A model generated the notes under the pieces. The model saw only the letters and a list, made by a program, of their open reading frames with translations. It was not told where the DNA came from and ran no database searches. Shown here one piece after another: positions 1 to 64,000 of a DNA stretch of 64,000 nucleotides (within the stretch, counting starts at the first letter, position 1; each line of letters opens with the position of its first letter). The translations under genes and the position numbers were made by a program. This DNA comes from Thiolapillus brandeum. GTDB taxonomy: Bacteria; Pseudomonadota; Gammaproteobacteria; Chromatiales; Chromatiaceae. The DNA lies in NCBI RefSeq assembly GCF_000828615.1, contig NZ_AP012273.1:372001-436000 (forward strand), written 5' to 3'.

Positions 1-2
1 AG

Positions 3-524
3 AATTGGGGGGATCTCAATATCGAACTCAGTCCGCCCCGGCCAGTGGGGCTGTTGAGCCTGGTCAACCTGCCCAAAGACGAATTGCCCGAGAAACTGGG
101 GTTGCAGGTGGCGATGAATGGTCAATTGGTGACTGATCTGTATTTCAGTATCCAGGATGGGATACCACTTCTGCAGGGTTCAAAGGCCAAACCCGGGAAA
201 AAGACATTCAAGCCGCGTATCCGTTACCGATGGGAGTACCAACCTGTGTCCCTGGGGAGTCTTTCCTCCTATCTTGACCACAAGGTGCGTATTCGTACGG
301 CAGATGGTGTGGTGCATGAAGGGCTGCTAATCAGTATCCGTGGCAAAAAGATTTCCGTGCAGAAAAAAATCAGTGGCGGCAAGTTCATCGCTCACCTTTC
401 GCCTGCCAATATACGTTCTGTGATGGTGCGGGTCAGGGTAAAGGTTGAACCAAAAGTATCAGCGCCGCAGAAGGCTGTTGCCCAACAGCCCGATTCCCAG
501 GATGCCGAGGGTGCCACTGAGTAG
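3..524 (+). CDS. hypothetical protein, 5' end outside window
   Basis: The frame is open from the first bases of the window, so the gene very likely starts upstream; the GTG at 45 is only the first possible internal start. The visible C-terminal part is about 170 residues. It has a basic middle segment (around [16 protein letters not shown]) followed by a beta-rich stretch ([17 protein letters not shown]) that looks loosely like a small barrel. I do not recognise the family. Its last 66 bases overlap the 3' end of the convergent ubiB gene. Function is unknown. Confidence 0.6.
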
Positions 525-2111
525 GCTCAGACTGCCGGTAGCCAGCAGGGGTGATCCCAGAGCGGCGAGAATGGTTGCACTGACGATCAGGGCGCTGCCG
601 CCAATACTCTGCCGGATGCGGGTCTGGTTTTGCTTCATCTCCCTGCGTAGCGTCACCAGCTCTTCTGAATGCCAGTTCAGGCGGAGCTTGCCTTCCTCGG
701 CATTTTTCAGCACCCGGTAGGCCAGGCGTGGAATTTCCGGCAGTTGTTCCGACATTTGCGGCAGAGATTCCTTGACGCGGCGAACGAAAGCCTTGGGCCC
801 CACTTGCTCGGACAGCCATTTCTCCATAAAGGGCTTGGCCGTGGCCCACAGATCCAGTTCCGGGTAGAGCATACGCCCCAGACCTTCGATGTTCAGCAGG
901 GTTTTTTGCAACAGCACCAGCTGGGGCTGCACCTCCATGTCGAAGCGCCGTGCGGTCTGGAACAGGCGCAGCAGGAAATGGCCGAAGGAAATGTCCGCCA
1001 GGGGTTTTTCCCAGATGGGCTCGGACACGGTGCGGATAGCCGCTTCGAACTCTTCCACCCGGGTGCCTTCGGGTACCCAGCCGGACTCCACGTGCAGCTC
1101 CGCCACCCGGCGGTAGTCCCGGTGGAAGAAGGCCAGCAGGTTCTCGGCCAGGTAGCGCTGATCCTGGGTGGTCAGGGTGCCCATGATGCCGAAGTCCACG
1201 CTGATGTAGCGTCCGCTGGGCTCGACGAAGATGTTGCCCGGGTGCATGTCGGCATGGAAGAAATTGTCGCGGAAGACCTGGGTGAAGAAGATCTCCACAC
1301 CGCGTTCTCCCAGCAGGGCCATGCTCACGCCCTGGGCCTTGAGTTTTGCTACCTCGTCCACGGGAGTCCCATAGACCCGCTCCATGACCATGACATTGTT
1401 GCGGCAGTAATCCCAGTACACCCTGGGGATGTAGAGCATCTCGCTGTTTTCGAAATTGCGCCGTAACTGGGAGGCATTGGCCGCCTCGCGCATCAGATCC
1501 AGTTCGTCGAAGATGGTCTTTTCGTATTCTTCCACCACCTCAACAGGGCGCAGGCGCCGTGCTTCCCGGGAATACTTCTGGGCCAGATGGGCCAGGGTGT
1601 ACATGAGATCCACATCCTTGCGGATGGCCTTTTCGATGCCGGGGCGCACCACCTTGACGATGACTTCCTCGCCGCTGTGCAGGGTGGCGGCATGTACCTG
1701 GGCGATGGAGGCAGAAGCCATGGGCTGGGCCTCGAAGCTGGCAAAGATATCCTCTACCCTGCCGCCCAGAGCCTTTTCCACGATGGCTTTGGATTGCCCG
1801 GCAGGAAAAGGGGGAACATCATCCTGGAGTTTGACCAGTTCCCCGGCAATGTCATCCGGGAGCAGGTCGCGGCGCGTGGACAGGATCTGTCCGAACTTGA
1901 TGTAGATGGGCCCCAGGTCTTCCAGGGTGCGGCGGATGCGCACCCCGTAACCCGGACGTTTTCCGTGTTGCAGCCAGTAGAAGGGCGACAGGTAGCGGAA
2001 GAAGCGGATGGGGCGGAACAGGTGGGCGGCGAGAATGAACTCGTCCAGGCCGTGCTTGGCCAGTACCCAGGTGATGTGCACCACGCGCACGCCCTGGCGC
2101 AGGGGAATCAT
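459..2111 (-). CDS. ubiB: UbiB, ABC1/ADCK-family atypical kinase for ubiquinone biosynthesis
   Basis: The 550-residue product matches UbiB in length and motifs. The family signature KxGQ is present as KFGQ at residues 72-75, the alanine-rich loop is ASASIAQVH near 132-140, the catalytic region is HADMHPGN at 286-293, and the metal-binding DFG is at 306-308. Two hydrophobic C-terminal segments should anchor it in the inner membrane. UbiB proteins are ATPases/atypical kinases that support coenzyme Q synthesis, probably by making lipid precursors accessible to the Ubi complex. The start overlaps the ubiJ stop by 4 bp, which indicates translational coupling in a ubiE-ubiJ-ubiB operon. Confidence 0.95.
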
Positions 2112-2731
2112 GAGTCTTTCTCCAGGGTCTGGTTCAGCAGGCGGATACGGGCTTCCAGCCGGTCGGTGGCCTCCCGTGCCTCATCCACCTGATGGAGGAA
2201 GTCTTCCACTTCCAGGGGATGGGGCAGAAGCCGGGCCTCTTCCACCAGATATTCCGCCAGGTCGGTTTCCAGACGAGAGCCCGTGTTTTTGATCCAGTAG
2301 GCGGTGCGCCGGGCGGTGTTGCCCAGCTGATGGGCAATGATATCCCCGGTAAACCGGGACAGTTGTTCTTCCCAGTCGATATCCAGTCCGCCCAGGGTGG
2401 CGCCGAAGTCATGGGCAAGGGCGGTATCGCCGCTGATGCTCAGCCGTCCGGCGAACAACTGCCGGTTGCCCTGTGCCTTGTCCCCGCTGCGCAGCAGGTC
2501 CAGAGGGCTGCCGCTGAGGAGGGCGTCGGGCTGGCCTTCGATGCTGCCCAGCAGTTGCAGTTCCCCTTGTTGGTCGGGTACGAAGTACAGGGTGATTTCC
2601 GGGCCGCGCAGGTGAATGCCGATGACCCTGCCATGATGACGGGCGAGTTTCTCCCGGGCAAAAGGATCCAGGCGCAGCAGGGTATTGATGCTGCTCTCCA
2701 AGGATGCCAGGGCCAGATCACGGGTGGACAT
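2108..2731 (-). CDS. ubiJ: UbiJ, SCP2-domain ubiquinone biosynthesis accessory factor
   Basis: A 207-residue protein with an N-terminal SCP2 sterol-carrier-like lipid-binding domain (about residues 15-115, including [17 protein letters not shown]) and a C-terminal helical, coiled-coil-like tail. UbiJ is a scaffold in the soluble Ubi complex that binds isoprenoid quinone intermediates. Position between ubiE (7-bp gap) and ubiB (4-bp overlap) is the conserved gammaproteobacterial order, which supports the name more strongly than the diverged sequence alone. Confidence 0.9.
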
Positions 2732-2738
2732 TGGCAGG

Positions 2739-3491
2739 TCAGAGTTTGAATCCGCGGTGAATGGCCACGATACCGCCAGTGAGATTGTGGTAATCGCAGT
2801 TTTCGAATCCGGCTTCTTCCATCATGCCACGCAGGGTTTCCTGGTCCGGATGCATGCGGATGGATTCCGCCAGGTAGCGGTAGCTGTCCTCGTCCCGGGT
2901 CACCAGCTTGCCGATCTTGGGCAGCAGGCTGAAGGAATACAGATCGTAGATTTTTTCCAGGGGCTTGATCACCGGCTTGGAGAATTCCAGCACCAGGGCG
3001 CGGCCACCCGGGCGCAGGGCGGCATACATGGCGTTCAGGGCTTTTTGCTTGTCGGTGACATTGCGCAGGCCGAAGCCGATGGTAATACAGTCGAAGCTGT
3101 TGTCGGGGAAAGGCAACTGCTCGGCATTCACCTGGGCGTAACCGACATTTCCGGCGCGCCCGTGGTCGAGCATGCGGTCACGTCCCGTGACCAGCATGTT
3201 GGCATTGATGTCGGTCATCACCACCAGACCTTCGGGGCCTACCAGGCCTGAGAAACGGTCCGCCAGATCGCCGGTGCCCGAGGCCAGATCCAGCACCTGT
3301 TGACCGGCATGGACTCCGGACAGTTCCACAGCAAAACGCTTCCAGAGGCGATGTACGCCAAAGGACATGAGGTCGTTCATCAGGTCGTAGCGGGAGGCCA
3401 CGGAATCGAACACGCCGCGTACCAGATCGGCTTTCTGATCCTTGGCGACCTTGCGGTAGCCGAAATGGGTTTCTTCGTGTTGCTCGCTCAT
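2739..3491 (-). CDS. ubiE: UbiE, ubiquinone/menaquinone C-methyltransferase
   Basis: A 250-residue class I SAM-dependent methyltransferase that C-methylates the demethoxy-quinol ring in ubiquinone synthesis. The SAM-binding motif is [11 protein letters not shown] (about residues 67-77), and the family region [18 protein letters not shown] lies near the N-terminus. Length and N-terminal start match the UbiE family. It leads the ubiE-ubiJ-ubiB operon. A 69-bp gap separates it from the DUF971 gene upstream on the same strand, so both may share one transcript. Confidence 0.95.
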
Positions 3492-3560
3492 GTTGCTGAG
3501 ATCCTGGGTCGAAGATGGGGCGGCAGGGGTTAAACAACGGAAACTGCCGCCGGTGAAGGA

Positions 3561-3929
3561 TCAGGAGGCCGGGTCTTTCCGGCTGTAACCCACTTCCTTC
3601 AGTTCATCCAGGTACTGTTGCCAGTACTGGTCGTAGTTCTGCCCCAGATTATACAGGGTTTCCCAGGAGTAGATGCCCGTGTTGTGCTCATCGTCGAAGT
3701 GCAGCACGATGGCGTAGTTGCCCACAGGCTCGATCTGGTCGATGTTTACTTTTTCGATGCCCGTCGGCACCTTGCGTTGGCCGGGGCCATGGCCCATGAC
3801 TTCCGCCGACGGAGAGAAAGCGCGCAGGTATTCCGCCGGCAGCTTGAAGTTGGAGCCGTCGTCGAAAGTGATTTCCAGCACCCGGGAGACCCGGTGCAGG
3901 TTGAGTTCAGTTGGTACGGGGTGAGACAT
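3561..3929 (-). CDS. DUF971 (gamma-butyrobetaine hydroxylase-like N-terminal domain) protein
   Basis: The product of about 122 residues consists of one DUF971 domain (LEITFDDGSNFKLPAEYLR near the N-terminus; NYAIVLHFDDEHNTGIYSW later). I chose the ATG at 3929 because an AAGGAA ribosome-binding site precedes it; an in-frame start 21 bp upstream lacks one. The fold is known from the N-terminus of gamma-butyrobetaine hydroxylase and from small proteins linked to iron-sulfur or quinone genes; its role here is not established. In many gammaproteobacteria it lies between hslU and ubiE. Here the ubiE side is kept, but 8 kb of other genes separates it from hslU. Confidence 0.88.
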   Translation of the reverse strand: MSHPVPTELNLHRVSRVLEITFDDGSNFKLPAEYLRAFSPSAEVMGHGPGQRKVPTGIEKVNIDQIEPVGNYAIVLHFDDEHNTGIYSWETLYNLGQNYDQYWQQYLDELKEVGYSRKDPAS

Positions 3930-4001
3930 AGCTGGATTCCTTGGGAACAATATTCACTGGACGCCATTATGCGGCAAAATGGGGCGTTTTTGTCACACAG
4001 T

Positions 4002-7000
4002 TCATCGGGATATGGGAAAAGACAGGTCCGGCCGGGAGACAATGCGGAATCCGGTGATTTTCCATTGTCCCTGGCGCTTGTGAAAATCAATCAGGTAACG
4101 GCTACCGCTGCTGCTTACGAAGAGGGTGCCCTGGGCTTCCTGTTCCGTCTGACGGGTGGCCGAAAAATTTTTCCAGTCTTTGTAGAACTGGCGCCGCTGG
4201 TCAGGACTCCATTTCGACAGGGACTCGCCCAGGTCTTTTAGGGCATCTTCGGCCAGGCAGCTTCGGGCAATGCCGGTTTCCCCGAGCAGGATGGATCGGC
4301 GGAACAACCGCCAGGTTTCCATGGGGCTGGCCAGGGCGTAGTCCGTGGCGGTCTCCAGGTCCAGGCCGGTCTTTTCCTGGAACAGCGCCAGGGTTTGGTC
4401 CAGGTCTGTCCAGTCTGTCCGGGGGTTGATGCCGGCCGCGAGTTCAGGGCGCTGTTTCAACATACCCAGAAAACAACTGCTCCAGTAACGCCCCGGGTCC
4501 AGGCGCTGCAGCAGGTCAAGGCTGTATTTCGGGTCCTTGATGAGGGGAAGCCGCTCCAGGGCCGTCATGAAAAACAGGTGGGAAGCGGGCAACTGTTGCA
4601 GAAGTTGCCGGTAGGCCTGGCGGTCCACCGGGGCGGGACTTCGATTTTTCATGTCCAGTTCATGGAGTTTTTTTGTGAGGGCCATTTCCTGGGGTTGGCT
4701 GAGGTAGGCGGAGTAGATCATGGTGCCGCAGCGCATCTGCTCCTCGACCGTCAGCCGCCTGTCCAGGGGCTTGCCGGTCCGCAGGAAGCGGATCTCCATA
4801 TTCAGCCAGCTCGTCAGCCAGCCCAATGTGAAAGGATTGTCATCCTCATTCCCGGGTGATTTTCCGGCAGATTCCAGGGCCTGGGTATAGGCATCCACGG
4901 CTTGGGATTTGTCGTCAAGATCATATTGGTACAGGTCCCCGAGGTAGTAGGCAAAATAGGCCTTTTGTTCCGGTGCGTGTTCGGGGAGTACTGCAAGAAG
5001 CTCCTGGAGGTCGTTCGCCGCCTGTTGCGGTGATTTTTCATCGAAGCGCAGGTGGAGCAGCCGGGTTTTTTCCCATTCCAGCGCGGTGTTCAGGGCATTG
5101 TTTGCTGTACTCAGGCCAGGATAATCCCGGGTCAGGTCAGACAGCTGCCGCAGATAGTGCTTCCAGGCGTGCAGTTTCTCCGGTTCGGCATGGTGCATCA
5201 GCTCCCTGGGGGAAGGCATCCGGGTGGCGAGCGCATGGTATTCGCGCTGGAACGCCCGGGTCTGCTGTTCTCTGGCGATACCTGCAAGATACTGATCCTG
5301 GTGGGACAGACGCTGTTCCAGCGTCATTTTCAGAAAGGTATAACGATCTTTGCTCAGCCTCTGGGCGTCATACAATGCCTGCAGATCCTTGAGAATGGTT
5401 TTCCAGCTCTCGGGGGTGTCATAAGCCAACAGGGCAAACCGGGCTTCGTCCCGGACACTGGTATCCTGGTCGTCGAGGAGGCGATACAGATCAGGCAGGC
5501 ATTCGGGCAGTTTCAGTTTACCCAGGAGTTTCAGGTAAGGCTGCTTGAATTCCGGGGATGGACTGAAACTTGCGTGATCACAATAGAGATCGGGCGTCTT
5601 GGGCAGATGCGCTGCATAACGGCCTGCGCTTTTCAGCAGGGGGGCGGCGCATTTCCCATCGGCATCACCCGGCTGTAGCCAAAGTTGTTCCAGTTTCCGG
5701 GCCAGCAGCCCGGCGGCCTGTTCCTGCGGCAGGGCGCGCAGCAGGCTTACGACCCTGGGTTGATCGGGGGAACAGACGGGCCGGGAAGCGGCCAGGGAGG
5801 CAATGTAATCCTTGACCGGGAGATAGCGGCGCTGTTCCAGCTCGTAGATGACAGGCAGTTGGTCAATGAAATCGAGTCTGGGCAACAAGGCCAGAAGTTT
5901 GGGGTAGGCCGTGTCATCGGTGCTCAACAGCAACTGCCGGGTATTCCGTTGTTTCAGGAAATATTCCGTGAGCTCCCTGGAGGCATACTGGCGCTTTCCG
6001 GCAAGCTTGTTGAGCCAGCGCAGAGAGGGGTCATGGAGGTTTTCCACCAGGATGCTTTCGATTTCAGGTTTCAGGGGAAGCGTGGGACGGCGGTTCTGGT
6101 GGGTCAATTGTTGTCTTCCCAGTTCCTTGTTCCGGTCCCGCAAACTGCTTTCAAGATACAGGGCCAATTGCCGGGTTCGCTGGGTATCATCCTTGTTCGC
6201 CACCAGCCACTTCAGAGCAGGGGCGTCATTCTGCTGGCCCAGTACCCAGGCGGCAGCCAGGGCCTGATCCCCGGCGCCTTCCCGGAGGAGTGTCAACAGT
6301 TCTGCATTGCGCTTGTGCCGCAACTCAGCGAGCAGGGGAGTGAGCGCCCTGTCCATGGGCTGGATCAGGCCACTGCGTTGGTCATCGTCCGGCCTGGCCT
6401 GATGATACAGGGCCAGGATAGCCGCCAGATCCGTGAGTTCACTGTAGTTTCTGGCCGCCTGATAGGCCATGCTGCGCACCGGTTCTTTGGAGTCCGCAAG
6501 GCCCATGGCCAGATCCTTCAGGCAGGCCTTGCTTTTGACATGGCCCAGAAATTTCAGGTATGCGATTTTGAACGATGGGTCATCGACGTAATCCCAATGG
6601 CCGCAGTACAGGCCATCCTGGCCGTCAAACAGTGAGTGACGCCGGGCGTATTCCAGGTGGTAGGTGATACAGGCAGCGTTGGAGAGTTTTTCAGGCGCCT
6701 GCCAATACGCTGCGAGTTTCTGATCCAGGAGTTGGGAAGCAATCGCCGGAGGGAGATACTGAAGTTGGCGATAGAATGGGTACCGGTCGCTGCTGCAGAG
6801 TCCGGTATCCAGAAACTTTTTCTGAAATTCGGCAATGGCAGGGGGATAGGCTTTGCTCAGGAGGTGCTGGTAAAGTTTTTCCCGGAGTTTTTCGTCCAGC
6901 TCGGGCAATAGCCTGGCCAGCCGGGGTTCCATTCCCTGCAGCCGGGTGTTCACCAGGGGCATGATCTGCGCGTAGCGCGGTTGCGCCTTCAAACCATAAC

Positions 7001-7598
7001 CGGATATCTGTGGCTGACTTCGGATGTTACCGGCGGATGTTTTCTGGTTCTCCCGGGTCTTCAGAAAGGCCATCAACACCGAAGGTTCCGAAGCATGGAT
7101 TGCCTTGTCCAACACCCATTTTTTCTCGTAGAGATAGTCGAACAGTTCCTGGCTGCCATAGGGACGCTGTCCCAGAAGTTTTACCAGTTCATCCATCAGT
7201 TCCGGATCCTGCCTGTTTTTCAGGATGATTTGTTCGATAGCCCTGGGTAGAGGCTGGTCTTCCTTTCTCCATTCCAGGCCCAGGCGATACAGGGTCATAA
7301 GAGAAGACCTGCGACCGGCAGGCGAGATGCCAAGGATTTCCTCCAGGCCTGGAGCGTCCTCCTGTTTGCCCAGTTCCCAGGCGGCCGCGTAAGCGATTTC
7401 CGGATTGGAATGGTGCAGATTCTCCCGCTGGCTGGTTTTATCTGTCGTGGAAGTCCCGGGTATCGCCTGAACGGGTGGGGTTTGCACCGCAATGGATACC
7501 GGGGCTGGCAGGGACGGTCTCGACGTTGCCTTGGCAGGGCCGGAGAGACTTCCCCATGCCACGATAAAACCCAACATCCATTTGCCCGTTTTCATCAT
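4002..7598 (-). CDS. large exported HEAT/TPR-like protein with internal duplication
   Basis: About 1198 residues. The start at 7598 (or the adjacent ATG at 7595) has an AAGGAA site upstream and gives a typical signal peptide (KWMLGFIVAWGSLSGPAKA). The mature protein is mostly alpha-helical and resembles HEAT-type repeats. Two similar modules follow each other, roughly residues 70-430 and 445-765: each begins with AWxLGxQxDAPxL (AWELGKQEDAPGL, AWVLGQQNDAPAL), and each has a late block LYCxH followed by FKxxYLKxLG and CLxDL near 330-363 and 671-704. A TPR-like segment lies around 855-915. The C-terminus ends in a beta-rich stretch. I do not recognise the family. It is divergent from the histidine kinase at 7824. 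Confidence 0.8.
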   Translation of the reverse strand: MMKTGKWMLGFIVAWGSLSGPAKATSRPSLPAPVSIAVQTPPVQAIPGTSTTDKTSQRENLHHSNPEIAYAAAWELGKQEDAPGLEEILGISPAGRRSSLMTLYRLGLEWRKEDQPLPRAIEQIILKNRQDPELMDELVKLLGQRPYGSQELFDYLYEKKWVLDKAIHASEPSVLMAFLKTRENQKTSAGNIRSQPQISGYGLKAQPRYAQIMPLVNTRLQGMEPRLARLLPELDEKLREKLYQHLLSKAYPPAIAEFQKKFLDTGLCSSDRYPFYRQLQYLPPAIASQLLDQKLAAYWQAPEKLSNAACITYHLEYARRHSLFDGQDGLYCGHWDYVDDPSFKIAYLKFLGHVKSKACLKDLAMGLADSKEPVRSMAYQAARNYSELTDLAAILALYHQARPDDDQRSGLIQPMDRALTPLLAELRHKRNAELLTLLREGAGDQALAAAWVLGQQNDAPALKWLVANKDDTQRTRQLALYLESSLRDRNKELGRQQLTHQNRRPTLPLKPEIESILVENLHDPSLRWLNKLAGKRQYASRELTEYFLKQRNTRQLLLSTDDTAYPKLLALLPRLDFIDQLPVIYELEQRRYLPVKDYIASLAASRPVCSPDQPRVVSLLRALPQEQAAGLLARKLEQLWLQPGDADGKCAAPLLKSAGRYAAHLPKTPDLYCDHASFSPSPEFKQPYLKLLGKLKLPECLPDLYRLLDDQDTSVRDEARFALLAYDTPESWKTILKDLQALYDAQRLSKDRYTFLKMTLEQRLSHQDQYLAGIAREQQTRAFQREYHALATRMPSPRELMHHAEPEKLHAWKHYLRQLSDLTRDYPGLSTANNALNTALEWEKTRLLHLRFDEKSPQQAANDLQELLAVLPEHAPEQKAYFAYYLGDLYQYDLDDKSQAVDAYTQALESAGKSPGNEDDNPFTLGWLTSWLNMEIRFLRTGKPLDRRLTVEEQMRCGTMIYSAYLSQPQEMALTKKLHELDMKNRSPAPVDRQAYRQLLQQLPASHLFFMTALERLPLIKDPKYSLDLLQRLDPGRYWSSCFLGMLKQRPELAAGINPRTDWTDLDQTLALFQEKTGLDLETATDYALASPMETWRLFRRSILLGETGIARSCLAEDALKDLGESLSKWSPDQRRQFYKDWKNFSATRQTEQEAQGTLFVSSSGSRYLIDFHKRQGQWKITGFRIVSRPDLSFPISR

Positions 7599-7823
7599 GT
7601 TGATTCCTTGTCCGAGGGGTGTGCATAGCGATCGCCGCTGCAGAAATGCCATCCGGCCATGGCTGGTTTTTGACCCTAGCGCAGCCAGCACTGTCCTGCA
7701 AGGGATCCCCATGCGGCTGGTATCGGCGAGGTCGTTGATGTCTTGGAGCCGGTTTCAATATGTGCCATGATGCCCGGGTATCCACTGATCATGGTTTCCA
7801 GCCTGGACTTTTCCGAAGAACCG

Positions 7824-9674
7824 ATGACTATTCTTGTGTCCTCCCGTGTATGGCCGATACGGTTTCTGGCGGTCTTGTGGGTTCTGCTGTTGCCGGGATG
7901 CGGCGGAAATGCTGACGGGGTACGGGATATCACCAGGCAATTTAATGTGGCTTATTCAGAACCGGGAAGTCTGCAGCCTCTGACAGTACTGCGTGGTGAG
8001 AGCAGTCTGGCTTTCGTGCCGGTGAAACACCCGGATAACCTGGCCAGATTTGAAAAGGATATCTGGCTGCGGGCGGTTTTGACACCGGATTCCGGGTTTT
8101 CTAAAGCCATTCTGGAATTGCCAACCTATATGCTGGGAAAAGTGGATATATGGTTCCAGACGGCGGATGGTACTGTGACACACAAGCAATCCGGTACTTA
8201 CTATCCTTATGTGGAGAGGGAGATCAGGAATGCCGGAGTAGCCTTCAGGATGCCTGATGGCAAGGGCCACCCGATTCATGTGCTGATGCGTATCTATACG
8301 GGGGCGCCGGTCAACTTTACCGCTCTGCTGTGGCAGGAGGATGCCTGGCAGAACTATTCACATGCCAACCGGGCCTGGTATGGGTTGTTCTTTGGCGGCA
8401 TGCTGGCGTTGTTCGTCTATAACCTGTTCTTCGCCTTTTCCCTCAAGGATACATCTTTCCTGTATTACGTGGCTTACATGGCCTGCCTGGCTTTATCCGT
8501 GGTGCTTTACAGTGGTCTCGCGGAAGAGTTTCTCTGGCCCCAGGGCAAGGAGGTCTCGTGGGTGCTGATGGTGGCGGCCCTTGGATCTTTCTTTGGTGTC
8601 GGTTTCGTCAATCAGTTTCTTGATGTACGCAAGCGCTGGAACTACCTGTACCTGATATCCACCCTGGTGGCAGGAACCGGGGTGCTTCTGGGCTTGGGTC
8701 TGACGCTCGATCTGCAAGTGCTGAACGTGTCCTTTATCGTGCCTCTGATGCACAGTATTCTGTTGTTGGGGCCTGCCTATTATCTGTCTGTTTCCGTCTA
8801 TTCTTACCTGCGTGGCGTCAGGCAAGCCCGTTTCCTGATATTGGGTATGAGTGTATTGCTCGGTTCTCTGGTGTTGTACTACATGGCCACCTATGGGTAT
8901 CTGGTGCATGGTTTCTATCTGCATCATGTACTTGAGATGGGATTGTTCAGCGATGCCCTGCTGCTGTCCCTGGCTCTGTCCGACCGGGTCAAGTTCCTGA
9001 CCGAAGAGAAGCGGGCCCTGGACCGGAAGTATGCCGAGATGCAAAAACAGTTCAGCCGGGAGATGATCAATATCGAGGAGGCGGAAAAGAAACGCCACGC
9101 CTCCATTTTGCATGACAGTGTGGGACATGGTTTGCTGGTGATCAAGCAGCAGTTGGATGCCCTGACGAAGGACAAGGCGCACAGTACAATGGACCATAGC
9201 ATCCAGGCATTGAAGAAGCAGTGTGATGATGTCATGCATGAAGTCCGCAGCCTGTCCCATGAGCTGCATCCCCATATTCTCTCCAACCTGGGATTGAAGG
9301 CGGCTCTGGAATCGGTGCTGAAAAGATCGTTGGATCCACGGGGGATCACCTGGCTGGCCAATCTGGAGGCTGCGCAGGGGCTGCCAAAAGCGGTGGAAAC
9401 GGCCATTTACCGTATTGTTCAGGAAGCCTTGAGCAATATTATCAAGTATGCGTCAGCGAGCGAGGTGTTCGTTTCCCTCGAAAGATTGCATGGTGGTGTT
9501 AATGTGGCCATCAAGGATGACGGCAACGGCTTCGATACCAGTGAATCCCGGGGTGGGCTGGGGCTGAAAATGATGAAAGGGCATGTGGAGCTGCTCTCGG
9601 GAACCTTCCATATTGAAAGCAATCGCGAAACGGGTACGGTTATCCATTTTTACATTCCCTGTCCCGAGGGCTGA
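7824..9674 (+). CDS. 7TMR-DISM sensor histidine kinase (HisKA_3 type)
   Basis: About 616 residues from the ATG at 7824. Order of parts: hydrophobic N-terminus ending LLLPGC (possible lipoprotein signal, C26, although proline at -2 is atypical); a periplasmic beta domain of the 7TMR-DISM extracellular type (about 40-180); seven transmembrane helices (about 186-386); a coiled-coil linker; a HisKA_3 dimerisation domain with the phospho-acceptor motif HDSVGH (H430); and a HATPase with N-box EALSNIIKYA, G1 DDGNGFD and G2 GGLGLKMM. It should autophosphorylate and pass phosphate to a NarL-type regulator; the convergent gene at 9726 is the obvious partner. The ligand is unknown. An earlier in-frame ATG at 7743 would hide the signal peptide. 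Confidence 0.88.
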   Translation: MTILVSSRVWPIRFLAVLWVLLLPGCGGNADGVRDITRQFNVAYSEPGSLQPLTVLRGESSLAFVPVKHPDNLARFEKDIWLRAVLTPDSGFSKAILELPTYMLGKVDIWFQTADGTVTHKQSGTYYPYVEREIRNAGVAFRMPDGKGHPIHVLMRIYTGAPVNFTALLWQEDAWQNYSHANRAWYGLFFGGMLALFVYNLFFAFSLKDTSFLYYVAYMACLALSVVLYSGLAEEFLWPQGKEVSWVLMVAALGSFFGVGFVNQFLDVRKRWNYLYLISTLVAGTGVLLGLGLTLDLQVLNVSFIVPLMHSILLLGPAYYLSVSVYSYLRGVRQARFLILGMSVLLGSLVLYYMATYGYLVHGFYLHHVLEMGLFSDALLLSLALSDRVKFLTEEKRALDRKYAEMQKQFSREMINIEEAEKKRHASILHDSVGHGLLVIKQQLDALTKDKAHSTMDHSIQALKKQCDDVMHEVRSLSHELHPHILSNLGLKAALESVLKRSLDPRGITWLANLEAAQGLPKAVETAIYRIVQEALSNIIKYASASEVFVSLERLHGGVNVAIKDDGNGFDTSESRGGLGLKMMKGHVELLSGTFHIESNRETGTVIHFYIPCPEG

Positions 9675-9689
9675 ACCCGGTACTCTTAA

Positions 9690-9725
9690 CAAGGATGCCG
9701 AAAAACGGTGTTTTTCAACAGCCTT
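9690..9725. terminator. bidirectional hairpin between convergent kinase and regulator genes
   Basis: GAAAAAC (9700-9706) pairs with GTTTTTC (9710-9716) around a 3-nt loop, with outer AAGG/CCTT pairing at 9691-9694 and 9722-9725. It lies exactly between two convergent stop codons, and the A/T runs work in both directions. The left arm CAAGGATG is shared with the hairpin at 22699. Confidence 0.6.
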
Positions 9726-10358
9726 TTAAAAGGCATTCTTGGCAAATTGCAACAGCTGGTTGGCGCCTTTCAATCCCAGTTTGGAACAGATGTTGTTGCG
9801 ATGGCATTGCACCGTCCGATGGCTGATGTCCAGATCCCGGGCAATTTCCTTGCTGGTCTTGAATTGGGCAACGGCTTCCAGGACCGTGCGCTCCATCTGT
9901 GTGAGCATCATGAGTCTTTCCTTGTCGTTGCCGGGTTTTCCTGGTGATATGCGTGCCCGGTTGCCCAGGGACGGGCTGATGTATGTGTTGCCACTGCAAA
10001 CGGATTCAAGGCAGGTCACCAGAGTCTGGCCAGCTTCATCCTTTAGCACATAGGCCCGGGTTCCCAATTCAAGGGCTTTCTCCAGGTAGGCTTCATCATC
10101 ATAGCTGGTGAGTATGATGACCTGGGTGTCCAGATTTGCTGTGGTGATGGCTTCGAGTACGCTCAAGCCATCCTTACCCGGCATCTCAAGATCCAGAAGC
10201 AGCAAGTCGGGCTTCAGATGTTTGACCTGAACCAGTGCGGAAGTGCCGGTTTCAGCCTCACCCACAATTTCTATCCATGGAAGTGTGGCAAGAATATGCC
10301 GCACACCATGCCTGAAAATGGGATGGTCATCGGCAATGATCAGGGATCTGTTTTGCAT
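9726..10358 (-). CDS. NarL/FixJ-family response regulator
   Basis: About 210 residues from the ATG at 10358, preceded by GGAAA; in-frame starts at 10370 and 10406 are less likely. The receiver domain shows the acidic pair in LIIADDH, the phospho-acceptor aspartate in LLLLDLEMPG, and the conserved lysine in YVLKDEAG. A LuxR-type helix-turn-helix (TSKEIARDLDISHRTVQCH) forms the C-terminus. It is the likely partner of the HisKA_3 kinase at 7824. The two genes are convergent rather than co-directional, so they are transcribed independently. Target genes are unknown; the exported protein at 10775 is one candidate by proximity. Confidence 0.93.
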   Translation of the reverse strand: MQNRSLIIADDHPIFRHGVRHILATLPWIEIVGEAETGTSALVQVKHLKPDLLLLDLEMPGKDGLSVLEAITTANLDTQVIILTSYDDEAYLEKALELGTRAYVLKDEAGQTLVTCLESVCSGNTYISPSLGNRARISPGKPGNDKERLMMLTQMERTVLEAVAQFKTSKEIARDLDISHRTVQCHRNNICSKLGLKGANQLLQFAKNAF

Positions 10359-10483
10359 GGGTGTTTCCATACCTGGTGGCTCACTGGTCTCAACGGGGCT
10401 TATCAATCAGATGTTTCTCCAGGCACTATCGCTGCCACGCCAGCACCTGCCTCAAATAGTAGATGTTTTTTTCAAGGCTGCAA

Positions 10484-10499
10484 TAGGCATATATGCCTA
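10484..10499. promoter_or_regulatory. perfect 16-bp palindrome in divergent intergenic region
   Basis: TAGGCATATATGCCTA is a perfect inverted repeat, and a third half-site TAGGCA follows at about 10504-10509. It lies 126 bp upstream of the response-regulator start and 275 bp upstream of the exported-protein start. Dyad plus extra half-site is the usual look of an operator for a dimeric regulator; the protein that binds is unknown. The rest of 10359-10774 has no convincing gene. It includes a motif at 10624-10656 that recurs at 37855-37897. Confidence 0.4.
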
Positions 10500-10774
10500 G
10501 TTTCTAGGCAATTGGGCGGAATTACACGGTAGGGACAGGGTGATAGTCTCATGATTCAACTGGAATGTATGGCTCCGCTTGGAGGACATTTTGAAATGCC
10601 TTCAGAACGCTCTGATTCATGTTTGGACGAAACTTCCAGGTGCAGGATACGAGTTCAAGAATATGTCAGAGCTATCTCCAGGGCGATGATTTTTGCAGGT
10701 TGGCAGCAATAGCTTGGGGCCATGATCCATGGTTCAGGTAGCCGTGAGACTTTCCAGGGCAGATGGAGGATAAA

Positions 10775-12319
10775 ATGAAAAATTCAAGATTGGGAACCGG
10801 TGTCAGCGTCCTGTCGCTGATGATCTCCGGGATTATGTATGCGGGCAGTGCCGGGGCGGAGGTAGCATCCCCCCGCATTGCGGATATTGCCGCAGCGACC
10901 TACCCCTGTTCGGGAACCGTGTTCAATGATGTGGACAGCAATCACTGGGCTTGTGGTTTCATCGAAGAGTTTCTGAGTCTCAATGTGACCCAGGGATGTG
11001 TTGCGGATGATCCGGGAACCCCGGAAAACGAGGCGGCCTATTGTCCCAGCGCCACCGTGACCCGGGATCAGATGGCGGTGTTCTTCGTCAAGGCTCTGGA
11101 AGAAACCCTGTTCGATATTCTGGACGGGGCCGGGAACGGTCTGGATGCCGACCTGCTGGACGGTCAGCATGGCAGTTATTACCTGAGCTGGTCCAACTTT
11201 ACCGGCGTGCCCGCGGGCCTGTCGGATGGTGATGACGACACCCTGGGCGGCCTGTCCTGTGCCAGTGGCCAGGTGGCCAAATGGAATGGCGGAGCCTGGG
11301 CTTGTGCGGCAGACGACACAGGCGGTAGCGGCGGTGGTGATATCACCGGTGTTGCCGCAGGGACGGGCCTGACAGGTGGAGGCACCTCGGGTGACGTGAC
11401 TTTGGGCGTGCAAGTGCCTTTGTCCCTGAGCGGTGCGGATTCCGGGGCGATTGTGACCGGCACCAACAGTACGTCCTCAGGATCTCCCGTGGGCGTCAAG
11501 GGTGTGGCCTCGGATGCCGGCAGTGCGACCTCCTCGGGGGTTCAGGGAATATCCAACAGTTCCACCGGCTATGGTGTATGGGGTGAAGCGCCTTATGTGG
11601 GTGTGTTTGGCCGTGGTGACAACTGGGGTGTGTATGGCACCATCAATGGCAGCAACCCGGGTACTGCCGTTGCGGGGATAGGGGGCAGCATTGGTGTGGA
11701 TGGCAATGCCCGCATCATTGGTGTGCGTGGTATTGCGACCACGACCAGTTCCGTCAGCTATGGTGTGTATGGCGAGGCGGATACGGGGCTTGGATACGGA
11801 GTGTATTCCAACGGCAATGCCCATGTGGAAGGGGAACTGACCTGGAAAGCGCACACGTCACGATTGTCCGTATCACCCCCGGCATTTCAACCGGAAACAT
11901 CTGGTTTTGTGTATCTTCACAATGGCTATTCCTTGACGCATATATCGAGCGGGGGGGCGTCGGTACCCTGGTATTATGCATCCGTGCAGTTGCCGGATGG
12001 TGCTGTTGTGACCCGAGTGGATTTCTACTGGACGGATAGCGCCAATACGGATGCATCGTTCTACCTGTATCGTTCTGATTTCACCAACGGCATTCGGCAG
12101 ACCATGGCTACGGCCAGTTCCAGTGGGGGTAGCAGCACCGGGGGCGGTGGGGGTACTTCTGTAACCGGTTCGTCCTTCGATGACACGATCGACCTGGGTA
12201 CCATTGATAATGGCAGTTATAGCTACTTTCTAGTGTTTTCTCCCAATCCTGATACGAATGATGCGAGTACAGCCTTGCGTGGCGCGGTAATCACTTACAC
12301 GACCACGAGCCCCCATTGA
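10775..12319 (+). CDS. exported SLH-like protein with tail-fibre-like repeats
   Basis: About 514 residues. I chose the ATG at 10775 because GGAGGA lies 5 nt upstream. A signal peptide (SVLSLMISGIMYAGSAGA) is followed by an S-layer-homology-like segment (FNDVDSNHWACGFIEEFLS, ending VTRDQMAVFFVKAL). Next comes an LDADLLDGQHGSYYL motif of the type seen in phage tail fibres and surface proteins, then glycine-rich repeats of the form GVxG (GVWGEAP, GVFGRGD, GVYGTIN, GVYGEAD). The C-terminal third is beta-rich and serine/glycine-rich. This points to a secreted or cell-surface protein; function is unknown. A strong terminator follows. Confidence 0.82.
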   Translation: MKNSRLGTGVSVLSLMISGIMYAGSAGAEVASPRIADIAAATYPCSGTVFNDVDSNHWACGFIEEFLSLNVTQGCVADDPGTPENEAAYCPSATVTRDQMAVFFVKALEETLFDILDGAGNGLDADLLDGQHGSYYLSWSNFTGVPAGLSDGDDDTLGGLSCASGQVAKWNGGAWACAADDTGGSGGGDITGVAAGTGLTGGGTSGDVTLGVQVPLSLSGADSGAIVTGTNSTSSGSPVGVKGVASDAGSATSSGVQGISNSSTGYGVWGEAPYVGVFGRGDNWGVYGTINGSNPGTAVAGIGGSIGVDGNARIIGVRGIATTTSSVSYGVYGEADTGLGYGVYSNGNAHVEGELTWKAHTSRLSVSPPAFQPETSGFVYLHNGYSLTHISSGGASVPWYYASVQLPDGAVVTRVDFYWTDSANTDASFYLYRSDFTNGIRQTMATASSSGGSSTGGGGGTSVTGSSFDDTIDLGTIDNGSYSYFLVFSPNPDTNDASTALRGAVITYTTTSPH

Positions 12320-12365
12320 CGATGATTTAATTGATTCTTGGCTTGGGACGTTTCTTGGTCCCCTG

Positions 12366-12401
12366 GCCGGCAGCCGCAGCAAGCGGTTGCCGGCTTTTTT
12401 T
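12366..12401 (+). terminator. Rho-independent terminator
   Basis: GCCGGCAGCCG (12366-12376) pairs with CGGTTGCCGGC (12384-12394) with one G-T wobble, a 7-nt loop and seven T residues. It ends transcription of the exported-protein gene before the convergent hslU. Confidence 0.9.
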
Positions 12402-12426
12402 ATTCATCGGGGGGATTGTCGCTCGA

Positions 12427-13767
12427 TCAAAGGATAAAGCGTGTCAGATCCTCGTCCTCTGCCAGATCACCCAGGTGGCTGTCCACGAAAGGCGCATCCA
12501 CGGTGATGGTCTGGCCGTTCAGGTTGCTGGCCTCGAAGGAGACGCCTTCCAGGAGCCGCTCCATAACCGTGTGCAGGCGCCGGGCACCAATATTTTCGGT
12601 GCGTTCGTTCACTTCCCAGGCGATTTCGGCAATGCGCTGAATGCCATCCTCGCTGAATTCCAGATCCACACCTTCGGTGCCCATGAGGGCCTGGTACTGC
12701 TCCGTGAGAGAGGCATCGGGTTCTGTGAGTATGCGCACGAAATCCTCAGTGCTCAATGAGGACAATTCCACCCGGATGGGCAGCCGCCCCTGAAGTTCGG
12801 GAATCAGATCCGAGGGCTTGGACAGGTGAAAGGCGCCTGAGGCAATGAACAGGATGTGGTCGGTCTTGACCATGCCATGCTTGGTGGATACGGTGCAGCC
12901 TTCCACCAGGGGCAGCAGATCCCGCTGCACCCCTTCCCGGGAGACGTCCGCGCCATGGCGTTCCGCATTGCTGGCCACCTTGTCCAGTTCATCCAGGAAT
13001 ACGATGCCCTGCTGTTCCACCATTTCGATGGCGCGCAGCTTGAGGTCTTCCTGGTTGATGCGCTTGGCAGCTTCTTCCTCCCGCAGCAGCTTGATGGCGT
13101 CCTTGATGCGCAGCTTGCGCTTGCTGGAGCGGCCACTGCCCATGTTCTGGAACATGCTCTGCAACTGGCTGGTCATTTCCTCCATGCCCGGCGGTGCCAT
13201 GATCTCCACGCCGATGGGGTTGTCGCTGAGTTCCACCTCGATTTCCTTTTCATCGAGTTCGCCGTTGCGCAGCTTGTTCCGGAACTTTTCCCGGGTGCCG
13301 GAGGAAATGGCGGGTTGTGGGTTGGCGTCTTCTTCCCAGGCGCTGGTGCGGGGTGGTGGCAGCAGAATATCCAGCACCCGTTCCTCCGCAGCCTCGGCGG
13401 CTACGTCCTGAACTTTTTCCAGCTCCTGTTCGCGCACCAGGTTCACGGCAGCATCCGCCAGGTCGCGGATGATGGAGTCCACCTCCCGGCCCACATAGCC
13501 CACTTCCGTGAACTTGGTGGCTTCCACCTTGAGAAAGGGGGCGTTGGCCAGGCGCGCCAGGCGGCGGGCGATCTCGGTCTTGCCCACGCCGGTGGGGCCG
13601 ATCATGAGAATATTCTTGGGCGTGATCTCATTGCGCAGGGATTCATCCACCCGGGTGCGCCGCCAGCGGTTGCGCAGGGCAATGGCCACGGCGCGCTTGG
13701 CGCTGTCCTGGCCGATGATGTGCTTGTTCAGTTCCTGGACGATTTCCTGGGGAGTAATCTCAGACAT
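12427..13767 (-). CDS. hslU: HslU, ATPase subunit of the HslVU protease
   Basis: The 446-residue AAA+ unfoldase forms the cap of the HslVU (ClpYQ) protease. Walker A is GPTGVGKT (about residue 57), Walker B lies in IVFLDELDK, and the C-terminus DLTRFIL matches the tail that activates HslV. The variable I-domain occupies roughly 110-240. The start overlaps the hslV stop by one base, so the pair is translationally coupled. Confidence 0.97.
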
Positions 13768-14309
13768 TATTCGATATCCAGCTCTTCAATGACGCGGTTG
13801 TGGTTGGTATAGACGCAGATGTCGGCGGCGATGGCCAGCCCCTTTTCGACAATCTCCCGGGCGGAAAGATCCGTGTTCTCCAGCAGGGCCAGGGCGGCGG
13901 ATTGGGCGAAAGGGCCCCCGGAGCCAATGGCCATGAGATCGTTTTCAGGTTCCACCACGTCGCCGTTGCCGGTAAGGATCAGGGACGCCTTGGCATCGGC
14001 GACACAGAGCAGCGCCTCCAGACGGCGCAGCATGCGGTCCGTGCGCCAGTCCTTGGCCAGTTCCACGGCGGCCCGCACCAGGTGCCCGGAATGCTTTTCC
14101 AGCTTGCCTTCGAAACGCTCGAACAGGGTAAACGCATCTGCCGTTGCGCCTGCGAAGCCCGCCAGAACCTGGCCCTTGTACAGGCGGCGCACCTTGCGCG
14201 CATTGCCTTTCATTACCGTGTTGCCCATGGAAACCTGGCCGTCACCACCGATGACGACCTGGCCGTTCCTGCGTACTGACAGAATGGTTGTGCCTCTGAA
14301 TTGTTCCAT
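13767..14309 (-). CDS. hslV: HslV, peptidase subunit of the HslVU protease
   Basis: About 180 residues, an N-terminal-nucleophile peptidase. The catalytic threonine is the first T of [19 protein letters not shown]. With the ATG at 14309 it is preceded by MEQFRG, so a short propeptide rather than only the initiator Met must be removed; E. coli HslV begins directly MTT. The rest ([16 protein letters not shown]) is typical. The gene leads the hslV-hslU pair. A TAAAAT box about 40 bp upstream may be the -10 element. Confidence 0.96.
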
Positions 14310-14521
14310 ACCCACAGAACCCGCTGGTTATTGGAAAGGAGGGAATTTTACCCCATCCGGCCAGGGATGCCCGAAGAAGATTTCAGTGGCGGCACCAGCG
14401 GAAAACACGCAGAAGCTCATGAGCAGCGGCACCAGGGACGGGAGTGCGTTGCGACCTGATTCACTATTCACTTGATCAGAGGCATCCTGATGCCGGTGGC
14501 GTCTGGGGTATTGCCAGGCCG

Positions 14522-15115
14522 TCAGGGAGCTCGATATTCCTGTATCCGGTGATCGCAGACCCCCATTTCAGCAAGCTGTCGGGTGAGATCCTTCAGGTGA
14601 TCATCGGGAATACCGGGAAAGCAGGTAGTGCGGACCTGCAGGGGAGTCCCGGCCTCGACAAGGAATTCGAGGCTCTGCCAGGCCTGCTCGCCGGAACCGG
14701 CAATTCCAGTAATGGTGGCATAGTGGTTGGGTAGTTGCTTGATATCCAGCCCCACCCAGTTCAGCAGTGGGAGCAGCTTTTTGAGCCGCTGTGGGTAACA
14801 CCCGGCAGTGTGCAGCCCCACTTTGAAACCAAGATCCTTGACTGACGATATGGCCCTTTCCAGGGCAGCCTGTGCCAGTGGCTCTCCGCCACTGAACACC
14901 ACGGCATCGATATAGCCGCGACGCTGTTCAAGAGCTTCGAGTATCTTGCGCCAGTTCAACAGCTCGTGGCCGTTTGCAGGCAGCAGGTGCCTGTTGTGGC
15001 AATAGTGGCAGCGCCACGGGCATCCCTGACAGAAAACCACTGCTGCCAGCTCGCCAGGGTAGTCAATACTGGTAAAGGGAACGAAGCCCCCTACACGGAA
15101 GGAGGAATCCGGCAT
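14522..15115 (-). CDS. nrdG: NrdG, activase of anaerobic ribonucleotide reductase
   Basis: The 197-residue radical-SAM protein has the cluster motif CPWRCHYC (about residues 32-39) and the SAM-binding FSGGEPL. It makes the glycyl radical on class III ribonucleotide reductase using a 4Fe-4S cluster and S-adenosylmethionine. The start lies inside the end of the small glycyl-radical gene (25-bp overlap), so activase and radical domain should be made in coupled fashion. The fold and operon position fit NrdG rather than other activases. Confidence 0.92.
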   Translation of the reverse strand: MPDSSFRVGGFVPFTSIDYPGELAAVVFCQGCPWRCHYCHNRHLLPANGHELLNWRKILEALEQRRGYIDAVVFSGGEPLAQAALERAISSVKDLGFKVGLHTAGCYPQRLKKLLPLLNWVGLDIKQLPNHYATITGIAGSGEQAWQSLEFLVEAGTPLQVRTTCFPGIPDDHLKDLTRQLAEMGVCDHRIQEYRAP

Positions 15116-15258
15116 TCTTCGAAGTTCCTGCGCTCAGCGTACTCGGCCTGTTTGCCGGGGTTGAAGGATGTCACCGGCCGGTGATAACCCATGACCCGGG
15201 TCCATATCTCACAGGGTGTGCGTTCTTCGTCTTTCAGTTCGATGCTTTCATCGTGCAT
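15091..15258 (-). CDS. stand-alone glycyl-radical domain of class III ribonucleotide reductase (NrdD C-terminus)
   Basis: A 55-residue protein from the ATG at 15258, which has a GGAGA site 7 nt upstream. It contains RVMGYHRP, the glycyl-radical loop that normally ends NrdD, followed by FNPGKQAEYAERR, the usual last conserved block. The upstream nrdD ends in a TAA at 15361 after its zinc-binding segment and lacks this part. The two are in the same frame, separated by that one stop codon and 34 sense codons, and no other stop intervenes. Either a separate subunit is made, like a YfiD-type spare domain, or the stop is read through. It lies between nrdD and nrdG. Confidence 0.82.
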   Translation of the reverse strand: MHDESIELKDEERTPCEIWTRVMGYHRPVTSFNPGKQAEYAERRNFEECRIPPSV

Positions 15259-15360
15259 GATGTTTCTCCACTTTTCTCGATCCTGGTTCGTCTTGTCTAT
15301 CGGCAGCTTGGGCAAGGCGTAGCGTGCCCGGCAAGGGGGTTCGCAACTTCTTCCAATGGG

Positions 15361-17382
15361 TTATTGGCCTGCCTGCGCCTGTTTCTTCACCAGCAACTCC
15401 TCGTCGCAACGCGGACAAAATTCATGCTCACCTTCCAGGTAGCCGTGTTTCGGGCAGATTGAGAAGGTGGGCGTGATGGTGATATAGGGCAGGCGGAAGC
15501 TCTCCAGGGAACGCTTCACCAGACGTTGGCAGGCCTTGCTGTCGGAAAGCCGCTCGCTCATGTACAGGTGCAGTACGGTGCCCCCGGTGTACTTGCGCTG
15601 CAGTTCCTCCTGCATGGACAGGGCCTGGAAGGGATCGTCCGTGTAGCCCACGGGGAGCTGGGAGCTGTTGGTGTAATAGGGCTTTTCCGGCGTGCCCGCC
15701 TGGAGGATGTCCGGCCAACGTTTCCTGTCTTCCCTGGCGAATCGGTAGGTGGTACCTTCCGCCGGGGTGGCCTCCAGGTTGTACATGTTGCCCGTGGCTT
15801 CCTGGAATTCCACCATGCGGGCACGAATATGATCCAGCAGGCGTACCGCCAGGGCATGGCCTTCTTCCGTGGTGATGTCCTGCCGGTCGTTACTGAAATT
15901 GCGGATCATTTCGTTGATGCCGTTCACGCCGATGGTGGAGAAGTGGTTGCGCAGGGTGCCCAGGTAACGCTTGGTGTAGGGGAAGAGTCCCGCATCCATG
16001 TGGCGCTGGATGACCTTGCGCTTGATCTCCAGGCTGTTGCGCGCCAGGTCCAACAGAGTATCCAGGGCTTCCATCAGTCCCGGTTCGTTTTCCCGGTACA
16101 GGTACCCCAGGCGGGCGCAGTTGATGGTGACCACGCCGATGGAGCCGGTCTGCTCCGCAGAGCCGAACAGGCCGTTGCCCCGCTTGAGCAGCTCGCGCAG
16201 GTCCAGCTGCAGGCGGCAGCACATGGAGCGTACCATGTTGGGTTTGAGCTCGGAATTGAGGAAGTTCTGGAAATAGGGCAGGCCGTACTTGGCGGTCATG
16301 GCGAACAGGCGTTCGGCGTTTTCACTCTCCCAGGGGAAGTCCGGAGTCATGTTGTAGGTGGGAATGGGAAAAGTGAACACCCGCCCCTTGGCATCTCCTG
16401 CCGTCATCACCTCGATGTAGGCGCGGTTGATGAGGTCCATCTCCTGTTGCAGTTCGCCATAGGTGAAGGGCATTTCCTCGCCGCCGATCACGGGCACCTG
16501 GTCGCGCAGGTCTTCCGGGCAGACCCAGTCGAAGGTGAGATTGGTGAAAGGCGTCTGGGTGCCCCAGCGCGAGGGCACGTTCAGGTTATAGATGAGTTCC
16601 TGGATATACTGGCGCACTTCCCGGTAACCCAGTTTGTCCTTGCGCACAAAGGGGGCCATGTAGGTATCGAAGGAGCTGAAGGCCTGAGCGCCGGCCCACT
16701 CGTTCTGCAGAGTACCGAGGAAATTGACGATCTGTCCCACGGCGGAGGACATGTGTTTCGGCGGCCCTGCTTCCACCTTCCCAGGCACCCCGTTCAGCCC
16801 TTCGTGCAGCAGGCTGCGCAAGGACCAGCCGGCGCAGTAGCCGGCCAGCATGTCCAGGTCGTGGATGTGCAGATCCCCTTGCCGGTGGGCCTGGCCGATT
16901 TCCGGGGGATAGACATGGCTGAGCCAGTAGTTGGCGATGACCTTGCCGGAGGTGTTGAGAATCAACCCGCCGAGGGAATAGCCCTGGTTGGCATTGGCGG
17001 ATACCCGCCAGTCCGCGCGGTCCAGATATTCGTTCACGGAGCTGGCTACGTCCACCAGGGTCTGGCGGTCCTGGCGCAGGCGCTTGTGTTGTTCCCGGTA
17101 CACGATATAGGCCCGTGCCGTGGCGAAATGGTTGGCGGCAATGAGAGTCTGCTCCACGATATCCTGGATGCGCTCCACGTCCGGCATGTCGCCAGGCAGG
17201 TGGCTGATGACCTTCACCACCTGGGCCGTGAGCAGGCGGGCTTCCTCATCGCCGAACTCGCCGGTAGCGGCGCCGGCTCGTGCAATGGCCGACTGAATGC
17301 GCTGGCTGTCGAAGGGTGCGGTGGAGCCGTTACGCTTGCGCAGTTTCAGGGGTAGGGAGGTGATTTGTGGTAAAGCGATCAT
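15361..17382 (-). CDS. nrdD: NrdD, class III ribonucleotide reductase large part (lacks glycyl-radical domain)
   Basis: About 673 residues from the ATG at 17382; an in-frame start at 17433 overlaps the regulatory boxes. An N-terminal ATP-cone (LKLRKRNGSTAPFDSQRIQ) is followed by the ten-stranded barrel typical of NrdD (for example SSAVGQIVNFLGTLQNEW and GSIGVVTINCARLGYL). The C-terminus has the zinc-ribbon segment CPKHGYLEGEHEFCPRC and then stops at 15361, before the glycine loop. That loop is in the small gene at 15091. The enzyme reduces ribonucleoside triphosphates without oxygen. Paired NrdR boxes lie just upstream. Confidence 0.93.
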   Translation of the reverse strand: MIALPQITSLPLKLRKRNGSTAPFDSQRIQSAIARAGAATGEFGDEEARLLTAQVVKVISHLPGDMPDVERIQDIVEQTLIAANHFATARAYIVYREQHKRLRQDRQTLVDVASSVNEYLDRADWRVSANANQGYSLGGLILNTSGKVIANYWLSHVYPPEIGQAHRQGDLHIHDLDMLAGYCAGWSLRSLLHEGLNGVPGKVEAGPPKHMSSAVGQIVNFLGTLQNEWAGAQAFSSFDTYMAPFVRKDKLGYREVRQYIQELIYNLNVPSRWGTQTPFTNLTFDWVCPEDLRDQVPVIGGEEMPFTYGELQQEMDLINRAYIEVMTAGDAKGRVFTFPIPTYNMTPDFPWESENAERLFAMTAKYGLPYFQNFLNSELKPNMVRSMCCRLQLDLRELLKRGNGLFGSAEQTGSIGVVTINCARLGYLYRENEPGLMEALDTLLDLARNSLEIKRKVIQRHMDAGLFPYTKRYLGTLRNHFSTIGVNGINEMIRNFSNDRQDITTEEGHALAVRLLDHIRARMVEFQEATGNMYNLEATPAEGTTYRFAREDRKRWPDILQAGTPEKPYYTNSSQLPVGYTDDPFQALSMQEELQRKYTGGTVLHLYMSERLSDSKACQRLVKRSLESFRLPYITITPTFSICPKHGYLEGEHEFCPRCDEELLVKKQAQAGQ

Positions 17383-17396
17383 GGCAATCCGAGTAA

Positions 17397-17443
17397 TCTC
17401 AATATCTTGTGTATATAGTATTGCATCATACAAGATGTTGGGT
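17397..17443 (-). promoter_or_regulatory. paired NrdR boxes upstream of nrdD
   Basis: Two 16-bp sites, TCTCAATATCTTGTGT (17397-17412) and ATACAAGATGTTGGGT (17428-17443), match the published NrdR-box pattern acaCwAtATaTwGtgt at about 13 and 12 of 16 positions. Their starts are 31 bp apart, close to three helical turns, as is usual for NrdR pairs. They lie 15-61 bp upstream of the nrdD start, so NrdR should repress this operon when dATP is plentiful. Confidence 0.72.
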
Positions 17444-17484
17444 ATTGCAGGATTTGTGATTTAAGTCAGCAATTGGTGGGAAAC

Positions 17485-17504
17485 ATCCTGACATATGTCA
17501 GGAT
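17485..17504. promoter_or_regulatory. perfect 20-bp palindrome between xerC and nrdD
   Basis: ATCCTGACATATGTCAGGAT is fully palindromic. It lies about 100 bp upstream of the nrdD start and 27 bp after the xerC stop. There is no U-tract, so an operator is more likely than a terminator. The binding protein is unknown. Confidence 0.4.
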
Positions 17505-17530
17505 TGATGGTTTCTGGGGCAGGGTGGTTC

Positions 17531-18445
17531 TCAGTCGGGCTTTTTCCTGCGCGCCCGGGGATGGGCCTGGTCATAGACCTGGGCCAGGTGCTGAAAATCC
17601 AGGTGCGTATAGATCTGGGTGGTGCTGATATCGGCGTGACCCAGCAGTTCCTGCACGGCGCGTAGGTCACCGGAGGATTCCAGCATGTGACTGGCGAATG
17701 AGTGGCGCAGCATATGTGGATGCACCCGGCGCGGTGCGCCCTGTTCCATGGCACGCCTGGCCAGGCGGCTTTGCACCGCACGAGGGCTGAGGCGTTTGCC
17801 TCGCTGGCTGACGAACAGGGCCGGCTCGTTTTCTTCCGCCAGCTCCTGGCGGATCTCCAGCCAGCGTTGAATGGCGATTCGGGCCTTGCTGCCCACGGGC
17901 AGGCGTCGGGTCTTGCGTCCCTTGCCGGTGACTTCCAGCATGGCGTCGGACAGATCCAGATCGCTCATATCCAGGGATACCAGCTCTGCCAGACGCAGGC
18001 CTGAGGAATACAGCAGTTCCATCATGGCCTGGTCACGCAGATCCAGGGGCTTGTTGCCGGGCAGTTCCAGCAACTGGGCCATCTGGTCCACGTCCAGGGT
18101 TGAGGGGAGCTTGCGTTCTACTTTGGGCGCGCGCACTCCCATGGCGGGATTGCGTTGGATGCGGCCTTCACGTTTGAGATAGTGATAGAAGGCTCGCAGG
18201 GCTGCCAACCGCCGCTGCAGGCTTCTGGCAGACAGGCCCTGGCGGTGCCGTTGTGCGGTCCAGGCACGCACTTCGGCCTGGTTCAGGTTGAGCCATTCCC
18301 GGCCATGTTCCTGCATCCATGCCGCCATGTCCCTGAGGTCGCGCTCATAGGCATCCAGGGTACGGGGGGAGAGCCTGCGTTCCAGGCGCAGGTGGCGCAG
18401 GAATGCGTCCACCAGCGGGTCTTTGCTGGTGGCGCCCGGGGTCAT
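17531..18445 (-). CDS. xerC: XerC tyrosine recombinase
   Basis: A 304-residue site-specific recombinase that, with XerD, resolves chromosome dimers at dif. The N-terminal core-binding domain (about 1-95) is followed by the catalytic domain. Visible catalytic residues are the R in SSGLRLAELV, the K in the TGKGRK turn, the H-x-x-R block HMLRHSFASHMLE, the H in LLGHADISTTQIYTH, and the tyrosine in that same block. It overlaps the upstream DUF484 gene by 4 bp, continuing the dapF-DUF484-xerC arrangement common in gammaproteobacteria. Confidence 0.95.
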   Translation of the reverse strand: MTPGATSKDPLVDAFLRHLRLERRLSPRTLDAYERDLRDMAAWMQEHGREWLNLNQAEVRAWTAQRHRQGLSARSLQRRLAALRAFYHYLKREGRIQRNPAMGVRAPKVERKLPSTLDVDQMAQLLELPGNKPLDLRDQAMMELLYSSGLRLAELVSLDMSDLDLSDAMLEVTGKGRKTRRLPVGSKARIAIQRWLEIRQELAEENEPALFVSQRGKRLSPRAVQSRLARRAMEQGAPRRVHPHMLRHSFASHMLESSGDLRAVQELLGHADISTTQIYTHLDFQHLAQVYDQAHPRARRKKPD

Positions 18446-19116
18446 AGGCGGGAGGCGCTGCTCATGGACTGGAGACTGAGGCTCACCAGCTCGCCGAGGC
18501 GGATGAGAAAATCCACTCCCTTGCCGGAATGAAAGCGCTCCCGGTCCCGGCTGCCAATGGCGAGAATGCCTGACAGGTCAGTGGTGCGGATGGGAATCAG
18601 GGCGGCGGAACCCGCATCACCAGCCTGGTCGCCGAACAGGGTCTTGAGCTTGTCGCCGTTGAGTGGGCCGCAGGTGGGTTTGTCGGTTTCCATGAAGGTA
18701 TGAAAGATGGCCATGCCGGTTTTGCTTATCTGGGCTTCTTCCAGTTCCCGGGTGGAGAACAGTTTCAGTTCCACCGCGTCGGCATTGAAACGTTCGCGCA
18801 GTTCGTCCTGCAGGGTAGTGAGGATGTCCTGCCGGGTTTCCGATTCGATGAGGCGCAGGGTGAGGCTGTGCAGCCGCTGGTTCAGCTGGTCATTGTCCCG
18901 GGCGACGTTGATCAGTTCCTGAAGCTGTTTCTGGTAGGCTTCGGCCTTGTCCTGGAGCATGCGCAACTTGTGTTCGAGCAGGGATACCGCGCCTCCGGTC
19001 TTGTGTGGCACCTTGATATCGTCGAGTACACTGGTGTGGCGCACGAAAAAGCGCGGATGGGTCAGCAGGTAGTCACAAATCTGCTTTTCAAAATCCTGGT
19101 CGATATCACTGCTCAT
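18442..19116 (-). CDS. DUF484 (GAF-like) family protein
   Basis: A 224-residue protein with the usual DUF484 layout: a short N-terminal helical region ([15 protein letters not shown]), a coiled-coil segment (about 50-90), and a GAF-like C-terminal domain ([20 protein letters not shown]). Its biochemical function is unknown in the family. It is regularly found between dapF and xerC, and overlaps both neighbours by 4 bp here. Confidence 0.9.
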
Positions 19117-19943
19117 AGTTCAATGCTGCCTTGAAAAACTTCGGTTGCAGAGCCGGTCATCCAGACGGGTTCACCTTCGCCCTTCCAGCTTATCACAAGA
19201 TCGCCTCCCCGCAGGTGTACGATGACTTCTTCATCCAGGAGCTGCCGCTGGCGCCCGGAAACCACGGCGGCGCAGGCGCCGGTGCCGCAGGCCAGGGTTT
19301 CTCCAGCGCCTCTTTCGAATACCCGCAGGCTGATTTCGTGGCGATTGTGAATCTGCATGAAACCCACATTGACCCTTTGCGGAAAACGGGAGTGCTTTTC
19401 CAGTATGGGGCCCAGCATGTCCACGGGGGCTGAATCCTGGTCGCTCACCTGCAATACCGCATGGGGGTTACCCATGGACAGGACGCCGGCTTCGATGCTG
19501 GGGCCGCCAATGTCTATCTGATAAACGGTTTGCTGCTCATCAGCGATAAACGGGATTTTCCCGGGCTCGAACACGGGCATTCCCATGTTGACCTTCACCT
19601 GTCCATCTTCCTGCAGGTAGAGACGAATGTCACCCCTGGCCGTACCTACGGGGATCTCATTTTTGCAGCTCAGGCCATGATTGTGCACGAAACGCGCAAA
19701 ACAGCGGGCGCCATTGCCGCATTGCTCGACTTCCGAGCCATCGGCATTGAAGATGCGGTAATAAAAGTCTGTGCCCTTGTGGCGCGGGGTTTCCACCAGC
19801 AGGATCTGGTCGCAACCTATGCCAAAACGCCGGTCGGCGAGAAAACGCAGCTGTTCCGGTGACAGTTCCACCTGTTGATTGATGGCGTCGAAGACCACGA
19901 AGTCGTTGCCCAGGCCGTGCATTTTGCTGAATTGCAGCTTCAT
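19113..19943 (-). CDS. dapF: DapF, diaminopimelate epimerase
   Basis: The 276-residue enzyme converts LL- to meso-diaminopimelate for lysine and peptidoglycan synthesis. Both catalytic cysteines are visible, in [13 protein letters not shown] (about residue 75) and [11 protein letters not shown] (about residue 219). The N-terminus [15 protein letters not shown] is typical. It overlaps the upstream methyltransferase by 4 bp and DUF484 by 4 bp. Together with lysA upstream it makes a lysine/DAP cluster. Confidence 0.97.
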
Positions 19944-20602
19944 GGCATGCGTCCTCGCACGGCCAGGTGGCGGTCGCTGACCCGGGTGGCCTCCAGAAAG
20001 CCCAGTCCGCTGGTCTGCAGTTGCTCAGTCACTTCTTCCAGGGTGTAGGCGGCGTGCAAGGAGGCGTGAAAGTCCCGGCGCAACACTTCGGGAGCGTCGG
20101 CGGCGTATTCCTTCACCAGATCAAGAGCCTGCTCAGGGGTTTCCGGGCGCAGCAGGTCCATGACCAATACCTGACCGCCGGGCAGGATGCATCCGTCGAT
20201 ACTGCGCCACAGATCCAGGGGATCGTTCAGGTGGTGCAGGAGGCTGTTGGATACCACTGCCTGGTATTCCCGCGCCGGTTCGGGGCTGGGAAGGTAGTGG
20301 CAATGCAGGTTGATTTGCTTGTCCAGGCCTTCGGTGGTGATGGCCTGTTGCGCCAGTTCCAGCATGGCTGGAGCGCCGTCCACAGCGTCGATACGGGCTT
20401 GGGGGTAGCGCCGGGCGAGACGCAAGGGGATATCCGCAGGACCACAGCCCAGATCCAGGATGCGGCCCTGAAAATCTTTGGGATGCGCCTCGGCAAACAA
20501 TTCCAGAAACAGCTCGTTGGCGGCGGAAAAGTCCGCTTCAGCGTAGGCCCGGGCCTGGTCTGCCTCGTCCATGAGTTCTTCGGGTTCGGGGGTGCGCTTC
20601 AT
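19940..20602 (-). CDS. class I SAM-dependent methyltransferase
   Basis: A 220-residue Rossmann-fold methyltransferase. Motif I is [16 protein letters not shown] (about residues 48-63), the acidic end of strand 2 is IDAVDGAP, and motif IV is [13 protein letters not shown]. The substrate cannot be read from sequence; a small metabolite is suggested by the UbiE-like LHHL segment. It overlaps lysA and dapF by 4 bp each, so it is co-expressed with lysine synthesis, although no such role is known to me. Confidence 0.85.
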
Positions 20603-21846
20603 GGGATCAGGTGCTCGCCGCGATACAGGTCAGCCAGGGTCTCCCGTTCACGCACCAGGTAGGCCTGGTTGCCATCCACCATGACTTCTGCGGCCCGGGG
20701 GCGGCTGTTGTAGTTGGAGGCCATGGTGAAACCATAAGCGCCGGATGAACGCACGGCCAGCAGGTCGCCGGGGCTGAGGCTCAACTCCCGGTCCTTGCCC
20801 AGGAAGTCTCCGGTTTCGCACACCGGCCCCACGATGTCATAGGAGCCATCCCGCCCTGTGGCGTTCTGCTCAACGGGGATGATGGCCTGCCAGGCCTGGT
20901 ACAGGGAGGGGCGTATCAGGTCGTTCATGGCTGCATCCACAATGGCGAAGTCCTTTTCCTGCGTGGGCTTGAGATACTCCACCCGGGTCAGCAGGACTCC
21001 GGCATTGGCAGCGATGGCGCGGCCCGGCTCGATGAAGATCCCGAAGGGCCGGTCTGCCAGTTTCTGCGAAACGGCGCGGGCGTACTCAGCAGGAGAAGGC
21101 GGGGTTTCGTCCCGGTAGGTCACGCCCAGGCCGCCGCCCAGATCCAGGTGATCAATGCTGATGCCTTTCTCCGCCAGCCGGTCCACCAGCAGCAGCAGCC
21201 GGTCCAGGGCATCCAGAAAGGGTGACAGTTCTGTGAGCTGGGAGCCGATATGGCAGTCGATACCGGAGATCTTCAGTCCCGGCAGGTCTGCAGCCTTTTC
21301 GTACAGGGCCAGCGCTTCGCCAATGGGAATGCCGAACTTGTTTTCCTTCAGCCCGGTGGAGATATAGGGGTGGGTGCCTGCGTCCACGTCCGGGTTCACC
21401 CGCAGGGCCACGGGAGCTTCCACTCCCATGGCCGTGGCGACCTGGGATAAGCGTTCCAGCTCGGCCTCCGACTCGATGTTGAAGCAGCGTATGCCCAGTT
21501 CCAGGGCGCGCTGCATTTCCTCCGGGCGCTTGCCCACGCCGGAGAACACGATGCGTCCGGCCTTGCCTCCGGCTTTGATGACTCGCTCCAGTTCGCCGAT
21601 GGAAACAATATCAAAGCCGGATCCCAGGCGTGCCAGCACGTCCAGGATCGCCAGGTTGGAATTGGCTTTTACGGCATAGCACACCAGGTGCGGCTGTTCG
21701 GCAAAGGCATCGTCGAAGGCGTGCCAGTGCCGTTCCAGGGTGGCTCGGGAATAGATATAGCAGGGCGTGCCATGAGCGGCGGCAATCTCTCTCAGGGGTA
21801 TGTCTTCCGCGCACAGCTGGCCATTTTTGTAGTTGAAATGATCCAT
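20599..21846 (-). CDS. lysA: LysA, diaminopimelate decarboxylase
   Basis: About 415 residues from the ATG at 21846. A PLP fold-type III enzyme that decarboxylates meso-diaminopimelate to lysine. The PLP lysine is in CYAVKANSN, the glycine-rich phosphate loop is DLGGGLGV, and the catalytic cysteine is in VGPVCETGDFLG. An earlier in-frame start would overlap the lptM gene. It follows lptM by two bases and overlaps the methyltransferase. Confidence 0.96.
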   Translation of the reverse strand: MDHFNYKNGQLCAEDIPLREIAAAHGTPCYIYSRATLERHWHAFDDAFAEQPHLVCYAVKANSNLAILDVLARLGSGFDIVSIGELERVIKAGGKAGRIVFSGVGKRPEEMQRALELGIRCFNIESEAELERLSQVATAMGVEAPVALRVNPDVDAGTHPYISTGLKENKFGIPIGEALALYEKAADLPGLKISGIDCHIGSQLTELSPFLDALDRLLLLVDRLAEKGISIDHLDLGGGLGVTYRDETPPSPAEYARAVSQKLADRPFGIFIEPGRAIAANAGVLLTRVEYLKPTQEKDFAIVDAAMNDLIRPSLYQAWQAIIPVEQNATGRDGSYDIVGPVCETGDFLGKDRELSLSPGDLLAVRSSGAYGFTMASNYNSRPRAAEVMVDGNQAYLVRERETLADLYRGEHLIP

Positions 21847-21848
21847 GG

Positions 21849-21956
21849 TCAACCGCCGGCTGTGTGGTCGTCGGGAAGATACAGGGGGCCCTTGCTGCCG
21901 CAAGCGCTCAGCAGGGGCAAAACAAGAACCAGCAACAACAGCAATCGCTTCATCAT
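21849..21956 (-). CDS. lptM: LptM-type small lipoprotein
   Basis: A 35-residue reading frame starting at one of two adjacent ATG codons. The product has a lipoprotein signal ending LLSAC, followed by GSKGPLYLP and a short acidic tail. This is the pattern of LptM (YifL), a small outer-membrane lipoprotein that helps the LptD translocon mature, and it lies directly upstream of lysA as in many gammaproteobacteria. The stop is two bases before the lysA start. Confidence 0.82.
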   Translation of the reverse strand: MMKRLLLLLVLVLPLLSACGSKGPLYLPDDHTAGG

Positions 21957-22022
21957 TATCAGGGAGCAGGAAAAGAATTGATCAGCTTGCTAGTATAGCG
22001 TTTTTTCGATCCGGACTGTCCC

Positions 22023-22673
22023 ATGGAATACCCCCCCTGTGTGGAAATCAATCCTGAAGGCGACCCCCGTCACAGTGTCATCTGGCTGCATGGCCTGGGG
22101 GCCGATGGTAACGACTTTGTGCCCCTGTTGCCGGAGCTGCGCATTCCTGCAGACAGGAGGGTGCGTTTCGTGTTTCCCAACGCACCCATGCTGCCGGTCA
22201 CCGTCAACAACGGCTATGTGATGCCTGCCTGGTACGACATCTACGCCATGGATCTCATGGCAAAGATCGATGTGAAGGGCATTCTGCGTTCAGCGGACTA
22301 TCTGCTGACTCTCATCGACCAGGAAGTGGAACGGGGCGTGGCTTCCGGGAATATCCTCCTGGCGGGTTTTTCCCAGGGCGGCGTTATCGCCCTGGCTGCG
22401 GCCCTACGCACGGATAAGCCCCTGGCCGGGGTCATGGCCCTGTCAACCTACCTGCCGCGGGCCGTGCCTGTGGACGGCAGCGTACGTCGACGCATTTTTC
22501 AGGCCCATGGCCGCATGGATGACGTGGTGCCATGGCAGGCCGCCATGAATGCCCGCCGGAGGTTGGAAGAGATGGGCCATGACCTCAGTTGGCATGAATA
22601 TGACATGGCGCATTCCCTTTGCGCAGAGGAGGTGGCTGATATGCGGGAGTGGATGCTGGAAGTGTTGGGTTGA
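22023..22673 (+). CDS. alpha/beta hydrolase, carboxylesterase (Abhydrolase_2) family
   Basis: A 216-residue serine esterase of the phospholipase/carboxylesterase family. The oxyanion region is WLHGLGADGNDF, the nucleophile elbow is GFSQGG (serine near residue 116), the aspartate is in GRMDDVVP, and the histidine in YDMAHSLC. Cytoplasmic, with no signal peptide. Divergent from lptM-lysA and followed by a bidirectional terminator. The natural substrate is unknown. Confidence 0.9.
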   Translation: MEYPPCVEINPEGDPRHSVIWLHGLGADGNDFVPLLPELRIPADRRVRFVFPNAPMLPVTVNNGYVMPAWYDIYAMDLMAKIDVKGILRSADYLLTLIDQEVERGVASGNILLAGFSQGGVIALAAALRTDKPLAGVMALSTYLPRAVPVDGSVRRRIFQAHGRMDDVVPWQAAMNARRRLEEMGHDLSWHEYDMAHSLCAEEVADMREWMLEVLG

Positions 22674-22698
22674 GCATCCAGGCAGGATGATTGCCGCA

Positions 22699-22750
22699 CA
22701 AGGATGTCCGAGTTGAAAAAGCCCAAGGAAGGGCTTTTTCAACATCCTTG
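22699..22750. terminator. bidirectional terminator between convergent genes
   Basis: GTTGAAAAAGCCC (22712-22724) pairs perfectly with GGGCTTTTTCAAC (22731-22743) around a 6-nt loop, and CAAGGATG (22699-22706) pairs with CATCCTTG (22743-22750) further out. A and T runs on the two arms serve both convergent genes. Confidence 0.85.
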
Positions 22751-22759
22751 TTAATAGGT

Positions 22760-23329
22760 TCAGGGTTTCCAGTTGCTCAGCAGCATTTCCTTGACCACAT
22801 AGCTCTTCTTCTTGGTGTCCACGCCGGCACTGATTGCGCCACTGAGATTGTTCCTGTTGATGTAGGCGGGAAATATCGTCGCATGGGTGCTGCTGCTCTG
22901 AACTATCACGGATACCGGAAGCACGGAAGTATCAGTTTTGTACAGACCGGTAGCATTGGTATTGTATGCGCTATTACGCACCCAATGGTCACTGTGAAAA
23001 CGGATGCCCAGCACCTTGTCTTGCGGGTACTTGTTTTTCCAGGCACTGGCGATCATGGAACGGAATTTTTCCTTGTCTTTCCCCGCATAAACATCCGGGG
23101 GCGTGGGTTCTGAAGCGACCTTGTTCCTGTTGCTGATGGTGTAACTGGGCTTGTTCTCTGCGCATTTCCTTTCCGCCATACGCCGGAAGCGCTTGTTTAC
23201 CGCCTGCAGGTTGTTGCAATCGACACTGTTGATGTCGAATCGCCCGGATGTCGGGCCTGCCTGTGCGCTGGATGTCATACCGGCAATCAACAGCAGGGAA
23301 GAGCAGGTGACCAGTTTTATTGCATTCAT
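22760..23329 (-). CDS. exported protein of unknown function
   Basis: A 189-residue protein with a clear signal peptide (LVTCSSLLLIAGMTSSAQA) and a mature part with two cysteines near the start (SVDCNNL, ERKCAEN). The C-terminal half is beta-rich (LPVSVIVQSSSTHATIFPAY). I do not recognise the family. The segment AWKNKYPQDKVLGIRFHSDH is loosely like ARKTLSKPKYGVGRIERLVI in the exported protein at 27417, so the two may share a C-terminal domain. Unknown role. Confidence 0.7.
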   Translation of the reverse strand: MNAIKLVTCSSLLLIAGMTSSAQAGPTSGRFDINSVDCNNLQAVNKRFRRMAERKCAENKPSYTISNRNKVASEPTPPDVYAGKDKEKFRSMIASAWKNKYPQDKVLGIRFHSDHWVRNSAYNTNATGLYKTDTSVLPVSVIVQSSSTHATIFPAYINRNNLSGAISAGVDTKKKSYVVKEMLLSNWKP

Positions 23330-23403
23330 TGTTTGGCTCCTTTGGGTTTTGATAATGCCAGCGCAGGAGGGCTGGCAGGTCAGTATCTGTCACTTTCAGG
23401 GCA

Positions 23404-25140
23404 TCAAAATTTTGTCAAAACTGCAGGCTTGAATGACCAGGCGGTACCTGAACAAGTGTTCAGGCAGCCAATGGTAGTGAGCAGGTCATAGGTGACGGGC
23501 ATGCTGTCCATAGCTGGCAGCAGAATGTTTTCCACGACTGCGCCCCGGCTCATGGATTCATACAAAGTGCCGATGCCATACAGCAATTGGGCGCTGGTAA
23601 CAGGACCAGTGCTGCTTTGATAAGTGGCCTGGATCATGATCTCAGGCTCAGTTTGCCAGGAGGATTCGTTCAGGTTTTCAAAATCCAGTTGCCGTATGAT
23701 GTTCTCAAGATTTTTCCGTGATATCTCCTGAGGCTGATCTGCGCTTGACGTTTTCAGTGGGCCGTAGGCCATGGGCAGGTGCAGGGTATTCGGTTGACTG
23801 TCGGTGCCGGTACCGGCTGAAAACACATATCTGGCTGGATCGTTCAAGGCCATGGTTAGCAGCACGAACCAGTCCCGCAGGGAATAGTAGTTGCTTCCGT
23901 CCGTCACCCAATCGGGCGGACGGCTGTCCCAGTTTTTCAGTCCCCAGCGCGTCATGCGCAGAAGTTGTCGCGGTGAAACCTCCCAGTAGGCTTCCGGAGC
24001 CACCATGTTGATCACCTCCTTGCTGCTGACAAAACGGGAGTTCGGATTGCCGGGAAGTACCTCGTCCAGCAGATAATCCAGGGTGGCGAGACTCTGCTGG
24101 TAGTAGCGTTCTTTTTCTTCTGGCGTATTCAACAATTCCTGAGGCAGTTCCGGATTTTGGGGATGAGCATAGCCATAGATGGTGGGACTGTTCTGGGGGA
24201 TCTGCTTCGTGTACAGGTACTTTGAGGCCAGCCCGGTGAGTATGATGTTGGGTCTTTGCCTGTCCAGGCCCTCAAGCATGCTTGCGGCAAAAACCGGCCC
24301 CTTGAGAGGGTCAATTCCCCGGGTGCCATCCATCGGGCTGCCGCCATTCATCTTGATGACATTGTCTGCCCAGAACAGAGTCGATGAAGTTCGATGATCT
24401 GGTGTCAGCCGCTGCATGAGCGCTGCCACCTTCTCCCGCTTGTCTTCCTGTCCGAACGGCCCGTGATCGGGATACCCAAAGCCCAGGAGGCGTTCCGGTA
24501 ACAGCTTTCTTGCGGCATGGCTGGCAGGCCCGCTTTCGTAAGCCGTATCCGCGAGCAGGTAGGAACCGCTGACGACCTGCACCGGACCCAGGTTCTCTTC
24601 CACTGCCTGTATACCGCCTCCCTCCGAGGCAATGCAGCCGCCGTAGACCACATCCTTCATGCAGCCCAGCCAGTCCACCATGCCTTCCACCAGCTCTGTC
24701 CAGGATGTATCTTCGGTGAAATCTACTTGAGGGCGGTTCAGGTAAGTGGCTTCGTGATGGGCATGATAGCCAAATTCGACCACCCCGGTATCTGCCGCGT
24801 CGCGCAGTAGATCGACGACTCCGGTTTGGGGGTTACGTTCGGTGATGGCCCGAGCGTCCGTTCCCTGGAACATGATGGTCCATGTCAGATGCGCATCAGG
24901 ATGTGCTGCAGCTCGTGCCTCCACTTCCGGAATCAGCCGCAGATAGCGTTCTTCGCTCAACTCATGATTGAATGGGTCTTCTGTATGAGTGAACAGGAAG
25001 AAATACAAAGGTTGCTTTGGGGGGCTCTCATGATCACATTTTAGGCATTCCGGCGGCTTGAATTCGGCGGATGCAATGATGGTTATAGACAGCAGCCAGC
25101 CTGCCATCAGCCATGGTAGCTTCTTTTGTGGATGATTCAT
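23404..25140 (-). CDS. exported protein, possible polysaccharide-deacetylase-like fold
   Basis: A 578-residue protein with a signal peptide (WLLSITIIASA). The N-terminal half has FTHTEDPFNHELS, LTWTIMFQG and VVEFGYHAHHEA, which suggest the metal-binding Asp/His pattern of glycoside hydrolase/deacetylase barrels, but I cannot confirm the family. Several cysteines (CLKCDH, GCIASEGGG, GCLNTCSGT) may form disulfides. It is divergent from the repeat protein at 25565. Two other unknown exported genes flank it. Confidence 0.7.
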   Translation of the reverse strand: MNHPQKKLPWLMAGWLLSITIIASAEFKPPECLKCDHESPPKQPLYFFLFTHTEDPFNHELSEERYLRLIPEVEARAAAHPDAHLTWTIMFQGTDARAITERNPQTGVVDLLRDAADTGVVEFGYHAHHEATYLNRPQVDFTEDTSWTELVEGMVDWLGCMKDVVYGGCIASEGGGIQAVEENLGPVQVVSGSYLLADTAYESGPASHAARKLLPERLLGFGYPDHGPFGQEDKREKVAALMQRLTPDHRTSSTLFWADNVIKMNGGSPMDGTRGIDPLKGPVFAASMLEGLDRQRPNIILTGLASKYLYTKQIPQNSPTIYGYAHPQNPELPQELLNTPEEKERYYQQSLATLDYLLDEVLPGNPNSRFVSSKEVINMVAPEAYWEVSPRQLLRMTRWGLKNWDSRPPDWVTDGSNYYSLRDWFVLLTMALNDPARYVFSAGTGTDSQPNTLHLPMAYGPLKTSSADQPQEISRKNLENIIRQLDFENLNESSWQTEPEIMIQATYQSSTGPVTSAQLLYGIGTLYESMSRGAVVENILLPAMDSMPVTYDLLTTIGCLNTCSGTAWSFKPAVLTKF

Positions 25141-25361
25141 GTTTGCCTCCTTTTCCCGGCTTGGTCAGTGGTTTTGTCCTGAAGCGCGGGTCAACGCTCT
25201 CTATATGACTTCTGGTGTCCGGAATGGCCGGCTTCTGCGTTGCAAAGCTTCGCAATAGCTGCCGCCAAGTGCCATTTACGCTTTGAATCTGGCGATTCTG
25301 ATTCACTTTCTGCTTAACCAGAGGTTCCTTGGCTACGTTAAACGCAACATTTCTTCCCTGG

Positions 25362-25564
25362 TTGACAGGAAGATGGGAAATTTTCTACAAGGATGGTTGT
25401 GGCATGAACTTACGGCCCCACGCATGGGTAAAAGATGGGTTCCGGGATGCCCGCCACGCCAAGGGGGTATAAACTATCAGCCGGAACCCGCTGACAGACG
25501 TGCCTGTTCCACTGCGGGGTGACGATCTGCTGTTGCGGCTGCGGGCCGTATGGGAAACACAACA
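25362..25564 (+). promoter_or_regulatory. candidate promoter and structured 5' leader
   Basis: TTGACA (25362-25367), a 17-bp spacer and CTACAA (25385-25390) make a plausible sigma-70 promoter for the gene at 25565. The leader would be about 170 nt. It contains a perfect 9-bp inverted repeat, GGGTTCCGG (25437-25445) with CCGGAACCC (25481-25489). I cannot match it to a known riboswitch. The stretch 25141-25361 upstream shows no gene. Confidence 0.4.
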
Positions 25565-27301
25565 ATGAAAACACTACTGCTTGTACTTCTGACCCTGCTG
25601 GTCTCCATGGCTCATGGGGGGATCGTGCTCGAAGATGCCGAAGATGGCACGACCGATGGCTGGCGGCAGAACAACGGTGATCCCGCCTGTCAGTTCGAGA
25701 ACATCTATGATGCGGAGAGCTACAGCCGTGTGATCCGCTTCAATGGCGGGGGCTCCTGTGTGCTGGGATCCCACTGGGCGGGGGGAAGCCATTCCCTGCA
25801 TATCAGCGATGGCGCTACGGTCATTTCCTGGCGCATCCGTACTACGGGTCAGCCCTTCAACTTCTACGTGGTGGCCAGCACCAGCGACGGAGGATACCGG
25901 TTCTTCAACTATGCCTCCGCCAGTTACAATCATGGCCTGCACCATTTCAACCGCTACTATATCCATCATGGCCTGGCCCAGGATCACCAGGTCAATACCT
26001 GGCGGCGCTTTACCCGGGATCTGAGCCGTGATCTGCATGATGCCCAGCCTGATGTGGATATCATCGAGATCCATGGCATCATCTTCAACAACGGCCAGGG
26101 TTCCCTGCTGGACGATATCGTGCTTTATACGCCGGATGAGGCGCTGTTGGAAGACGGTGAGAGTGGTACGGATGGCTGGGGGCTGTTGAACAATCCACCG
26201 GGGTCTTCCATCAACAACATCCCCGACAATGACATGCAGGGCCGACATCTTCAGGGGCATGTCATCAGCCTGGAGGAAACCAATGGCCAGGGCATCGGGA
26301 ACGGTTACAGGCTGGGCGCTCCCACCGGCCCGGATGCCTGGCGACAGCGCGGAAAAAGTATTCTGCAGTGGCGCTTCCGCCAGTTCGGCGGCCCGCCGGT
26401 GCATCCCATCGATACCGGTCACGTGGAAGACCCGGATGCCCTGGAGTTCCGGGTGAGTGTACAGACGGTGATGGGACAGCGGGATCTGGTCTATCGTCTT
26501 GGTGGTCAGCATCTGGGGATCACGGAGAATGGCCAGGCCATTCATCACGCCATTGGCGATGACCGTACTATCGGCTCCACCATCGACGAGCCCAACATTC
26601 CTGATGACGAGGAAAACCCCCTCGGGCTATGGCAGGCCGAAGCGCGGGATCTGCAGCAGGATATTCGTGATTTCGAGCCCCGGAACCGGCTGCTGTCGGT
26701 CAATGCCTTCACCGTGCGCAATGCAGGCCTGGTGGACGACATCAAACTGTTGCCTCATATCTCTGAGAGTTACCGCACGGTATTCGAGGATGCCGAGAAT
26801 GAAAATACCAACGGCTGGTGGGTTTATGATGACGATCCTCCCGGGGCGGGTATTGCCAACCTCTATGATGCCGATCGCCAGAGCCGGGTCATCGAAACCA
26901 GCGGTGATGGACTGAACAATGGTTACGAAATTGGCCGCCGCCATGCGCCCGGTCAATGGCATGATACCCGTGACGATCATGTTCGTTGGAGTCAGCGCTT
27001 TGCCGAGGACTTTGTCGTGTATGTGGCTCTGGATACGACGCAAGGGCCTCGCTACATGCGCTATCGCCCTGTCAATGGGGACATGGGGGTCGATGGCAAC
27101 TATATCGATTTTGGTCTGGGCGCCGGAATGGATGACGGTCAATGGCATACCTTTGAGCGAAATCTGCAACAGGACGTGTCGGCTTTCGAGCCCGGGAACC
27201 TGGTGCTGGCGATCAATGCCTTTCTGGTGCGTGGCTCCGGGCGGTTGGATGATATTCAAACCTTCCACTTGAACAGGATATTCGCGGCAGGGTTTGAATA
27301 G
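25565..27301 (+). CDS. exported protein with three tandem beta-rich repeats
   Basis: About 578 residues from the ATG at 25565; an ATG 15 bp upstream is also possible. A signal peptide (KTLLLVLLTLLVSMAHG) is followed by three repeats of about 170-200 residues. Each opens with LEDAE or similar plus DGW (LEDAEDGTTDGW, LEDGESGTDGW, FEDAENENTNGW), runs through a W-R/F-rich middle, and ends in a DDI motif (LLDDIVLY, LVDDIKLL, RLDDIQTF). The repeats look like carbohydrate-binding beta-sandwiches, by general impression only. The last residues are IFAAGFE, similar to the IFxDGFE tails of exported proteins in some gammaproteobacteria. Confidence 0.75.
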   Translation: MKTLLLVLLTLLVSMAHGGIVLEDAEDGTTDGWRQNNGDPACQFENIYDAESYSRVIRFNGGGSCVLGSHWAGGSHSLHISDGATVISWRIRTTGQPFNFYVVASTSDGGYRFFNYASASYNHGLHHFNRYYIHHGLAQDHQVNTWRRFTRDLSRDLHDAQPDVDIIEIHGIIFNNGQGSLLDDIVLYTPDEALLEDGESGTDGWGLLNNPPGSSINNIPDNDMQGRHLQGHVISLEETNGQGIGNGYRLGAPTGPDAWRQRGKSILQWRFRQFGGPPVHPIDTGHVEDPDALEFRVSVQTVMGQRDLVYRLGGQHLGITENGQAIHHAIGDDRTIGSTIDEPNIPDDEENPLGLWQAEARDLQQDIRDFEPRNRLLSVNAFTVRNAGLVDDIKLLPHISESYRTVFEDAENENTNGWWVYDDDPPGAGIANLYDADRQSRVIETSGDGLNNGYEIGRRHAPGQWHDTRDDHVRWSQRFAEDFVVYVALDTTQGPRYMRYRPVNGDMGVDGNYIDFGLGAGMDDGQWHTFERNLQQDVSAFEPGNLVLAINAFLVRGSGRLDDIQTFHLNRIFAAGFE

Positions 27302-27342
27302 AACCTGAACCCGTATTTTCCGGCGCATGACCGCCATGTTTC

Positions 27343-27375
27343 AGGAACCTCTGAAAGTCCTGATCAGAGGTTCCT
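27343..27375. terminator. hairpin between convergent genes
   Basis: AGGAACCTCTGA (27343-27354) pairs perfectly with TCAGAGGTTCCT (27364-27375). A second 8-bp hairpin, CCTGATCC/GGATCAGG, lies at 27390-27410. There is no long U-tract. Position between two convergent genes suggests termination. Confidence 0.5.
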
Positions 27376-27416
27376 TGAAGTGCTGTCTGCCTGATCCGGA
27401 TTGGATCAGGGCTTCC

Positions 27417-29048
27417 TCAGTTGTCGATATTACCTTCCAGTATCTCGCTGCCCTGGAAGCGCTTGCCCAGTATCCAGTGATTGAGCGGCGTGGTGGAAGC
27501 GCCGCTGGTGAAGTATTTCAGGGTGTTGTAGTAGATGTAGTACTTGTCGCCATCAGGTTCTGCCGTGGCGACCTGGTACTGATCCCACTCGTAATGATAC
27601 GTGGTCTTGGTACCGGTGAGGGTGACGGTGCCGTCCAGACTGACATCCACGTCATGAAACTTTTCTTCGCTGGTTTCCCTGGAACGATGTTCCTTGTTGG
27701 AGACGATGACCAGGCGCTCGATCCTGCCAACGCCGTACTTGGGTTTGGACAGGGTTTTCCGGGCGATTTCCAGCAATCCGGAGTTGTCGGATGCAGGGGC
27801 GGGCATGCGGGTTCGGGAAAGGGCGATGTCGCGTTTCTTCAGGTAGTTCGATTGTGCCTGCCTGGCCCTGGTTGCCAGGGCCTGGCGCTGCGCCTGCTGT
27901 TGTTTGTTTCCCAACAGCGCGGAAAAATCGGCGGCTTCAGTGGCCAGGGTCTCTACTGCCTGCAACTGCGCGACCACTTCTTGGGCACGGCCTTTGCCGA
28001 GGAACCAGCTGGTGCGCTTGTCCGGGTTGGCTGGATCATAGGCATTGATGCTGTCCAGGGTGCGGGGGGCCTGATCCAGGTTGGCCTGCAGGTATTGGGA
28101 GAAGGTCCTGAGGGCTTCGTTGGCTTTGGCTGAGATGGAGGCGAATCCCCGCTGGATGCGCGCCACGTCCTGTTGGTCATAGGGTGCGCCCTGCTCAACC
28201 GTGAAACGGTTGTTGGGCAGGTGGGCTTTCTGGCGGATCTCCGACAGGGGTTTGGCGGCGGTTTGTGCCTGTTTCTGCACCTTGGCGAGGGCCAGCAACC
28301 AGGCCCGGGCCTGACCCTTCTTCAGGGGGATGCCTGGTGGTTCCGGCAGTTTGAGGGCATGCATCTGCGCATCCAGTTTCTTCAGTGTCGCCTGCACGTC
28401 ACCCATGCCCGCCATCTCCCTGGCGGACTGTTGCCGGCCAAAGGCCAGCATCTGCCTGACGGTGTTCAGGGATTGCGTGGCAGCCTGCACGTCAGGATCT
28501 TCCTGAAAGGCACTGTAGCGATTCAGCGTCTGCTCATAGCGGTCTGCCGCCTGGGTGTACCTGCTGACATAGTCGGGGTCCTGGAAGGGTTTTATGCCAC
28601 CCTTGTCCAGGGTGCTTGCCAGGCTGTCCAGGTCACGCTTGAGCTTCTTCAGGCGCACGCGGTCATGGGACATCATTTGCGCGGTGGATGGGGCGGGCTT
28701 CTGTGCCGGTGCCGTCCTGGTTGTCTGCCGGGCGGGGGCAGTAGTCGATGCGGTTGCTCCAAGGTAGGCATTCAGCCGGTTGACCAGGGCATTGCAGCGC
28801 TGATCGGCTTCCTTCCATTGGGGGCTGTTGTGATCGGCCAGACTGTCGAGGCTCTGGCGGCGTATGCCCAGCAGTTTGAGAGTGCGTCTGACACTGGCCT
28901 TATTGGGTTGGGTTTGGCCGGAAAACCGGGTTTCATACTTTTGGATATCGGTCATTATCCCGTGTAGCGTACGCTCAGCGTCGTCGGCCCGGGCATTGGC
29001 CCCGATCAACATTCCCATTGCAAGAAAGACAAAAAAATACTTACTCAT
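27417..29048 (-). CDS. exported helical protein of unknown function
   Basis: A 543-residue protein with a signal peptide (FFVFLAMGMLIGANARA). Most of the mature part is predicted helical and glutamine/alanine-rich, with a Pro/Thr/Ala-rich linker (about 98-120). Residues from about 430 onward are beta-rich (LVIVSNKEHR, YHYEWDQYQVATA). Likely periplasmic. I do not recognise the family. A similar C-terminal impression is given by the smaller protein at 22760. Confidence 0.72.
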   Translation of the reverse strand: MSKYFFVFLAMGMLIGANARADDAERTLHGIMTDIQKYETRFSGQTQPNKASVRRTLKLLGIRRQSLDSLADHNSPQWKEADQRCNALVNRLNAYLGATASTTAPARQTTRTAPAQKPAPSTAQMMSHDRVRLKKLKRDLDSLASTLDKGGIKPFQDPDYVSRYTQAADRYEQTLNRYSAFQEDPDVQAATQSLNTVRQMLAFGRQQSAREMAGMGDVQATLKKLDAQMHALKLPEPPGIPLKKGQARAWLLALAKVQKQAQTAAKPLSEIRQKAHLPNNRFTVEQGAPYDQQDVARIQRGFASISAKANEALRTFSQYLQANLDQAPRTLDSINAYDPANPDKRTSWFLGKGRAQEVVAQLQAVETLATEAADFSALLGNKQQQAQRQALATRARQAQSNYLKKRDIALSRTRMPAPASDNSGLLEIARKTLSKPKYGVGRIERLVIVSNKEHRSRETSEEKFHDVDVSLDGTVTLTGTKTTYHYEWDQYQVATAEPDGDKYYIYYNTLKYFTSGASTTPLNHWILGKRFQGSEILEGNIDN

Positions 29049-29183
29049 GTGTTGTGGCTCCCCTTGGTGTTTTGGTCATGCCGCTTCATTGCCGTTCCTG
29101 ATGCTGGCATGGGAAACAGGTTGGAATTCTTCTGTGGAATTCTCAAGTCCTGGGCTTTCAATTGTAACTTCAATAGGTTGGCA

Positions 29184-29213
29184 GGCCGTTGAAAAACGCC
29201 ATTTTCAATGGCC
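29184..29213 (-). terminator. hairpin downstream of the MazG-like gene
   Basis: GGCC-TTGAAAA (29184-29195) pairs with TTTTCAA-GGCC (29202-29213), with one G-T pair. It resembles the TTGAAAA hairpins at 9700 and 22712. It may end the rubrerythrin/MazG transcript. Confidence 0.45.
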
Positions 29214-29254
29214 ATCAGTCATTGAACAGTTGCTGGAGGCGTAGAGAAGGCCCC

Positions 29255-29323
29255 TCACACACGCCTTGTTCAGCGACTTTCTCCGCGTTCTGAAACCGGC
29301 CTGTTGGGTGGCCAGGTCAACAG
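29255..29323. repeat. copy 2 of the dispersed inverted-repeat element (family A), right half
   Basis: CACGCCTTGTTCAGCGAC at 29260-29277 is identical to 31321-31338, and the following CTGAAAC...GGC...GGT segment ends like the right arm of the element at 31251. A matching left arm is only weakly visible near 29178. It ends about 8 bp before the MazG-like stop codon. Confidence 0.55.
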
Positions 29324-29330
29324 CAGTTGG

Positions 29331-29684
29331 TTACTGGTACTCTTCCGCCCTGCGTGCATCCCCCTTCACCTGCTCCACGGGGTAACGCTTTTCGTTGATG
29401 GCGATCTTCTGCCAGGCAGCGTCCAGGAGATTGATGTCCAGGCGTTCGCCAAGGCGCACCAGGTAAATGAAGATGTCGGCCATTTCCAGGGCCACGGCTT
29501 CTTTCTTGTCTTCGTCCAGTTCCATGCTCTCCTGCTCGGTGAGCCATTGGAAATGTTCCAGCAATTCGCCGGTCTCGCCTGCCAGGGCCATGCACAGGTT
29601 CTTGGGGCTGTGGAACTGCTCCCAGTCCCGTTCCCGGGCGAAGCGCAGCAGGCGTTCATTGAGCTCCTGTATGGAATCGCTCAC
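29331..29684 (-). CDS. MazG-like nucleotide pyrophosphohydrolase
   Basis: About 117 residues from a GTG at 29684 preceded by GGGGGA. An all-alpha NTP-PPase of the MazG-like/iMazG type: the EGETGELLEHFQW-like block (ALAGETGELLEHFQWL) and the later EMADIFIYLVRL carry the metal-binding E-x-x-E and D/E residues. Such enzymes hydrolyse non-canonical or excess dNTPs to the monophosphate. The GTG overlaps the rubrerythrin stop by 4 bp, so the two are coupled, which hints at a shared stress role. Confidence 0.9.
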   Translation of the reverse strand: MSDSIQELNERLLRFARERDWEQFHSPKNLCMALAGETGELLEHFQWLTEQESMELDEDKKEAVALEMADIFIYLVRLGERLDINLLDAAWQKIAINEKRYPVEQVKGDARRAEEYQ

Positions 29685-30259
29685 CAGTTTTCCCCCAGCA
29701 GCTCGAAGTGGGCCTGGGGATGCAGGCAGGCGGGGCACAGATCCGGGGCTTCCTCGGCTTCGTGCAGGTAGCCGCAGTTGCGGCAGCGCCAGACCACCCT
29801 GCCGTTGCGTTTGAATACCCGCCCGGCTTCGAGGTTGTCGGCAAGATCGCTGTAGCGCTTGCCGTGCTGCTTTTCGGCCACGCTGATGGCTTCATAGGCA
29901 GCGGCAATTTCGGGAAAGCCTTCCTTGCGGGCGGTTTCCGCCATGGCGGGATACATGTCCGACCATTCGTGTTCCTCACCAGCGGCTGCGGCGCGCAGAT
30001 TTTCCAGGGTGCTGCCCAGAGGGCCAGCGGGGAAGGTCTCGGTGATTTCGATGTCTCCGCCTTCGAGAAACTTGAAGAAACGCTTGGCGTGTTCCTTTTC
30101 CTGGTTGGCGGTTTCTTCGAAGATGGCGGAGATCTGCACCAGGCCTTCCTTGCGTGCGATGCCGGCGTAATAGGTGTAGCGGTTGCGCGCCTGGGATTCT
30201 CCGGCGAAGGCTTTCATCAGGTTTTTTTCGGTTTCGGTTCCCTTGATGCTTTTGCTCAT
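29681..30259 (-). CDS. rbr: rubrerythrin
   Basis: A 192-residue diiron peroxidase. The four-helix domain carries the expected glutamates (AFAGESQARNRY, FEETANQEKEH, GEEHEW, AISVAEKQHGKR), and the C-terminal rubredoxin domain has both CxxC pairs (CRNCGY, CPAC). It reduces hydrogen peroxide, usually in anaerobes or microaerophiles. It is divergent from the pseudouridine synthase. The MazG-like gene follows in the same transcript. Confidence 0.96.
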   Translation of the reverse strand: MSKSIKGTETEKNLMKAFAGESQARNRYTYYAGIARKEGLVQISAIFEETANQEKEHAKRFFKFLEGGDIEITETFPAGPLGSTLENLRAAAAGEEHEWSDMYPAMAETARKEGFPEIAAAYEAISVAEKQHGKRYSDLADNLEAGRVFKRNGRVVWRCRNCGYLHEAEEAPDLCPACLHPQAHFELLGENW

Positions 30260-30303
30260 GGTTTTTCTCCAGCTTGGATTATGAGTGGGACTATACTACA
30301 GCG

Positions 30304-31134
30304 ATGGCAGATGCACAGATAGAACTCCACTTGGAGGTTGGATCGCAGGAAATCAAGGCCGTGGAACTTCTGGCCGGGCATTGCGGACTCTCCCGGGGGC
30401 AACTGAAAAGAACCATGCGCAACGGCGCCTTGTGGCTGGAGCGCAAGGGGCATGTGCAACGCCTGCGCCGGGCGGACAGGAGGCTGGTTCCCGGAGATGT
30501 TTTGCATCTGTACTATGATGCCCGAATCCAGCAGCAGACCCCATTCGAGGCGCAGCTTATCCGGGATGAGGGCGACTACAGTGTCTGGTTCAAACCGCCG
30601 GGGATGTATTCTCAGGGCAGTAAGTGGGGGGATCACTGCAGCCTGCCCCGTTGGGCGGAGCAACGGCTTCAGCCCCAGCGCAGCGCTTTCATCGTGCATC
30701 GCCTGGATCGGGCGGCTTCCGGACTGATGCTCCTGGCCCACGGCAAGGGAGCCGCTGCACGGTTGTCTGAACTTTTTCGCCAACGGCTCCTGGCCAAGCA
30801 ATACCGGGTGAAGGTTCAGGGTGAGTTTCCTCAGGGGGATATCCAAATGGATGCCCCCCTGGATGGCAGGCAAGCCCTTTCCCGGGCATCATGCCTTTCC
30901 TATGCGGCTGTCAGCAATCAGAGCCTGCTGCAGGTGGATATCCATACCGGGCGCAAGCACCAGATCCGGCGCCACCTGTCAGGTCTGGGGTTTCCCGTGG
31001 TGGGAGACAGATTGTATGGCGGTGGTGATGGCGGGGATCTCCAGCTGCAGGCCGTGCGCCTGGCCTTCACCTGCCCCATGACCGGGCAGCCCCGCGATTA
31101 CCGCCTGCCCAATAGTTTGCTCATTTCCCTGTAG
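30304..31134 (+). CDS. RluA-family pseudouridine synthase
   Basis: About 276 residues from the ATG at 30304. A short N-terminal S4-like region is followed by a RluA-type catalytic domain with the signature HRLDRAASGLMLLA (aspartate near residue 137) and the later GRKHQIRRHLSGLG. It should convert uridine to pseudouridine in rRNA or tRNA, but the target base cannot be assigned. An upstream TTG start at 30274 would add ten residues; the ATG is preferred because conserved sequence begins there. Confidence 0.88.
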   Translation: MADAQIELHLEVGSQEIKAVELLAGHCGLSRGQLKRTMRNGALWLERKGHVQRLRRADRRLVPGDVLHLYYDARIQQQTPFEAQLIRDEGDYSVWFKPPGMYSQGSKWGDHCSLPRWAEQRLQPQRSAFIVHRLDRAASGLMLLAHGKGAAARLSELFRQRLLAKQYRVKVQGEFPQGDIQMDAPLDGRQALSRASCLSYAAVSNQSLLQVDIHTGRKHQIRRHLSGLGFPVVGDRLYGGGDGGDLQLQAVRLAFTCPMTGQPRDYRLPNSLLISL

Positions 31135-31214
31135 GAGTGGCGCTATGCACCATGACCGGTTTGTGGCACCTGAGGTTGATGCGGAGCATGGTGTTTTGAA
31201 GCTTCATGGGAATT

Positions 31215-31241
31215 GGTGCGTTTCGCTGTGCTTAACGCACC
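31215..31241. repeat. REP-like hairpin
   Basis: GGTGCGTT (31215-31222) pairs with AACGCACC (31234-31241) around an 11-nt loop. Flanked by ATTG and CTACGG, it has the shape of widespread short palindromic repeats in proteobacteria. It sits between a pseudouridine synthase gene and the family A element. Confidence 0.55.
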
Positions 31242-31250
31242 CTACGGCTT

Positions 31251-31384
31251 TATTAACCCGGCGACCAAGTAGGTCTGGTTCAGCCAAGCTGTGCTGCTTC
31301 ACGGCAAGGCGCCGCCACGCCACGCCTTGTTCAGCGACCTTCTCTGCGTCCTGAAACAGGCATACTTGGCCGCCGGGTTAATAG
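31251..31384. mobile_element. 134-bp MITE-like element (family A copy 1) with 8-bp target duplication
   Basis: The arms 31251-31283 and 31351-31383 are imperfect inverted repeats (29 of 33 bases match); they start TATTAACCCGGCG and end CGCCGGGTTAATA. The flanks carry the direct repeat TACGGCTT at 31243-31250 and 31385-31392, as expected for an 8-bp target duplication. There is no coding capacity. The right arm supplies the last codons and stop of the gene at 31331. Related right-end sequences occur at 29255-29323 and 53970-54004. Confidence 0.75.
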
Positions 31385-31747
31385 TACGGCTTGCAGATCT
31401 GCGGGCTGCACGGGTTGGGTCAATACGGCATGCAGAGGAAAAATGGTCTGCAGCTTGTTCGTGTATTCCTCTTCCCCCTTGTTGCAGAAGACGATCACCC
31501 GGCAATCCGGGGCATATTTCTGCAGGCTGTAGAGCAGCACGTCCAGGTTGCTGATGTTCACTCCGGCATAGTTGTTGCTGTAGCCGTAGATGAACTCAGC
31601 GGCGATGTAATCCGGAGCCTGTTTCTTCAGGGCGGACATGACCTTGCGCATATTGGTGAAGCGCTGTTCTTCCAGGCTCATCTGCCGGTACAGGCCGCTG
31701 AAGTTGGGGTGGGAGGCGGTTTCGATGACGGAATACAGCAGGCTCAT
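31331..31747 (-). CDS. unknown protein of the zinc operon, 3' end altered by a mobile element
   Basis: A 138-residue protein I do not recognise. The first 120 residues look like a genuine globular protein (APDYIAAEFIYGYSNNYAG, DCRVIVFCNKGEEEYTNKL). The last 17 codons (about LLTRRPSMPVSGRREGR) come from the MITE-like element at 31251-31384, so the original C-terminus has been replaced. It overlaps the HIT-like gene by 4 bp at its start and is the last gene of the coupled zinc operon. Confidence 0.7.
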   Translation of the reverse strand: MSLLYSVIETASHPNFSGLYRQMSLEEQRFTNMRKVMSALKKQAPDYIAAEFIYGYSNNYAGVNISNLDVLLYSLQKYAPDCRVIVFCNKGEEEYTNKLQTIFPLHAVLTQPVQPADLQAVLLTRRPSMPVSGRREGR

Positions 31748-32778
31748 GGATACAGTTTCTCCAGTTCCGTTCTGATCTGATCTTCGGTGAGGGAGTGATA
31801 GTCCCGGGCGTTGGACAGAGTGATGGCGCCGACGGTTTCCGCCCAGCCGAATCCCCCGGCCCAGGCCGCAGGTGTGTAGCTGCCCTGCATGGCCCGGGAA
31901 ATGACGTAAAGCCGACCGGGGCGGTAGAGCAGATTGTAGGCACGGTTTTGCCGGTGCAGATCCTCGATGAAATGCCAGGCCTCATTGGCATCGCCGAAGC
32001 GCCGGCAGGGCAGGGGCCAGGGCTGGTCGCCACCGTTGTGGGACCAGCCGGGATCTTCCACGGGATAGCCGGTTTCCCTGCCGGCATAGAGCTGCACATG
32101 CTGGTGATTCACGGAAGAACAGGCGCCCCGGGCGTTGTAGCCGAAGCCGCAGCCGGGCAGGGGCTTTCCAAGGGCTTCCATGAGCCGCCACAGATAGTCA
32201 TGAGTGAATTTTCCCAGATATTGCGGATGGCGTTCTTCCGGTTCGATGACCAGCAGGCCATGCAGGGGGGCAAAGGGAAACTTGTTGTACAGCAGGCGGC
32301 AGTCATGCCCCATGAGTTCGCCTTCCCAGATGATCTCCTTGCGTAAAAAAGGTTTGTTGAATTGAAAAGCCTTTTCGTCGAAGGGGGCATGCAAGGTGGT
32401 GACAGTCTCGCCGCTCATGCGCGCCGGGCGGAAGGCGCGCAGGTGGTTGTACTGGAGCTCCCAGGGACCGGCCTGGCGGCTGCGGGTGCTCTGCAGGTTT
32501 TCCAGGCCAACGGCCATCAGTTTGAGAAACACCAGCAGGTCGTCGGCAGGATGATCGGGGTTGCGTCCCCGGGTCAGGCTTTGTTGCAGGTCTTCGGCCA
32601 GCTGCCCGTAGCGGGTTTTTACAGCGGGATGCAAAACTTCCCGGAGTGCCGGGTCATGGATGGCATTGGCCAGCACCAGGATGAAGCTTCCCAGGCTGTC
32701 TTCCTGCAACAGGGCCTTCAGCCCCTGGGCGAATGCCTGGCGATAGTGGTGCTCATCCTGGAAGAGGTCTGGCAGCAT
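31744..32778 (-). CDS. HIT-superfamily nucleotidyltransferase/phosphorylase-like protein
   Basis: A 344-residue protein. The N-terminal 120 residues are helical and unfamiliar. The second part resembles the galactose-1-phosphate uridylyltransferase/Ap4A phosphorylase branch of the HIT superfamily: LLYNKFPFAPLHGLLVIEP near 162-180 and the motif HQHVQ at 225-229 (HxHxQ). Substrate is unknown; GDP-sugar or dinucleotide phosphorolysis is possible. Its ATG shares one base with the yidD stop, and it overlaps the next gene by 4 bp. It travels with zinc-uptake genes. Confidence 0.75.
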   Translation of the reverse strand: MLPDLFQDEHHYRQAFAQGLKALLQEDSLGSFILVLANAIHDPALREVLHPAVKTRYGQLAEDLQQSLTRGRNPDHPADDLLVFLKLMAVGLENLQSTRSRQAGPWELQYNHLRAFRPARMSGETVTTLHAPFDEKAFQFNKPFLRKEIIWEGELMGHDCRLLYNKFPFAPLHGLLVIEPEERHPQYLGKFTHDYLWRLMEALGKPLPGCGFGYNARGACSSVNHQHVQLYAGRETGYPVEDPGWSHNGGDQPWPLPCRRFGDANEAWHFIEDLHRQNRAYNLLYRPGRLYVISRAMQGSYTPAAWAGGFGWAETVGAITLSNARDYHSLTEDQIRTELEKLYP

Positions 32779-33020
32779 CAGTCCTTCTTCTGTTTTGGTT
32801 CGGGCACCGGATCCACGCCTCCTTCATGGAAAGGATGGCAGCGTCCCACGCGCCTGATTCCCATCCATATGCCTTTGAAAGGGCCGTGCTTTTCCATGGC
32901 CTCGATGGTGTAGGCAGAGCAGCTGGGATAGTAGCGGCAGTTGTTTCCCAGGAAAGGACTGATGAGCAGCTGGTAGCCCCGTACCAGGCCGATGAGTCCA
33001 CGTTTGAACAGGGACTTCAC
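32778..33020 (-). CDS. yidD: YidD, membrane protein insertion efficiency factor
   Basis: About 80 residues from a GTG at 33020. It has the YidD signature: an N-terminal amphipathic stretch ([18 protein letters not shown]), then [17 protein letters not shown] and [15 protein letters not shown]. The family helps YidC-mediated insertion of inner-membrane proteins. The GTG overlaps the znuB stop by 4 bp. A longer frame running to 33566 crosses znuB and is not real. Confidence 0.93.
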
Positions 33021-33847
33021 GCCAGGCTCCTGTGGGCCTTGCCTTGCAGCCACCATTGGCTGAATACGGCAGAAACCAGGTAGGCGGTGCCGGCAATGAG
33101 TATGATGATGGCGCCTGTAGGCAGATCCAGCCAGAAGGAAGTCATGATGCCGGCCGTGGTAAATATCATGCCCAACAGACTGGCGGCGATCATCATGCGC
33201 CCCATGGTGTGAATATAGTGCCCGGCAATGGCTGCCGGCAAAGTGAGCAGAGCGATCACCAGCACCAGTCCCACCACCTGCACCAGGAGCACCACGGTGA
33301 GGGCCACCAGACACAGGAACAGCAGGTAGAAGAAGTTGACCGGCACCCCCCTCAGGCGGGCAAATTCCTCGTCGAAGGACACGGCCAGGAACTGCCGGTA
33401 GAAGGCCAGGACCATACCGATGACCAGCAGATCCAGGGTCGCCATTTCCCGGATCTGTCCATGAGACACCAGCAGGATGTTGCCAAACAGATAACTGACC
33501 AGGTCGGTGCTGTAACCGGGAGTCCGGGAGATGAAGAGTACCCCGATGGACATGCCCATGGCCCACATGGCGCCGATGAGGGTGTCTTCCTGGGCGCGCC
33601 AGCGCAGCTTGATCCAGCCAATCAGCAGGGCGGCAACAAGGGCGGCAATGAGAGCGCCTTTCATGGGGGCGAAACCGAAGAACAGGGCGGCGCCCATGCC
33701 CCCGAGTACGCTGTGGGAAATGCCTCCGGCCATATAGCCGATGCGTTTCACCACCACATAACTGCCCATGACGCCGCAGCCGATGCTGGCCAGCAGCCCG
33801 GCCAACAGGGCGGATTGCAGAAAACCGAATTCCAGTATGGCGTGCAT
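33017..33847 (-). CDS. znuB: ZnuB, zinc ABC transporter permease
   Basis: A 276-residue ABC-3 family permease with about eight transmembrane helices (for example [40 protein letters not shown]). It forms the membrane channel for zinc taken from ZnuA. Three bases separate it from znuC, and it overlaps yidD by 4 bp. Confidence 0.94.
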
Positions 33848-33850
33848 GAG

Positions 33851-34573
33851 TCAGTGGTGGTGCGCCACCATGCGCACCTCATCGTCGTAGAGTTGCTGGA
33901 TGACCTGGCCGTCGATGTCTTCCGTACGGTGACAGACCAGAGTGCGGTTCAGACAGGCCACCCGGTGTACATAGCCGGAGATGAAGGCGATGTCGTGGGA
34001 TACCACCAGGATGGTCAGGCGCTGGTTGAGCAGCTTGAGCAGGTCGAACAGTTCGTTCTCCACACGCATGTCGATATTGGCTGTGGGTTCGTCCAGGATC
34101 AGAATTTCGGGTTCACAGGCCAGGGCCCGGGCCACCAGGGCACGTTGCAGCTGGCCGCCGGACAACTGTTCGATGCGCCGTTGGGCCAGGTTGGAAATTT
34201 CGGTTTCCTTCATTACCCGGCGGGCAATCTCCCGGTCGGCGCGGCTGTAGCCGCCGATGATGCGTCCCTTGCCCAGACGGCCCATGAGCACTACCTGTTC
34301 CACGGTAACGGGAAAATCCCGGGCAAAAGCCGGGTACTGGGGGACATAGCCCAGCCGGGTGCGGGCTTTCTGCGGCGTGGTGCCCAGCACCTTTACGGAG
34401 CCCCGGGTGGGAGAGAGCAGGCCGAGGATGATCTTGAGCAGGGTACTCTTGCCTCCGGCGTTGGGACCCACGATTCCCAGGAACTCCCGCGGGGGAATCG
34501 CCAGGCTGACGTGCTCCAGCACCGGGATCTCGCCATAGGCGAAGGACAGATCCCGGATTTCGATGGCATTCAC
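33851..34573 (-). CDS. znuC: ZnuC, zinc ABC transporter ATP-binding protein
   Basis: A 240-residue ABC ATPase. Walker A is GPNAGGKS, the signature motif is [10 protein letters not shown], and Walker B is [13 protein letters not shown] histidine-rich tail (MVAHHH) ends the protein. It powers zinc import through ZnuB. The start overlaps znuA by 4 bp. Confidence 0.95.
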
Positions 34574-35394
34574 GGTGTTTCTCCCGTCAGTACCTGAGTG
34601 AGGTGGCGCAGGCTGGTGAAGATGTCCTCGCTCAGGGGGTCGATGGGCACCAGCTTTGCATTCAGTTCCCGGGCCAGAACCTTTGCCGTGGCAACCGAAT
34701 GCTGGGGCTGGGTGATGATGGTGTGAATACCGGCCTTGCGTGCCTGGTGAATGAGTTCTGTCAGGCTGCGGCTGTTGGGTTCCTTGCCGTGGGCTTCTAC
34801 CGCCATCTGGTGCAGACCATAGCGGTGGGCGAAATAACTCCAGGCCGGGTGATAGACCAGGAAGGCGTGGCCCCGCAGGGGTGCCAGGCGGGTTTCCAGT
34901 TCCGTGTTCAGGGCATCCAGGCGTGATGCCAGTTTCCGGTAATTGTGCTCCAGGGTGCCCTCCAGGGCAGGAAAGTGCCGGGCCAGCTCCCCGGCCAGTA
35001 TGCGTGCGTGGGCCTTTACCAGCAAGGGATCGGTCCAGATATGGGGGTCGCTTTCCTGACCATGTTCATGATCTTCCAGGAGATCCAGTCCATGGCGCAT
35101 GTCCAGAACGATCATGGAAGGGTTGGTGCTGCGGAAGCGGGGCAGCCAGCTCTGCTCGAAGGGCACTCCGGCACGGATGTACAGGCTGGCCCTGGAAAGG
35201 CGTGCGATCTGCCGGGGGCTGGGCTGATAGGTGGCGGGATTGAAACCCTTGCCCACCATGGCCTCCACCTGCAGCGCGTCCCCGGCCAGGGCCTGGACGA
35301 TGGCTTTCTGGGGTAACACGCTGACGAACACCAGAGGCTTGCCCAAAGCAGCCGCCGAGGTGATCAACATCAGGAAAAGGGTAAGAAAACGCAT
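34570..35394 (-). CDS. znuA: ZnuA, zinc-binding periplasmic protein
   Basis: About 274 residues from the ATG at 35394, which begins a signal peptide (FLTLFLMLITSAAALG). The solute-binding protein has conserved histidines in the usual places (DMRHGL, SDPHIWTDP, YHPAWSYFAHRYGL) and an acidic/histidine loop (LLEDHEHGQESDPH) that would bind zinc. A much longer frame upstream is unlikely to be translated. First gene of the operon; a Zur site was looked for upstream but none is convincing. Confidence 0.93.
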   Translation of the reverse strand: MRFLTLFLMLITSAAALGKPLVFVSVLPQKAIVQALAGDALQVEAMVGKGFNPATYQPSPRQIARLSRASLYIRAGVPFEQSWLPRFRSTNPSMIVLDMRHGLDLLEDHEHGQESDPHIWTDPLLVKAHARILAGELARHFPALEGTLEHNYRKLASRLDALNTELETRLAPLRGHAFLVYHPAWSYFAHRYGLHQMAVEAHGKEPNSRSLTELIHQARKAGIHTIITQPQHSVATAKVLARELNAKLVPIDPLSEDIFTSLRHLTQVLTGETP

Positions 35395-35527
35395 GCCAAC
35401 GACCATGAAAAGTGTATCTTTACCCCGAAAATAATGAAACTGCCAGCCATCGCAGGAGTGCATGGCCGGTGGTTGAAAATTAGTATTTAACGCTAGCATT
35501 GTATCATTGTGCCCCGGAGCTGCCGCC

Positions 35528-36082
35528 ATGAATACCAGCCTGTTCCTTTTTCCCCTGCCGCCTCTCCAGGATCCACCGGAGAAAACCCCCGTTGTCCAGG
35601 CCCTGCAGGAATCCGGGTTTGCGGGGGCACGCCTGGATGAAGACCGATATGCGGTCGGCAACGGATTTTTCAACTATATGACCTTTGCGGGCTGTTCCCC
35701 CCATTTGCAGTTGCTGCCTCCGGAAGATGGTGGCTGGCAGTTCTGCCATATTCAAATTCATGCCGATGATAACCCGCGCCTGCAGATCGCGCCTCAGCGG
35801 GGACGGCCCCGTTGCCCGGTCTGCCGAAGCAACCTGCCCGACTGGAAAGGGCGCCTGGAGGAATGGAAACAGGATGGCCGCCGGCAGGTTCATTGTGAGA
35901 GCTGTGATGCCAGTATGCCGGTGGCGGAAATGGACTGGCGCCAATACGGACTGGCGGCGCGTTTCAGGGTGGAGATTCACCAGGTGTATCCCGGAGAGGC
36001 TTTGCCCCAGGACAGCTTGCTGAAACTGCTGGCGGATGTGACCGGGCGCGAGTGGACTTATGCCTGGGCGGAAAGCGGGTGA
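35528..36082 (+). CDS. zinc-ribbon protein of unknown function
   Basis: About 184 residues from the ATG at 35528. Two CxxC pairs, CPVC and CESC, about 35 residues apart, suggest one zinc ribbon. The N-terminal part (QALQESGFAGARLDEDRYAV) and a later tryptophan-containing block look conserved, but I do not recognise the family. It is divergent from znuA and may respond to the same metal. The 3' end overlaps the convergent EEP gene by 25 bp. Confidence 0.75.
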   Translation: MNTSLFLFPLPPLQDPPEKTPVVQALQESGFAGARLDEDRYAVGNGFFNYMTFAGCSPHLQLLPPEDGGWQFCHIQIHADDNPRLQIAPQRGRPRCPVCRSNLPDWKGRLEEWKQDGRRQVHCESCDASMPVAEMDWRQYGLAARFRVEIHQVYPGEALPQDSLLKLLADVTGREWTYAWAESG

Positions 36083-36888
36083 CTGTCCGGTGGTGTGACC
36101 GCGTCTTCGGGAAGCTCCAGTTCCATGGCTACGGGCAAGTGATCCGACAGGGGATAGTCCAGCACCCGTGAATTGATGATGTTCAGGCTGCGGGATACCA
36201 GGATATGATCGAATTTTTTCACCGGGCGCCAGCTGGGAAAGGTGGCCTGGTCGCAGGCGGGCTCATTCATGTCATGGGCTTCGATGAAGCGCCGGATCTC
36301 GGTAGCATCGCAACCGGCATTGAGATCACCCATGAGAACGATATTGGGGCGGTTCTGCAACAGTTCACCAAGAAAAGCCAGTTGCTTGGCCCGGGCGCGT
36401 CTTCCCAGAGCCAGGTGGGCGCTGCATAAAAGAAGGGCTTCACGATGGGTGCCAAAGTCGAACATCATGGCGCCTCTTCCCGGCCCTCCCGGCAGCTTGT
36501 GATGGGTAATCCGGCTGGGACGGAAACGGCTCAGGAAGCCATTGCTGTGCTGGGCAATCACCCCGATGTTGCGATTGATCTGGCGGTACCAGTGTGGAAA
36601 ACCGGCACGGTGAGCCAGGTATTCCGTAATGTCCACGAATCCGCAGCGCAGGCTTCCTGCATCCACTTCCTGCAGGCTGACCATGTCATATTGAGACAGC
36701 ATGGAGGCCATGCGATTGAGGTTGACCATGCGTTCCCGGTGGGGAAAAACGTGCTTCCAGCCCTTGGTGACATATTCCCGGTAACGGCCTGTATCCACGC
36801 CCACCTGGATGTTGTAGCTGAGCAATGAAAAACGCCGCGGCAGAATACTGCCGCAGGTGCTGACATCCTTGTCCAAAGCCGGGCTCAC
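36058..36888 (-). CDS. endonuclease/exonuclease/phosphatase (EEP) family protein
   Basis: A 276-residue protein with the DNase I-like EEP fold. Signature residues are visible: the N-terminal asparagine in LSYNIQVG, the glutamate in VSLQEVD, GDLNAGCD, and the terminal SDHLPVAMEL. The exact substrate (DNA, phospholipid or sugar phosphate) cannot be chosen. It overlaps dsbA by 4 bp, so the two form an operon, an association I do not recognise as common. Confidence 0.88.
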   Translation of the reverse strand: MSPALDKDVSTCGSILPRRFSLLSYNIQVGVDTGRYREYVTKGWKHVFPHRERMVNLNRMASMLSQYDMVSLQEVDAGSLRCGFVDITEYLAHRAGFPHWYRQINRNIGVIAQHSNGFLSRFRPSRITHHKLPGGPGRGAMMFDFGTHREALLLCSAHLALGRRARAKQLAFLGELLQNRPNIVLMGDLNAGCDATEIRRFIEAHDMNEPACDQATFPSWRPVKKFDHILVSRSLNIINSRVLDYPLSDHLPVAMELELPEDAVTPPDSHPLSAQA

Positions 36889-37496
36889 TTCTTGCGGTCA
36901 GCCAGGGTTTTTTCAATAAGCGCGTCGGTGTTCTCCAGAACCTGAGGGGTATTCTTGATGCGATAGCGTCCATCTACAATCATCATCGGTACGGAGCGGA
37001 CACCATAGCGACGCATCAGGGCGGCGGCGCGATTGGTCTTGGTCTGAACCGTAAAGGAATTCAAGGTGGCATGAAACTTGTTCATGTCCACCCCGTTTTT
37101 CTCCAGGAACTTGTCAATGTCCGCCTGGGTGCGCAGGCGCTGTTTCTGTTCATGGATGGCTTTGAACCAGGCATTGTGCAGACGTCCTTCCTCACCCATC
37201 ACTTCCAGAGCGAAGAAATTCCTGGCGTGCAAATTGGCGGCGCCGCCAAACATGGCGGGTATATGATGGAACTTGACATTTTCCGGCAGCTTCTTGGTCC
37301 ATTCCTGCAGGGAGGGCTCCAAGTGATTGCAGTGTGGGCAGGTGTACATGAAGAACTCCACGACTTCCACTTCATCGCCGCTGCCTACTGGGGGGGCGGG
37401 GGTGATGAGATCGTAGTTGGTGCCTTCCTTCAGCTCGACAGCCCCTGCATTCAGAGACAGCAGGCCCAAAGTCAGAAAAATGAGCAGTTTTTTCAT
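36885..37496 (-). CDS. dsbA: DsbA, periplasmic thiol:disulfide oxidoreductase
   Basis: About 203 residues from the ATG at 37496, which has AGGAG upstream. A signal peptide (LLIFLTLGLLSLNAGA) and a thioredoxin fold with the active site CPHC (YTCPHCNHLEPSL) and the cis-proline region VRSVPMMIVDG. It introduces disulfides into exported proteins. Several exported cysteine-containing proteins in this window are potential clients. The downstream EEP gene overlaps its end. Confidence 0.94.
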   Translation of the reverse strand: MKKLLIFLTLGLLSLNAGAVELKEGTNYDLITPAPPVGSGDEVEVVEFFMYTCPHCNHLEPSLQEWTKKLPENVKFHHIPAMFGGAANLHARNFFALEVMGEEGRLHNAWFKAIHEQKQRLRTQADIDKFLEKNGVDMNKFHATLNSFTVQTKTNRAAALMRRYGVRSVPMMIVDGRYRIKNTPQVLENTDALIEKTLADRKK

Positions 37497-37544
37497 GAAT
37501 AACACTCCTGAATGGGAAATTGTTCTAGTTTTTTAGTACCAAGG

Positions 37545-37805
37545 TTAGGACAGCCCGGCACCATTGAAGTTCACTGGTAATGCCGCCATTCTACATGGTG
37601 GACGATCTCCCGTACATTCGACTGATGAAGAGGGGGCGAGTTTATGGCATTGTTGGAACCTGGGTGGCAGCTCTAGTGCCAAATCGTCGATCGGGCTGGT
37701 ATCCAGGAACGGCCAGGGGTCTTCGAAGAGCACTCCCGTGTCGGGGATTGGGAAGGTGATACAGAAAGCGGCACAGGCAACGGCAGAGCAGACGGCAAGG
37801 ATCAT
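37545..37805 (-). CDS. possible small exported protein
   Basis: A frame of about 86 residues from the ATG at 37805. Its N-terminus is hydrophobic (MILAVCSAVACAAFCITFP) like a signal sequence, and the remainder is proline-rich with no known motif. There is no clear ribosome-binding site, and the region adjoins a decayed IS30 element, so this may be chance. Otherwise 37497-37904 shows nothing recognisable. Confidence 0.25.
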   Translation of the reverse strand: MILAVCSAVACAAFCITFPIPDTGVLFEDPWPFLDTSPIDDLALELPPRFQQCHKLAPSSSVECTGDRPPCRMAALPVNFNGAGLS

Positions 37806-37904
37806 TGTTGATCGCTTGGGCACAGTCGCTGGTTTGGAAAGTTCTGATTAATTCTGGACGAAGCAGATTGCGCCTGCCAGGTGCAGGAAGCGAGTTCCTG
37901 AATT

Positions 37905-38200
37905 GATTAGGACCACCTTTGGTGAAGACCATCATTTTCGACAATGGCAAGGAGTTCGCTTATCACGTCTGTATTGCCGGGGTGTTGGATTGCGAGGTGT
38001 ACTTTGTCCGGCCCCTGCCACAGTTGGGAACGTCGAGCGCCCGACAACATGAACGGCCTGATCCGGCAGTACTTTCCGAAGGGAACCGACTTCGATCAGG
38101 TGACAGACAAGGAGATAGCCGAGATGGAACGCAAACTGAATCTACGGCCAGAAGGTGTCTCGGTCATCGGGCTCCCATTGAGGCGTTCTGTGATGGATCT
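37905..38200 (+). pseudogene. IS30-family transposase remnant
   Basis: The translation resembles the C-terminal part of IS30-type transposases, but in pieces: TIIFDNGKEFAYHVCIAG in one frame, then SWERRAPDNMNGLIRQYFPK and FDQVTDKEIAEMERKLN in a second frame, then GHRAPIEAF back in the first. At least two frameshifts are needed, and the N-terminal half is absent. A decayed fragment, with no intact ends seen. Confidence 0.8.
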
Positions 38201-38321
38201 GCTGGCAGGATGCTGTACGGGCTGCTGTCGCAGCTCCGGGTTGCATTTGGGTATGATGCGATCACCAGAGACCCGGCAATCCCGATAAGAGCATTGTTCA
38301 GTGAGATGAATGGAGGTATTT

Positions 38322-38425
38322 ATGCGTGAATCAAATGGATTCATGAAAATTATGGTATCCACGGTCATCATTGTAACAATATCAATGCTTGGTGTATGGA
38401 TCTATAATAAATTTGGTGAAGTTAA
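38322..38425 (+). pseudogene. 5' fragment of a Sel1-like membrane protein gene split by the IS
   Basis: ATG at 38322 with GGAGGT upstream. It encodes about 34 residues including one transmembrane segment (IMVSTVIIVTISMLGVWIY). Reading stops making sense at TTAA (38422-38425), where the IS701-like element begins. Joined to 39892-40658 at one TTAA copy, it gives an uninterrupted 288-residue product. Confidence 0.82.
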
Positions 38426-39891
38426 TTCTACTTTGTCATATTTCCAGCTCCCGTCGCAGGCAGGATTCGAGGGCCTTTTGCCTTCGTCGGTGTCGCTGCT
38501 GAATGATACGGGCAATACGCTCGGGCGTAGGTTCTGGTCTCGGCAACAGCTGATCGATCGCCAATACCAAGTCAGCCAGTGAGAGCATGGGTACATCATC
38601 CTGTATTGCCAGACGCTCCTTGAGCAGAAACAGCATGGCGATCCTAACCAGGGCCATGTGGCGATGCCAGGCATCCCAACGGCGTACCTGATAGTCCGCC
38701 ATGGCCAACTCACTCTTGGCTTCCCGGAAAGCATGTTCGATGAAGAAACGGCAACCCTGCATCCGCGCCAAACGGGTCGTGGAGGCGTCTGCATCGGCGT
38801 TGGAGAGCACATAGTGCGACGGCGTGCCGGCGCCGCATTCGCGGCGGACCAGCAGATGCCAATGGCGGGCGGTCTCTTCCTTGCCGTCCCATACCCATAC
38901 GCGGGCATGCAGATATTCCGCCTTCAATGTGCCTTTCTCACCCTGGCGCAGTTTGACCACCTTCCAGGCACTTGCCGGTTGTCGTGCCGCCCATTCGGCC
39001 ACGGTCAGCGAAGGCCGGTCGGTGCGCCGTTTTTTTGCCGGACGTCCACGACCGCTTGTGACGGGTTGGCAGGGCGCAGGATCTTCCAGCCAAATGCGCT
39101 GATCCTTGTGGACATCGGCCACAAAGCACAATGAGCGCGCCGCGAGACGGCGGAGAAAGACCGGATCCTTGCCGTAACCCCCATCAACGGCCACATAACC
39201 GAATCGGACGCTGTGTTGGCGGGCCGTATCGACCAGTTCCAGCGCCAAATCACACTTGCTCCGCAGCTGCCGGGCCTCTTCCGGAATATGTGCCCGGCGG
39301 CAGCGCTGGGCATCCTCGACCCAGGTCTTGGGCAGATACAATCGACTATCGAGCAGAGTCACCCGTTGGTTCCGGCACAAGGCCGAGAAGACGCCGACCT
39401 GGGAATTGTCCACCTTGCCCAGTCGGCCATTCCACATACGGGCCACACCGGCTGATGCCTTCCCTTTCTTGACAAAGGCGCTTTCATCGAGAATCAGCGC
39501 GGCCTGGTCACCACCAAGCAGTGCATCCGCCTGGCGGGCCACTTCGCCGCTGAGCCCGTCCCAATCGACGCCCGCTTCGGTGAGCAGGTGGTGCAAGGCC
39601 TGAGAATCGGTATCAACCACCTCGCTCATGCGCAACAAACTCCCGCGGGAGGCCTGGAACAATCCCCGGATATAGCTCTGGAAGGCACTACAGACGTTGC
39701 GGGTGCGAGATGACAGAAATGTCGAAAATGGCTCAAGATGGGCGCAGAGGCGCTTTGGGAGCCGCTGAAGGGCCTTTTCCAGCGGGGTGTTGGGGAATTT
39801 ACGAGGTCATCGTAATATTCCTTTATGAAACAGTAACTTAATGATACATCCATCGCCTCAAATGCTCAAGGTCTAATGTGACAAAGTAGAA
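38426..39891. mobile_element. IS701-like insertion sequence (1466 bp)
   Basis: The ends are inverted repeats: TTCTACTTTGTCATATT on the left and its reverse-complement match on the right (39875-39891), with one mismatch near position 14. TTAA is duplicated on both sides (38422-38425 and 39892-39895), which fits the YTAR targets known for IS701. One transposase gene fills most of it. The element splits a gene and appears recent, because the joined reading frame is intact. Confidence 0.88.
38436..39662 (-). CDS. IS701-family DDE transposase
   Basis: About 408 residues from a TTG at 39662. The family block ILDESAFVKKGKASAGVARM carries the first catalytic aspartate, VAVDGGYGKDPVF the second, and FREAKSELAMADYQVRRWD the glutamate. 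Protein-like sequence continues upstream in the same frame for 48 codons (to 39806, e.g. LEKALQRLPKRL, FLSSRTRNV) without an ATG, so the true start may be a non-ATG codon or follow a frameshift from the ATG near 39812. Confidence 0.88.
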   Translation of the reverse strand: MFQASRGSLLRMSEVVDTDSQALHHLLTEAGVDWDGLSGEVARQADALLGGDQAALILDESAFVKKGKASAGVARMWNGRLGKVDNSQVGVFSALCRNQRVTLLDSRLYLPKTWVEDAQRCRRAHIPEEARQLRSKCDLALELVDTARQHSVRFGYVAVDGGYGKDPVFLRRLAARSLCFVADVHKDQRIWLEDPAPCQPVTSGRGRPAKKRRTDRPSLTVAEWAARQPASAWKVVKLRQGEKGTLKAEYLHARVWVWDGKEETARHWHLLVRRECGAGTPSHYVLSNADADASTTRLARMQGCRFFIEHAFREAKSELAMADYQVRRWDAWHRHMALVRIAMLFLLKERLAIQDDVPMLSLADLVLAIDQLLPRPEPTPERIARIIQQRHRRRQKALESCLRRELEI

Positions 39892-40658
39892 TTAAAGAAA
39901 CAGCAATAAATGCCGGTAATGTTATACCTGATTCCAAAAGAAACTTTGGTCTTGTAAAAAAGAAAAAGTCCAATCTTAATGGCCGCTCAGAACTTCAAGG
40001 AAGCTCTAACAAAAACTCTACTATCAATGAATCAGAATCAATTGAATTGATTCAAAATATGATCCAGGAGAAAAATGAGTTACAGAAAACAGTGCTTGGC
40101 GGAAAATTGAGTATTAATGAGATTGACGACTTGATCTCTCTCTCAGAGAATGGTGACATCATCGCTTCATCAGTGCTTCTTGAGGCCTATGTTGGTTGTA
40201 GTCATTACAATAATTCTGATGCAAATCATAAGCCATCTGTTTGCAGTAATATAGATAATATTGGTAAGAAGAATAAAGATGATGATACACATCCATTTTT
40301 TATTATTGAGAAAGCTGCTTTAGAAGGATCCATACAGGCTCAATATGAGTATTGGAGAGCATTGAAACACGCATTGGAAGAAAAAATCATTAATCCATTG
40401 CTGGATAGAGATCGTTGGAGTGAGCGAAGAAACAACGGCTTATACTGGCAGGTGGGATTTGCAGAAAACAACGTAATAGAAGCTAATATTACACTGGCAC
40501 TCGATTATTATAGCGGGCAGATTCTCGAAAAGGATTATAGCAACACAATCTACTACGCAACCAGGGCTTTGAGTTTAGATCCATCACTTGACTATATGCA
40601 TAAATTGATCGATAGCGCCGCTGAGAAAATTGAGAATAACGAAGCCGGGAACAATTGA
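39892..40658 (+). pseudogene. 3' fragment of the Sel1-like membrane protein gene
   Basis: The frame reads from the right TTAA copy: KETAINAGNVIPDSKRN onward, through a TTG at 40047, to the stop at 40658 (254 residues). It contains helix pairs like Sel1/TPR repeats (EKAALEGSIQAQYEYWRAL; IEANITLALDYYSGQ). It is AT-rich and its codon use differs from its neighbours, which suggests acquired DNA. The N-terminal membrane anchor is on the other side of the IS, so this fragment alone is unlikely to be properly made. Confidence 0.8.
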
Positions 40659-40879
40659 TCAGATTCCCTGGGTAAGGTGAAACGCGCTACGTGCTGGTTT
40701 CCAGTGTACCAAAAAGAGGGTGAGAAACTCATGATCGACTGGCCCATTGTCTGGGAGAATTAGGCAAATCTGATTCAGTGCGCAACAATTGCCGGTCATC
40801 ACTGTTTGGGAAGGGCGAAACATCCGCTCGTTTTGGCCGGTTCTGGCTGGGCAGTGCCTAACAGAGGGAAACAGATACC

Positions 40880-41890
40880 ATGAATAGTCGTTCTTCAATC
40901 CGGGTTTTGGCCGGTGATATTGGCGGTACCAAGACGCGCCTGGCAGTTATGGATGTGGAGGGCAACGGGTTGCGGCCCCTGCTGGAGAAGACCTACAGCA
41001 GCCGGGAGCACGCATCCTTGCGCGCCATTGTCCAGGACTTTTCCGGGCAGCATGAATACCGGGTGGAAGCGGCCTGTTTTGGCATTGCCGGGCCCGTTCG
41101 AGACAATGTTGCAAAGGCAACCAATCTGCCCTGGAGAATAGATGCCCGTGAGCTGGCCGAATATTTCAATATCGGCCCGGTTACCCTGATCAACGATCTT
41201 GAAGCCAATGCCTGGGGCATTCCGGCTCTCAAGGCTGAGGATGTGTTTGAGCTTCATGAAGGTGATAGCACAGCATCGGGCAATGCCGCCATCATTGCTG
41301 CGGGCACCGGGCTGGGGGAGGCTGGCATGTATTTTGATGGTCAGCAGTTGCGGCCCTTTGCTACCGAAGGCGGGCATGCCGATTTCAGTCCCTGCGGTGA
41401 GTTGGAAATCGAACTGCTGCGTTTTCTTCTGGAAAAACATCGGCATGTCAGTTGGGAAAGGATTCTGGCGGGTTCCGGTCTGGTGAATATCCATGAATTC
41501 CTGAGAAAGCATCGCAAGATGGCGACACCCAAATGGTTGGTGGAGGAAATGGCCACCAGCGACCCTGCTGCGGCTATATCCCGCGCCGCTCAGGAGCAAA
41601 CCGACAGGGGCTGTGAGGAAGCTCTGGAAATGTTTGTCAGACTCTATGGCGCAGAGGCGGGAAACCTTGCCCTCAAGCATATGGCTACCGGGGGAGTATT
41701 CATTGGTGGCGGCATTGCGCCGAAGATTCTGGCATGGATGAGGAAAGGAGGCTTCATGCATGCTTTTCTGGACAAGGGGCGTATGCGTCCATTGCTGGAA
41801 ACCATGCCGGTGCGGGTCATTTTGAATGAGCGCACTGCTTTATACGGACCGGCGATCTATGCGGCGCAGTCCATCGACAAGACAATATAG
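40880..41890 (+). CDS. glk: glucokinase
   Basis: A 336-residue ROK-unrelated Glk-type glucokinase. The ATP-binding DIGGTKTRLA is at the N-terminus (about 12-21), followed by FGIAGPV, LINDLEANAWG (catalytic aspartate region), AAGTGLGEA, and FATEGGHADF. It phosphorylates glucose to glucose-6-phosphate. A GAGGGAA site precedes the ATG. gnd starts 13 bp after its stop, so the two sugar-phosphate genes are a likely pair. The 221 bp before it hold no clear gene. Confidence 0.94.
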   Translation: MNSRSSIRVLAGDIGGTKTRLAVMDVEGNGLRPLLEKTYSSREHASLRAIVQDFSGQHEYRVEAACFGIAGPVRDNVAKATNLPWRIDARELAEYFNIGPVTLINDLEANAWGIPALKAEDVFELHEGDSTASGNAAIIAAGTGLGEAGMYFDGQQLRPFATEGGHADFSPCGELEIELLRFLLEKHRHVSWERILAGSGLVNIHEFLRKHRKMATPKWLVEEMATSDPAAAISRAAQEQTDRGCEEALEMFVRLYGAEAGNLALKHMATGGVFIGGGIAPKILAWMRKGGFMHAFLDKGRMRPLLETMPVRVILNERTALYGPAIYAAQSIDKTI

Positions 41891-41903
41891 ACAGGAGAAA
41901 AAC

Positions 41904-42914
41904 ATGCAACTGGGAATAGTGGGACTGGGCAGAATGGGGGCCAATATGGCGAGGCGCCTGATGCAGGCGGGTATCGAATGTGTGGTCTATGATCACAATG
42001 CCGCCAATATCGAGGCGTTGCAGGAAGCCGGGGCGACAGGGGCGCTTGATCTGGCGGATCTGGTGCGCAAGCTTCAGGAGCCCCGGCATATCTGGATGAT
42101 GATTCCCGCAGCCTATGTGGATGGTCTGATCGAGGATCTGATCCCTCTTCTGGCTCCCGGCGACACCCTTATCGATGGAGGCAACTCCTATTACAAGGAC
42201 GATCTTGCCCGGGCCGCACGGCTGGTGGAATCCGGTATTCACTATGTGGATGTAGGCACCAGCGGCGGGGTCTGGGGACTGGAGCGTGGTTACTGCCTGA
42301 TGATTGGCGGTGAGGACAAGGTAGTGGAAGCGCTCGACCCGGTATTTGCTGCCCTGGCGCCGGGCATGGGGGATATACCCCGCACCACGGGCAGGCAGGG
42401 TGAACCCAGCCAGGCAGAGCAGGGCTATCTGCATTGCGGACCAACAGGGGCCGGGCATTTTGTGAAGATGGTGCATAACGGCATCGAGTACGCCATCATG
42501 GCGGCCTATGCCGAGGGTATGAATCTGCTGCGCCATGCCAATATCGGGGGTGCCGCCCGGGATCTGGATGCGGAAACCGCCCCCCTGCGGGATCCCCGGG
42601 ATTTCCAGTTCGATATTGATGTGCCGCAAGTGGCGGAAGTCTGGCGGCGGGGCAGTGTTATTGGATCCTGGCTCCTCGATCTCACCGCCAATGCCTTGAG
42701 CAAGAATCCCCAACTGGACAATTTCAGTGGCCGGGTTTCCGATTCGGGCGAAGGCCGCTGGACCAACATTGCCGCCATAGAGGCGGGCGTGCCGGTGCAT
42801 GTATTGAGCGCTGCCCTGTTTGATCGCTTCAGTTCCCGTGGCGAAGCGGATTTTGCCAACAAGATACTTTCCGCCATGCGCTACGAGTTTGGCGGTCATC
42901 ATGAGAAAGTGTGA
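41904..42914 (+). CDS. gnd: 6-phosphogluconate dehydrogenase, decarboxylating (short type)
   Basis: About 336 residues from the ATG at 41904, which has AGGAG upstream. An N-terminal Rossmann domain (LGIVGLGRMGANMARRL) is followed by the all-helical 6PGDH domain with the signature DGGNSYYKDD, GTSGGVWGLERGYCLMIGG and catalytic lysine in GHFVKMVHNGIEYA. The length matches the shorter GndA-type enzymes rather than the 470-residue E. coli form. It oxidises 6-phosphogluconate to ribulose-5-phosphate. A strong terminator follows. Confidence 0.95.
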   Translation: MQLGIVGLGRMGANMARRLMQAGIECVVYDHNAANIEALQEAGATGALDLADLVRKLQEPRHIWMMIPAAYVDGLIEDLIPLLAPGDTLIDGGNSYYKDDLARAARLVESGIHYVDVGTSGGVWGLERGYCLMIGGEDKVVEALDPVFAALAPGMGDIPRTTGRQGEPSQAEQGYLHCGPTGAGHFVKMVHNGIEYAIMAAYAEGMNLLRHANIGGAARDLDAETAPLRDPRDFQFDIDVPQVAEVWRRGSVIGSWLLDLTANALSKNPQLDNFSGRVSDSGEGRWTNIAAIEAGVPVHVLSAALFDRFSSRGEADFANKILSAMRYEFGGHHEKV

Positions 42915-42944
42915 ATATGGGGTCATATATGACCCCATATTTTT
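42914..42944 (+). terminator. Rho-independent terminator after gnd
   Basis: AATATGGGGTCATATATGAC and its continuation to 42941 form one long perfect palindrome that begins at the last base of the gnd stop codon and runs into TTTT. Confidence 0.9.
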
Positions 42945-42952
42945 GTATGCCA

Positions 42953-43171
42953 CTATTGATGCGCCACCGGACGAAGTTCGTAAATACGCCCATATTTTGC
43001 TGCCGCCTCTAGATCTCCCTGACGAATAGCTTCCCTGATATCGTCTAGTTTATAGGCATCATCCACACTCAGATAAGGTGACCAACCAGTATCATCTTCC
43101 AGTAGCTCAACTTCTACCTCGGCCACATAGGGGCCCTCATGGACATACTTCACTTTCTTTCGCTGTTTCAT
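42953..43171 (-). CDS. antitoxin partner of a DUF4258 toxin
   Basis: About 72 residues from the ATG at 43171. The sequence (KYVHEGPYVAEVEVEL, WSPYLSVDDAYKLDDIREAI, AAKYGRIYELRPV) matches the small protein that follows DUF4258 genes in many proteobacteria and is treated as the antitoxin. It begins two bases after the toxin stop at 43174. It lies at the distal end of the cassette array and runs toward the gnd terminator. Confidence 0.78.
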   Translation of the reverse strand: MKQRKKVKYVHEGPYVAEVEVELLEDDTGWSPYLSVDDAYKLDDIREAIRQGDLEAAAKYGRIYELRPVAHQ

Positions 43172-43173
43172 CG

Positions 43174-43495
43174 TTATCGCCTCTTTGTAAAGGACTTGCT
43201 CCATCGCTCCGGATCAGGCCGATAGGCCGTCACCAGAACCGCAGGACTGTCATGGCCCTTTGGGATTCCCCATATGACATGAACCGGCGACCCCCAATTT
43301 ATCCTGCTGCAGCATCAGAATACAGGCGCCCTTCGGGTAATTCGGGTATTCCTCGACAACTATTGCTCCTTCAATACCCCGGAGCACTTCCCTCGCGGTC
43401 AAGCCGTCTTCAGCCAACTCATCGTAACCATGCTCAGATATCCGAACTTCTCCAGCCTTCATTAGCGTACGCACTTTTTCAACGAGCTGACCCAA
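43174..43495 (-). pseudogene. DUF4258 toxin gene with a one-base frameshift
   Basis: From the TTG at 43495 the frame reads RISEHGYDELAEDGL and PNYPKGACILMLQQDKLG, typical of DUF4258. It then leaves frame at a run of five G (43291-43295, C on the plus strand). Removing one base restores SPVHVIWGIPKGHDSPAVLV, then TAYRPDPERWSKSF, and the expected stop at 43174. Without that correction the frame ends at 43250. The toxin (RelE-like fold by family knowledge) is probably inactive, or the run is a sequencing error. Confidence 0.8.
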
Positions 43496-43531
43496 ACTCT
43501 TCTCTCCATGTTACGCAGCATTACTCTCGTG

Positions 43532-43602
43532 GCATAACGACCAAGCTGTGCGGCGCAAACGAAGCGCAGCATAGTTTGCGTCTGAACGAGCACCTTTAGG
43601 GC
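43532..43602 (-). repeat. attC-like integron recombination site
   Basis: Read on the minus strand, it begins GCCCTAAA and ends AGCTTGGTCGTTATGC, the usual attC right side. CGCAAAC and GTTTGCG pair in the middle. It starts 3 bp after the stop of the gene at 43605 and precedes the toxin-antitoxin cassette, as expected for gene-then-attC order. Confidence 0.6.
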
Positions 43603-43604
43603 AT

Positions 43605-43970
43605 TTATTTCGTTGCTGCATCTAAGCACCGGACTTTCCATCCTTTGACAAACTCTTCATGTGATGCCCTCTCTCTTTCTCCCAATGGGTATTCCCAACG
43701 AGTTGGGGACTTTATTCGCGCCAACCCCACTAGTAATTCATCAATGGCTGCTGAAGTACTTTCCTGTGTTTTTTCTTTGACCGGAAACGCGAAGTAAACA
43801 ATTTTCTCTTTAGCTGAATATTCAAACACTTCAGCTCCTACGCGCGTGTGCGTAAGGTGAAATTCACTTACTGGCAAGAAAAACTCTTTCGGCATTGCCG
43901 CCTTTATCGCTTCAACTTGCTTCCTTGATAAAGCGTACTGATTGTTGAAGTTGTAGACGATAATCTTCAT
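43605..43970 (-). CDS. cassette-borne protein of unknown function
   Basis: A 121-residue protein I do not recognise (VYNFNNQYALSRKQVEAIK, YFAFPVKEKTQ). ATG at 43970 with AGGAAGG upstream. It is AT-richer than the surrounding chromosome and flanked by attC-like sites on both sides (43532-43602 and 43983-44039), the arrangement of an integron gene cassette. Confidence 0.7.
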   Translation of the reverse strand: MKIIVYNFNNQYALSRKQVEAIKAAMPKEFFLPVSEFHLTHTRVGAEVFEYSAKEKIVYFAFPVKEKTQESTSAAIDELLVGLARIKSPTRWEYPLGERERASHEEFVKGWKVRCLDAATK

Positions 43971-43982
43971 GTACCTTCCTGT

Positions 43983-44039
43983 CCCTAACGCCTAGCTCAG
44001 CGGCGCGCCTTTGGCGCGTCCGCTGAATGCTTTTAGCCC
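43983..44039 (-). repeat. attC-like integron recombination site
   Basis: Minus-strand reading ends GAGCTAGGCGTTAGGG, with the core GTTAGGG. The stem CAGCGG-A-CGCGCC pairs with GGCGCGCCGCTG around AAA, leaving one unpaired A, like the extrahelical bases of attC hairpins. It lies between the stop at 44047 and the next start at 43970. Confidence 0.7.
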
Positions 44040-44046
44040 ATTTTCT

Positions 44047-44595
44047 CTAATCGTTCAACTCTTGTACCAACTCAGCGACATCGGTTTCAGATAATCGAGG
44101 AAAAAGCGAAACATCTGGTTCGATGCTGCATGTAAACTGACTATCCAACCACTTTGGTGACGAAATATTAAGACCACACCACAATGCTGCCAAGTGTTTA
44201 TCTCGTGTACAGAAAGCCACACAACCTATATTTAAACCATTTATTGCAGCGAGCATTTCTAAAGCGCGCAAATCAGATATTGCGTTGTGAGCATCTTCAT
44301 ATGAGTATGAGTCAGTTGGTTTAATTATTTTCCTACCAATTAATGGCTCTTCACCATCATTTCTTTCGTACAAACAAGACAAAGTACATAGCATTATAAG
44401 TGATGTCTTATGTAGACCGAAGCGCTCACAGTTTATGACAATCTCTGAATGCACCTTTTCTAAATCCGCATCTTTTCTACGATGAGAGATAATTGGGGCT
44501 ACGGAACGCAGGAATTCGCATTCTGCCTCGTATCGCGAGGATAAACCATGAAGCATTTCATATGCTGCATCAAAATGATGCATCGGAATACTCAA
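44047..44595 (-). CDS. cassette protein, probable C-terminal part of a frameshifted gene
   Basis: A 182-codon frame. Its real sequence seems to begin at FDAAYEMLHGLSSRYEAE. SDLRALEMLAAINGLNIG and VAFCTRDKHLAALWCGL are reminiscent of PIN-like nucleases, by impression only. Joined to the previous frame by dropping one base in a run of four T (44572-44575), the two give one protein of about 300 residues (SDASF-DAAYEMLHG). It is followed by an attC-like site. Confidence 0.6.
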   Translation of the reverse strand: MSIPMHHFDAAYEMLHGLSSRYEAECEFLRSVAPIISHRRKDADLEKVHSEIVINCERFGLHKTSLIMLCTLSCLYERNDGEEPLIGRKIIKPTDSYSYEDAHNAISDLRALEMLAAINGLNIGCVAFCTRDKHLAALWCGLNISSPKWLDSQFTCSIEPDVSLFPRLSETDVAELVQELND

Positions 44596-44944
44596 TTATT
44601 TTGGCTTTTGGCAGGTGCTTTCTTATCCTTTCTATAGCTTCGTGAAACTTGGTAGTGAACTCTTCTTTGGTTGGAGCCGCTCTGTTGTCTCCTTCTAGAG
44701 CACATAGCACCGGATTTAATATAACAGATTCATTATCAATGTATTTTAACCGCCATTTATTCTTTTCAAGATCTTGTCGTTTTGACTGACTATCAAGATG
44801 GTGCAATATATTTAATGTGCTTTTATCTAAAGCAAGAACGCAATTTGGCACCAACGCTAATGGATACCAGCCACCCATTACGAGAACATAAAACGAGATA
44901 GGCTGATCAAAAGTAAGACTTATTTTGGCTTGCAGCGAGGACAT
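44570..44944 (-). CDS. cassette protein, probable N-terminal part of the same gene
   Basis: 124 residues from the ATG at 44944, ending YSDASF at a TGA that overlaps the next frame. PNCVLALDKSTLNILHHL could be a PIN-type N-terminal strand with its aspartate, but I am not sure of the family. See the entry at 44047 for the one-base correction that would fuse them. An attC-like boundary (44961) lies just upstream of the start. Confidence 0.6.
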   Translation of the reverse strand: MSSLQAKISLTFDQPISFYVLVMGGWYPLALVPNCVLALDKSTLNILHHLDSQSKRQDLEKNKWRLKYIDNESVILNPVLCALEGDNRAAPTKEEFTTKFHEAIERIRKHLPKAKIIEYSDASF

Positions 44945-44960
44945 AGGTTGATGTTATTCT

Positions 44961-45000
44961 GCGCTAACGAGACTGTCGAATAATTCGTTTTCGACAACCT
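44961..45000 (-). repeat. possible attI/attC boundary of the cassette array
   Basis: The minus strand has a TGTCGA/TCGACA hairpin followed by CGTTAGCGC, which resembles the GTTRRRY cleavage site. It sits 17 bp upstream of the first cassette start. Weaker than the two internal sites. Just beyond, 45049-45110 holds a short AT-rich stretch including GGGGTCAGGTCTTGC that I cannot place. Confidence 0.35.
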
Positions 45001-45215
45001 TTGTTTTCTATTTTGCGTTTATACGATTCCCGGCGCAGATATTTCACACGAAAACGGGGTCAGGTCTTGCAATATAACACCGCTTAAATTACACCAATAT
45101 TCCCTCCTCACCTTTCGCCTAACCTGACGATTCAGCAAACCCAAGTGCCGACGCAATTTTTTTCGATTCGAAGTTGCGAGCTGGCGTCACTCGGGTTGCT
45201 GATCTTGCCGTTATG

Positions 45216-45683
45216 TCAGAACGGAATGTCATCCTCAAAATCACCCGCCGGGGTGTTTTGCGGGCTGCTGCTATTAGCCTGTGGCGCAGATGACTGCGCC
45301 GGTGCTGAGCGGGAGAATTCGGCGCTACCGCCACCTGAGCTGCCACGGCTGTCGAGCATCTGCATTTCGTTGGCCACAATTTCTGTGGTGTACCGGTCCT
45401 GTCCATCGTTGCCCTGCCATTTGCGGGTGCGCAGGCTGCCTTCGATATAGACCTTGGAGCCTTTTTTCAGGTATTCGCCGGCAATTTCAGCCAAGCGATT
45501 GAAGAACACCACGCGATGCCACTCCGTGCGCTCCTGCTGTTCGCCGGATTGCTTGTCTTTCCAGGTTTCGGATGTGGCGACGGTGATGTTGGTGACCGCC
45601 CCCCCGCTGGGCATATAGCGGGTTTCGGGGTCTTTGCCCAGGTTGCCAATAAGAATGACCTTGTTTATGCCTCTCGATGCCAT
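45216..45683 (-). CDS. ssb: single-stranded DNA-binding protein
   Basis: A 155-residue SSB: OB-fold N-terminus ([20 protein letters not shown]) and a glycine/serine/glutamine-rich linker ending in the conserved acidic tip DDDIPF (here FEDDIPF). It binds ssDNA in replication and repair. The SSB-MFS-uvrA neighbourhood is common in gammaproteobacteria. No LexA box was seen near it. Confidence 0.96.
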
Positions 45684-45753
45684 GTTTCCTCCTCAGGTGA
45701 TTTCGTCCATGAATTCAATATTCAGTCAGTCGCAGAGTTTACCGCCCATCGGT

Positions 45754-46962
45754 TCATGTTGCATCCGTTTTGGCGGGAGTCTGCATGGAAACGGCCAGTA
45801 ACAGCCACAGGGCAATGAACCCCAAGGCCATGAGAAAAACGGAAGTTTCCCCGAAATGAGTATGTACCCAGCCACCCAGCAGGCCACCCACGAAGGCGCC
45901 ACTGAACTGGGAGGTGGAGTAAACGCCCATGGCCGTGCCACGGATGGCGCCGGGAGCCAGTTTGGAGACCAGGGACGGCAGGGTGGCCTCCAGAAGATTG
46001 AATCCGGTGAAGAACACCAGCAGCATCAGGCCCAGGCCCCAGATGCTGCCGGAGAATACCCAAAAGCCCGCCAGGGCCAGTCCCAACAGACCGATGGCGC
46101 TGGTAAATACCTGTTTCATCTTGCCTTTCTTCTCTGCAATGATGACGAAAGGCACCATTAGTCCCATGGACAACAACATTACCGGCAGGTACAGCCAGGT
46201 GTGTTTCTCTACCGGCAGGCCGGCATCACGCAGAACCAGGGGCAGGGCCAGGAACAATGAAGTGAGCACCAGATGCAGGGTGAATATGCCCGCGTCCAGG
46301 CGCAGCAACTGGGTGTCGCGCAATACCTTGCCGAACATGCCGGGTACGGGTTCGGCCTCGCTGTGTACGCTGCTGTGATCCGGGGTGGGCACCACCAGCA
46401 CCAGGATCAGGATACCCGCGATGGCCAGGGCGGCGGTGATCCAGAACAGGCCAGGAACCCCCACCCAGGTGTTGAACAATGGTCCTGCAATCAGGGCCAC
46501 GGTAAAGGAGAAGCCAATGGTCACGCCCACCACCGCCATGGACTTGGTGCGTTGCTCGTCCCGGGTAAGATCCGCCAGCAGGGCCATGACGGCGGCGGCG
46601 ATGGCCCCGCTGCCCTGGATGGCCCGTCCGACGATGATCATATGGATGTCATCTGCAGTTGCGGCAATGACACTGCCCAGGGCAAACAGCAGCAGGCCAC
46701 CGATGATCACCGGCTTGCGCCCGATCTTGTCCGAGAGCAGGCCGAAGGGAATCTGCAGCACCGCCTGGGTGAGGCCGTAGATGCCAATGGCCATGCCGAT
46801 GAGCACCGGAGTCGCTGAAGCCAGGTGTTCCGCATACAGGGCGAATACGGGCAGGATGAGAAACAGCCCCAGCATGCGAGAGCCGTAAATGCCGGCCAGT
46901 CCATAGGTGGCGCGGCGTTCCTGTGAGTTGAGTCCTGCAGTCTGATTGGTCATTGGTGGCAA
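45754..46962 (-). CDS. MFS transporter
   Basis: A 402-residue major facilitator protein with 12 predicted transmembrane helices. The inter-helix 2-3 loop FGLLSDKIGRKPVIIGG is the MFS signature. A YajR/drug-efflux relationship is plausible, but the substrate is unknown. The start may be the second methionine at 46953. It is divergent from uvrA with a 670-bp gap and upstream of ssb. Confidence 0.88.
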   Translation of the reverse strand: MPPMTNQTAGLNSQERRATYGLAGIYGSRMLGLFLILPVFALYAEHLASATPVLIGMAIGIYGLTQAVLQIPFGLLSDKIGRKPVIIGGLLLFALGSVIAATADDIHMIIVGRAIQGSGAIAAAVMALLADLTRDEQRTKSMAVVGVTIGFSFTVALIAGPLFNTWVGVPGLFWITAALAIAGILILVLVVPTPDHSSVHSEAEPVPGMFGKVLRDTQLLRLDAGIFTLHLVLTSLFLALPLVLRDAGLPVEKHTWLYLPVMLLSMGLMVPFVIIAEKKGKMKQVFTSAIGLLGLALAGFWVFSGSIWGLGLMLLVFFTGFNLLEATLPSLVSKLAPGAIRGTAMGVYSTSQFSGAFVGGLLGGWVHTHFGETSVFLMALGFIALWLLLAVSMQTPAKTDAT

Positions 46963-47632
46963 ATAAAGGTTTTCATGGAGGTTGGATAGGAATTCGTGCC
47001 CCTACTCATGACTTTAAAGAGTGAAAGAGTGGCTTTATTTTGTTCCGCGCTTCGTGGGCACCACAGGTTTTTCCGCCGGGTGATTTCGCGGGTTTTTGTG
47101 CGCGGATATGGGCTCGAAATGTCATGGATTCCGCGGGTTGACGGGAGAATGCTTTATTGTCGTGCGTACAGTCCTGTTTCTTGGGCAAAACAAGGGTTGG
47201 TCTTCCAGTTCCACAACGATAGGTTCCACCAAGCAGTCTTCATTGTCCTGCAGAATCGTCCAGCACTGGCCCTTTTGCCAGAAATCGGGAGATTCGCATT
47301 TCTGTCTGGAGCTCACCTGATGAGTCTCTTTCTGCTGGGGCGCCGCGGTGATGCTGCCGCAAACCGGTATCCCGCAGATCAGCATGGCAAGATGCGCGTT
47401 CAGTCGGCCTGGTCTGGACATTGCTGGGGTTTCCAGTGTGGGAGATGGATAAAGAGCGTCTTCCGGCTCGCGTGCATTCTAGCCCAGGAGATACTTGGCG
47501 TGCAAACCGTGCGCTGGCCAGGGTGTGGCGGGGAAGTGAACATCGGTTTGAAGGGTGAGGGTGAAAGCGCGTATATTGCTCTTCTTTCGCAGCGAGTTTT
47601 TGCCCCGAGGCAGTTTCTTTCAAATCCGGTAT
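46963..47632. other. intergenic region between MFS transporter and uvrA
   Basis: 670 bp. It holds one possible small gene (47122-47421, minus) and otherwise no feature I can support. No LexA box (CTG-N10-CAG) near uvrA was recognised. Confidence 0.5.
47122..47421 (-). CDS. possible small exported protein
   Basis: A 99-residue frame starting at the ATG at 47421. The N-terminus (LNAHLAMLICGIPVCGSITA) looks like a signal peptide, and the mature part has several cysteines (KCESPDFWQKGQCWTI, NEDCLVEP), which would suit the periplasm. No family is recognised and the ribosome-binding site is poor. Treated as a candidate only. Confidence 0.35.
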   Translation of the reverse strand: MSRPGRLNAHLAMLICGIPVCGSITAAPQQKETHQVSSRQKCESPDFWQKGQCWTILQDNEDCLVEPIVVELEDQPLFCPRNRTVRTTIKHSPVNPRNP

Positions 47633-50458
<2,826 letters not shown>

Positions 50459-50487
50459 AGGTCTGATCTTCCAATTCCGGCTCACGA

Positions 50488-53400
50488 TCAGGCGATAGGT
50501 TCGAACAGGACCTCCAGATCCTTGTCGTCGAGCTGGAAATTTTCTTTCCTGCCGCCTTGCTGGTACACGGCTTCTGCCAGGGCTTTTTTCTTTTTCTGCA
50601 GGGCGAGTATCTTTTCTTCCACGGTATTTTCCGTGAGCAGTTTGTACACAAACACGGGTTTGTCCTGACCGATGCGGTGGGCGCGGTCCATGGCTTGGGC
50701 CTCGGCGGCGGGGTTCCACCAGGGGTCATAGAAGATGACGGTGTCCGCCGCCGTCAGGTTGAGGCCCACGCCGCCGGCCTTGAGGCTGATGAGAAATACA
50801 TCGGCATCGCCATTGACGAAACGCTCGATGGCCGCGTCCCGCTTGCGGGTCTGGCCGGTGAGCTTGCTGTAGCGGATCTTTTTCTGATCCAGCGCTTTCT
50901 GGATCAAGCCTAACATGCTGGTGAACTGGGAGAACAGCAGAATGCGCCGGCCTTCATCCTGCATTTCCGGCAGCAGTTCCATGAGCAGATCCAGCTTGGC
51001 GGATTCCTTTACCCTGGCGGCCTGTTTGAGCTTGAGCAGGCGCGGATCGCAACAGGTCTGGCGCAGCTTGAGCAAGGCATCGAGTATGGTGATGTGGCTG
51101 CGCGCCAGGCCCTTGGCGGCGATGGCATCACGCACTTTCTTTTCCATGCTCAGGCGGATGGATTCATACAGTGCCGCCTGGGACTTTTTCAGGGGGATGC
51201 TGCGTATGATTTCTGTTTTTGACGGCAGATCCTTTTCCACTTCGTCCTTGCGCCTGCGCAACATGAAGGGGGCGATGCGGCGGCTCAGGCGTGCCTGCTT
51301 TTCCTGGTCACCGTGTTTTTCAATGGGTGTGCGGTAGAGTCGCTTGAAAGTGGATTGATCACCGAGAAAACCGGGCATGAGGAAATCGAACTGGGCCCAC
51401 AGTTCGCCCAGGTGGTTTTCCATGGGAGTGCCGGTAAGGCAGAGGCGTTGTCCGGCATCGATCTGACGTACGATACGTGCGGCCTGGGCCTTGGGGTTCT
51501 TCACTACCTGGGCTTCATCGAGGATGAGGAAGCTGTAGGAGGTTTCCAGGAGCCGCTCCTTGTCCCGGGGCAGCAGGGGATAGGTGGTCAGTATCAGGTC
51601 ATGCTGGTTTACCAGCGCAAAACGATCATGACGCTCGGGGCCCTGCAGCACCAAAACCTTCATTTTCGGCGTGAAGAATCCGGCTTCCCGCCGCCAGTTG
51701 CTCATGAGGCTGGTGGGGGCGATGATCAGGGCGGGTTTGTCCAGCTTGCCGCTGTTTTTCTGATTGGCGAGAAAGGCCAGGGTCTGTACTGTCTTGCCCA
51801 GTCCCATGTCGTCTGCCAGGATGCCGCCCAGGCCGTATTCAGCGAGAAAATGCAGCCAGTCGTAACCGGTTTTCTGGTAATCGCGCAAGGTGCCGGTAAA
51901 GCCCCTGGGCATCTGCACCGATTCGATCTGCTTGAAATCCTTGAGGCGCCGCCCTAGTTCGCGCAGCTGTTCACCACCTTGCCAGATCAGATCACCTGGT
52001 TCGTCCATGTCGGCCAGTCTGGCAGCGTCGAAGCGGGACAATTCCAGGTGTTCCCTGGGCGGCTGGCTGTCGAACAGCTCGATGAGTGTTTCCAGCCAGG
52101 GGCGGATCTTCTCCCCCGGCACACTGAGGTACTGACTGTCGCCCAGGGGAATGTGCAGGGTTTCAGGCAGATCATCGGGGTCGTAGGCTTCGAGCACCGG
52201 GCCCAGCAGGGGCAGCAGGTGCAGGCGTCGGCCCTGTATCTCCACTTTCAGGCTCATGGAGAACCAGCCGTTGTCATTTTCATCGAGTTCACCCCACCAC
52301 TGTTCCGATTCGTGAAAGGTCAGCATGAAGGATGCATCCACGATGATCTCCCAGCCCCGGGCTTCCAGCTCAGGCAGGGATTCGTCAAGAATGGTTTTCC
52401 ATTGCGCGGCGCTTTCCGGTAACGAGTCGGCAGGCAGATAACCGGCCAGGCGCTCATCATCCAGCATCAGTAGTTGAAACCCCAGTTGCTCCAGGGTGAT
52501 CACCGCGGCGCTCTCGGTGGTCAGGTCGCGATGTATCCTGATCAACTGCTGCTGCTCGTCGCAGGTGCTCTGATCGCCAACGGGCAGGGGCTGGATGATG
52601 TGCCCGTCATAGTCGAATTGCAGTTCGGCCAGGTGGGCGGAACCATAAGGAGTATCCCCCATGCGCAGGGTCAACCGGGGGCGGGGAAGCGTGTCCTCGA
52701 TTTCCTTGATGTCAAGTTCAACGGGTGGAGGCAGGGCCAGCCCGGAATGCTCCAACAGCAATTTTCGACTGAGTCGCCGGGCCTCAGCTTCACCAAGGAG
52801 AGGGGCGTTGAGCAGTTGGCGGATCTGTGCCTGGTTGAAGTTGCCGGTCTCCAGGCGTCCCACGGTTCCACTGCTGGTGTCAACAAAGCTGACAGGATCC
52901 ATCAGGGCGATCTGGCCGCCGCCTTCGATACCGACCTTCAGTTCCAGTAGTCCGGAAGGGTGTGGTTGCCATTCCAGGCGCAGGCGACGTTTTTCATCAC
53001 TCCACTGTGCCCGATGTGCGTCATCCAGTATTCCCAGGAAGCATCGCCCGCTTTGAACCATGCGCTGTAGTGCCATTCCACCTGCCGCGGCGCGAAGGGG
53101 ATAGTGATTCCATGCCCGGCCCTGGCTGATATGGATCAGTTCGATGATTTCGTCATCTCCGGGTTTGATGTAGCCGGGTTTGCTGTAGCTGCTGGTCAAT
53201 GTGTAACTTCTGGGTGTGCGGGCCTTGCCGAGGCGGCCATTCTTGAGGCGGCGCGAGATCTTGAAATCGACATCGAATTCCAGGGGACGTGTGCCGGGGG
53301 TAAGTACAAAGGCCAGGAATTCGCCGACTTCCTCCTGGGTGGCAGGATTGGTCTGACGGGCGCTGTTTTCCAGATTTTGCAGCCACTGTGACAGCTGTAC

Positions 53401-53715
53401 TTCGCCAGTGGGCTGATGGCGCTTGCGTTCTATGTATTCGAGGCAGGCAGCCACCACGTGTTTGCAGTTATAGCCCACAGGGCAACTGCAAAAGCCTTCC
53501 ACCATGCAGTGCTTGTCATGGATGCTGAGAAGCACTTCCTGTTGGTAAGGCTGGAAACCGGAGCCTTTCGTGCCGGCATTGAAGAAGACTTCCGTTTCAG
53601 TTTCGCGTTTGATGTTCAGTTCCAGCACGGCACCGTGTCGCTGATAGGAAGCGCCCCGGTTGTAGTATGTATCGCCGCATTCGTGACGAATGTCTGTTCG
53701 AGATGGTGTTTTCAA
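50488..53715 (-). CDS. SNF2-family DEAD/DEAH helicase with SWIM zinc finger
   Basis: 1075 residues. An N-terminal SWIM finger (CSCPVGYNCKHV, about residues 77-88) is followed by a long accessory region and a SNF2 helicase: motif I DDMGLGKTVQTLAF (about 633), DEAQVVKN (motif II, about 735), then motifs V-VI GVGLNLTAAD and AMDRAHRIGQ. SNF2 ATPases use ATP to move on DNA and displace proteins. This HepA/SWIM bacterial branch is not well understood; it is not RapA, which lacks SWIM. The uvrA gene ends 30 bp away, convergent. Confidence 0.92.
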   Translation of the reverse strand: MKTPSRTDIRHECGDTYYNRGASYQRHGAVLELNIKRETETEVFFNAGTKGSGFQPYQQEVLLSIHDKHCMVEGFCSCPVGYNCKHVVAACLEYIERKRHQPTGEVQLSQWLQNLENSARQTNPATQEEVGEFLAFVLTPGTRPLEFDVDFKISRRLKNGRLGKARTPRSYTLTSSYSKPGYIKPGDDEIIELIHISQGRAWNHYPLRAAAGGMALQRMVQSGRCFLGILDDAHRAQWSDEKRRLRLEWQPHPSGLLELKVGIEGGGQIALMDPVSFVDTSSGTVGRLETGNFNQAQIRQLLNAPLLGEAEARRLSRKLLLEHSGLALPPPVELDIKEIEDTLPRPRLTLRMGDTPYGSAHLAELQFDYDGHIIQPLPVGDQSTCDEQQQLIRIHRDLTTESAAVITLEQLGFQLLMLDDERLAGYLPADSLPESAAQWKTILDESLPELEARGWEIIVDASFMLTFHESEQWWGELDENDNGWFSMSLKVEIQGRRLHLLPLLGPVLEAYDPDDLPETLHIPLGDSQYLSVPGEKIRPWLETLIELFDSQPPREHLELSRFDAARLADMDEPGDLIWQGGEQLRELGRRLKDFKQIESVQMPRGFTGTLRDYQKTGYDWLHFLAEYGLGGILADDMGLGKTVQTLAFLANQKNSGKLDKPALIIAPTSLMSNWRREAGFFTPKMKVLVLQGPERHDRFALVNQHDLILTTYPLLPRDKERLLETSYSFLILDEAQVVKNPKAQAARIVRQIDAGQRLCLTGTPMENHLGELWAQFDFLMPGFLGDQSTFKRLYRTPIEKHGDQEKQARLSRRIAPFMLRRRKDEVEKDLPSKTEIIRSIPLKKSQAALYESIRLSMEKKVRDAIAAKGLARSHITILDALLKLRQTCCDPRLLKLKQAARVKESAKLDLLMELLPEMQDEGRRILLFSQFTSMLGLIQKALDQKKIRYSKLTGQTRKRDAAIERFVNGDADVFLISLKAGGVGLNLTAADTVIFYDPWWNPAAEAQAMDRAHRIGQDKPVFVYKLLTENTVEEKILALQKKKKALAEAVYQQGGRKENFQLDDKDLEVLFEPIA

Positions 53716-53969
53716 GGTATTGTTCCGGCTATATCTACTACTCTTGTTCTGGTAGAAAAATCACAGACAAAGGGCTGTCTGACCTGCTTATTTCCTGCGG
53801 GTAGGTTCAGTGTCGGCGAGTGGCTCTGCCCACATCCGAATAACCTCCAAGAGAAAATAAAGCACATCAGCCAGGATGTGGGGTCGTAACTGCAATGTGC
53901 GGGCAGAGTGCATCCTGTCGTTCGAGCAGCATTTTACCCGCTTTGGGTTTTCTATAGCAGCCCCCCTTG

Positions 53970-54004
53970 GCGGAAACAGGCCTGGTTGGTCGCCGGGTCG
54001 ATAA
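53970..54004. repeat. copy 3 of the dispersed repeat (family A), right end only
   Basis: GAAACAGG (53973-53980) and CGCCGGGT (53991-53998), spaced as in the right arm at 31351-31383. A left arm was not found, and the element at 54010 begins six bases after its end. The stretch 53716-53969 has no other feature I can support. Confidence 0.45.
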
Positions 54005-54009
54005 AACAA

Positions 54010-54231
54010 GGTGATTAGGTACGAGCCTCAGCTGATTATCAGGTCATGGGCAGACACTGGAGCGACACACCGTGAATACCTCCCTGGACGCTTCCGCCAT
54101 CCTGCCTCTCGCGACACTTGCACATCCCTGTACGGCGTAGGCTTGACGGCGACCTCCCTGCCGCCGACGGTCTCTCCAGCATCCACCTATGCCCCGAATG
54201 TCGGGCCTGCTGAGCTTTGTAACTAATCACC
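54010..54231. mobile_element. 222-bp MITE-like element with 8-bp target duplication
   Basis: Terminal inverted repeats of about 26 bp (54010-54035 and 54206-54231), starting GGTGATTAG and ending CTAATCACC, with about 20 of 26 matching. The flanks carry TAAAACAA at 54002-54009 and again at 54232-54239, a target duplication. Internal inverted segments (CTGGAGCGAC near 54057 and GGTCTCTCCAG near 54167; ACGGCG and CGCCG near 54150-54165) would fold into a hairpin. A 71-codon frame inside has no recognisable product. Which IS family could move it is not known; ends beginning GG and 8-bp duplications occur in several. Confidence 0.72.
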
Positions 54232-54378
54232 TAAAACAATCAGTGATCATTGGCGCCATATTCTCATGGTGGTTGACCAGGAGATCGTAGCCAGGTTTTT
54301 TCCTGCGATGGGCTTGCCATGCCCCGTTCATTCCCTCTATTCTTGCTTTGATAATCTTCAAAGATAAGGAAACAGACC

Positions 54379-55221
54379 ATGAAATGGCGGGGGCGACGGC
54401 GCAGCACGAATGTGGAAGACCGTAGGGGAATGCGGGTGGGCAAAGCCGGAGGTATTGGGATCGGCACCATCATATTGGCACTGGTCGCCATGTATTTCGG
54501 GGTGGATCCCCGGCTGGTGATGGATGTCGGCAGCAAGCTGGGTGGCGGCCAGGTGACCGAGCAGAAGGTTGACTACCAGCCGACACCCCAGGAACAGGAA
54601 AAGGTCGAATTCATAAAGGTGGTGCTGGCCGATACGGAGGATGTCTGGCATCAGGTGTTTCAGAAATACGGCAAACGCTATGAAGAACCCAGGCTGGTGA
54701 TATTCAGTGGCGGCGTACAGTCCGCCTGCGGCATCGCCCGCACAGCCATGGGGCCTTTCTACTGCCCGGGGGATCACAAGGTCTATATCGACCTGGCTTT
54801 CTATGATGAACTGAAGCGTCGCTTCAAGGCGCCGGGGGATCTGGCGCAAGCCTATGTGATTGCCCACGAAGTGGGGCATCATGTCCAGAATCTGCTGGGT
54901 TATACGAAAAAAGTACCCCGGGGCAGCAAAGGCGCGGATTCGGCTTCAGTGCGCCTGGAATTGCAGGCGGACTGTTTTGCCGGTGTCTGGGTGAATCACA
55001 CCCAAAAGGCGAAAAAGTTTCTGGAGAGCGGGGATCTGGAAGAAGCCCTGAATGCCGCCAGCGCCATTGGCGATGACAAGCTGCAGCGCCAGGCAACAGG
55101 AAGGGTGCGACCGGACGGTTTTACCCATGGCACTTCCGCGCAACGCCAGCGTTGGTTCAGGCAGGGCGTAACGTCCGGCGATATCAAAACTTGTGACACC
55201 TTTCGAGCATCAACCCTATGA
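54379..55221 (+). CDS. YpfJ-like neutral zinc metallopeptidase
   Basis: A 280-residue protein with the zinc-binding motif HEVGHH (about residues 162-167). A short basic N-terminus (MKWRGRRRSTNVED) precedes one transmembrane segment (GGIGIGTIILALVAMYFGV). The remainder is the peptidase domain (CGIARTAMGPFYCPGD, ELQADCFAGVW). The family is widespread; its substrate is unknown. The stop codon overlaps the next start by 4 bp. Confidence 0.88.
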   Translation: MKWRGRRRSTNVEDRRGMRVGKAGGIGIGTIILALVAMYFGVDPRLVMDVGSKLGGGQVTEQKVDYQPTPQEQEKVEFIKVVLADTEDVWHQVFQKYGKRYEEPRLVIFSGGVQSACGIARTAMGPFYCPGDHKVYIDLAFYDELKRRFKAPGDLAQAYVIAHEVGHHVQNLLGYTKKVPRGSKGADSASVRLELQADCFAGVWVNHTQKAKKFLESGDLEEALNAASAIGDDKLQRQATGRVRPDGFTHGTSAQRQRWFRQGVTSGDIKTCDTFRASTL

Positions 55222-56702
55222 GTATTGAATTCCTGATTGGCGGCAATGGCCGCAAGAAAGTCATGTTTCGTGCCGACAAGGCCAATCGTCATGGCATGGT
55301 TGCCGGTGCTACGGGCACGGGCAAGACGGTCACTCTGCAAATACTTGCGGAGGGCTTTTCGGATATCGGTGTGCCGGTATTCATGGCGGACGTGAAAGGC
55401 GACCTGTCCGGCATGGCCGTACCCGGCAAGCCCCATCCCAAGATCGATGAACGGGTGCAAACTATTGGCATCGAAGATTTCAGCCTGCATCCCAATCCGG
55501 TCATTTTCTGGGACATGTTCGGCAAGCTGGGTCAGCCGGTGCGCACCACCATTTCAGACATGGGGCCATTACTTCTGTCCAGCCTCCTGGAGCTGAATGA
55601 AACCCAGACCGGGGTTATGTATGCCGCTTTCAGTGTTGCCGATGATAATGGCCTGTTGCTCCTGGATCTCAAGGATCTGCGTTCCATGCTGAACTGGATG
55701 GCCGAACACCGCAAGGAGCTGTCTGCTGAGTATGGCAACATCTCCACCGCCAGCGTGGGGGCTATTCAGCGGCGTCTGCTGATTCTGGAAGAGCAGGGCG
55801 CGGAATACCTGTTCGGCGAACCGGCCCTGCGCCTGGAAGACCTGATGATCACGGATTTCTCCGGCAAGGGCGTGGTGAGCATCATGGATGTGACCAAGCT
55901 CATCCACGAATCTCCCCGGGTGTATGCCAGCTTCCTCATCTGGCTGCTGGCGGAGCTGTTCGAACAGATGCCTGAAGTGGGCAATCCGGAAAAGCCGGTG
56001 ATGGTGCTGTTCTTCGACGAGGCGCATTTGCTGTTCGATGGCGCGCCCAAGGCACTCATCGAGAAAATCGAGCAGGTGGTGCGCCTGATCCGCTCCAAGG
56101 GTGTCGGTGTATATTTCATCACCCAGAGCCCCCTGGATATCCCTTCGGACATTCTCGGCCAGCTGGGCACCAAGATCCAGCATGCCCTGCGTGCGTTCAC
56201 TCCCAAGGACAAGAAGGCCGTGCGCCTGGTGGCGGAAACCTTCCGTGAGAATCCCGAGGTGGATACCGTCAAGGCGATTACCCAACTGGGCACTGGAGAG
56301 GCCCTGGTCTCGGTGCTCAACGGAAAAGGCGCACCCACCCCGGTGGAACAGATCCTGATTCGTCCCCCCGGTTCGCGCATCGGCCCGCTGACACCTGAAG
56401 AGCGCAAGGAGATACGCGCCCGCTCGCCCATCAAGGGACGCTATGAACAGACCATAGACCGCGAATCCGCTTATGAAATGCTGAAGATGCGGGCCAGGGA
56501 GGAGGCCCGGGTAGCTGCGGCGGAAAAGGCGCGCAAGGAACAGGAAAAGGCAGCGAAAAAGGCCAAAGCGCCCACGCGGCGTTCCAATCGGCAGACCATC
56601 TGGGAAGCGGCGGCCAAGAGCATGGCCCGTTCCGTGAGCAGTTCCCTGGGGCGGCGCCTGGTGCGGGGCATTCTCGGTTCTCTGCTGGGTGGACGGCGTT
56701 GA
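55218..56702 (+). CDS. HerA-like ATPase (DUF853 family)
   Basis: A 494-residue P-loop ATPase. Walker A is GATGTGKT (30-37), followed by VFMADVKGDLSGMAV; Walker B lies in MVLFFDEAHLLFDGAPKAL, and VYFITQSPLDIP carries the sensor/Gln. The family (HerA/FtsK superfamily, without its nuclease partner NurA here) is thought to move DNA. The C-terminal 70 residues are very basic (RKEQEKAAKKAKAPTRRSN). It overlaps the peptidase and Pip genes by 4 bp each. Confidence 0.9.
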   Translation: MSIEFLIGGNGRKKVMFRADKANRHGMVAGATGTGKTVTLQILAEGFSDIGVPVFMADVKGDLSGMAVPGKPHPKIDERVQTIGIEDFSLHPNPVIFWDMFGKLGQPVRTTISDMGPLLLSSLLELNETQTGVMYAAFSVADDNGLLLLDLKDLRSMLNWMAEHRKELSAEYGNISTASVGAIQRRLLILEEQGAEYLFGEPALRLEDLMITDFSGKGVVSIMDVTKLIHESPRVYASFLIWLLAELFEQMPEVGNPEKPVMVLFFDEAHLLFDGAPKALIEKIEQVVRLIRSKGVGVYFITQSPLDIPSDILGQLGTKIQHALRAFTPKDKKAVRLVAETFRENPEVDTVKAITQLGTGEALVSVLNGKGAPTPVEQILIRPPGSRIGPLTPEERKEIRARSPIKGRYEQTIDRESAYEMLKMRAREEARVAAAEKARKEQEKAAKKAKAPTRRSNRQTIWEAAAKSMARSVSSSLGRRLVRGILGSLLGGRR

Positions 56703-57649
56703 AGGATCTGTATCCGGATATCGAGCCGTTTCATCACTGGCGATTGCAGGTGGATGATGTGCACAGCCTGTACGTGGAGGAATGCGGCAGGCGCACGGGC
56801 ATCCCGGTATTGTTTCTTCATGGGGGACCAGGGGCGGGATGCGAACCCTATCATCGGCGTTTCTTTGATCCGGAACGCTATCACATCATTCTGTTCGATC
56901 AGCGTGGCAGTGGTCACTCCACGCCACATGCCAGCCTCCAGGACAACACCACTTGGCACCTGGTGGAGGACATGGAGAAGCTGCGCAGGAAGCTGGGCCT
57001 GGAGAAGTGGCTGCTGTTCGGCGGTTCCTGGGGCTCCACCCTGGCTCTGGCTTATGCCCAAAGTTATCCCGAAAGGGTCAGTGGCCTGATTCTGCGGGGC
57101 ATCTTCCTGTGCCGGCCCAGAGAAATCCAATGGTTCTACCAGGAAGGGGCCAGCCGTCTGTTTCCGGATTTCTGGGAAGACTTCCAGGCTCCCGTAACGA
57201 GGGACAAGCGGGACGATATGGTCAGCGCCTACCATGAACTGCTCACCGGCAAGGATGAACTGCGGCGCATGGCAGCGGCCAAGGCTTGGTCCGTGTGGGA
57301 GGGGCGTACCGCTACCCTGTTGCATGATGAAGCCGTGGAACATCATTTTGGCCAGCCCCATGTGGCCCTGTCCATGGCGCGCATCGAGTGCCACTATTTT
57401 ATGAACAATGCCTTCTTTCAGCAGAATCAGTTGTTGGAAGAAGCCGGCAAGCTGGCGGGAATACCCGGAATCATAGTGCATGGCCGCTATGATGTGATCT
57501 GCCCTCTGGAGAGTGCCTGGGAGTTGTACAAACACTGGCCTGACAGTGAGTTGCAGATCATACCGGATGCCGGCCACTCTGCGGCCGAACCCGCCACCCG
57601 CGCTGCTCTGGTGGCAGCCACGGACAGCTTTGCCGACCGCCTGTCATGA
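56699..57649 (+). CDS. pip: proline iminopeptidase
   Basis: A 316-residue alpha/beta hydrolase of peptidase family S33. The oxyanion region is LHGGPGAGCEPYHRRFFDP, the nucleophile is in GGSWGSTLALAY (serine about residue 110), and the acid and histidine are in GRYDVICPLE and DAGHSAAEP. It removes N-terminal proline from peptides. The start is a TTG overlapping the upstream stop by 4 bp. It overlaps dtd by 4 bp. Confidence 0.93.
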   Translation: MKDLYPDIEPFHHWRLQVDDVHSLYVEECGRRTGIPVLFLHGGPGAGCEPYHRRFFDPERYHIILFDQRGSGHSTPHASLQDNTTWHLVEDMEKLRRKLGLEKWLLFGGSWGSTLALAYAQSYPERVSGLILRGIFLCRPREIQWFYQEGASRLFPDFWEDFQAPVTRDKRDDMVSAYHELLTGKDELRRMAAAKAWSVWEGRTATLLHDEAVEHHFGQPHVALSMARIECHYFMNNAFFQQNQLLEEAGKLAGIPGIIVHGRYDVICPLESAWELYKHWPDSELQIIPDAGHSAAEPATRAALVAATDSFADRLS

Positions 57650-58083
57650 TTGGCCTGCTGCAGCGGGTCAGCGAGGCCAGGGTAAGTGTGGATGATGAAG
57701 TCATTGGCGAAATCCGGACCGGCCTGTTGGTGCTCGTAGGGGTACAGAAAGGCGACACTGAGCTGCGGGCTGATCGTCTGTTGCAGCGCCTCCTGGGGTA
57801 TCGGGTGTTTCCTGATCAGGATGGGCGCATGAACCGTAGCCTGACGGATGTGAATGGCGGATTGCTGCTGGTGCCCCAGTTCACCCTGCCGGCGGATACG
57901 CGCAAAGGCACACGTCCCGGCTTTTCTACGGCAGCGCCTCCGGAAGAGGGGTTCCGGCTCTTTCACTACCTGTTGCAACAGGCCCGGCAGCAGCACGCCA
58001 GTGTGGCCAGTGGCCGGTTTGGCGCGGATATGCAGGTGGCCCTTATCAATGATGGACCGGTTACCTTCTGGCTGGAGACCTAG
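57646..58083 (+). CDS. dtd: D-aminoacyl-tRNA deacylase
   Basis: A 145-residue enzyme that recycles D-aminoacyl-tRNAs. The C-terminal cross-subunit motif NDGPVTFWLE is intact. The other conserved motif reads VPQFTLPADTRKGTRPGF, with proline where many have serine (SQFT). The start overlaps pip by 4 bp, the last link in a four-gene coupled run. A 107-bp inverted-repeat element begins at its stop codon. Confidence 0.95.
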   Translation: MIGLLQRVSEARVSVDDEVIGEIRTGLLVLVGVQKGDTELRADRLLQRLLGYRVFPDQDGRMNRSLTDVNGGLLLVPQFTLPADTRKGTRPGFSTAAPPEEGFRLFHYLLQQARQQHASVASGRFGADMQVALINDGPVTFWLET

Positions 58084-58188
58084 GAGCCTGTCGGATGCAA
58101 CACTGTTGGGCTGCAAATCCCCGCATGGCGGAAATGCCGATTATGCAGGAGCAATAATTGGCCAAATGGTCAAACCTGACAGACTCCT
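58082..58188. repeat. 107-bp inverted-repeat element downstream of dtd
   Basis: AGGAGCCTGTCGG (58082-58094) faces CCTGACAGACTCCT (58175-58188), an imperfect inverted repeat with 80 bp between. It overlaps the dtd stop codon. It may be a REP/MITE-type repeat or a large terminator. The remaining 58189-58424 shows no gene. Confidence 0.45.
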
Positions 58189-58424
58189 GGGGGAATGCCT
58201 GCTTCAGTGATTTTATTTTCCGGGGTAAACCGGGGAAATGCTTGAATTTACGAGCATATTGGTGCATAAATGGCGGCATGGTGCAGGAAAAACAAGGGTT
58301 TTTCCCAATAGGATGTTGTAGGTATCCATAATTTCTTGTGCAACACACGGGCAGGGTATCGGAATGCAGTATTGTTCAGCCCCTTGTGCACGCTATCGAT
58401 CGAACTCCCGAATGGAGGGACAAT

Positions 58425-58979
58425 ATGCGCTGGCTGATCTTGTTGGGTATGGTTTTTTTCTCTGCCGTAACAGTTGGCAAAACTGTTGAAGGCGTCGACC
58501 TGTCAGAAAACGTTTCTGTAGGGGGCAGGGAGCTGGTTCTCAATGGCGCTGGTGTGCGGGAGAAATTCTTTTTCGATATCTATGTCGCAGCGCTGTATCT
58601 GCCCACCCGGAACAAGGACGCTGACAAGATTCTGAACACTGACCAGCCCTGGCGCATGAGCATGGATATGCTCTACTCTGAAGTGGACAAGGAAAAGCTG
58701 GACAAGGGCTGGGATGAGGGTTTTGAGGCCAATGTTGCTTCCAGTGAGCTGTCTGGTCTGCGTGACCGGCTGAAAAAGTTTGAAGCCATGTTTCCCACCC
58801 TGCACAAGGGAGATACCGTGTTGATGGATTATCTGCCTGGCACCGGCGTTCGCGTCACTGTCAAGGGTGTGGATAAGGGCGTGGTGCCCGGCGCAGACTT
58901 TGCCCGGGCTTTGCTGAGTGTATGGATTGGTCCCGAGCCCGTTACCAGTAGTGTGAAGAAGCACTTGCTGGGCCGTTAA
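58425..58979 (+). CDS. exported chalcone isomerase-like protein
   Basis: About 184 residues from the ATG at 58425, which has GGAGG upstream. A signal peptide (WLILLGMVFFSAVTVG) is followed by a chalcone isomerase-like domain (LVLNGAGVREKFFFDIYVAALYLP; MDYLPGTGVRVTVKG; FARALLSVWIGPEP). Bacterial members of this fold are exported and mostly of unknown role. It does not carry the plant isomerase context. Confidence 0.86.
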   Translation: MRWLILLGMVFFSAVTVGKTVEGVDLSENVSVGGRELVLNGAGVREKFFFDIYVAALYLPTRNKDADKILNTDQPWRMSMDMLYSEVDKEKLDKGWDEGFEANVASSELSGLRDRLKKFEAMFPTLHKGDTVLMDYLPGTGVRVTVKGVDKGVVPGADFARALLSVWIGPEPVTSSVKKHLLGR

Positions 58980-58988
58980 CCACCGGGG

Positions 58989-59528
58989 GTGGTAGTGGAA
59001 AACAGCAACAAAGAAATGCACAGTGAACTGAATGACGCCGAATTGGATCCGGTAAGCCAGGAATCCGCCCGCCAGGAGATGGACGAATACCTGGAATCCC
59101 TGCAGGAGCGGGAGAAAGGGCTGAAGGCCATGGAAGATGCCCAACAATTTCTCGAAGATCAGCTGGAAGATGCCAACACGGAGATCGACCGCCTGCGCCG
59201 GGAACTGGACAAGGCTGTAGTGGAGGCAGAAGAGTCGGAATACCTGCGCCAGGAAGCGGACAATGCCCGCAAGCAACTGGAAAACACCCTGTATTCCATT
59301 CAGGAAGGTGTTGAAGATGCCAAGGTCACGGATCTGCGTGATGAACGTATGCATCGCCGCCAGGGGGTGGTGGGTATCGACGCTGTCACCCGGGGGCCTT
59401 TCATTCGCGGGATGCTGGCAGGTATCATTGCCGGAGCTGCGGTCGCTCTTCTTGCCCTTGAAATCGTCGCCCTTGGCAACGGCAAGGGGGAACTGATCTC
59501 CCTGTTGCTCGATAGCGCCAGCGGGTAG
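58989..59528 (+). CDS. coiled-coil membrane protein of unknown function
   Basis: About 179 residues from a GTG at 58989 (58995 also possible). A long acidic coiled coil (about 20-115; QREKGLKAMEDAQQFLEDQL is typical in style) precedes one C-terminal transmembrane segment (GMLAGIIAGAAVALLALEIV). No family recognised. It lies ten bases after the chalcone-isomerase-like gene. Confidence 0.78.
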   Translation: MVVENSNKEMHSELNDAELDPVSQESARQEMDEYLESLQEREKGLKAMEDAQQFLEDQLEDANTEIDRLRRELDKAVVEAEESEYLRQEADNARKQLENTLYSIQEGVEDAKVTDLRDERMHRRQGVVGIDAVTRGPFIRGMLAGIIAGAAVALLALEIVALGNGKGELISLLLDSASG

Positions 59529-59548
59529 TCCCTGGGCGGATCCGTCTC

Positions 59549-60391
59549 GTGCCGCGCATTCTGGCTGTTGGCATCGCTACCCTGGATATCGTCAACAGGG
59601 TATCCGCCTATCCCCCGGAGGATGCGGAAATCCGTGCCCTGTCCCAAAGCCGCCGGCGCGGCGGTAATGCCACCAATACCCTGGTGATCCTCAGCCAGCT
59701 CGATCATTCGGCCTTCTGGGCAGGGGTTCTGCCCAAAGATGCGGACAGTGAACTGGTACTGGAGGACCTGGCAATTCATCAAGTGGACATCAGCGCCGTA
59801 TTGCGTCCACCATCAGGAAAACTCCCCACATCCTATATTACCCTGAGCGCCGCTACCGGCAGCCGCAGCATTGTTCATTACCGGGATCTTCCCGAGTATG
59901 GTTTCGCCGATTTCGATGCTCTGGAGCTGGATCATTTCGACTGGATTCATTTTGAAGGGCGTAACCTGGCGCAACTGAAAATGATGCTGGAAAAAACGCG
60001 CTGCCTGGGTATTCCCTGCTCTCTGGAAGTGGAAAAGCCCCGTCCCGGCATGGAGGATTTGTTTGCTCTGCCGGATGTGCTGCTGTTCTCACGGGCCTGG
60101 GTGCGGAGCCGGGGGTTTGCCTCTCCCCGGGCCTTTCTCAAGGAAGTGCATGGACCCGGACTGATATTTCTTGCCTGGGGTGGCAAAGGCGCCTGGTGCC
60201 GGTCGGCAGATGGAAATGTACTGCATACTCCCGCACCCGCTACAGAAGTGGTAGACAGTATTGGTGCCGGGGATGTCTTCAATGCCGGTGTCATCGATGC
60301 GCTGCTGAAAGGGTTTGCGCCACAGGAAACTCTTGATCATGCTGTGAATCTCGCTTCTGCCAAGTGCAGCCGGGAGGGGTTGATCGTATGA
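59549..60391 (+). CDS. PfkB-family carbohydrate kinase
   Basis: A 280-residue ribokinase-fold sugar kinase from a GTG at 59549. N-terminal GGNATNTLVILSQLD and the C-terminal active-site signature DSIGAGDVFNAG (aspartate as catalytic base) are clear. The sugar is unknown; the relation to ketohexokinases is only an impression. It overlaps the Rieske gene by 4 bp and belongs to a three-gene coupled run with it and the alkyladenine glycosylase. Confidence 0.92.
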   Translation: MPRILAVGIATLDIVNRVSAYPPEDAEIRALSQSRRRGGNATNTLVILSQLDHSAFWAGVLPKDADSELVLEDLAIHQVDISAVLRPPSGKLPTSYITLSAATGSRSIVHYRDLPEYGFADFDALELDHFDWIHFEGRNLAQLKMMLEKTRCLGIPCSLEVEKPRPGMEDLFALPDVLLFSRAWVRSRGFASPRAFLKEVHGPGLIFLAWGGKGAWCRSADGNVLHTPAPATEVVDSIGAGDVFNAGVIDALLKGFAPQETLDHAVNLASAKCSREGLIV

Positions 60392-60722
60392 TCGGCGTGC
60401 GGGTTTGCATCCTGGATGATCTGCAGGAAAAGGATGCCCGGGGGTTCAGGGTGACCCCGCCGGATGGAGAAGTTCTGTCCCTCATCGTGGTACGTAAAGA
60501 CGGCGAGGTGTATGCCTACCGGAACCATTGTCCTCATACCGGCATCAACCTGGAGTGGCAGCCGGACCAGTTCTTCGACCCGGGTGGTGGATTTCTGCAA
60601 TGCGCCACTCATGGTGCTCTGTTTCGTCCTGAAGACGGCTATTGTGTGCGTGGTCCCTGTGCCGGCGACAGTCTGGAGGCCGTGCCGGTCAGGGTGGACA
60701 ATGGTGAGATTCTGGTGCTGGT

Positions 60723-60726
<4 letters not shown>
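60388..60726 (+). CDS. Rieske 2Fe-2S protein
   Basis: About 112 residues. Both cluster-binding boxes are present: CPHTGIN (Cys-Pro-His) and CATHGALF. It resembles small Rieske ferredoxins of the nitrite-reductase type. With no oxygenase beside it, the role is unknown. The ATG overlaps the PfkB stop, and its stop overlaps the next start, by 4 bp each. In the same transcript are a sugar kinase and a DNA glycosylase. Confidence 0.9.
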
Positions 60727-62762
<2,036 letters not shown>

Positions 62763-62766
<4 letters not shown>

Positions 62767-64000
62767 TCCGTTGTAGTCTCTTCAGCCGCCTCCTGTTCTT
62801 CAAAAGGTTCAGCAAAATCACAGTCCTGCTGGGGACAGACCTTTTCCGTACCGCGGCGCTTGGTGGTCTTGATGGTGAGCACCGGCCAGCCGCATTTGGG
62901 GCAGGGTTCGTTCACCGGTTCGTTCCAGATGGCGTAGTCGCACTTGGGATAGGTGGAGCAGGAATAGAAGATCTTGCCGCGGCGCGATTTGCGCTGCATG
63001 AGGGTGCCCTTGTTGCACTTGGGGCAGGGCACGCCGGTGTCTTTGGGCTTTTCCAGGGGTTCGATATAGCGGCACTTGGGATAGCCGGAGCAGCCGATGA
63101 ACTTGCCGTAGCGGCCACGTTTGAATATCAGGGGGGAACCGCATTCCGGGCAGTCCCGGCCCACTTCCTTGGGGGCTTCGGCTTCGGCCTTGTCCGCGTT
63201 GAGATCGCGGGTGTAGTCGCAGTCCGGATAGTTGGTGCAGCCGATGAAACGCCCGTGGCGCCCCAGGCGTATGGACAGGGGGCTGTCGCACTTGGGACAT
63301 TTCTCGTCCATCTTTTCCTGGGTGACATCGGAACGCTGCACGTTCTCCTGGGTATGGTCGATGCGTTCCTTGAAGGGCTTCCAGAATTTCTTCAGCAGGG
63401 GCACCCATTCCTCTTCACCCCGGGCTACGGCGTCCAGCTCGTCTTCCAGCTTGGCGGTAAAGTCATAGTCCACGTACTGGGTGAAATAGTTGGTGAGGAA
63501 CTTGTTCACCACCCGGCCCACGTCCGTGGGATAGAAACGTTTCTTCTCCAGTTCCACGTATTCGCGGTCCTGCAGGGTGGAGATGATGCTCGCATAGGTG
63601 GAAGGGCGGCCGATGCCGTGTTCTTCCAGGGCCTTGACCAGGCTGGCTTCGCTGTAGCGGGGCGGCGGCTCGGTGAAGTGTTGCTCGGGCCGGATGGCCA
63701 GCAGGTCCACCTGTTCGCCTTCTTTCAGGGGCGGCAGCATTTTCTCATCGCTGTCTTTTGTTTTCTTGTCGTCCTGGCCTTCCTGGTACACCGCCATGAA
63801 GCCGGGGTTGACGATGGTGGAGCCATTGGCGCGGAAAATATTGCCTTCCCCCGCGGCCAGATCCGCGGCCACGGTATGCAGGGTGGCGTGCACCATCTGG
63901 CTCGCCAGGGTACGTTTCCAGATCAGATCGTAAAGACGCGCCTGCTCCTTGCTCAGGTATTTGGTCAGATCCCTGGGCTGATAGAGGATGGAGGTCGGGC
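62763..64000 (-). CDS. topA: DNA topoisomerase I (C-terminal part), 5' end outside window
   Basis: Open to the window edge, with the catalytic domain's later part (RPTSILYQPRDLTKYLSKEQ begins at about 63998). Residues VEKALEEHGIGRPSTYASII are typical of TopA. Four-cysteine zinc ribbons follow (CPKCDSPLSIRLGRHGRFIG, CPECGSPLIFKRGRYGKFIG, CPKCNKGTLMQRKSRRG, CPKCGWPVLTIKTTK). Topoisomerase I relaxes negative supercoils. The stop overlaps tsaC by 4 bp. Confidence 0.95.

Follow-up and report, generated by a model that had tools for sequence, protein, structure and literature searches.

The nrdD locus of Thiolapillus brandeum: a split class III ribonucleotide reductase with a separately encoded putative glycyl-radical protein

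Genes and features at the locus

The window analysed here is a stretch of 64,000 nucleotides of the Thiolapillus brandeum genome (contig NZ_AP012273.1, positions 372,001 to 436,000), in which nrdD, a small gene for a free-standing glycyl-radical protein and the activase gene nrdG follow one another on the reverse strand. Their features, in window positions, are the following.

14522..15115, reverse strand: nrdG, radical-SAM activase of the NrdG2 type (TIGR02495, E 4.4e-57; PF04055, E 1.7e-21)
15091..15258, reverse strand: small subunit, free-standing glycyl-radical protein of 55 aa, MHDESIELKDEERTPCEIWTRVMGYHRPVTSFNPGKQAEYAERRNFEECRIPPSV (PF13597 positions 532-562 of 562, E 3.8e-8)
15187..15189, reverse strand: Gly24, the predicted radical glycine in RVMGYHRP, as aligned to the C-terminus of Pfam NRDD
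15259..15360, reverse strand: spacer of 102 nt that reads as 34 sense codons in frame with nrdD; it is not conserved, congeneric spacers being different
15265..15269, reverse strand: ribosome-binding site GGAGA for the small gene, lying 7-11 nt before the start codon ATG
15361..15363, reverse strand: TAA stop of nrdD, 14 codons past the zinc ribbon
15361..17382, reverse strand: nrdD, large subunit of 673 aa without glycyl loop (PF13597 positions 2-529 of 562, E 2.7e-175)
15406..15456, reverse strand: zinc ribbon, CPKHGYLEGEHEFCPRC, close to the C-terminus of the large subunit
16216..16221, reverse strand: Cys-Cys of the finger loop (MCCR), putative thiyl-radical cysteines, read from the sequence
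17080..17343, reverse strand: ATP-cone of NrdD, residues 14-101 (PF03477, E 2.3e-23)

The barrel of the large protein is homologous to that of class III ribonucleotide reductases (RNRs), oxygen-sensitive enzymes that produce the building blocks of DNA, since besides PF13597 it matches NF006126 over positions 4-653 of 684, with 1148 bits against a cut-off of 548. Models of class I and class II RNRs match it only up to about residue 150, which is the ATP-cone region, and no class II (adenosylcobalamin) catalytic chain was recognised in this NrdD, the full-length match being to class III. Both cysteines of MCCR are invariant in an alignment of 19 NrdD sequences and we take them, from knowledge of the family, to be the thiyl-radical residues of the finger loop; the cysteines of the zinc ribbon (CPKHGY..CPRC), which by its motif stands in the class III position before the glycyl loop, are presumably metal ligands. 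A dedicated radical-SAM activase is also encoded, by the nrdG gene that overlaps the small gene by 25 nt. What the large chain does not carry is the radical glycine loop of class III enzymes, because the stop codon precedes it and the loop lies in a separate open reading frame. In fact, the Pfam model NRDD (PF13597, 562 positions) is divided between the two proteins, 2-529 in the large and 532-562 in the small one, with no overlap; no further NRDD match at E <= 0.001 was found in the 3.15 Mb genome, which leaves the small protein as the one glycyl loop detected for the host enzyme.

The 55-residue protein also matches phrog_4132 (E 1.2e-7) and has, like YfiD/GrcA, a glycyl loop standing free of any catalytic barrel. 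No relation to the glycyl-radical family of pyruvate formate-lyase (PFL) was seen, as PF13597 is the sole family hit above cut-off by this protein and by five further small copies, and a PDB search with it returned only weak matches, to designed proteins. The first-pass annotation had noticed that nrdD ends in TAA after the zinc ribbon, and that the glycyl loop is encoded by a separate gene of 55 codons with its own GGAGA, in the same frame and with one stop and 34 sense codons before its ATG; all of this is present in the DNA.

Conservation of the two-gene arrangement

Among 110 nrdD entries (the window and 109 loci), 105 are split, two are fused and three are cut off at contig ends. When rows were read by eye, 20 of 28 NRDD-bearing genomes in a sample of the class and 10 of 34 in a sample of the phylum (L166 counted) were split. 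The two-gene form is common in proteobacteria; Cupriavidus necator H16 also has it. Presence of the small module follows that of nrdD: in a survey of 119 genomes of the order, 92 have nrdD and 91 have the module at E <= 1e-6 (the fused G041 included), that is all nrdD genomes except G072, whose contig ends about 200 nt past the nrdD match, while none of the 27 genomes without nrdD has it.

Loci were called with the strict pattern C-x-[IVL]-[WYF]-x-R-[VI]-x-G-Y-x-R-P-x3-[FWY]-N-x-G-K, and a second, looser classifier agreed with it on these loci and added L085. Conservation at the columns of the pattern is circular, and only columns not selected by it were used as evidence; outside the pattern, residues R-3, M7, E23 and R27 of the small protein are identical in 131/131 loci, counted after removal of 13 duplicates and with species common to both collections kept. 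The small gene is under purifying selection (dN/dS 0-0.22, 11 pairs), and a Shine-Dalgarno-like motif precedes it in 128 of the 131 loci, start sites having been chosen with the Shine-Dalgarno score. Upstream of nrdD, an FNR-type box (at least 9 of 10 positions) was found in 53 of 101 split relatives and in 3 of 101 sequences after one mononucleotide shuffle each. Near the nrdD of the window no such box was found within one mismatch, and the seven matches in the whole window are close to the chance mean of 6.2.

The radical might instead sit on the zinc-ribbon glycine of the large subunit (HGYL, resembling the CGYL of E. coli-type NrdD), with the small protein as an accessory. A 1999 paper on the enzyme of C. 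necator (Alcaligenes eutrophus) reportedly assigned the radical to Gly650 in the large protein, and residue 650 of C. necator NrdD is indeed the zinc-ribbon glycine; if oxygen cleavage at Gly650 was really demonstrated there, the radical site is in doubt. The one-chain proteins L116, L117 and L172, however, own both an HGYL or HGYI zinc ribbon and an RVVGY or RVMGY loop, so that HGYL is no substitute for the loop, and the four unselected invariant residues of the small protein likewise speak against an accessory. We regard this placement of the radical as very improbable.

Even less credible is stop-codon readthrough, which the first-pass annotation had offered as an option and by which the TAA would be decoded at some frequency to give an ordinary one-chain NrdD. 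In the window the two frames do coincide with a single stop between them, but only 22 of the 104 split loci, counting the window, show this pattern, and the small gene is in frame 0 in 25 of the 104 and in another frame in 79, so that no frame is conserved across the stop as in a readthrough gene. Over the 131 loci the small gene lies in frame 0 in 26, frame 1 in 58 and frame 2 in 47; it overlaps nrdD in 41, follows a spacer of 0-60 nt in 62 and a longer one in 28. The distance ranges from -32 to 425 nt and, like the frame, differs even within the genus: in three congeneric loci the spacer is 79 nt (frame 1), 115 nt (frame 1) and 425 nt (frame 2). The stop codon of nrdD varies as well, being TGA in 72, TAA in 19 and TAG in 13 of the 104 split loci. 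The shared frame and single stop of the window are a coincidence.

A sequencing error or recent pseudogene, that is a broken one-chain nrdD, finds some encouragement in the fact that Pfam models NRDD as one chain and that 68 of 239 loci in a wider set are fused (mostly more distant NrdD types), but conservation of the split, purifying selection and the occurrence of the module in all but one of the 92 nrdD genomes of the order leave it virtually no credit; together, frame, spacing and conservation rule out readthrough, error and pseudogene.

Fused forms and phage-borne copies

In trees limited to rows with at least 40% identity and at least 380 aligned residues, the split proteins form one large clade, inside which five fused proteins are nested. 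Unbroken relatives, which had been named as possible evidence of an error, therefore do exist, but at least three of the five look like re-fusions rather than such evidence; in fused L003, L097 and L172 the chain joins the large and the small part. A single origin of the split without re-fusion was rejected (AU test, p 0.002), in a comparison with long branches and with a group picked after the first tree. Outside the main clade lies L215 (G913, of the same phylum as L111), where the regular expressions had missed a weaker match to the module (E 1.6e-11) some 140 nt past nrdD, and a second origin of the split is possible but uncertain. An AlphaFold model of the natural fusion L097 (19 rows) has a mean pLDDT of 69 and values <50 in the glycyl segment 660-700, and for this reason no docking is deduced from it.

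Additional module copies away from nrdD occur in 10 of the 91 module genomes, at least one of them among phage genes. A scan of IMG/VR gave 276 confirmed matches, of which 80 were looked at in detail. These virus copies have a median length of 60 aa; of the 42 whole virus records searched, which may be fragments, 41 have the module without nrdD, and NrdG was found in none of the 80 phage loci. The presumed radical loop is retained in 79/79 phage copies, which were largely selected by pattern; R-8, E-4 and R22, outside the search patterns, are also present in 79/79. PHROGs lists the module (phrog_4132) as 'unknown function'. Among 50,697 GenBank phage records no free module of a cultured phage was recognised: a first search gave three weak matches, one an annotated RNR and two in unannotated records, and a search with E up to 10 gave 30 weak matches; among the 20 of them listed, 18 are annotated as RNR, one as a capsid protein and one as hypothetical.

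We think it fairly likely that autonomous glycyl-radical proteins for RNR exist outside the operon, phages, prophages and plasmids carrying the radical subunit alone (phrog_4132), which would plug into the split NrdD of the host to initiate dNTP synthesis, or bring it back, in anaerobic hosts and in those exposed to oxygen. The copies could conversely be decoys that disarm the host reductase. A detachable subunit could be out-competed, and the phage loci lack NrdG, although spare parts need none if the host supplies it; the decoy is disfavoured by the retained loop, to the extent that pattern selection allows, by the three unselected residues and by the precedent of T4 Y06I, described in the available text of PMC8683613 as a validated PFL spare part. 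Phages, moreover, generally benefit from dNTP supply. On balance we hold decoys to be unlikely. It is also possible that the extra copies in the 10 genomes are spares for an enzyme with its own glycine.

A probable two-polypeptide enzyme and its known counterparts

We are highly confident that these genes encode a two-polypeptide class III RNR whose radical subunit acts in trans, and the two-subunit reading of the first-pass annotation is strengthened considerably by the sequence comparisons. The split, its conservation, the separate translation signals, selection on the small gene, its co-occurrence with nrdD and the nesting of fused forms in the split clade are all seen in the sequences; where the radical sits, how the small protein docks, that NrdG activates it and that it is exchanged once oxygen has damaged it, we infer. 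The large NrdD retains the ATP-cone, the zinc ribbon and the catalytic barrel, in which the finger-loop cysteines lie, and the radical glycine loop and C-terminal tail would be supplied by a second protein, some 50-65 residues long and translated on its own. NrdG, from its overlapping gene, may install the radical on the small subunit, whose RVMGY loop would then enter the barrel in trans and oxidise the finger-loop cysteine. Damage by oxygen would in that case be confined to the small subunit, which is cheap and replaceable. According to the portion of PMC2864759 available, NrdDG of C. necator H16 is essential for complete denitrification.

In the accessible text of the open-licence literature, subscription papers and preprints lying outside this scope, we found no description of bacterial NrdD being split in a conserved way, or of phages carrying its glycyl module. 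Andorfer et al. 2021, in the text available, name YfiD and Y06I as the only validated cases and raise the possibility of spare parts for further glycyl-radical enzymes (PMC8683613), and the phage-borne NRDD module is a concrete candidate beyond PFL, with many virus sequences. It also hints at what phrog_4132, a phage family of 'unknown function', may do, and at a minimal auxiliary metabolic gene some 50 codons long. With a detachable radical subunit, the loading, docking, exchange and repair of the radical could be addressed by mixing two proteins. For annotation there is a warning, as a search with the large NrdD alone overlooks the radical site in the split group.

The nearest relatives are the one-chain class III RNRs (NrdD of E. 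coli, T4, Prevotella copri and Thermotoga maritima), which share the barrel, the ATP-cone where present, the finger-loop cysteines, the zinc ribbon, the glycyl loop and NrdG; the five class III sequences returned by another PDB search are, as far as is known, one-chain enzymes too. In the window, by contrast, the chain is interrupted within the glycyl-radical domain: the zinc ribbon lies before the break and the radical loop after it, on the product of a gene of its own. Three papers, including the accessible part of PMC9669993, describe this domain as the C-terminus of NrdD. YfiD/GrcA of E. coli and Y06I of phage T4 are likewise small free-standing glycyl-radical proteins completing a barrel enzyme in trans (PMC8683613, available text), and Y06I parallels the phage copies. 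The family here is nevertheless NRDD and not the PFL-type domain, and YfiD backs up an enzyme with its own glycine; the likeness to YfiD drawn by the first-pass annotation fails for the host operon, where the small protein is the sole glycyl loop found and no spare, and suits the extra and phage copies. The split class II RNR NrdJa/NrdJb also has its C-terminal part on a second polypeptide (PMC9669993, as far as accessible), but differs in class and chemistry, which involves adenosylcobalamin. Finally, nrdD also occurs in pieces in phages, where the breaks are, in the available text of PMC3653736, mostly tied to introns, inteins and homing endonucleases; here, instead, the split falls at one place, is conserved over classes and leaves a complete small protein.

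The divided nrdD locus and its distribution

The first-pass annotation had nrdD of the window ending in TAA after its zinc ribbon, with the glycyl loop on a separate 55-codon gene. This is confirmed by the sequence and by the coverage of the Pfam family NRDD, of which positions 2-529 fall in the large product and 532-562 in the small one; elsewhere in the genome NRDD has no match at E <= 0.001.

Features of the nrdD locus in the window
17382-15361, minus strand: nrdD, 673 aa, with TAA 14 codons past the zinc ribbon
15258-15091, minus strand: small gene, 55-codon ORF with the glycyl loop, from sequence reading
14522-15115, minus strand: nrdG, TIGR02495 (NrdG2) with E 4.4e-57, overlapping the small gene by 25 nt

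Because the zinc site shares one C-terminal domain with the radical glycine, according to the consulted part of the P. copri structure paper (PMC11226230), the break in the window lies inside that domain, between its halves.

Comparison of sequences indicates that the two-subunit form of class III ribonucleotide reductase is real, old and widespread. The split, whose conservation the first-pass annotation had left to be checked, is kept in 105 of 110 nrdD entries (104 by a strict motif script and L085 by a looser one); two are fused (L003, L097) and three are cut off by contig ends 16-138 nt past nrdD. These entries are the window and loci L003-L111, taken from the order survey (L003-L031) and the 80 best GTDB relatives, some species being present in both collections and counted twice. 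In the class sample NRDD matched 28 of 274 genomes (20 split, 6 fused and 2 partial, rows read by eye). The phylum sample contained 34 NRDD-bearing genomes among 299, with 10 split and 24 in one frame, mostly of the E. coli type; here G587 was entered as split after reading its locus L166, and G670 as one frame with an unclear loop. Applied to 239 sequences including duplicates and distant types, the looser script classed 147 as split and 68 as fused, recognised no loop in 8 and found no usable NrdD in 16. L166, from a small genome (0.9 Mb) in the same phylum, retains the split and has a divergent loop, RSMGFIRPVS. In a Geobacteraceae MAG (L066/L291) about 1.4 kb separates two glycyl modules, and their 3.1-kb locus also shows nrdG similarity.

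Annotated split cases are found on Cupriavidus necator H16 pHG1, on a Bradyrhizobium diazoefficiens plasmid, in Sulfuricystis and in Sulfuricurvum (Campylobacterota). In C. necator pHG1, Sulfuricurvum and Sulfuricystis the small gene is already named "nrdD anaerobic ribonucleoside-triphosphate reductase"; databases thus see the small gene without describing a subunit.

Profile A1, built from the small protein, matches 91 of the 119 genomes of the order (E <= 1e-6), namely all of the 92 NRDD-bearing genomes except G072, where the contig breaks off about 200 nt past the nrdD match; among the 91 are the fused case G041 and also G013, with partial A1 matches. The module occurs in 0 of the 27 order genomes without nrdD.

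G279, G523 and G673 (3.7-6.7 Mb), which belong to one family, are all split, and in the phylum sample the NRDD match is absent from at least four other genomes of this family. We suspect that the three are pseudomonads. The consulted part of a proteome paper places P. aeruginosa NrdD (PA1920) at 76 kDa, from which we infer a fit to the large subunit without its loop.

Readthrough and the history of the split

Stop-codon readthrough, the alternative offered by the first-pass annotation, is ruled out by the varying frame, overlap and spacing of the small gene and by its own SD-like motifs. Among 131 small genes, only 26 are in frame 0 relative to nrdD, 58 being in frame 1 and 47 in frame 2; 41 overlap nrdD, 62 lie 0-60 nt behind it and 28 farther. 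An SD-like motif precedes 128 of the 131, with starts picked by an SD and ATG score that favours such motifs, and the spacers of three congeneric loci measure 79, 115 and 425 nt, the small genes being in frames 1, 1 and 2. The dN/dS of the small gene is 0-0.22 in 11 hand-picked pairs, synonymous changes prevailing.

Relatives with an unbroken NrdD, named earlier as the refuting case, do exist, scattered among split ones. In a FastTree phylogeny of 148 NrdD proteins that share 40% identity or more with that of the window, 138 form one clade. It has 130 split and 5 fused members besides 3 undetermined ones, the fused being L003, L097, L117, L172 (Acidiphilium plasmid) and L174 (Actinomyces oris plasmid); an IQ-TREE of 55 rows agrees. 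The simplest reading of these sequences would be one old split with re-fusions afterwards. The L003 linker retains a recognisable small-gene start (..IALKDEERTRCEVW); the early-branching L174 and L117 could instead be ancestral one-chain forms, and L215, outside the clade, may represent a second split. Grouping the split rows (L215 apart) without the fused ones was rejected (AU p 0.002), with long branches and a group chosen post hoc.

Other features of these loci were observed. The one-chain NrdD of L209 and L210 has an additional C-terminal segment with RTCPNCK, resembling by eye a fused glutaredoxin-type domain. In many relatives (G007, G010, G017, G022, G029, G048, G061, G081 and others) nrdD has an in-frame interruption at about NRDD position 157, with open frames of about 1000-1200 aa; these interruptions are probably inteins. 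The NrdD of phage locus L303 has an in-frame insert directly after the finger-loop MC. FNR/ANR-type boxes lie upstream of nrdD in 53 of 101 split relatives (L003-L111) versus 3 of 101 shuffled sequences; none is found at nrdD of the window within one mismatch.

Modules in phages and away from nrdD

The phage-borne module is the most surprising part of the finding. Scanning IMG/VR with A1 gave 299 pattern matches, of which tblastn confirms 276; the best 80 (L297-L376) were analysed, and the other 196 may include one-chain NrdD. The pattern recovers a module ORF in 79 of the 80 loci (not L376), with a median of 60 aa; 3 of the 79 lack a start codon by script, one of them at a contig edge, and an SD-like motif precedes 58 of 78. 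NrdD similarity is found in one of the 80 loci (L303) and NrdG similarity in none. Whole virus records, mostly longer, were searched for 42 of the 80: 41 have the module only and one (G932, with L303) the module and a split nrdD. No record reaches a completeness rating of 90%, so these may be fragments and nrdD may be present in the complete genomes.

In the loci examined for their surroundings, neighbouring genes are those of phages: terminase and portal (L348), tape measure (L300, L333), DNA polymerase and clamp loader (L306), endolysin (L373), integrase (L305), tail assembly chaperone and HNH endonuclease (L324). The module is phrog_4132, annotated in PHROGs as "unknown function"; this profile also matches the host modules, 13 of 185 class genomes and 0 of 14 controls. 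Over 27 disjoint pairs of viral modules, a few of them near-duplicates, mean pS is 0.49 and pN 0.106, and R-8, E-4 and R22, outside the search patterns, are identical in all 79. Viral modules are 73-97% identical to the best host module over 37 residues; the nearest relative is another viral module for 46, a host module for 15 and a tie for 18.

Additional modules distant from nrdD, on other contigs or remote on the same one, occur in 10 of the 91 genomes (G010, G012, G016, G024, G046, G048, G081, G103, G107, G117); some of these matches are interrupted by stop codons, perhaps through decay. The 13 extra-copy loci read (L284-L290, L292-L296 and L113, on Allochromatium vinosum pALVIN01) show no NrdD or NrdG similarity within their 1.8-7.1 kb; L291, the second module of the Geobacteraceae operon, has NrdG and was left out. 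The L290 module has a major head protein gene on one side and an endolysin gene on the other, that of L289 is identical to the module of virus contig L348, and G012 and G081 have prophage-type extra copies alongside a host nrdD with its adjacent module. Free-standing modules occur in viral contigs (L297-L376), a prophage-like region and a plasmid, nearly all of them lacking nrdD and nrdG in the DNA covered.

A cysteine-rich N-terminal segment is present in 9 of the 79 viral modules. Segments with several cysteines (e.g. CAHCPPTLAEHGRCQIGRLVPHDCAGC) were noted in L289, L290, L292, L293, L319, L334, L348, L351, L362, L369 and L375; in free modules the cysteine-bearing segment is perhaps a substitute metal site.

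Proposed mechanism and the radical site

In the class III family generally, NrdG forms a 5'-deoxyadenosyl radical, which abstracts hydrogen from the glycine; once inside the barrel, the glycyl loop oxidises the cysteine of the finger loop, and oxygen cleaves the chain at the radical glycine. In the divided enzyme the radical could be loaded either on the complex or on the small protein by itself, and what oxygen destroys would be one 55-mer, not a 75-kDa chain; a phage carrying the module would supply the consumable part only. A natural fusion modelled with AlphaFold gave no resolved loop.

Work of 1999 on the C. necator enzyme reportedly assigned the radical to Gly650. In the large C. necator NrdD (L112, pHG1), residue 650 is the first glycine of the zinc-ribbon CPTHGYLAG, which may account for that assignment, possibly an old MISASSIGNMENT. 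If Gly650 was indeed named, the C. necator radical site needs re-examination on the 66-aa neighbour. One-chain relatives contain HGYL as well as the true loop, and CPTHGYLAG resembles CGYLG of the E. coli-type NrdD.
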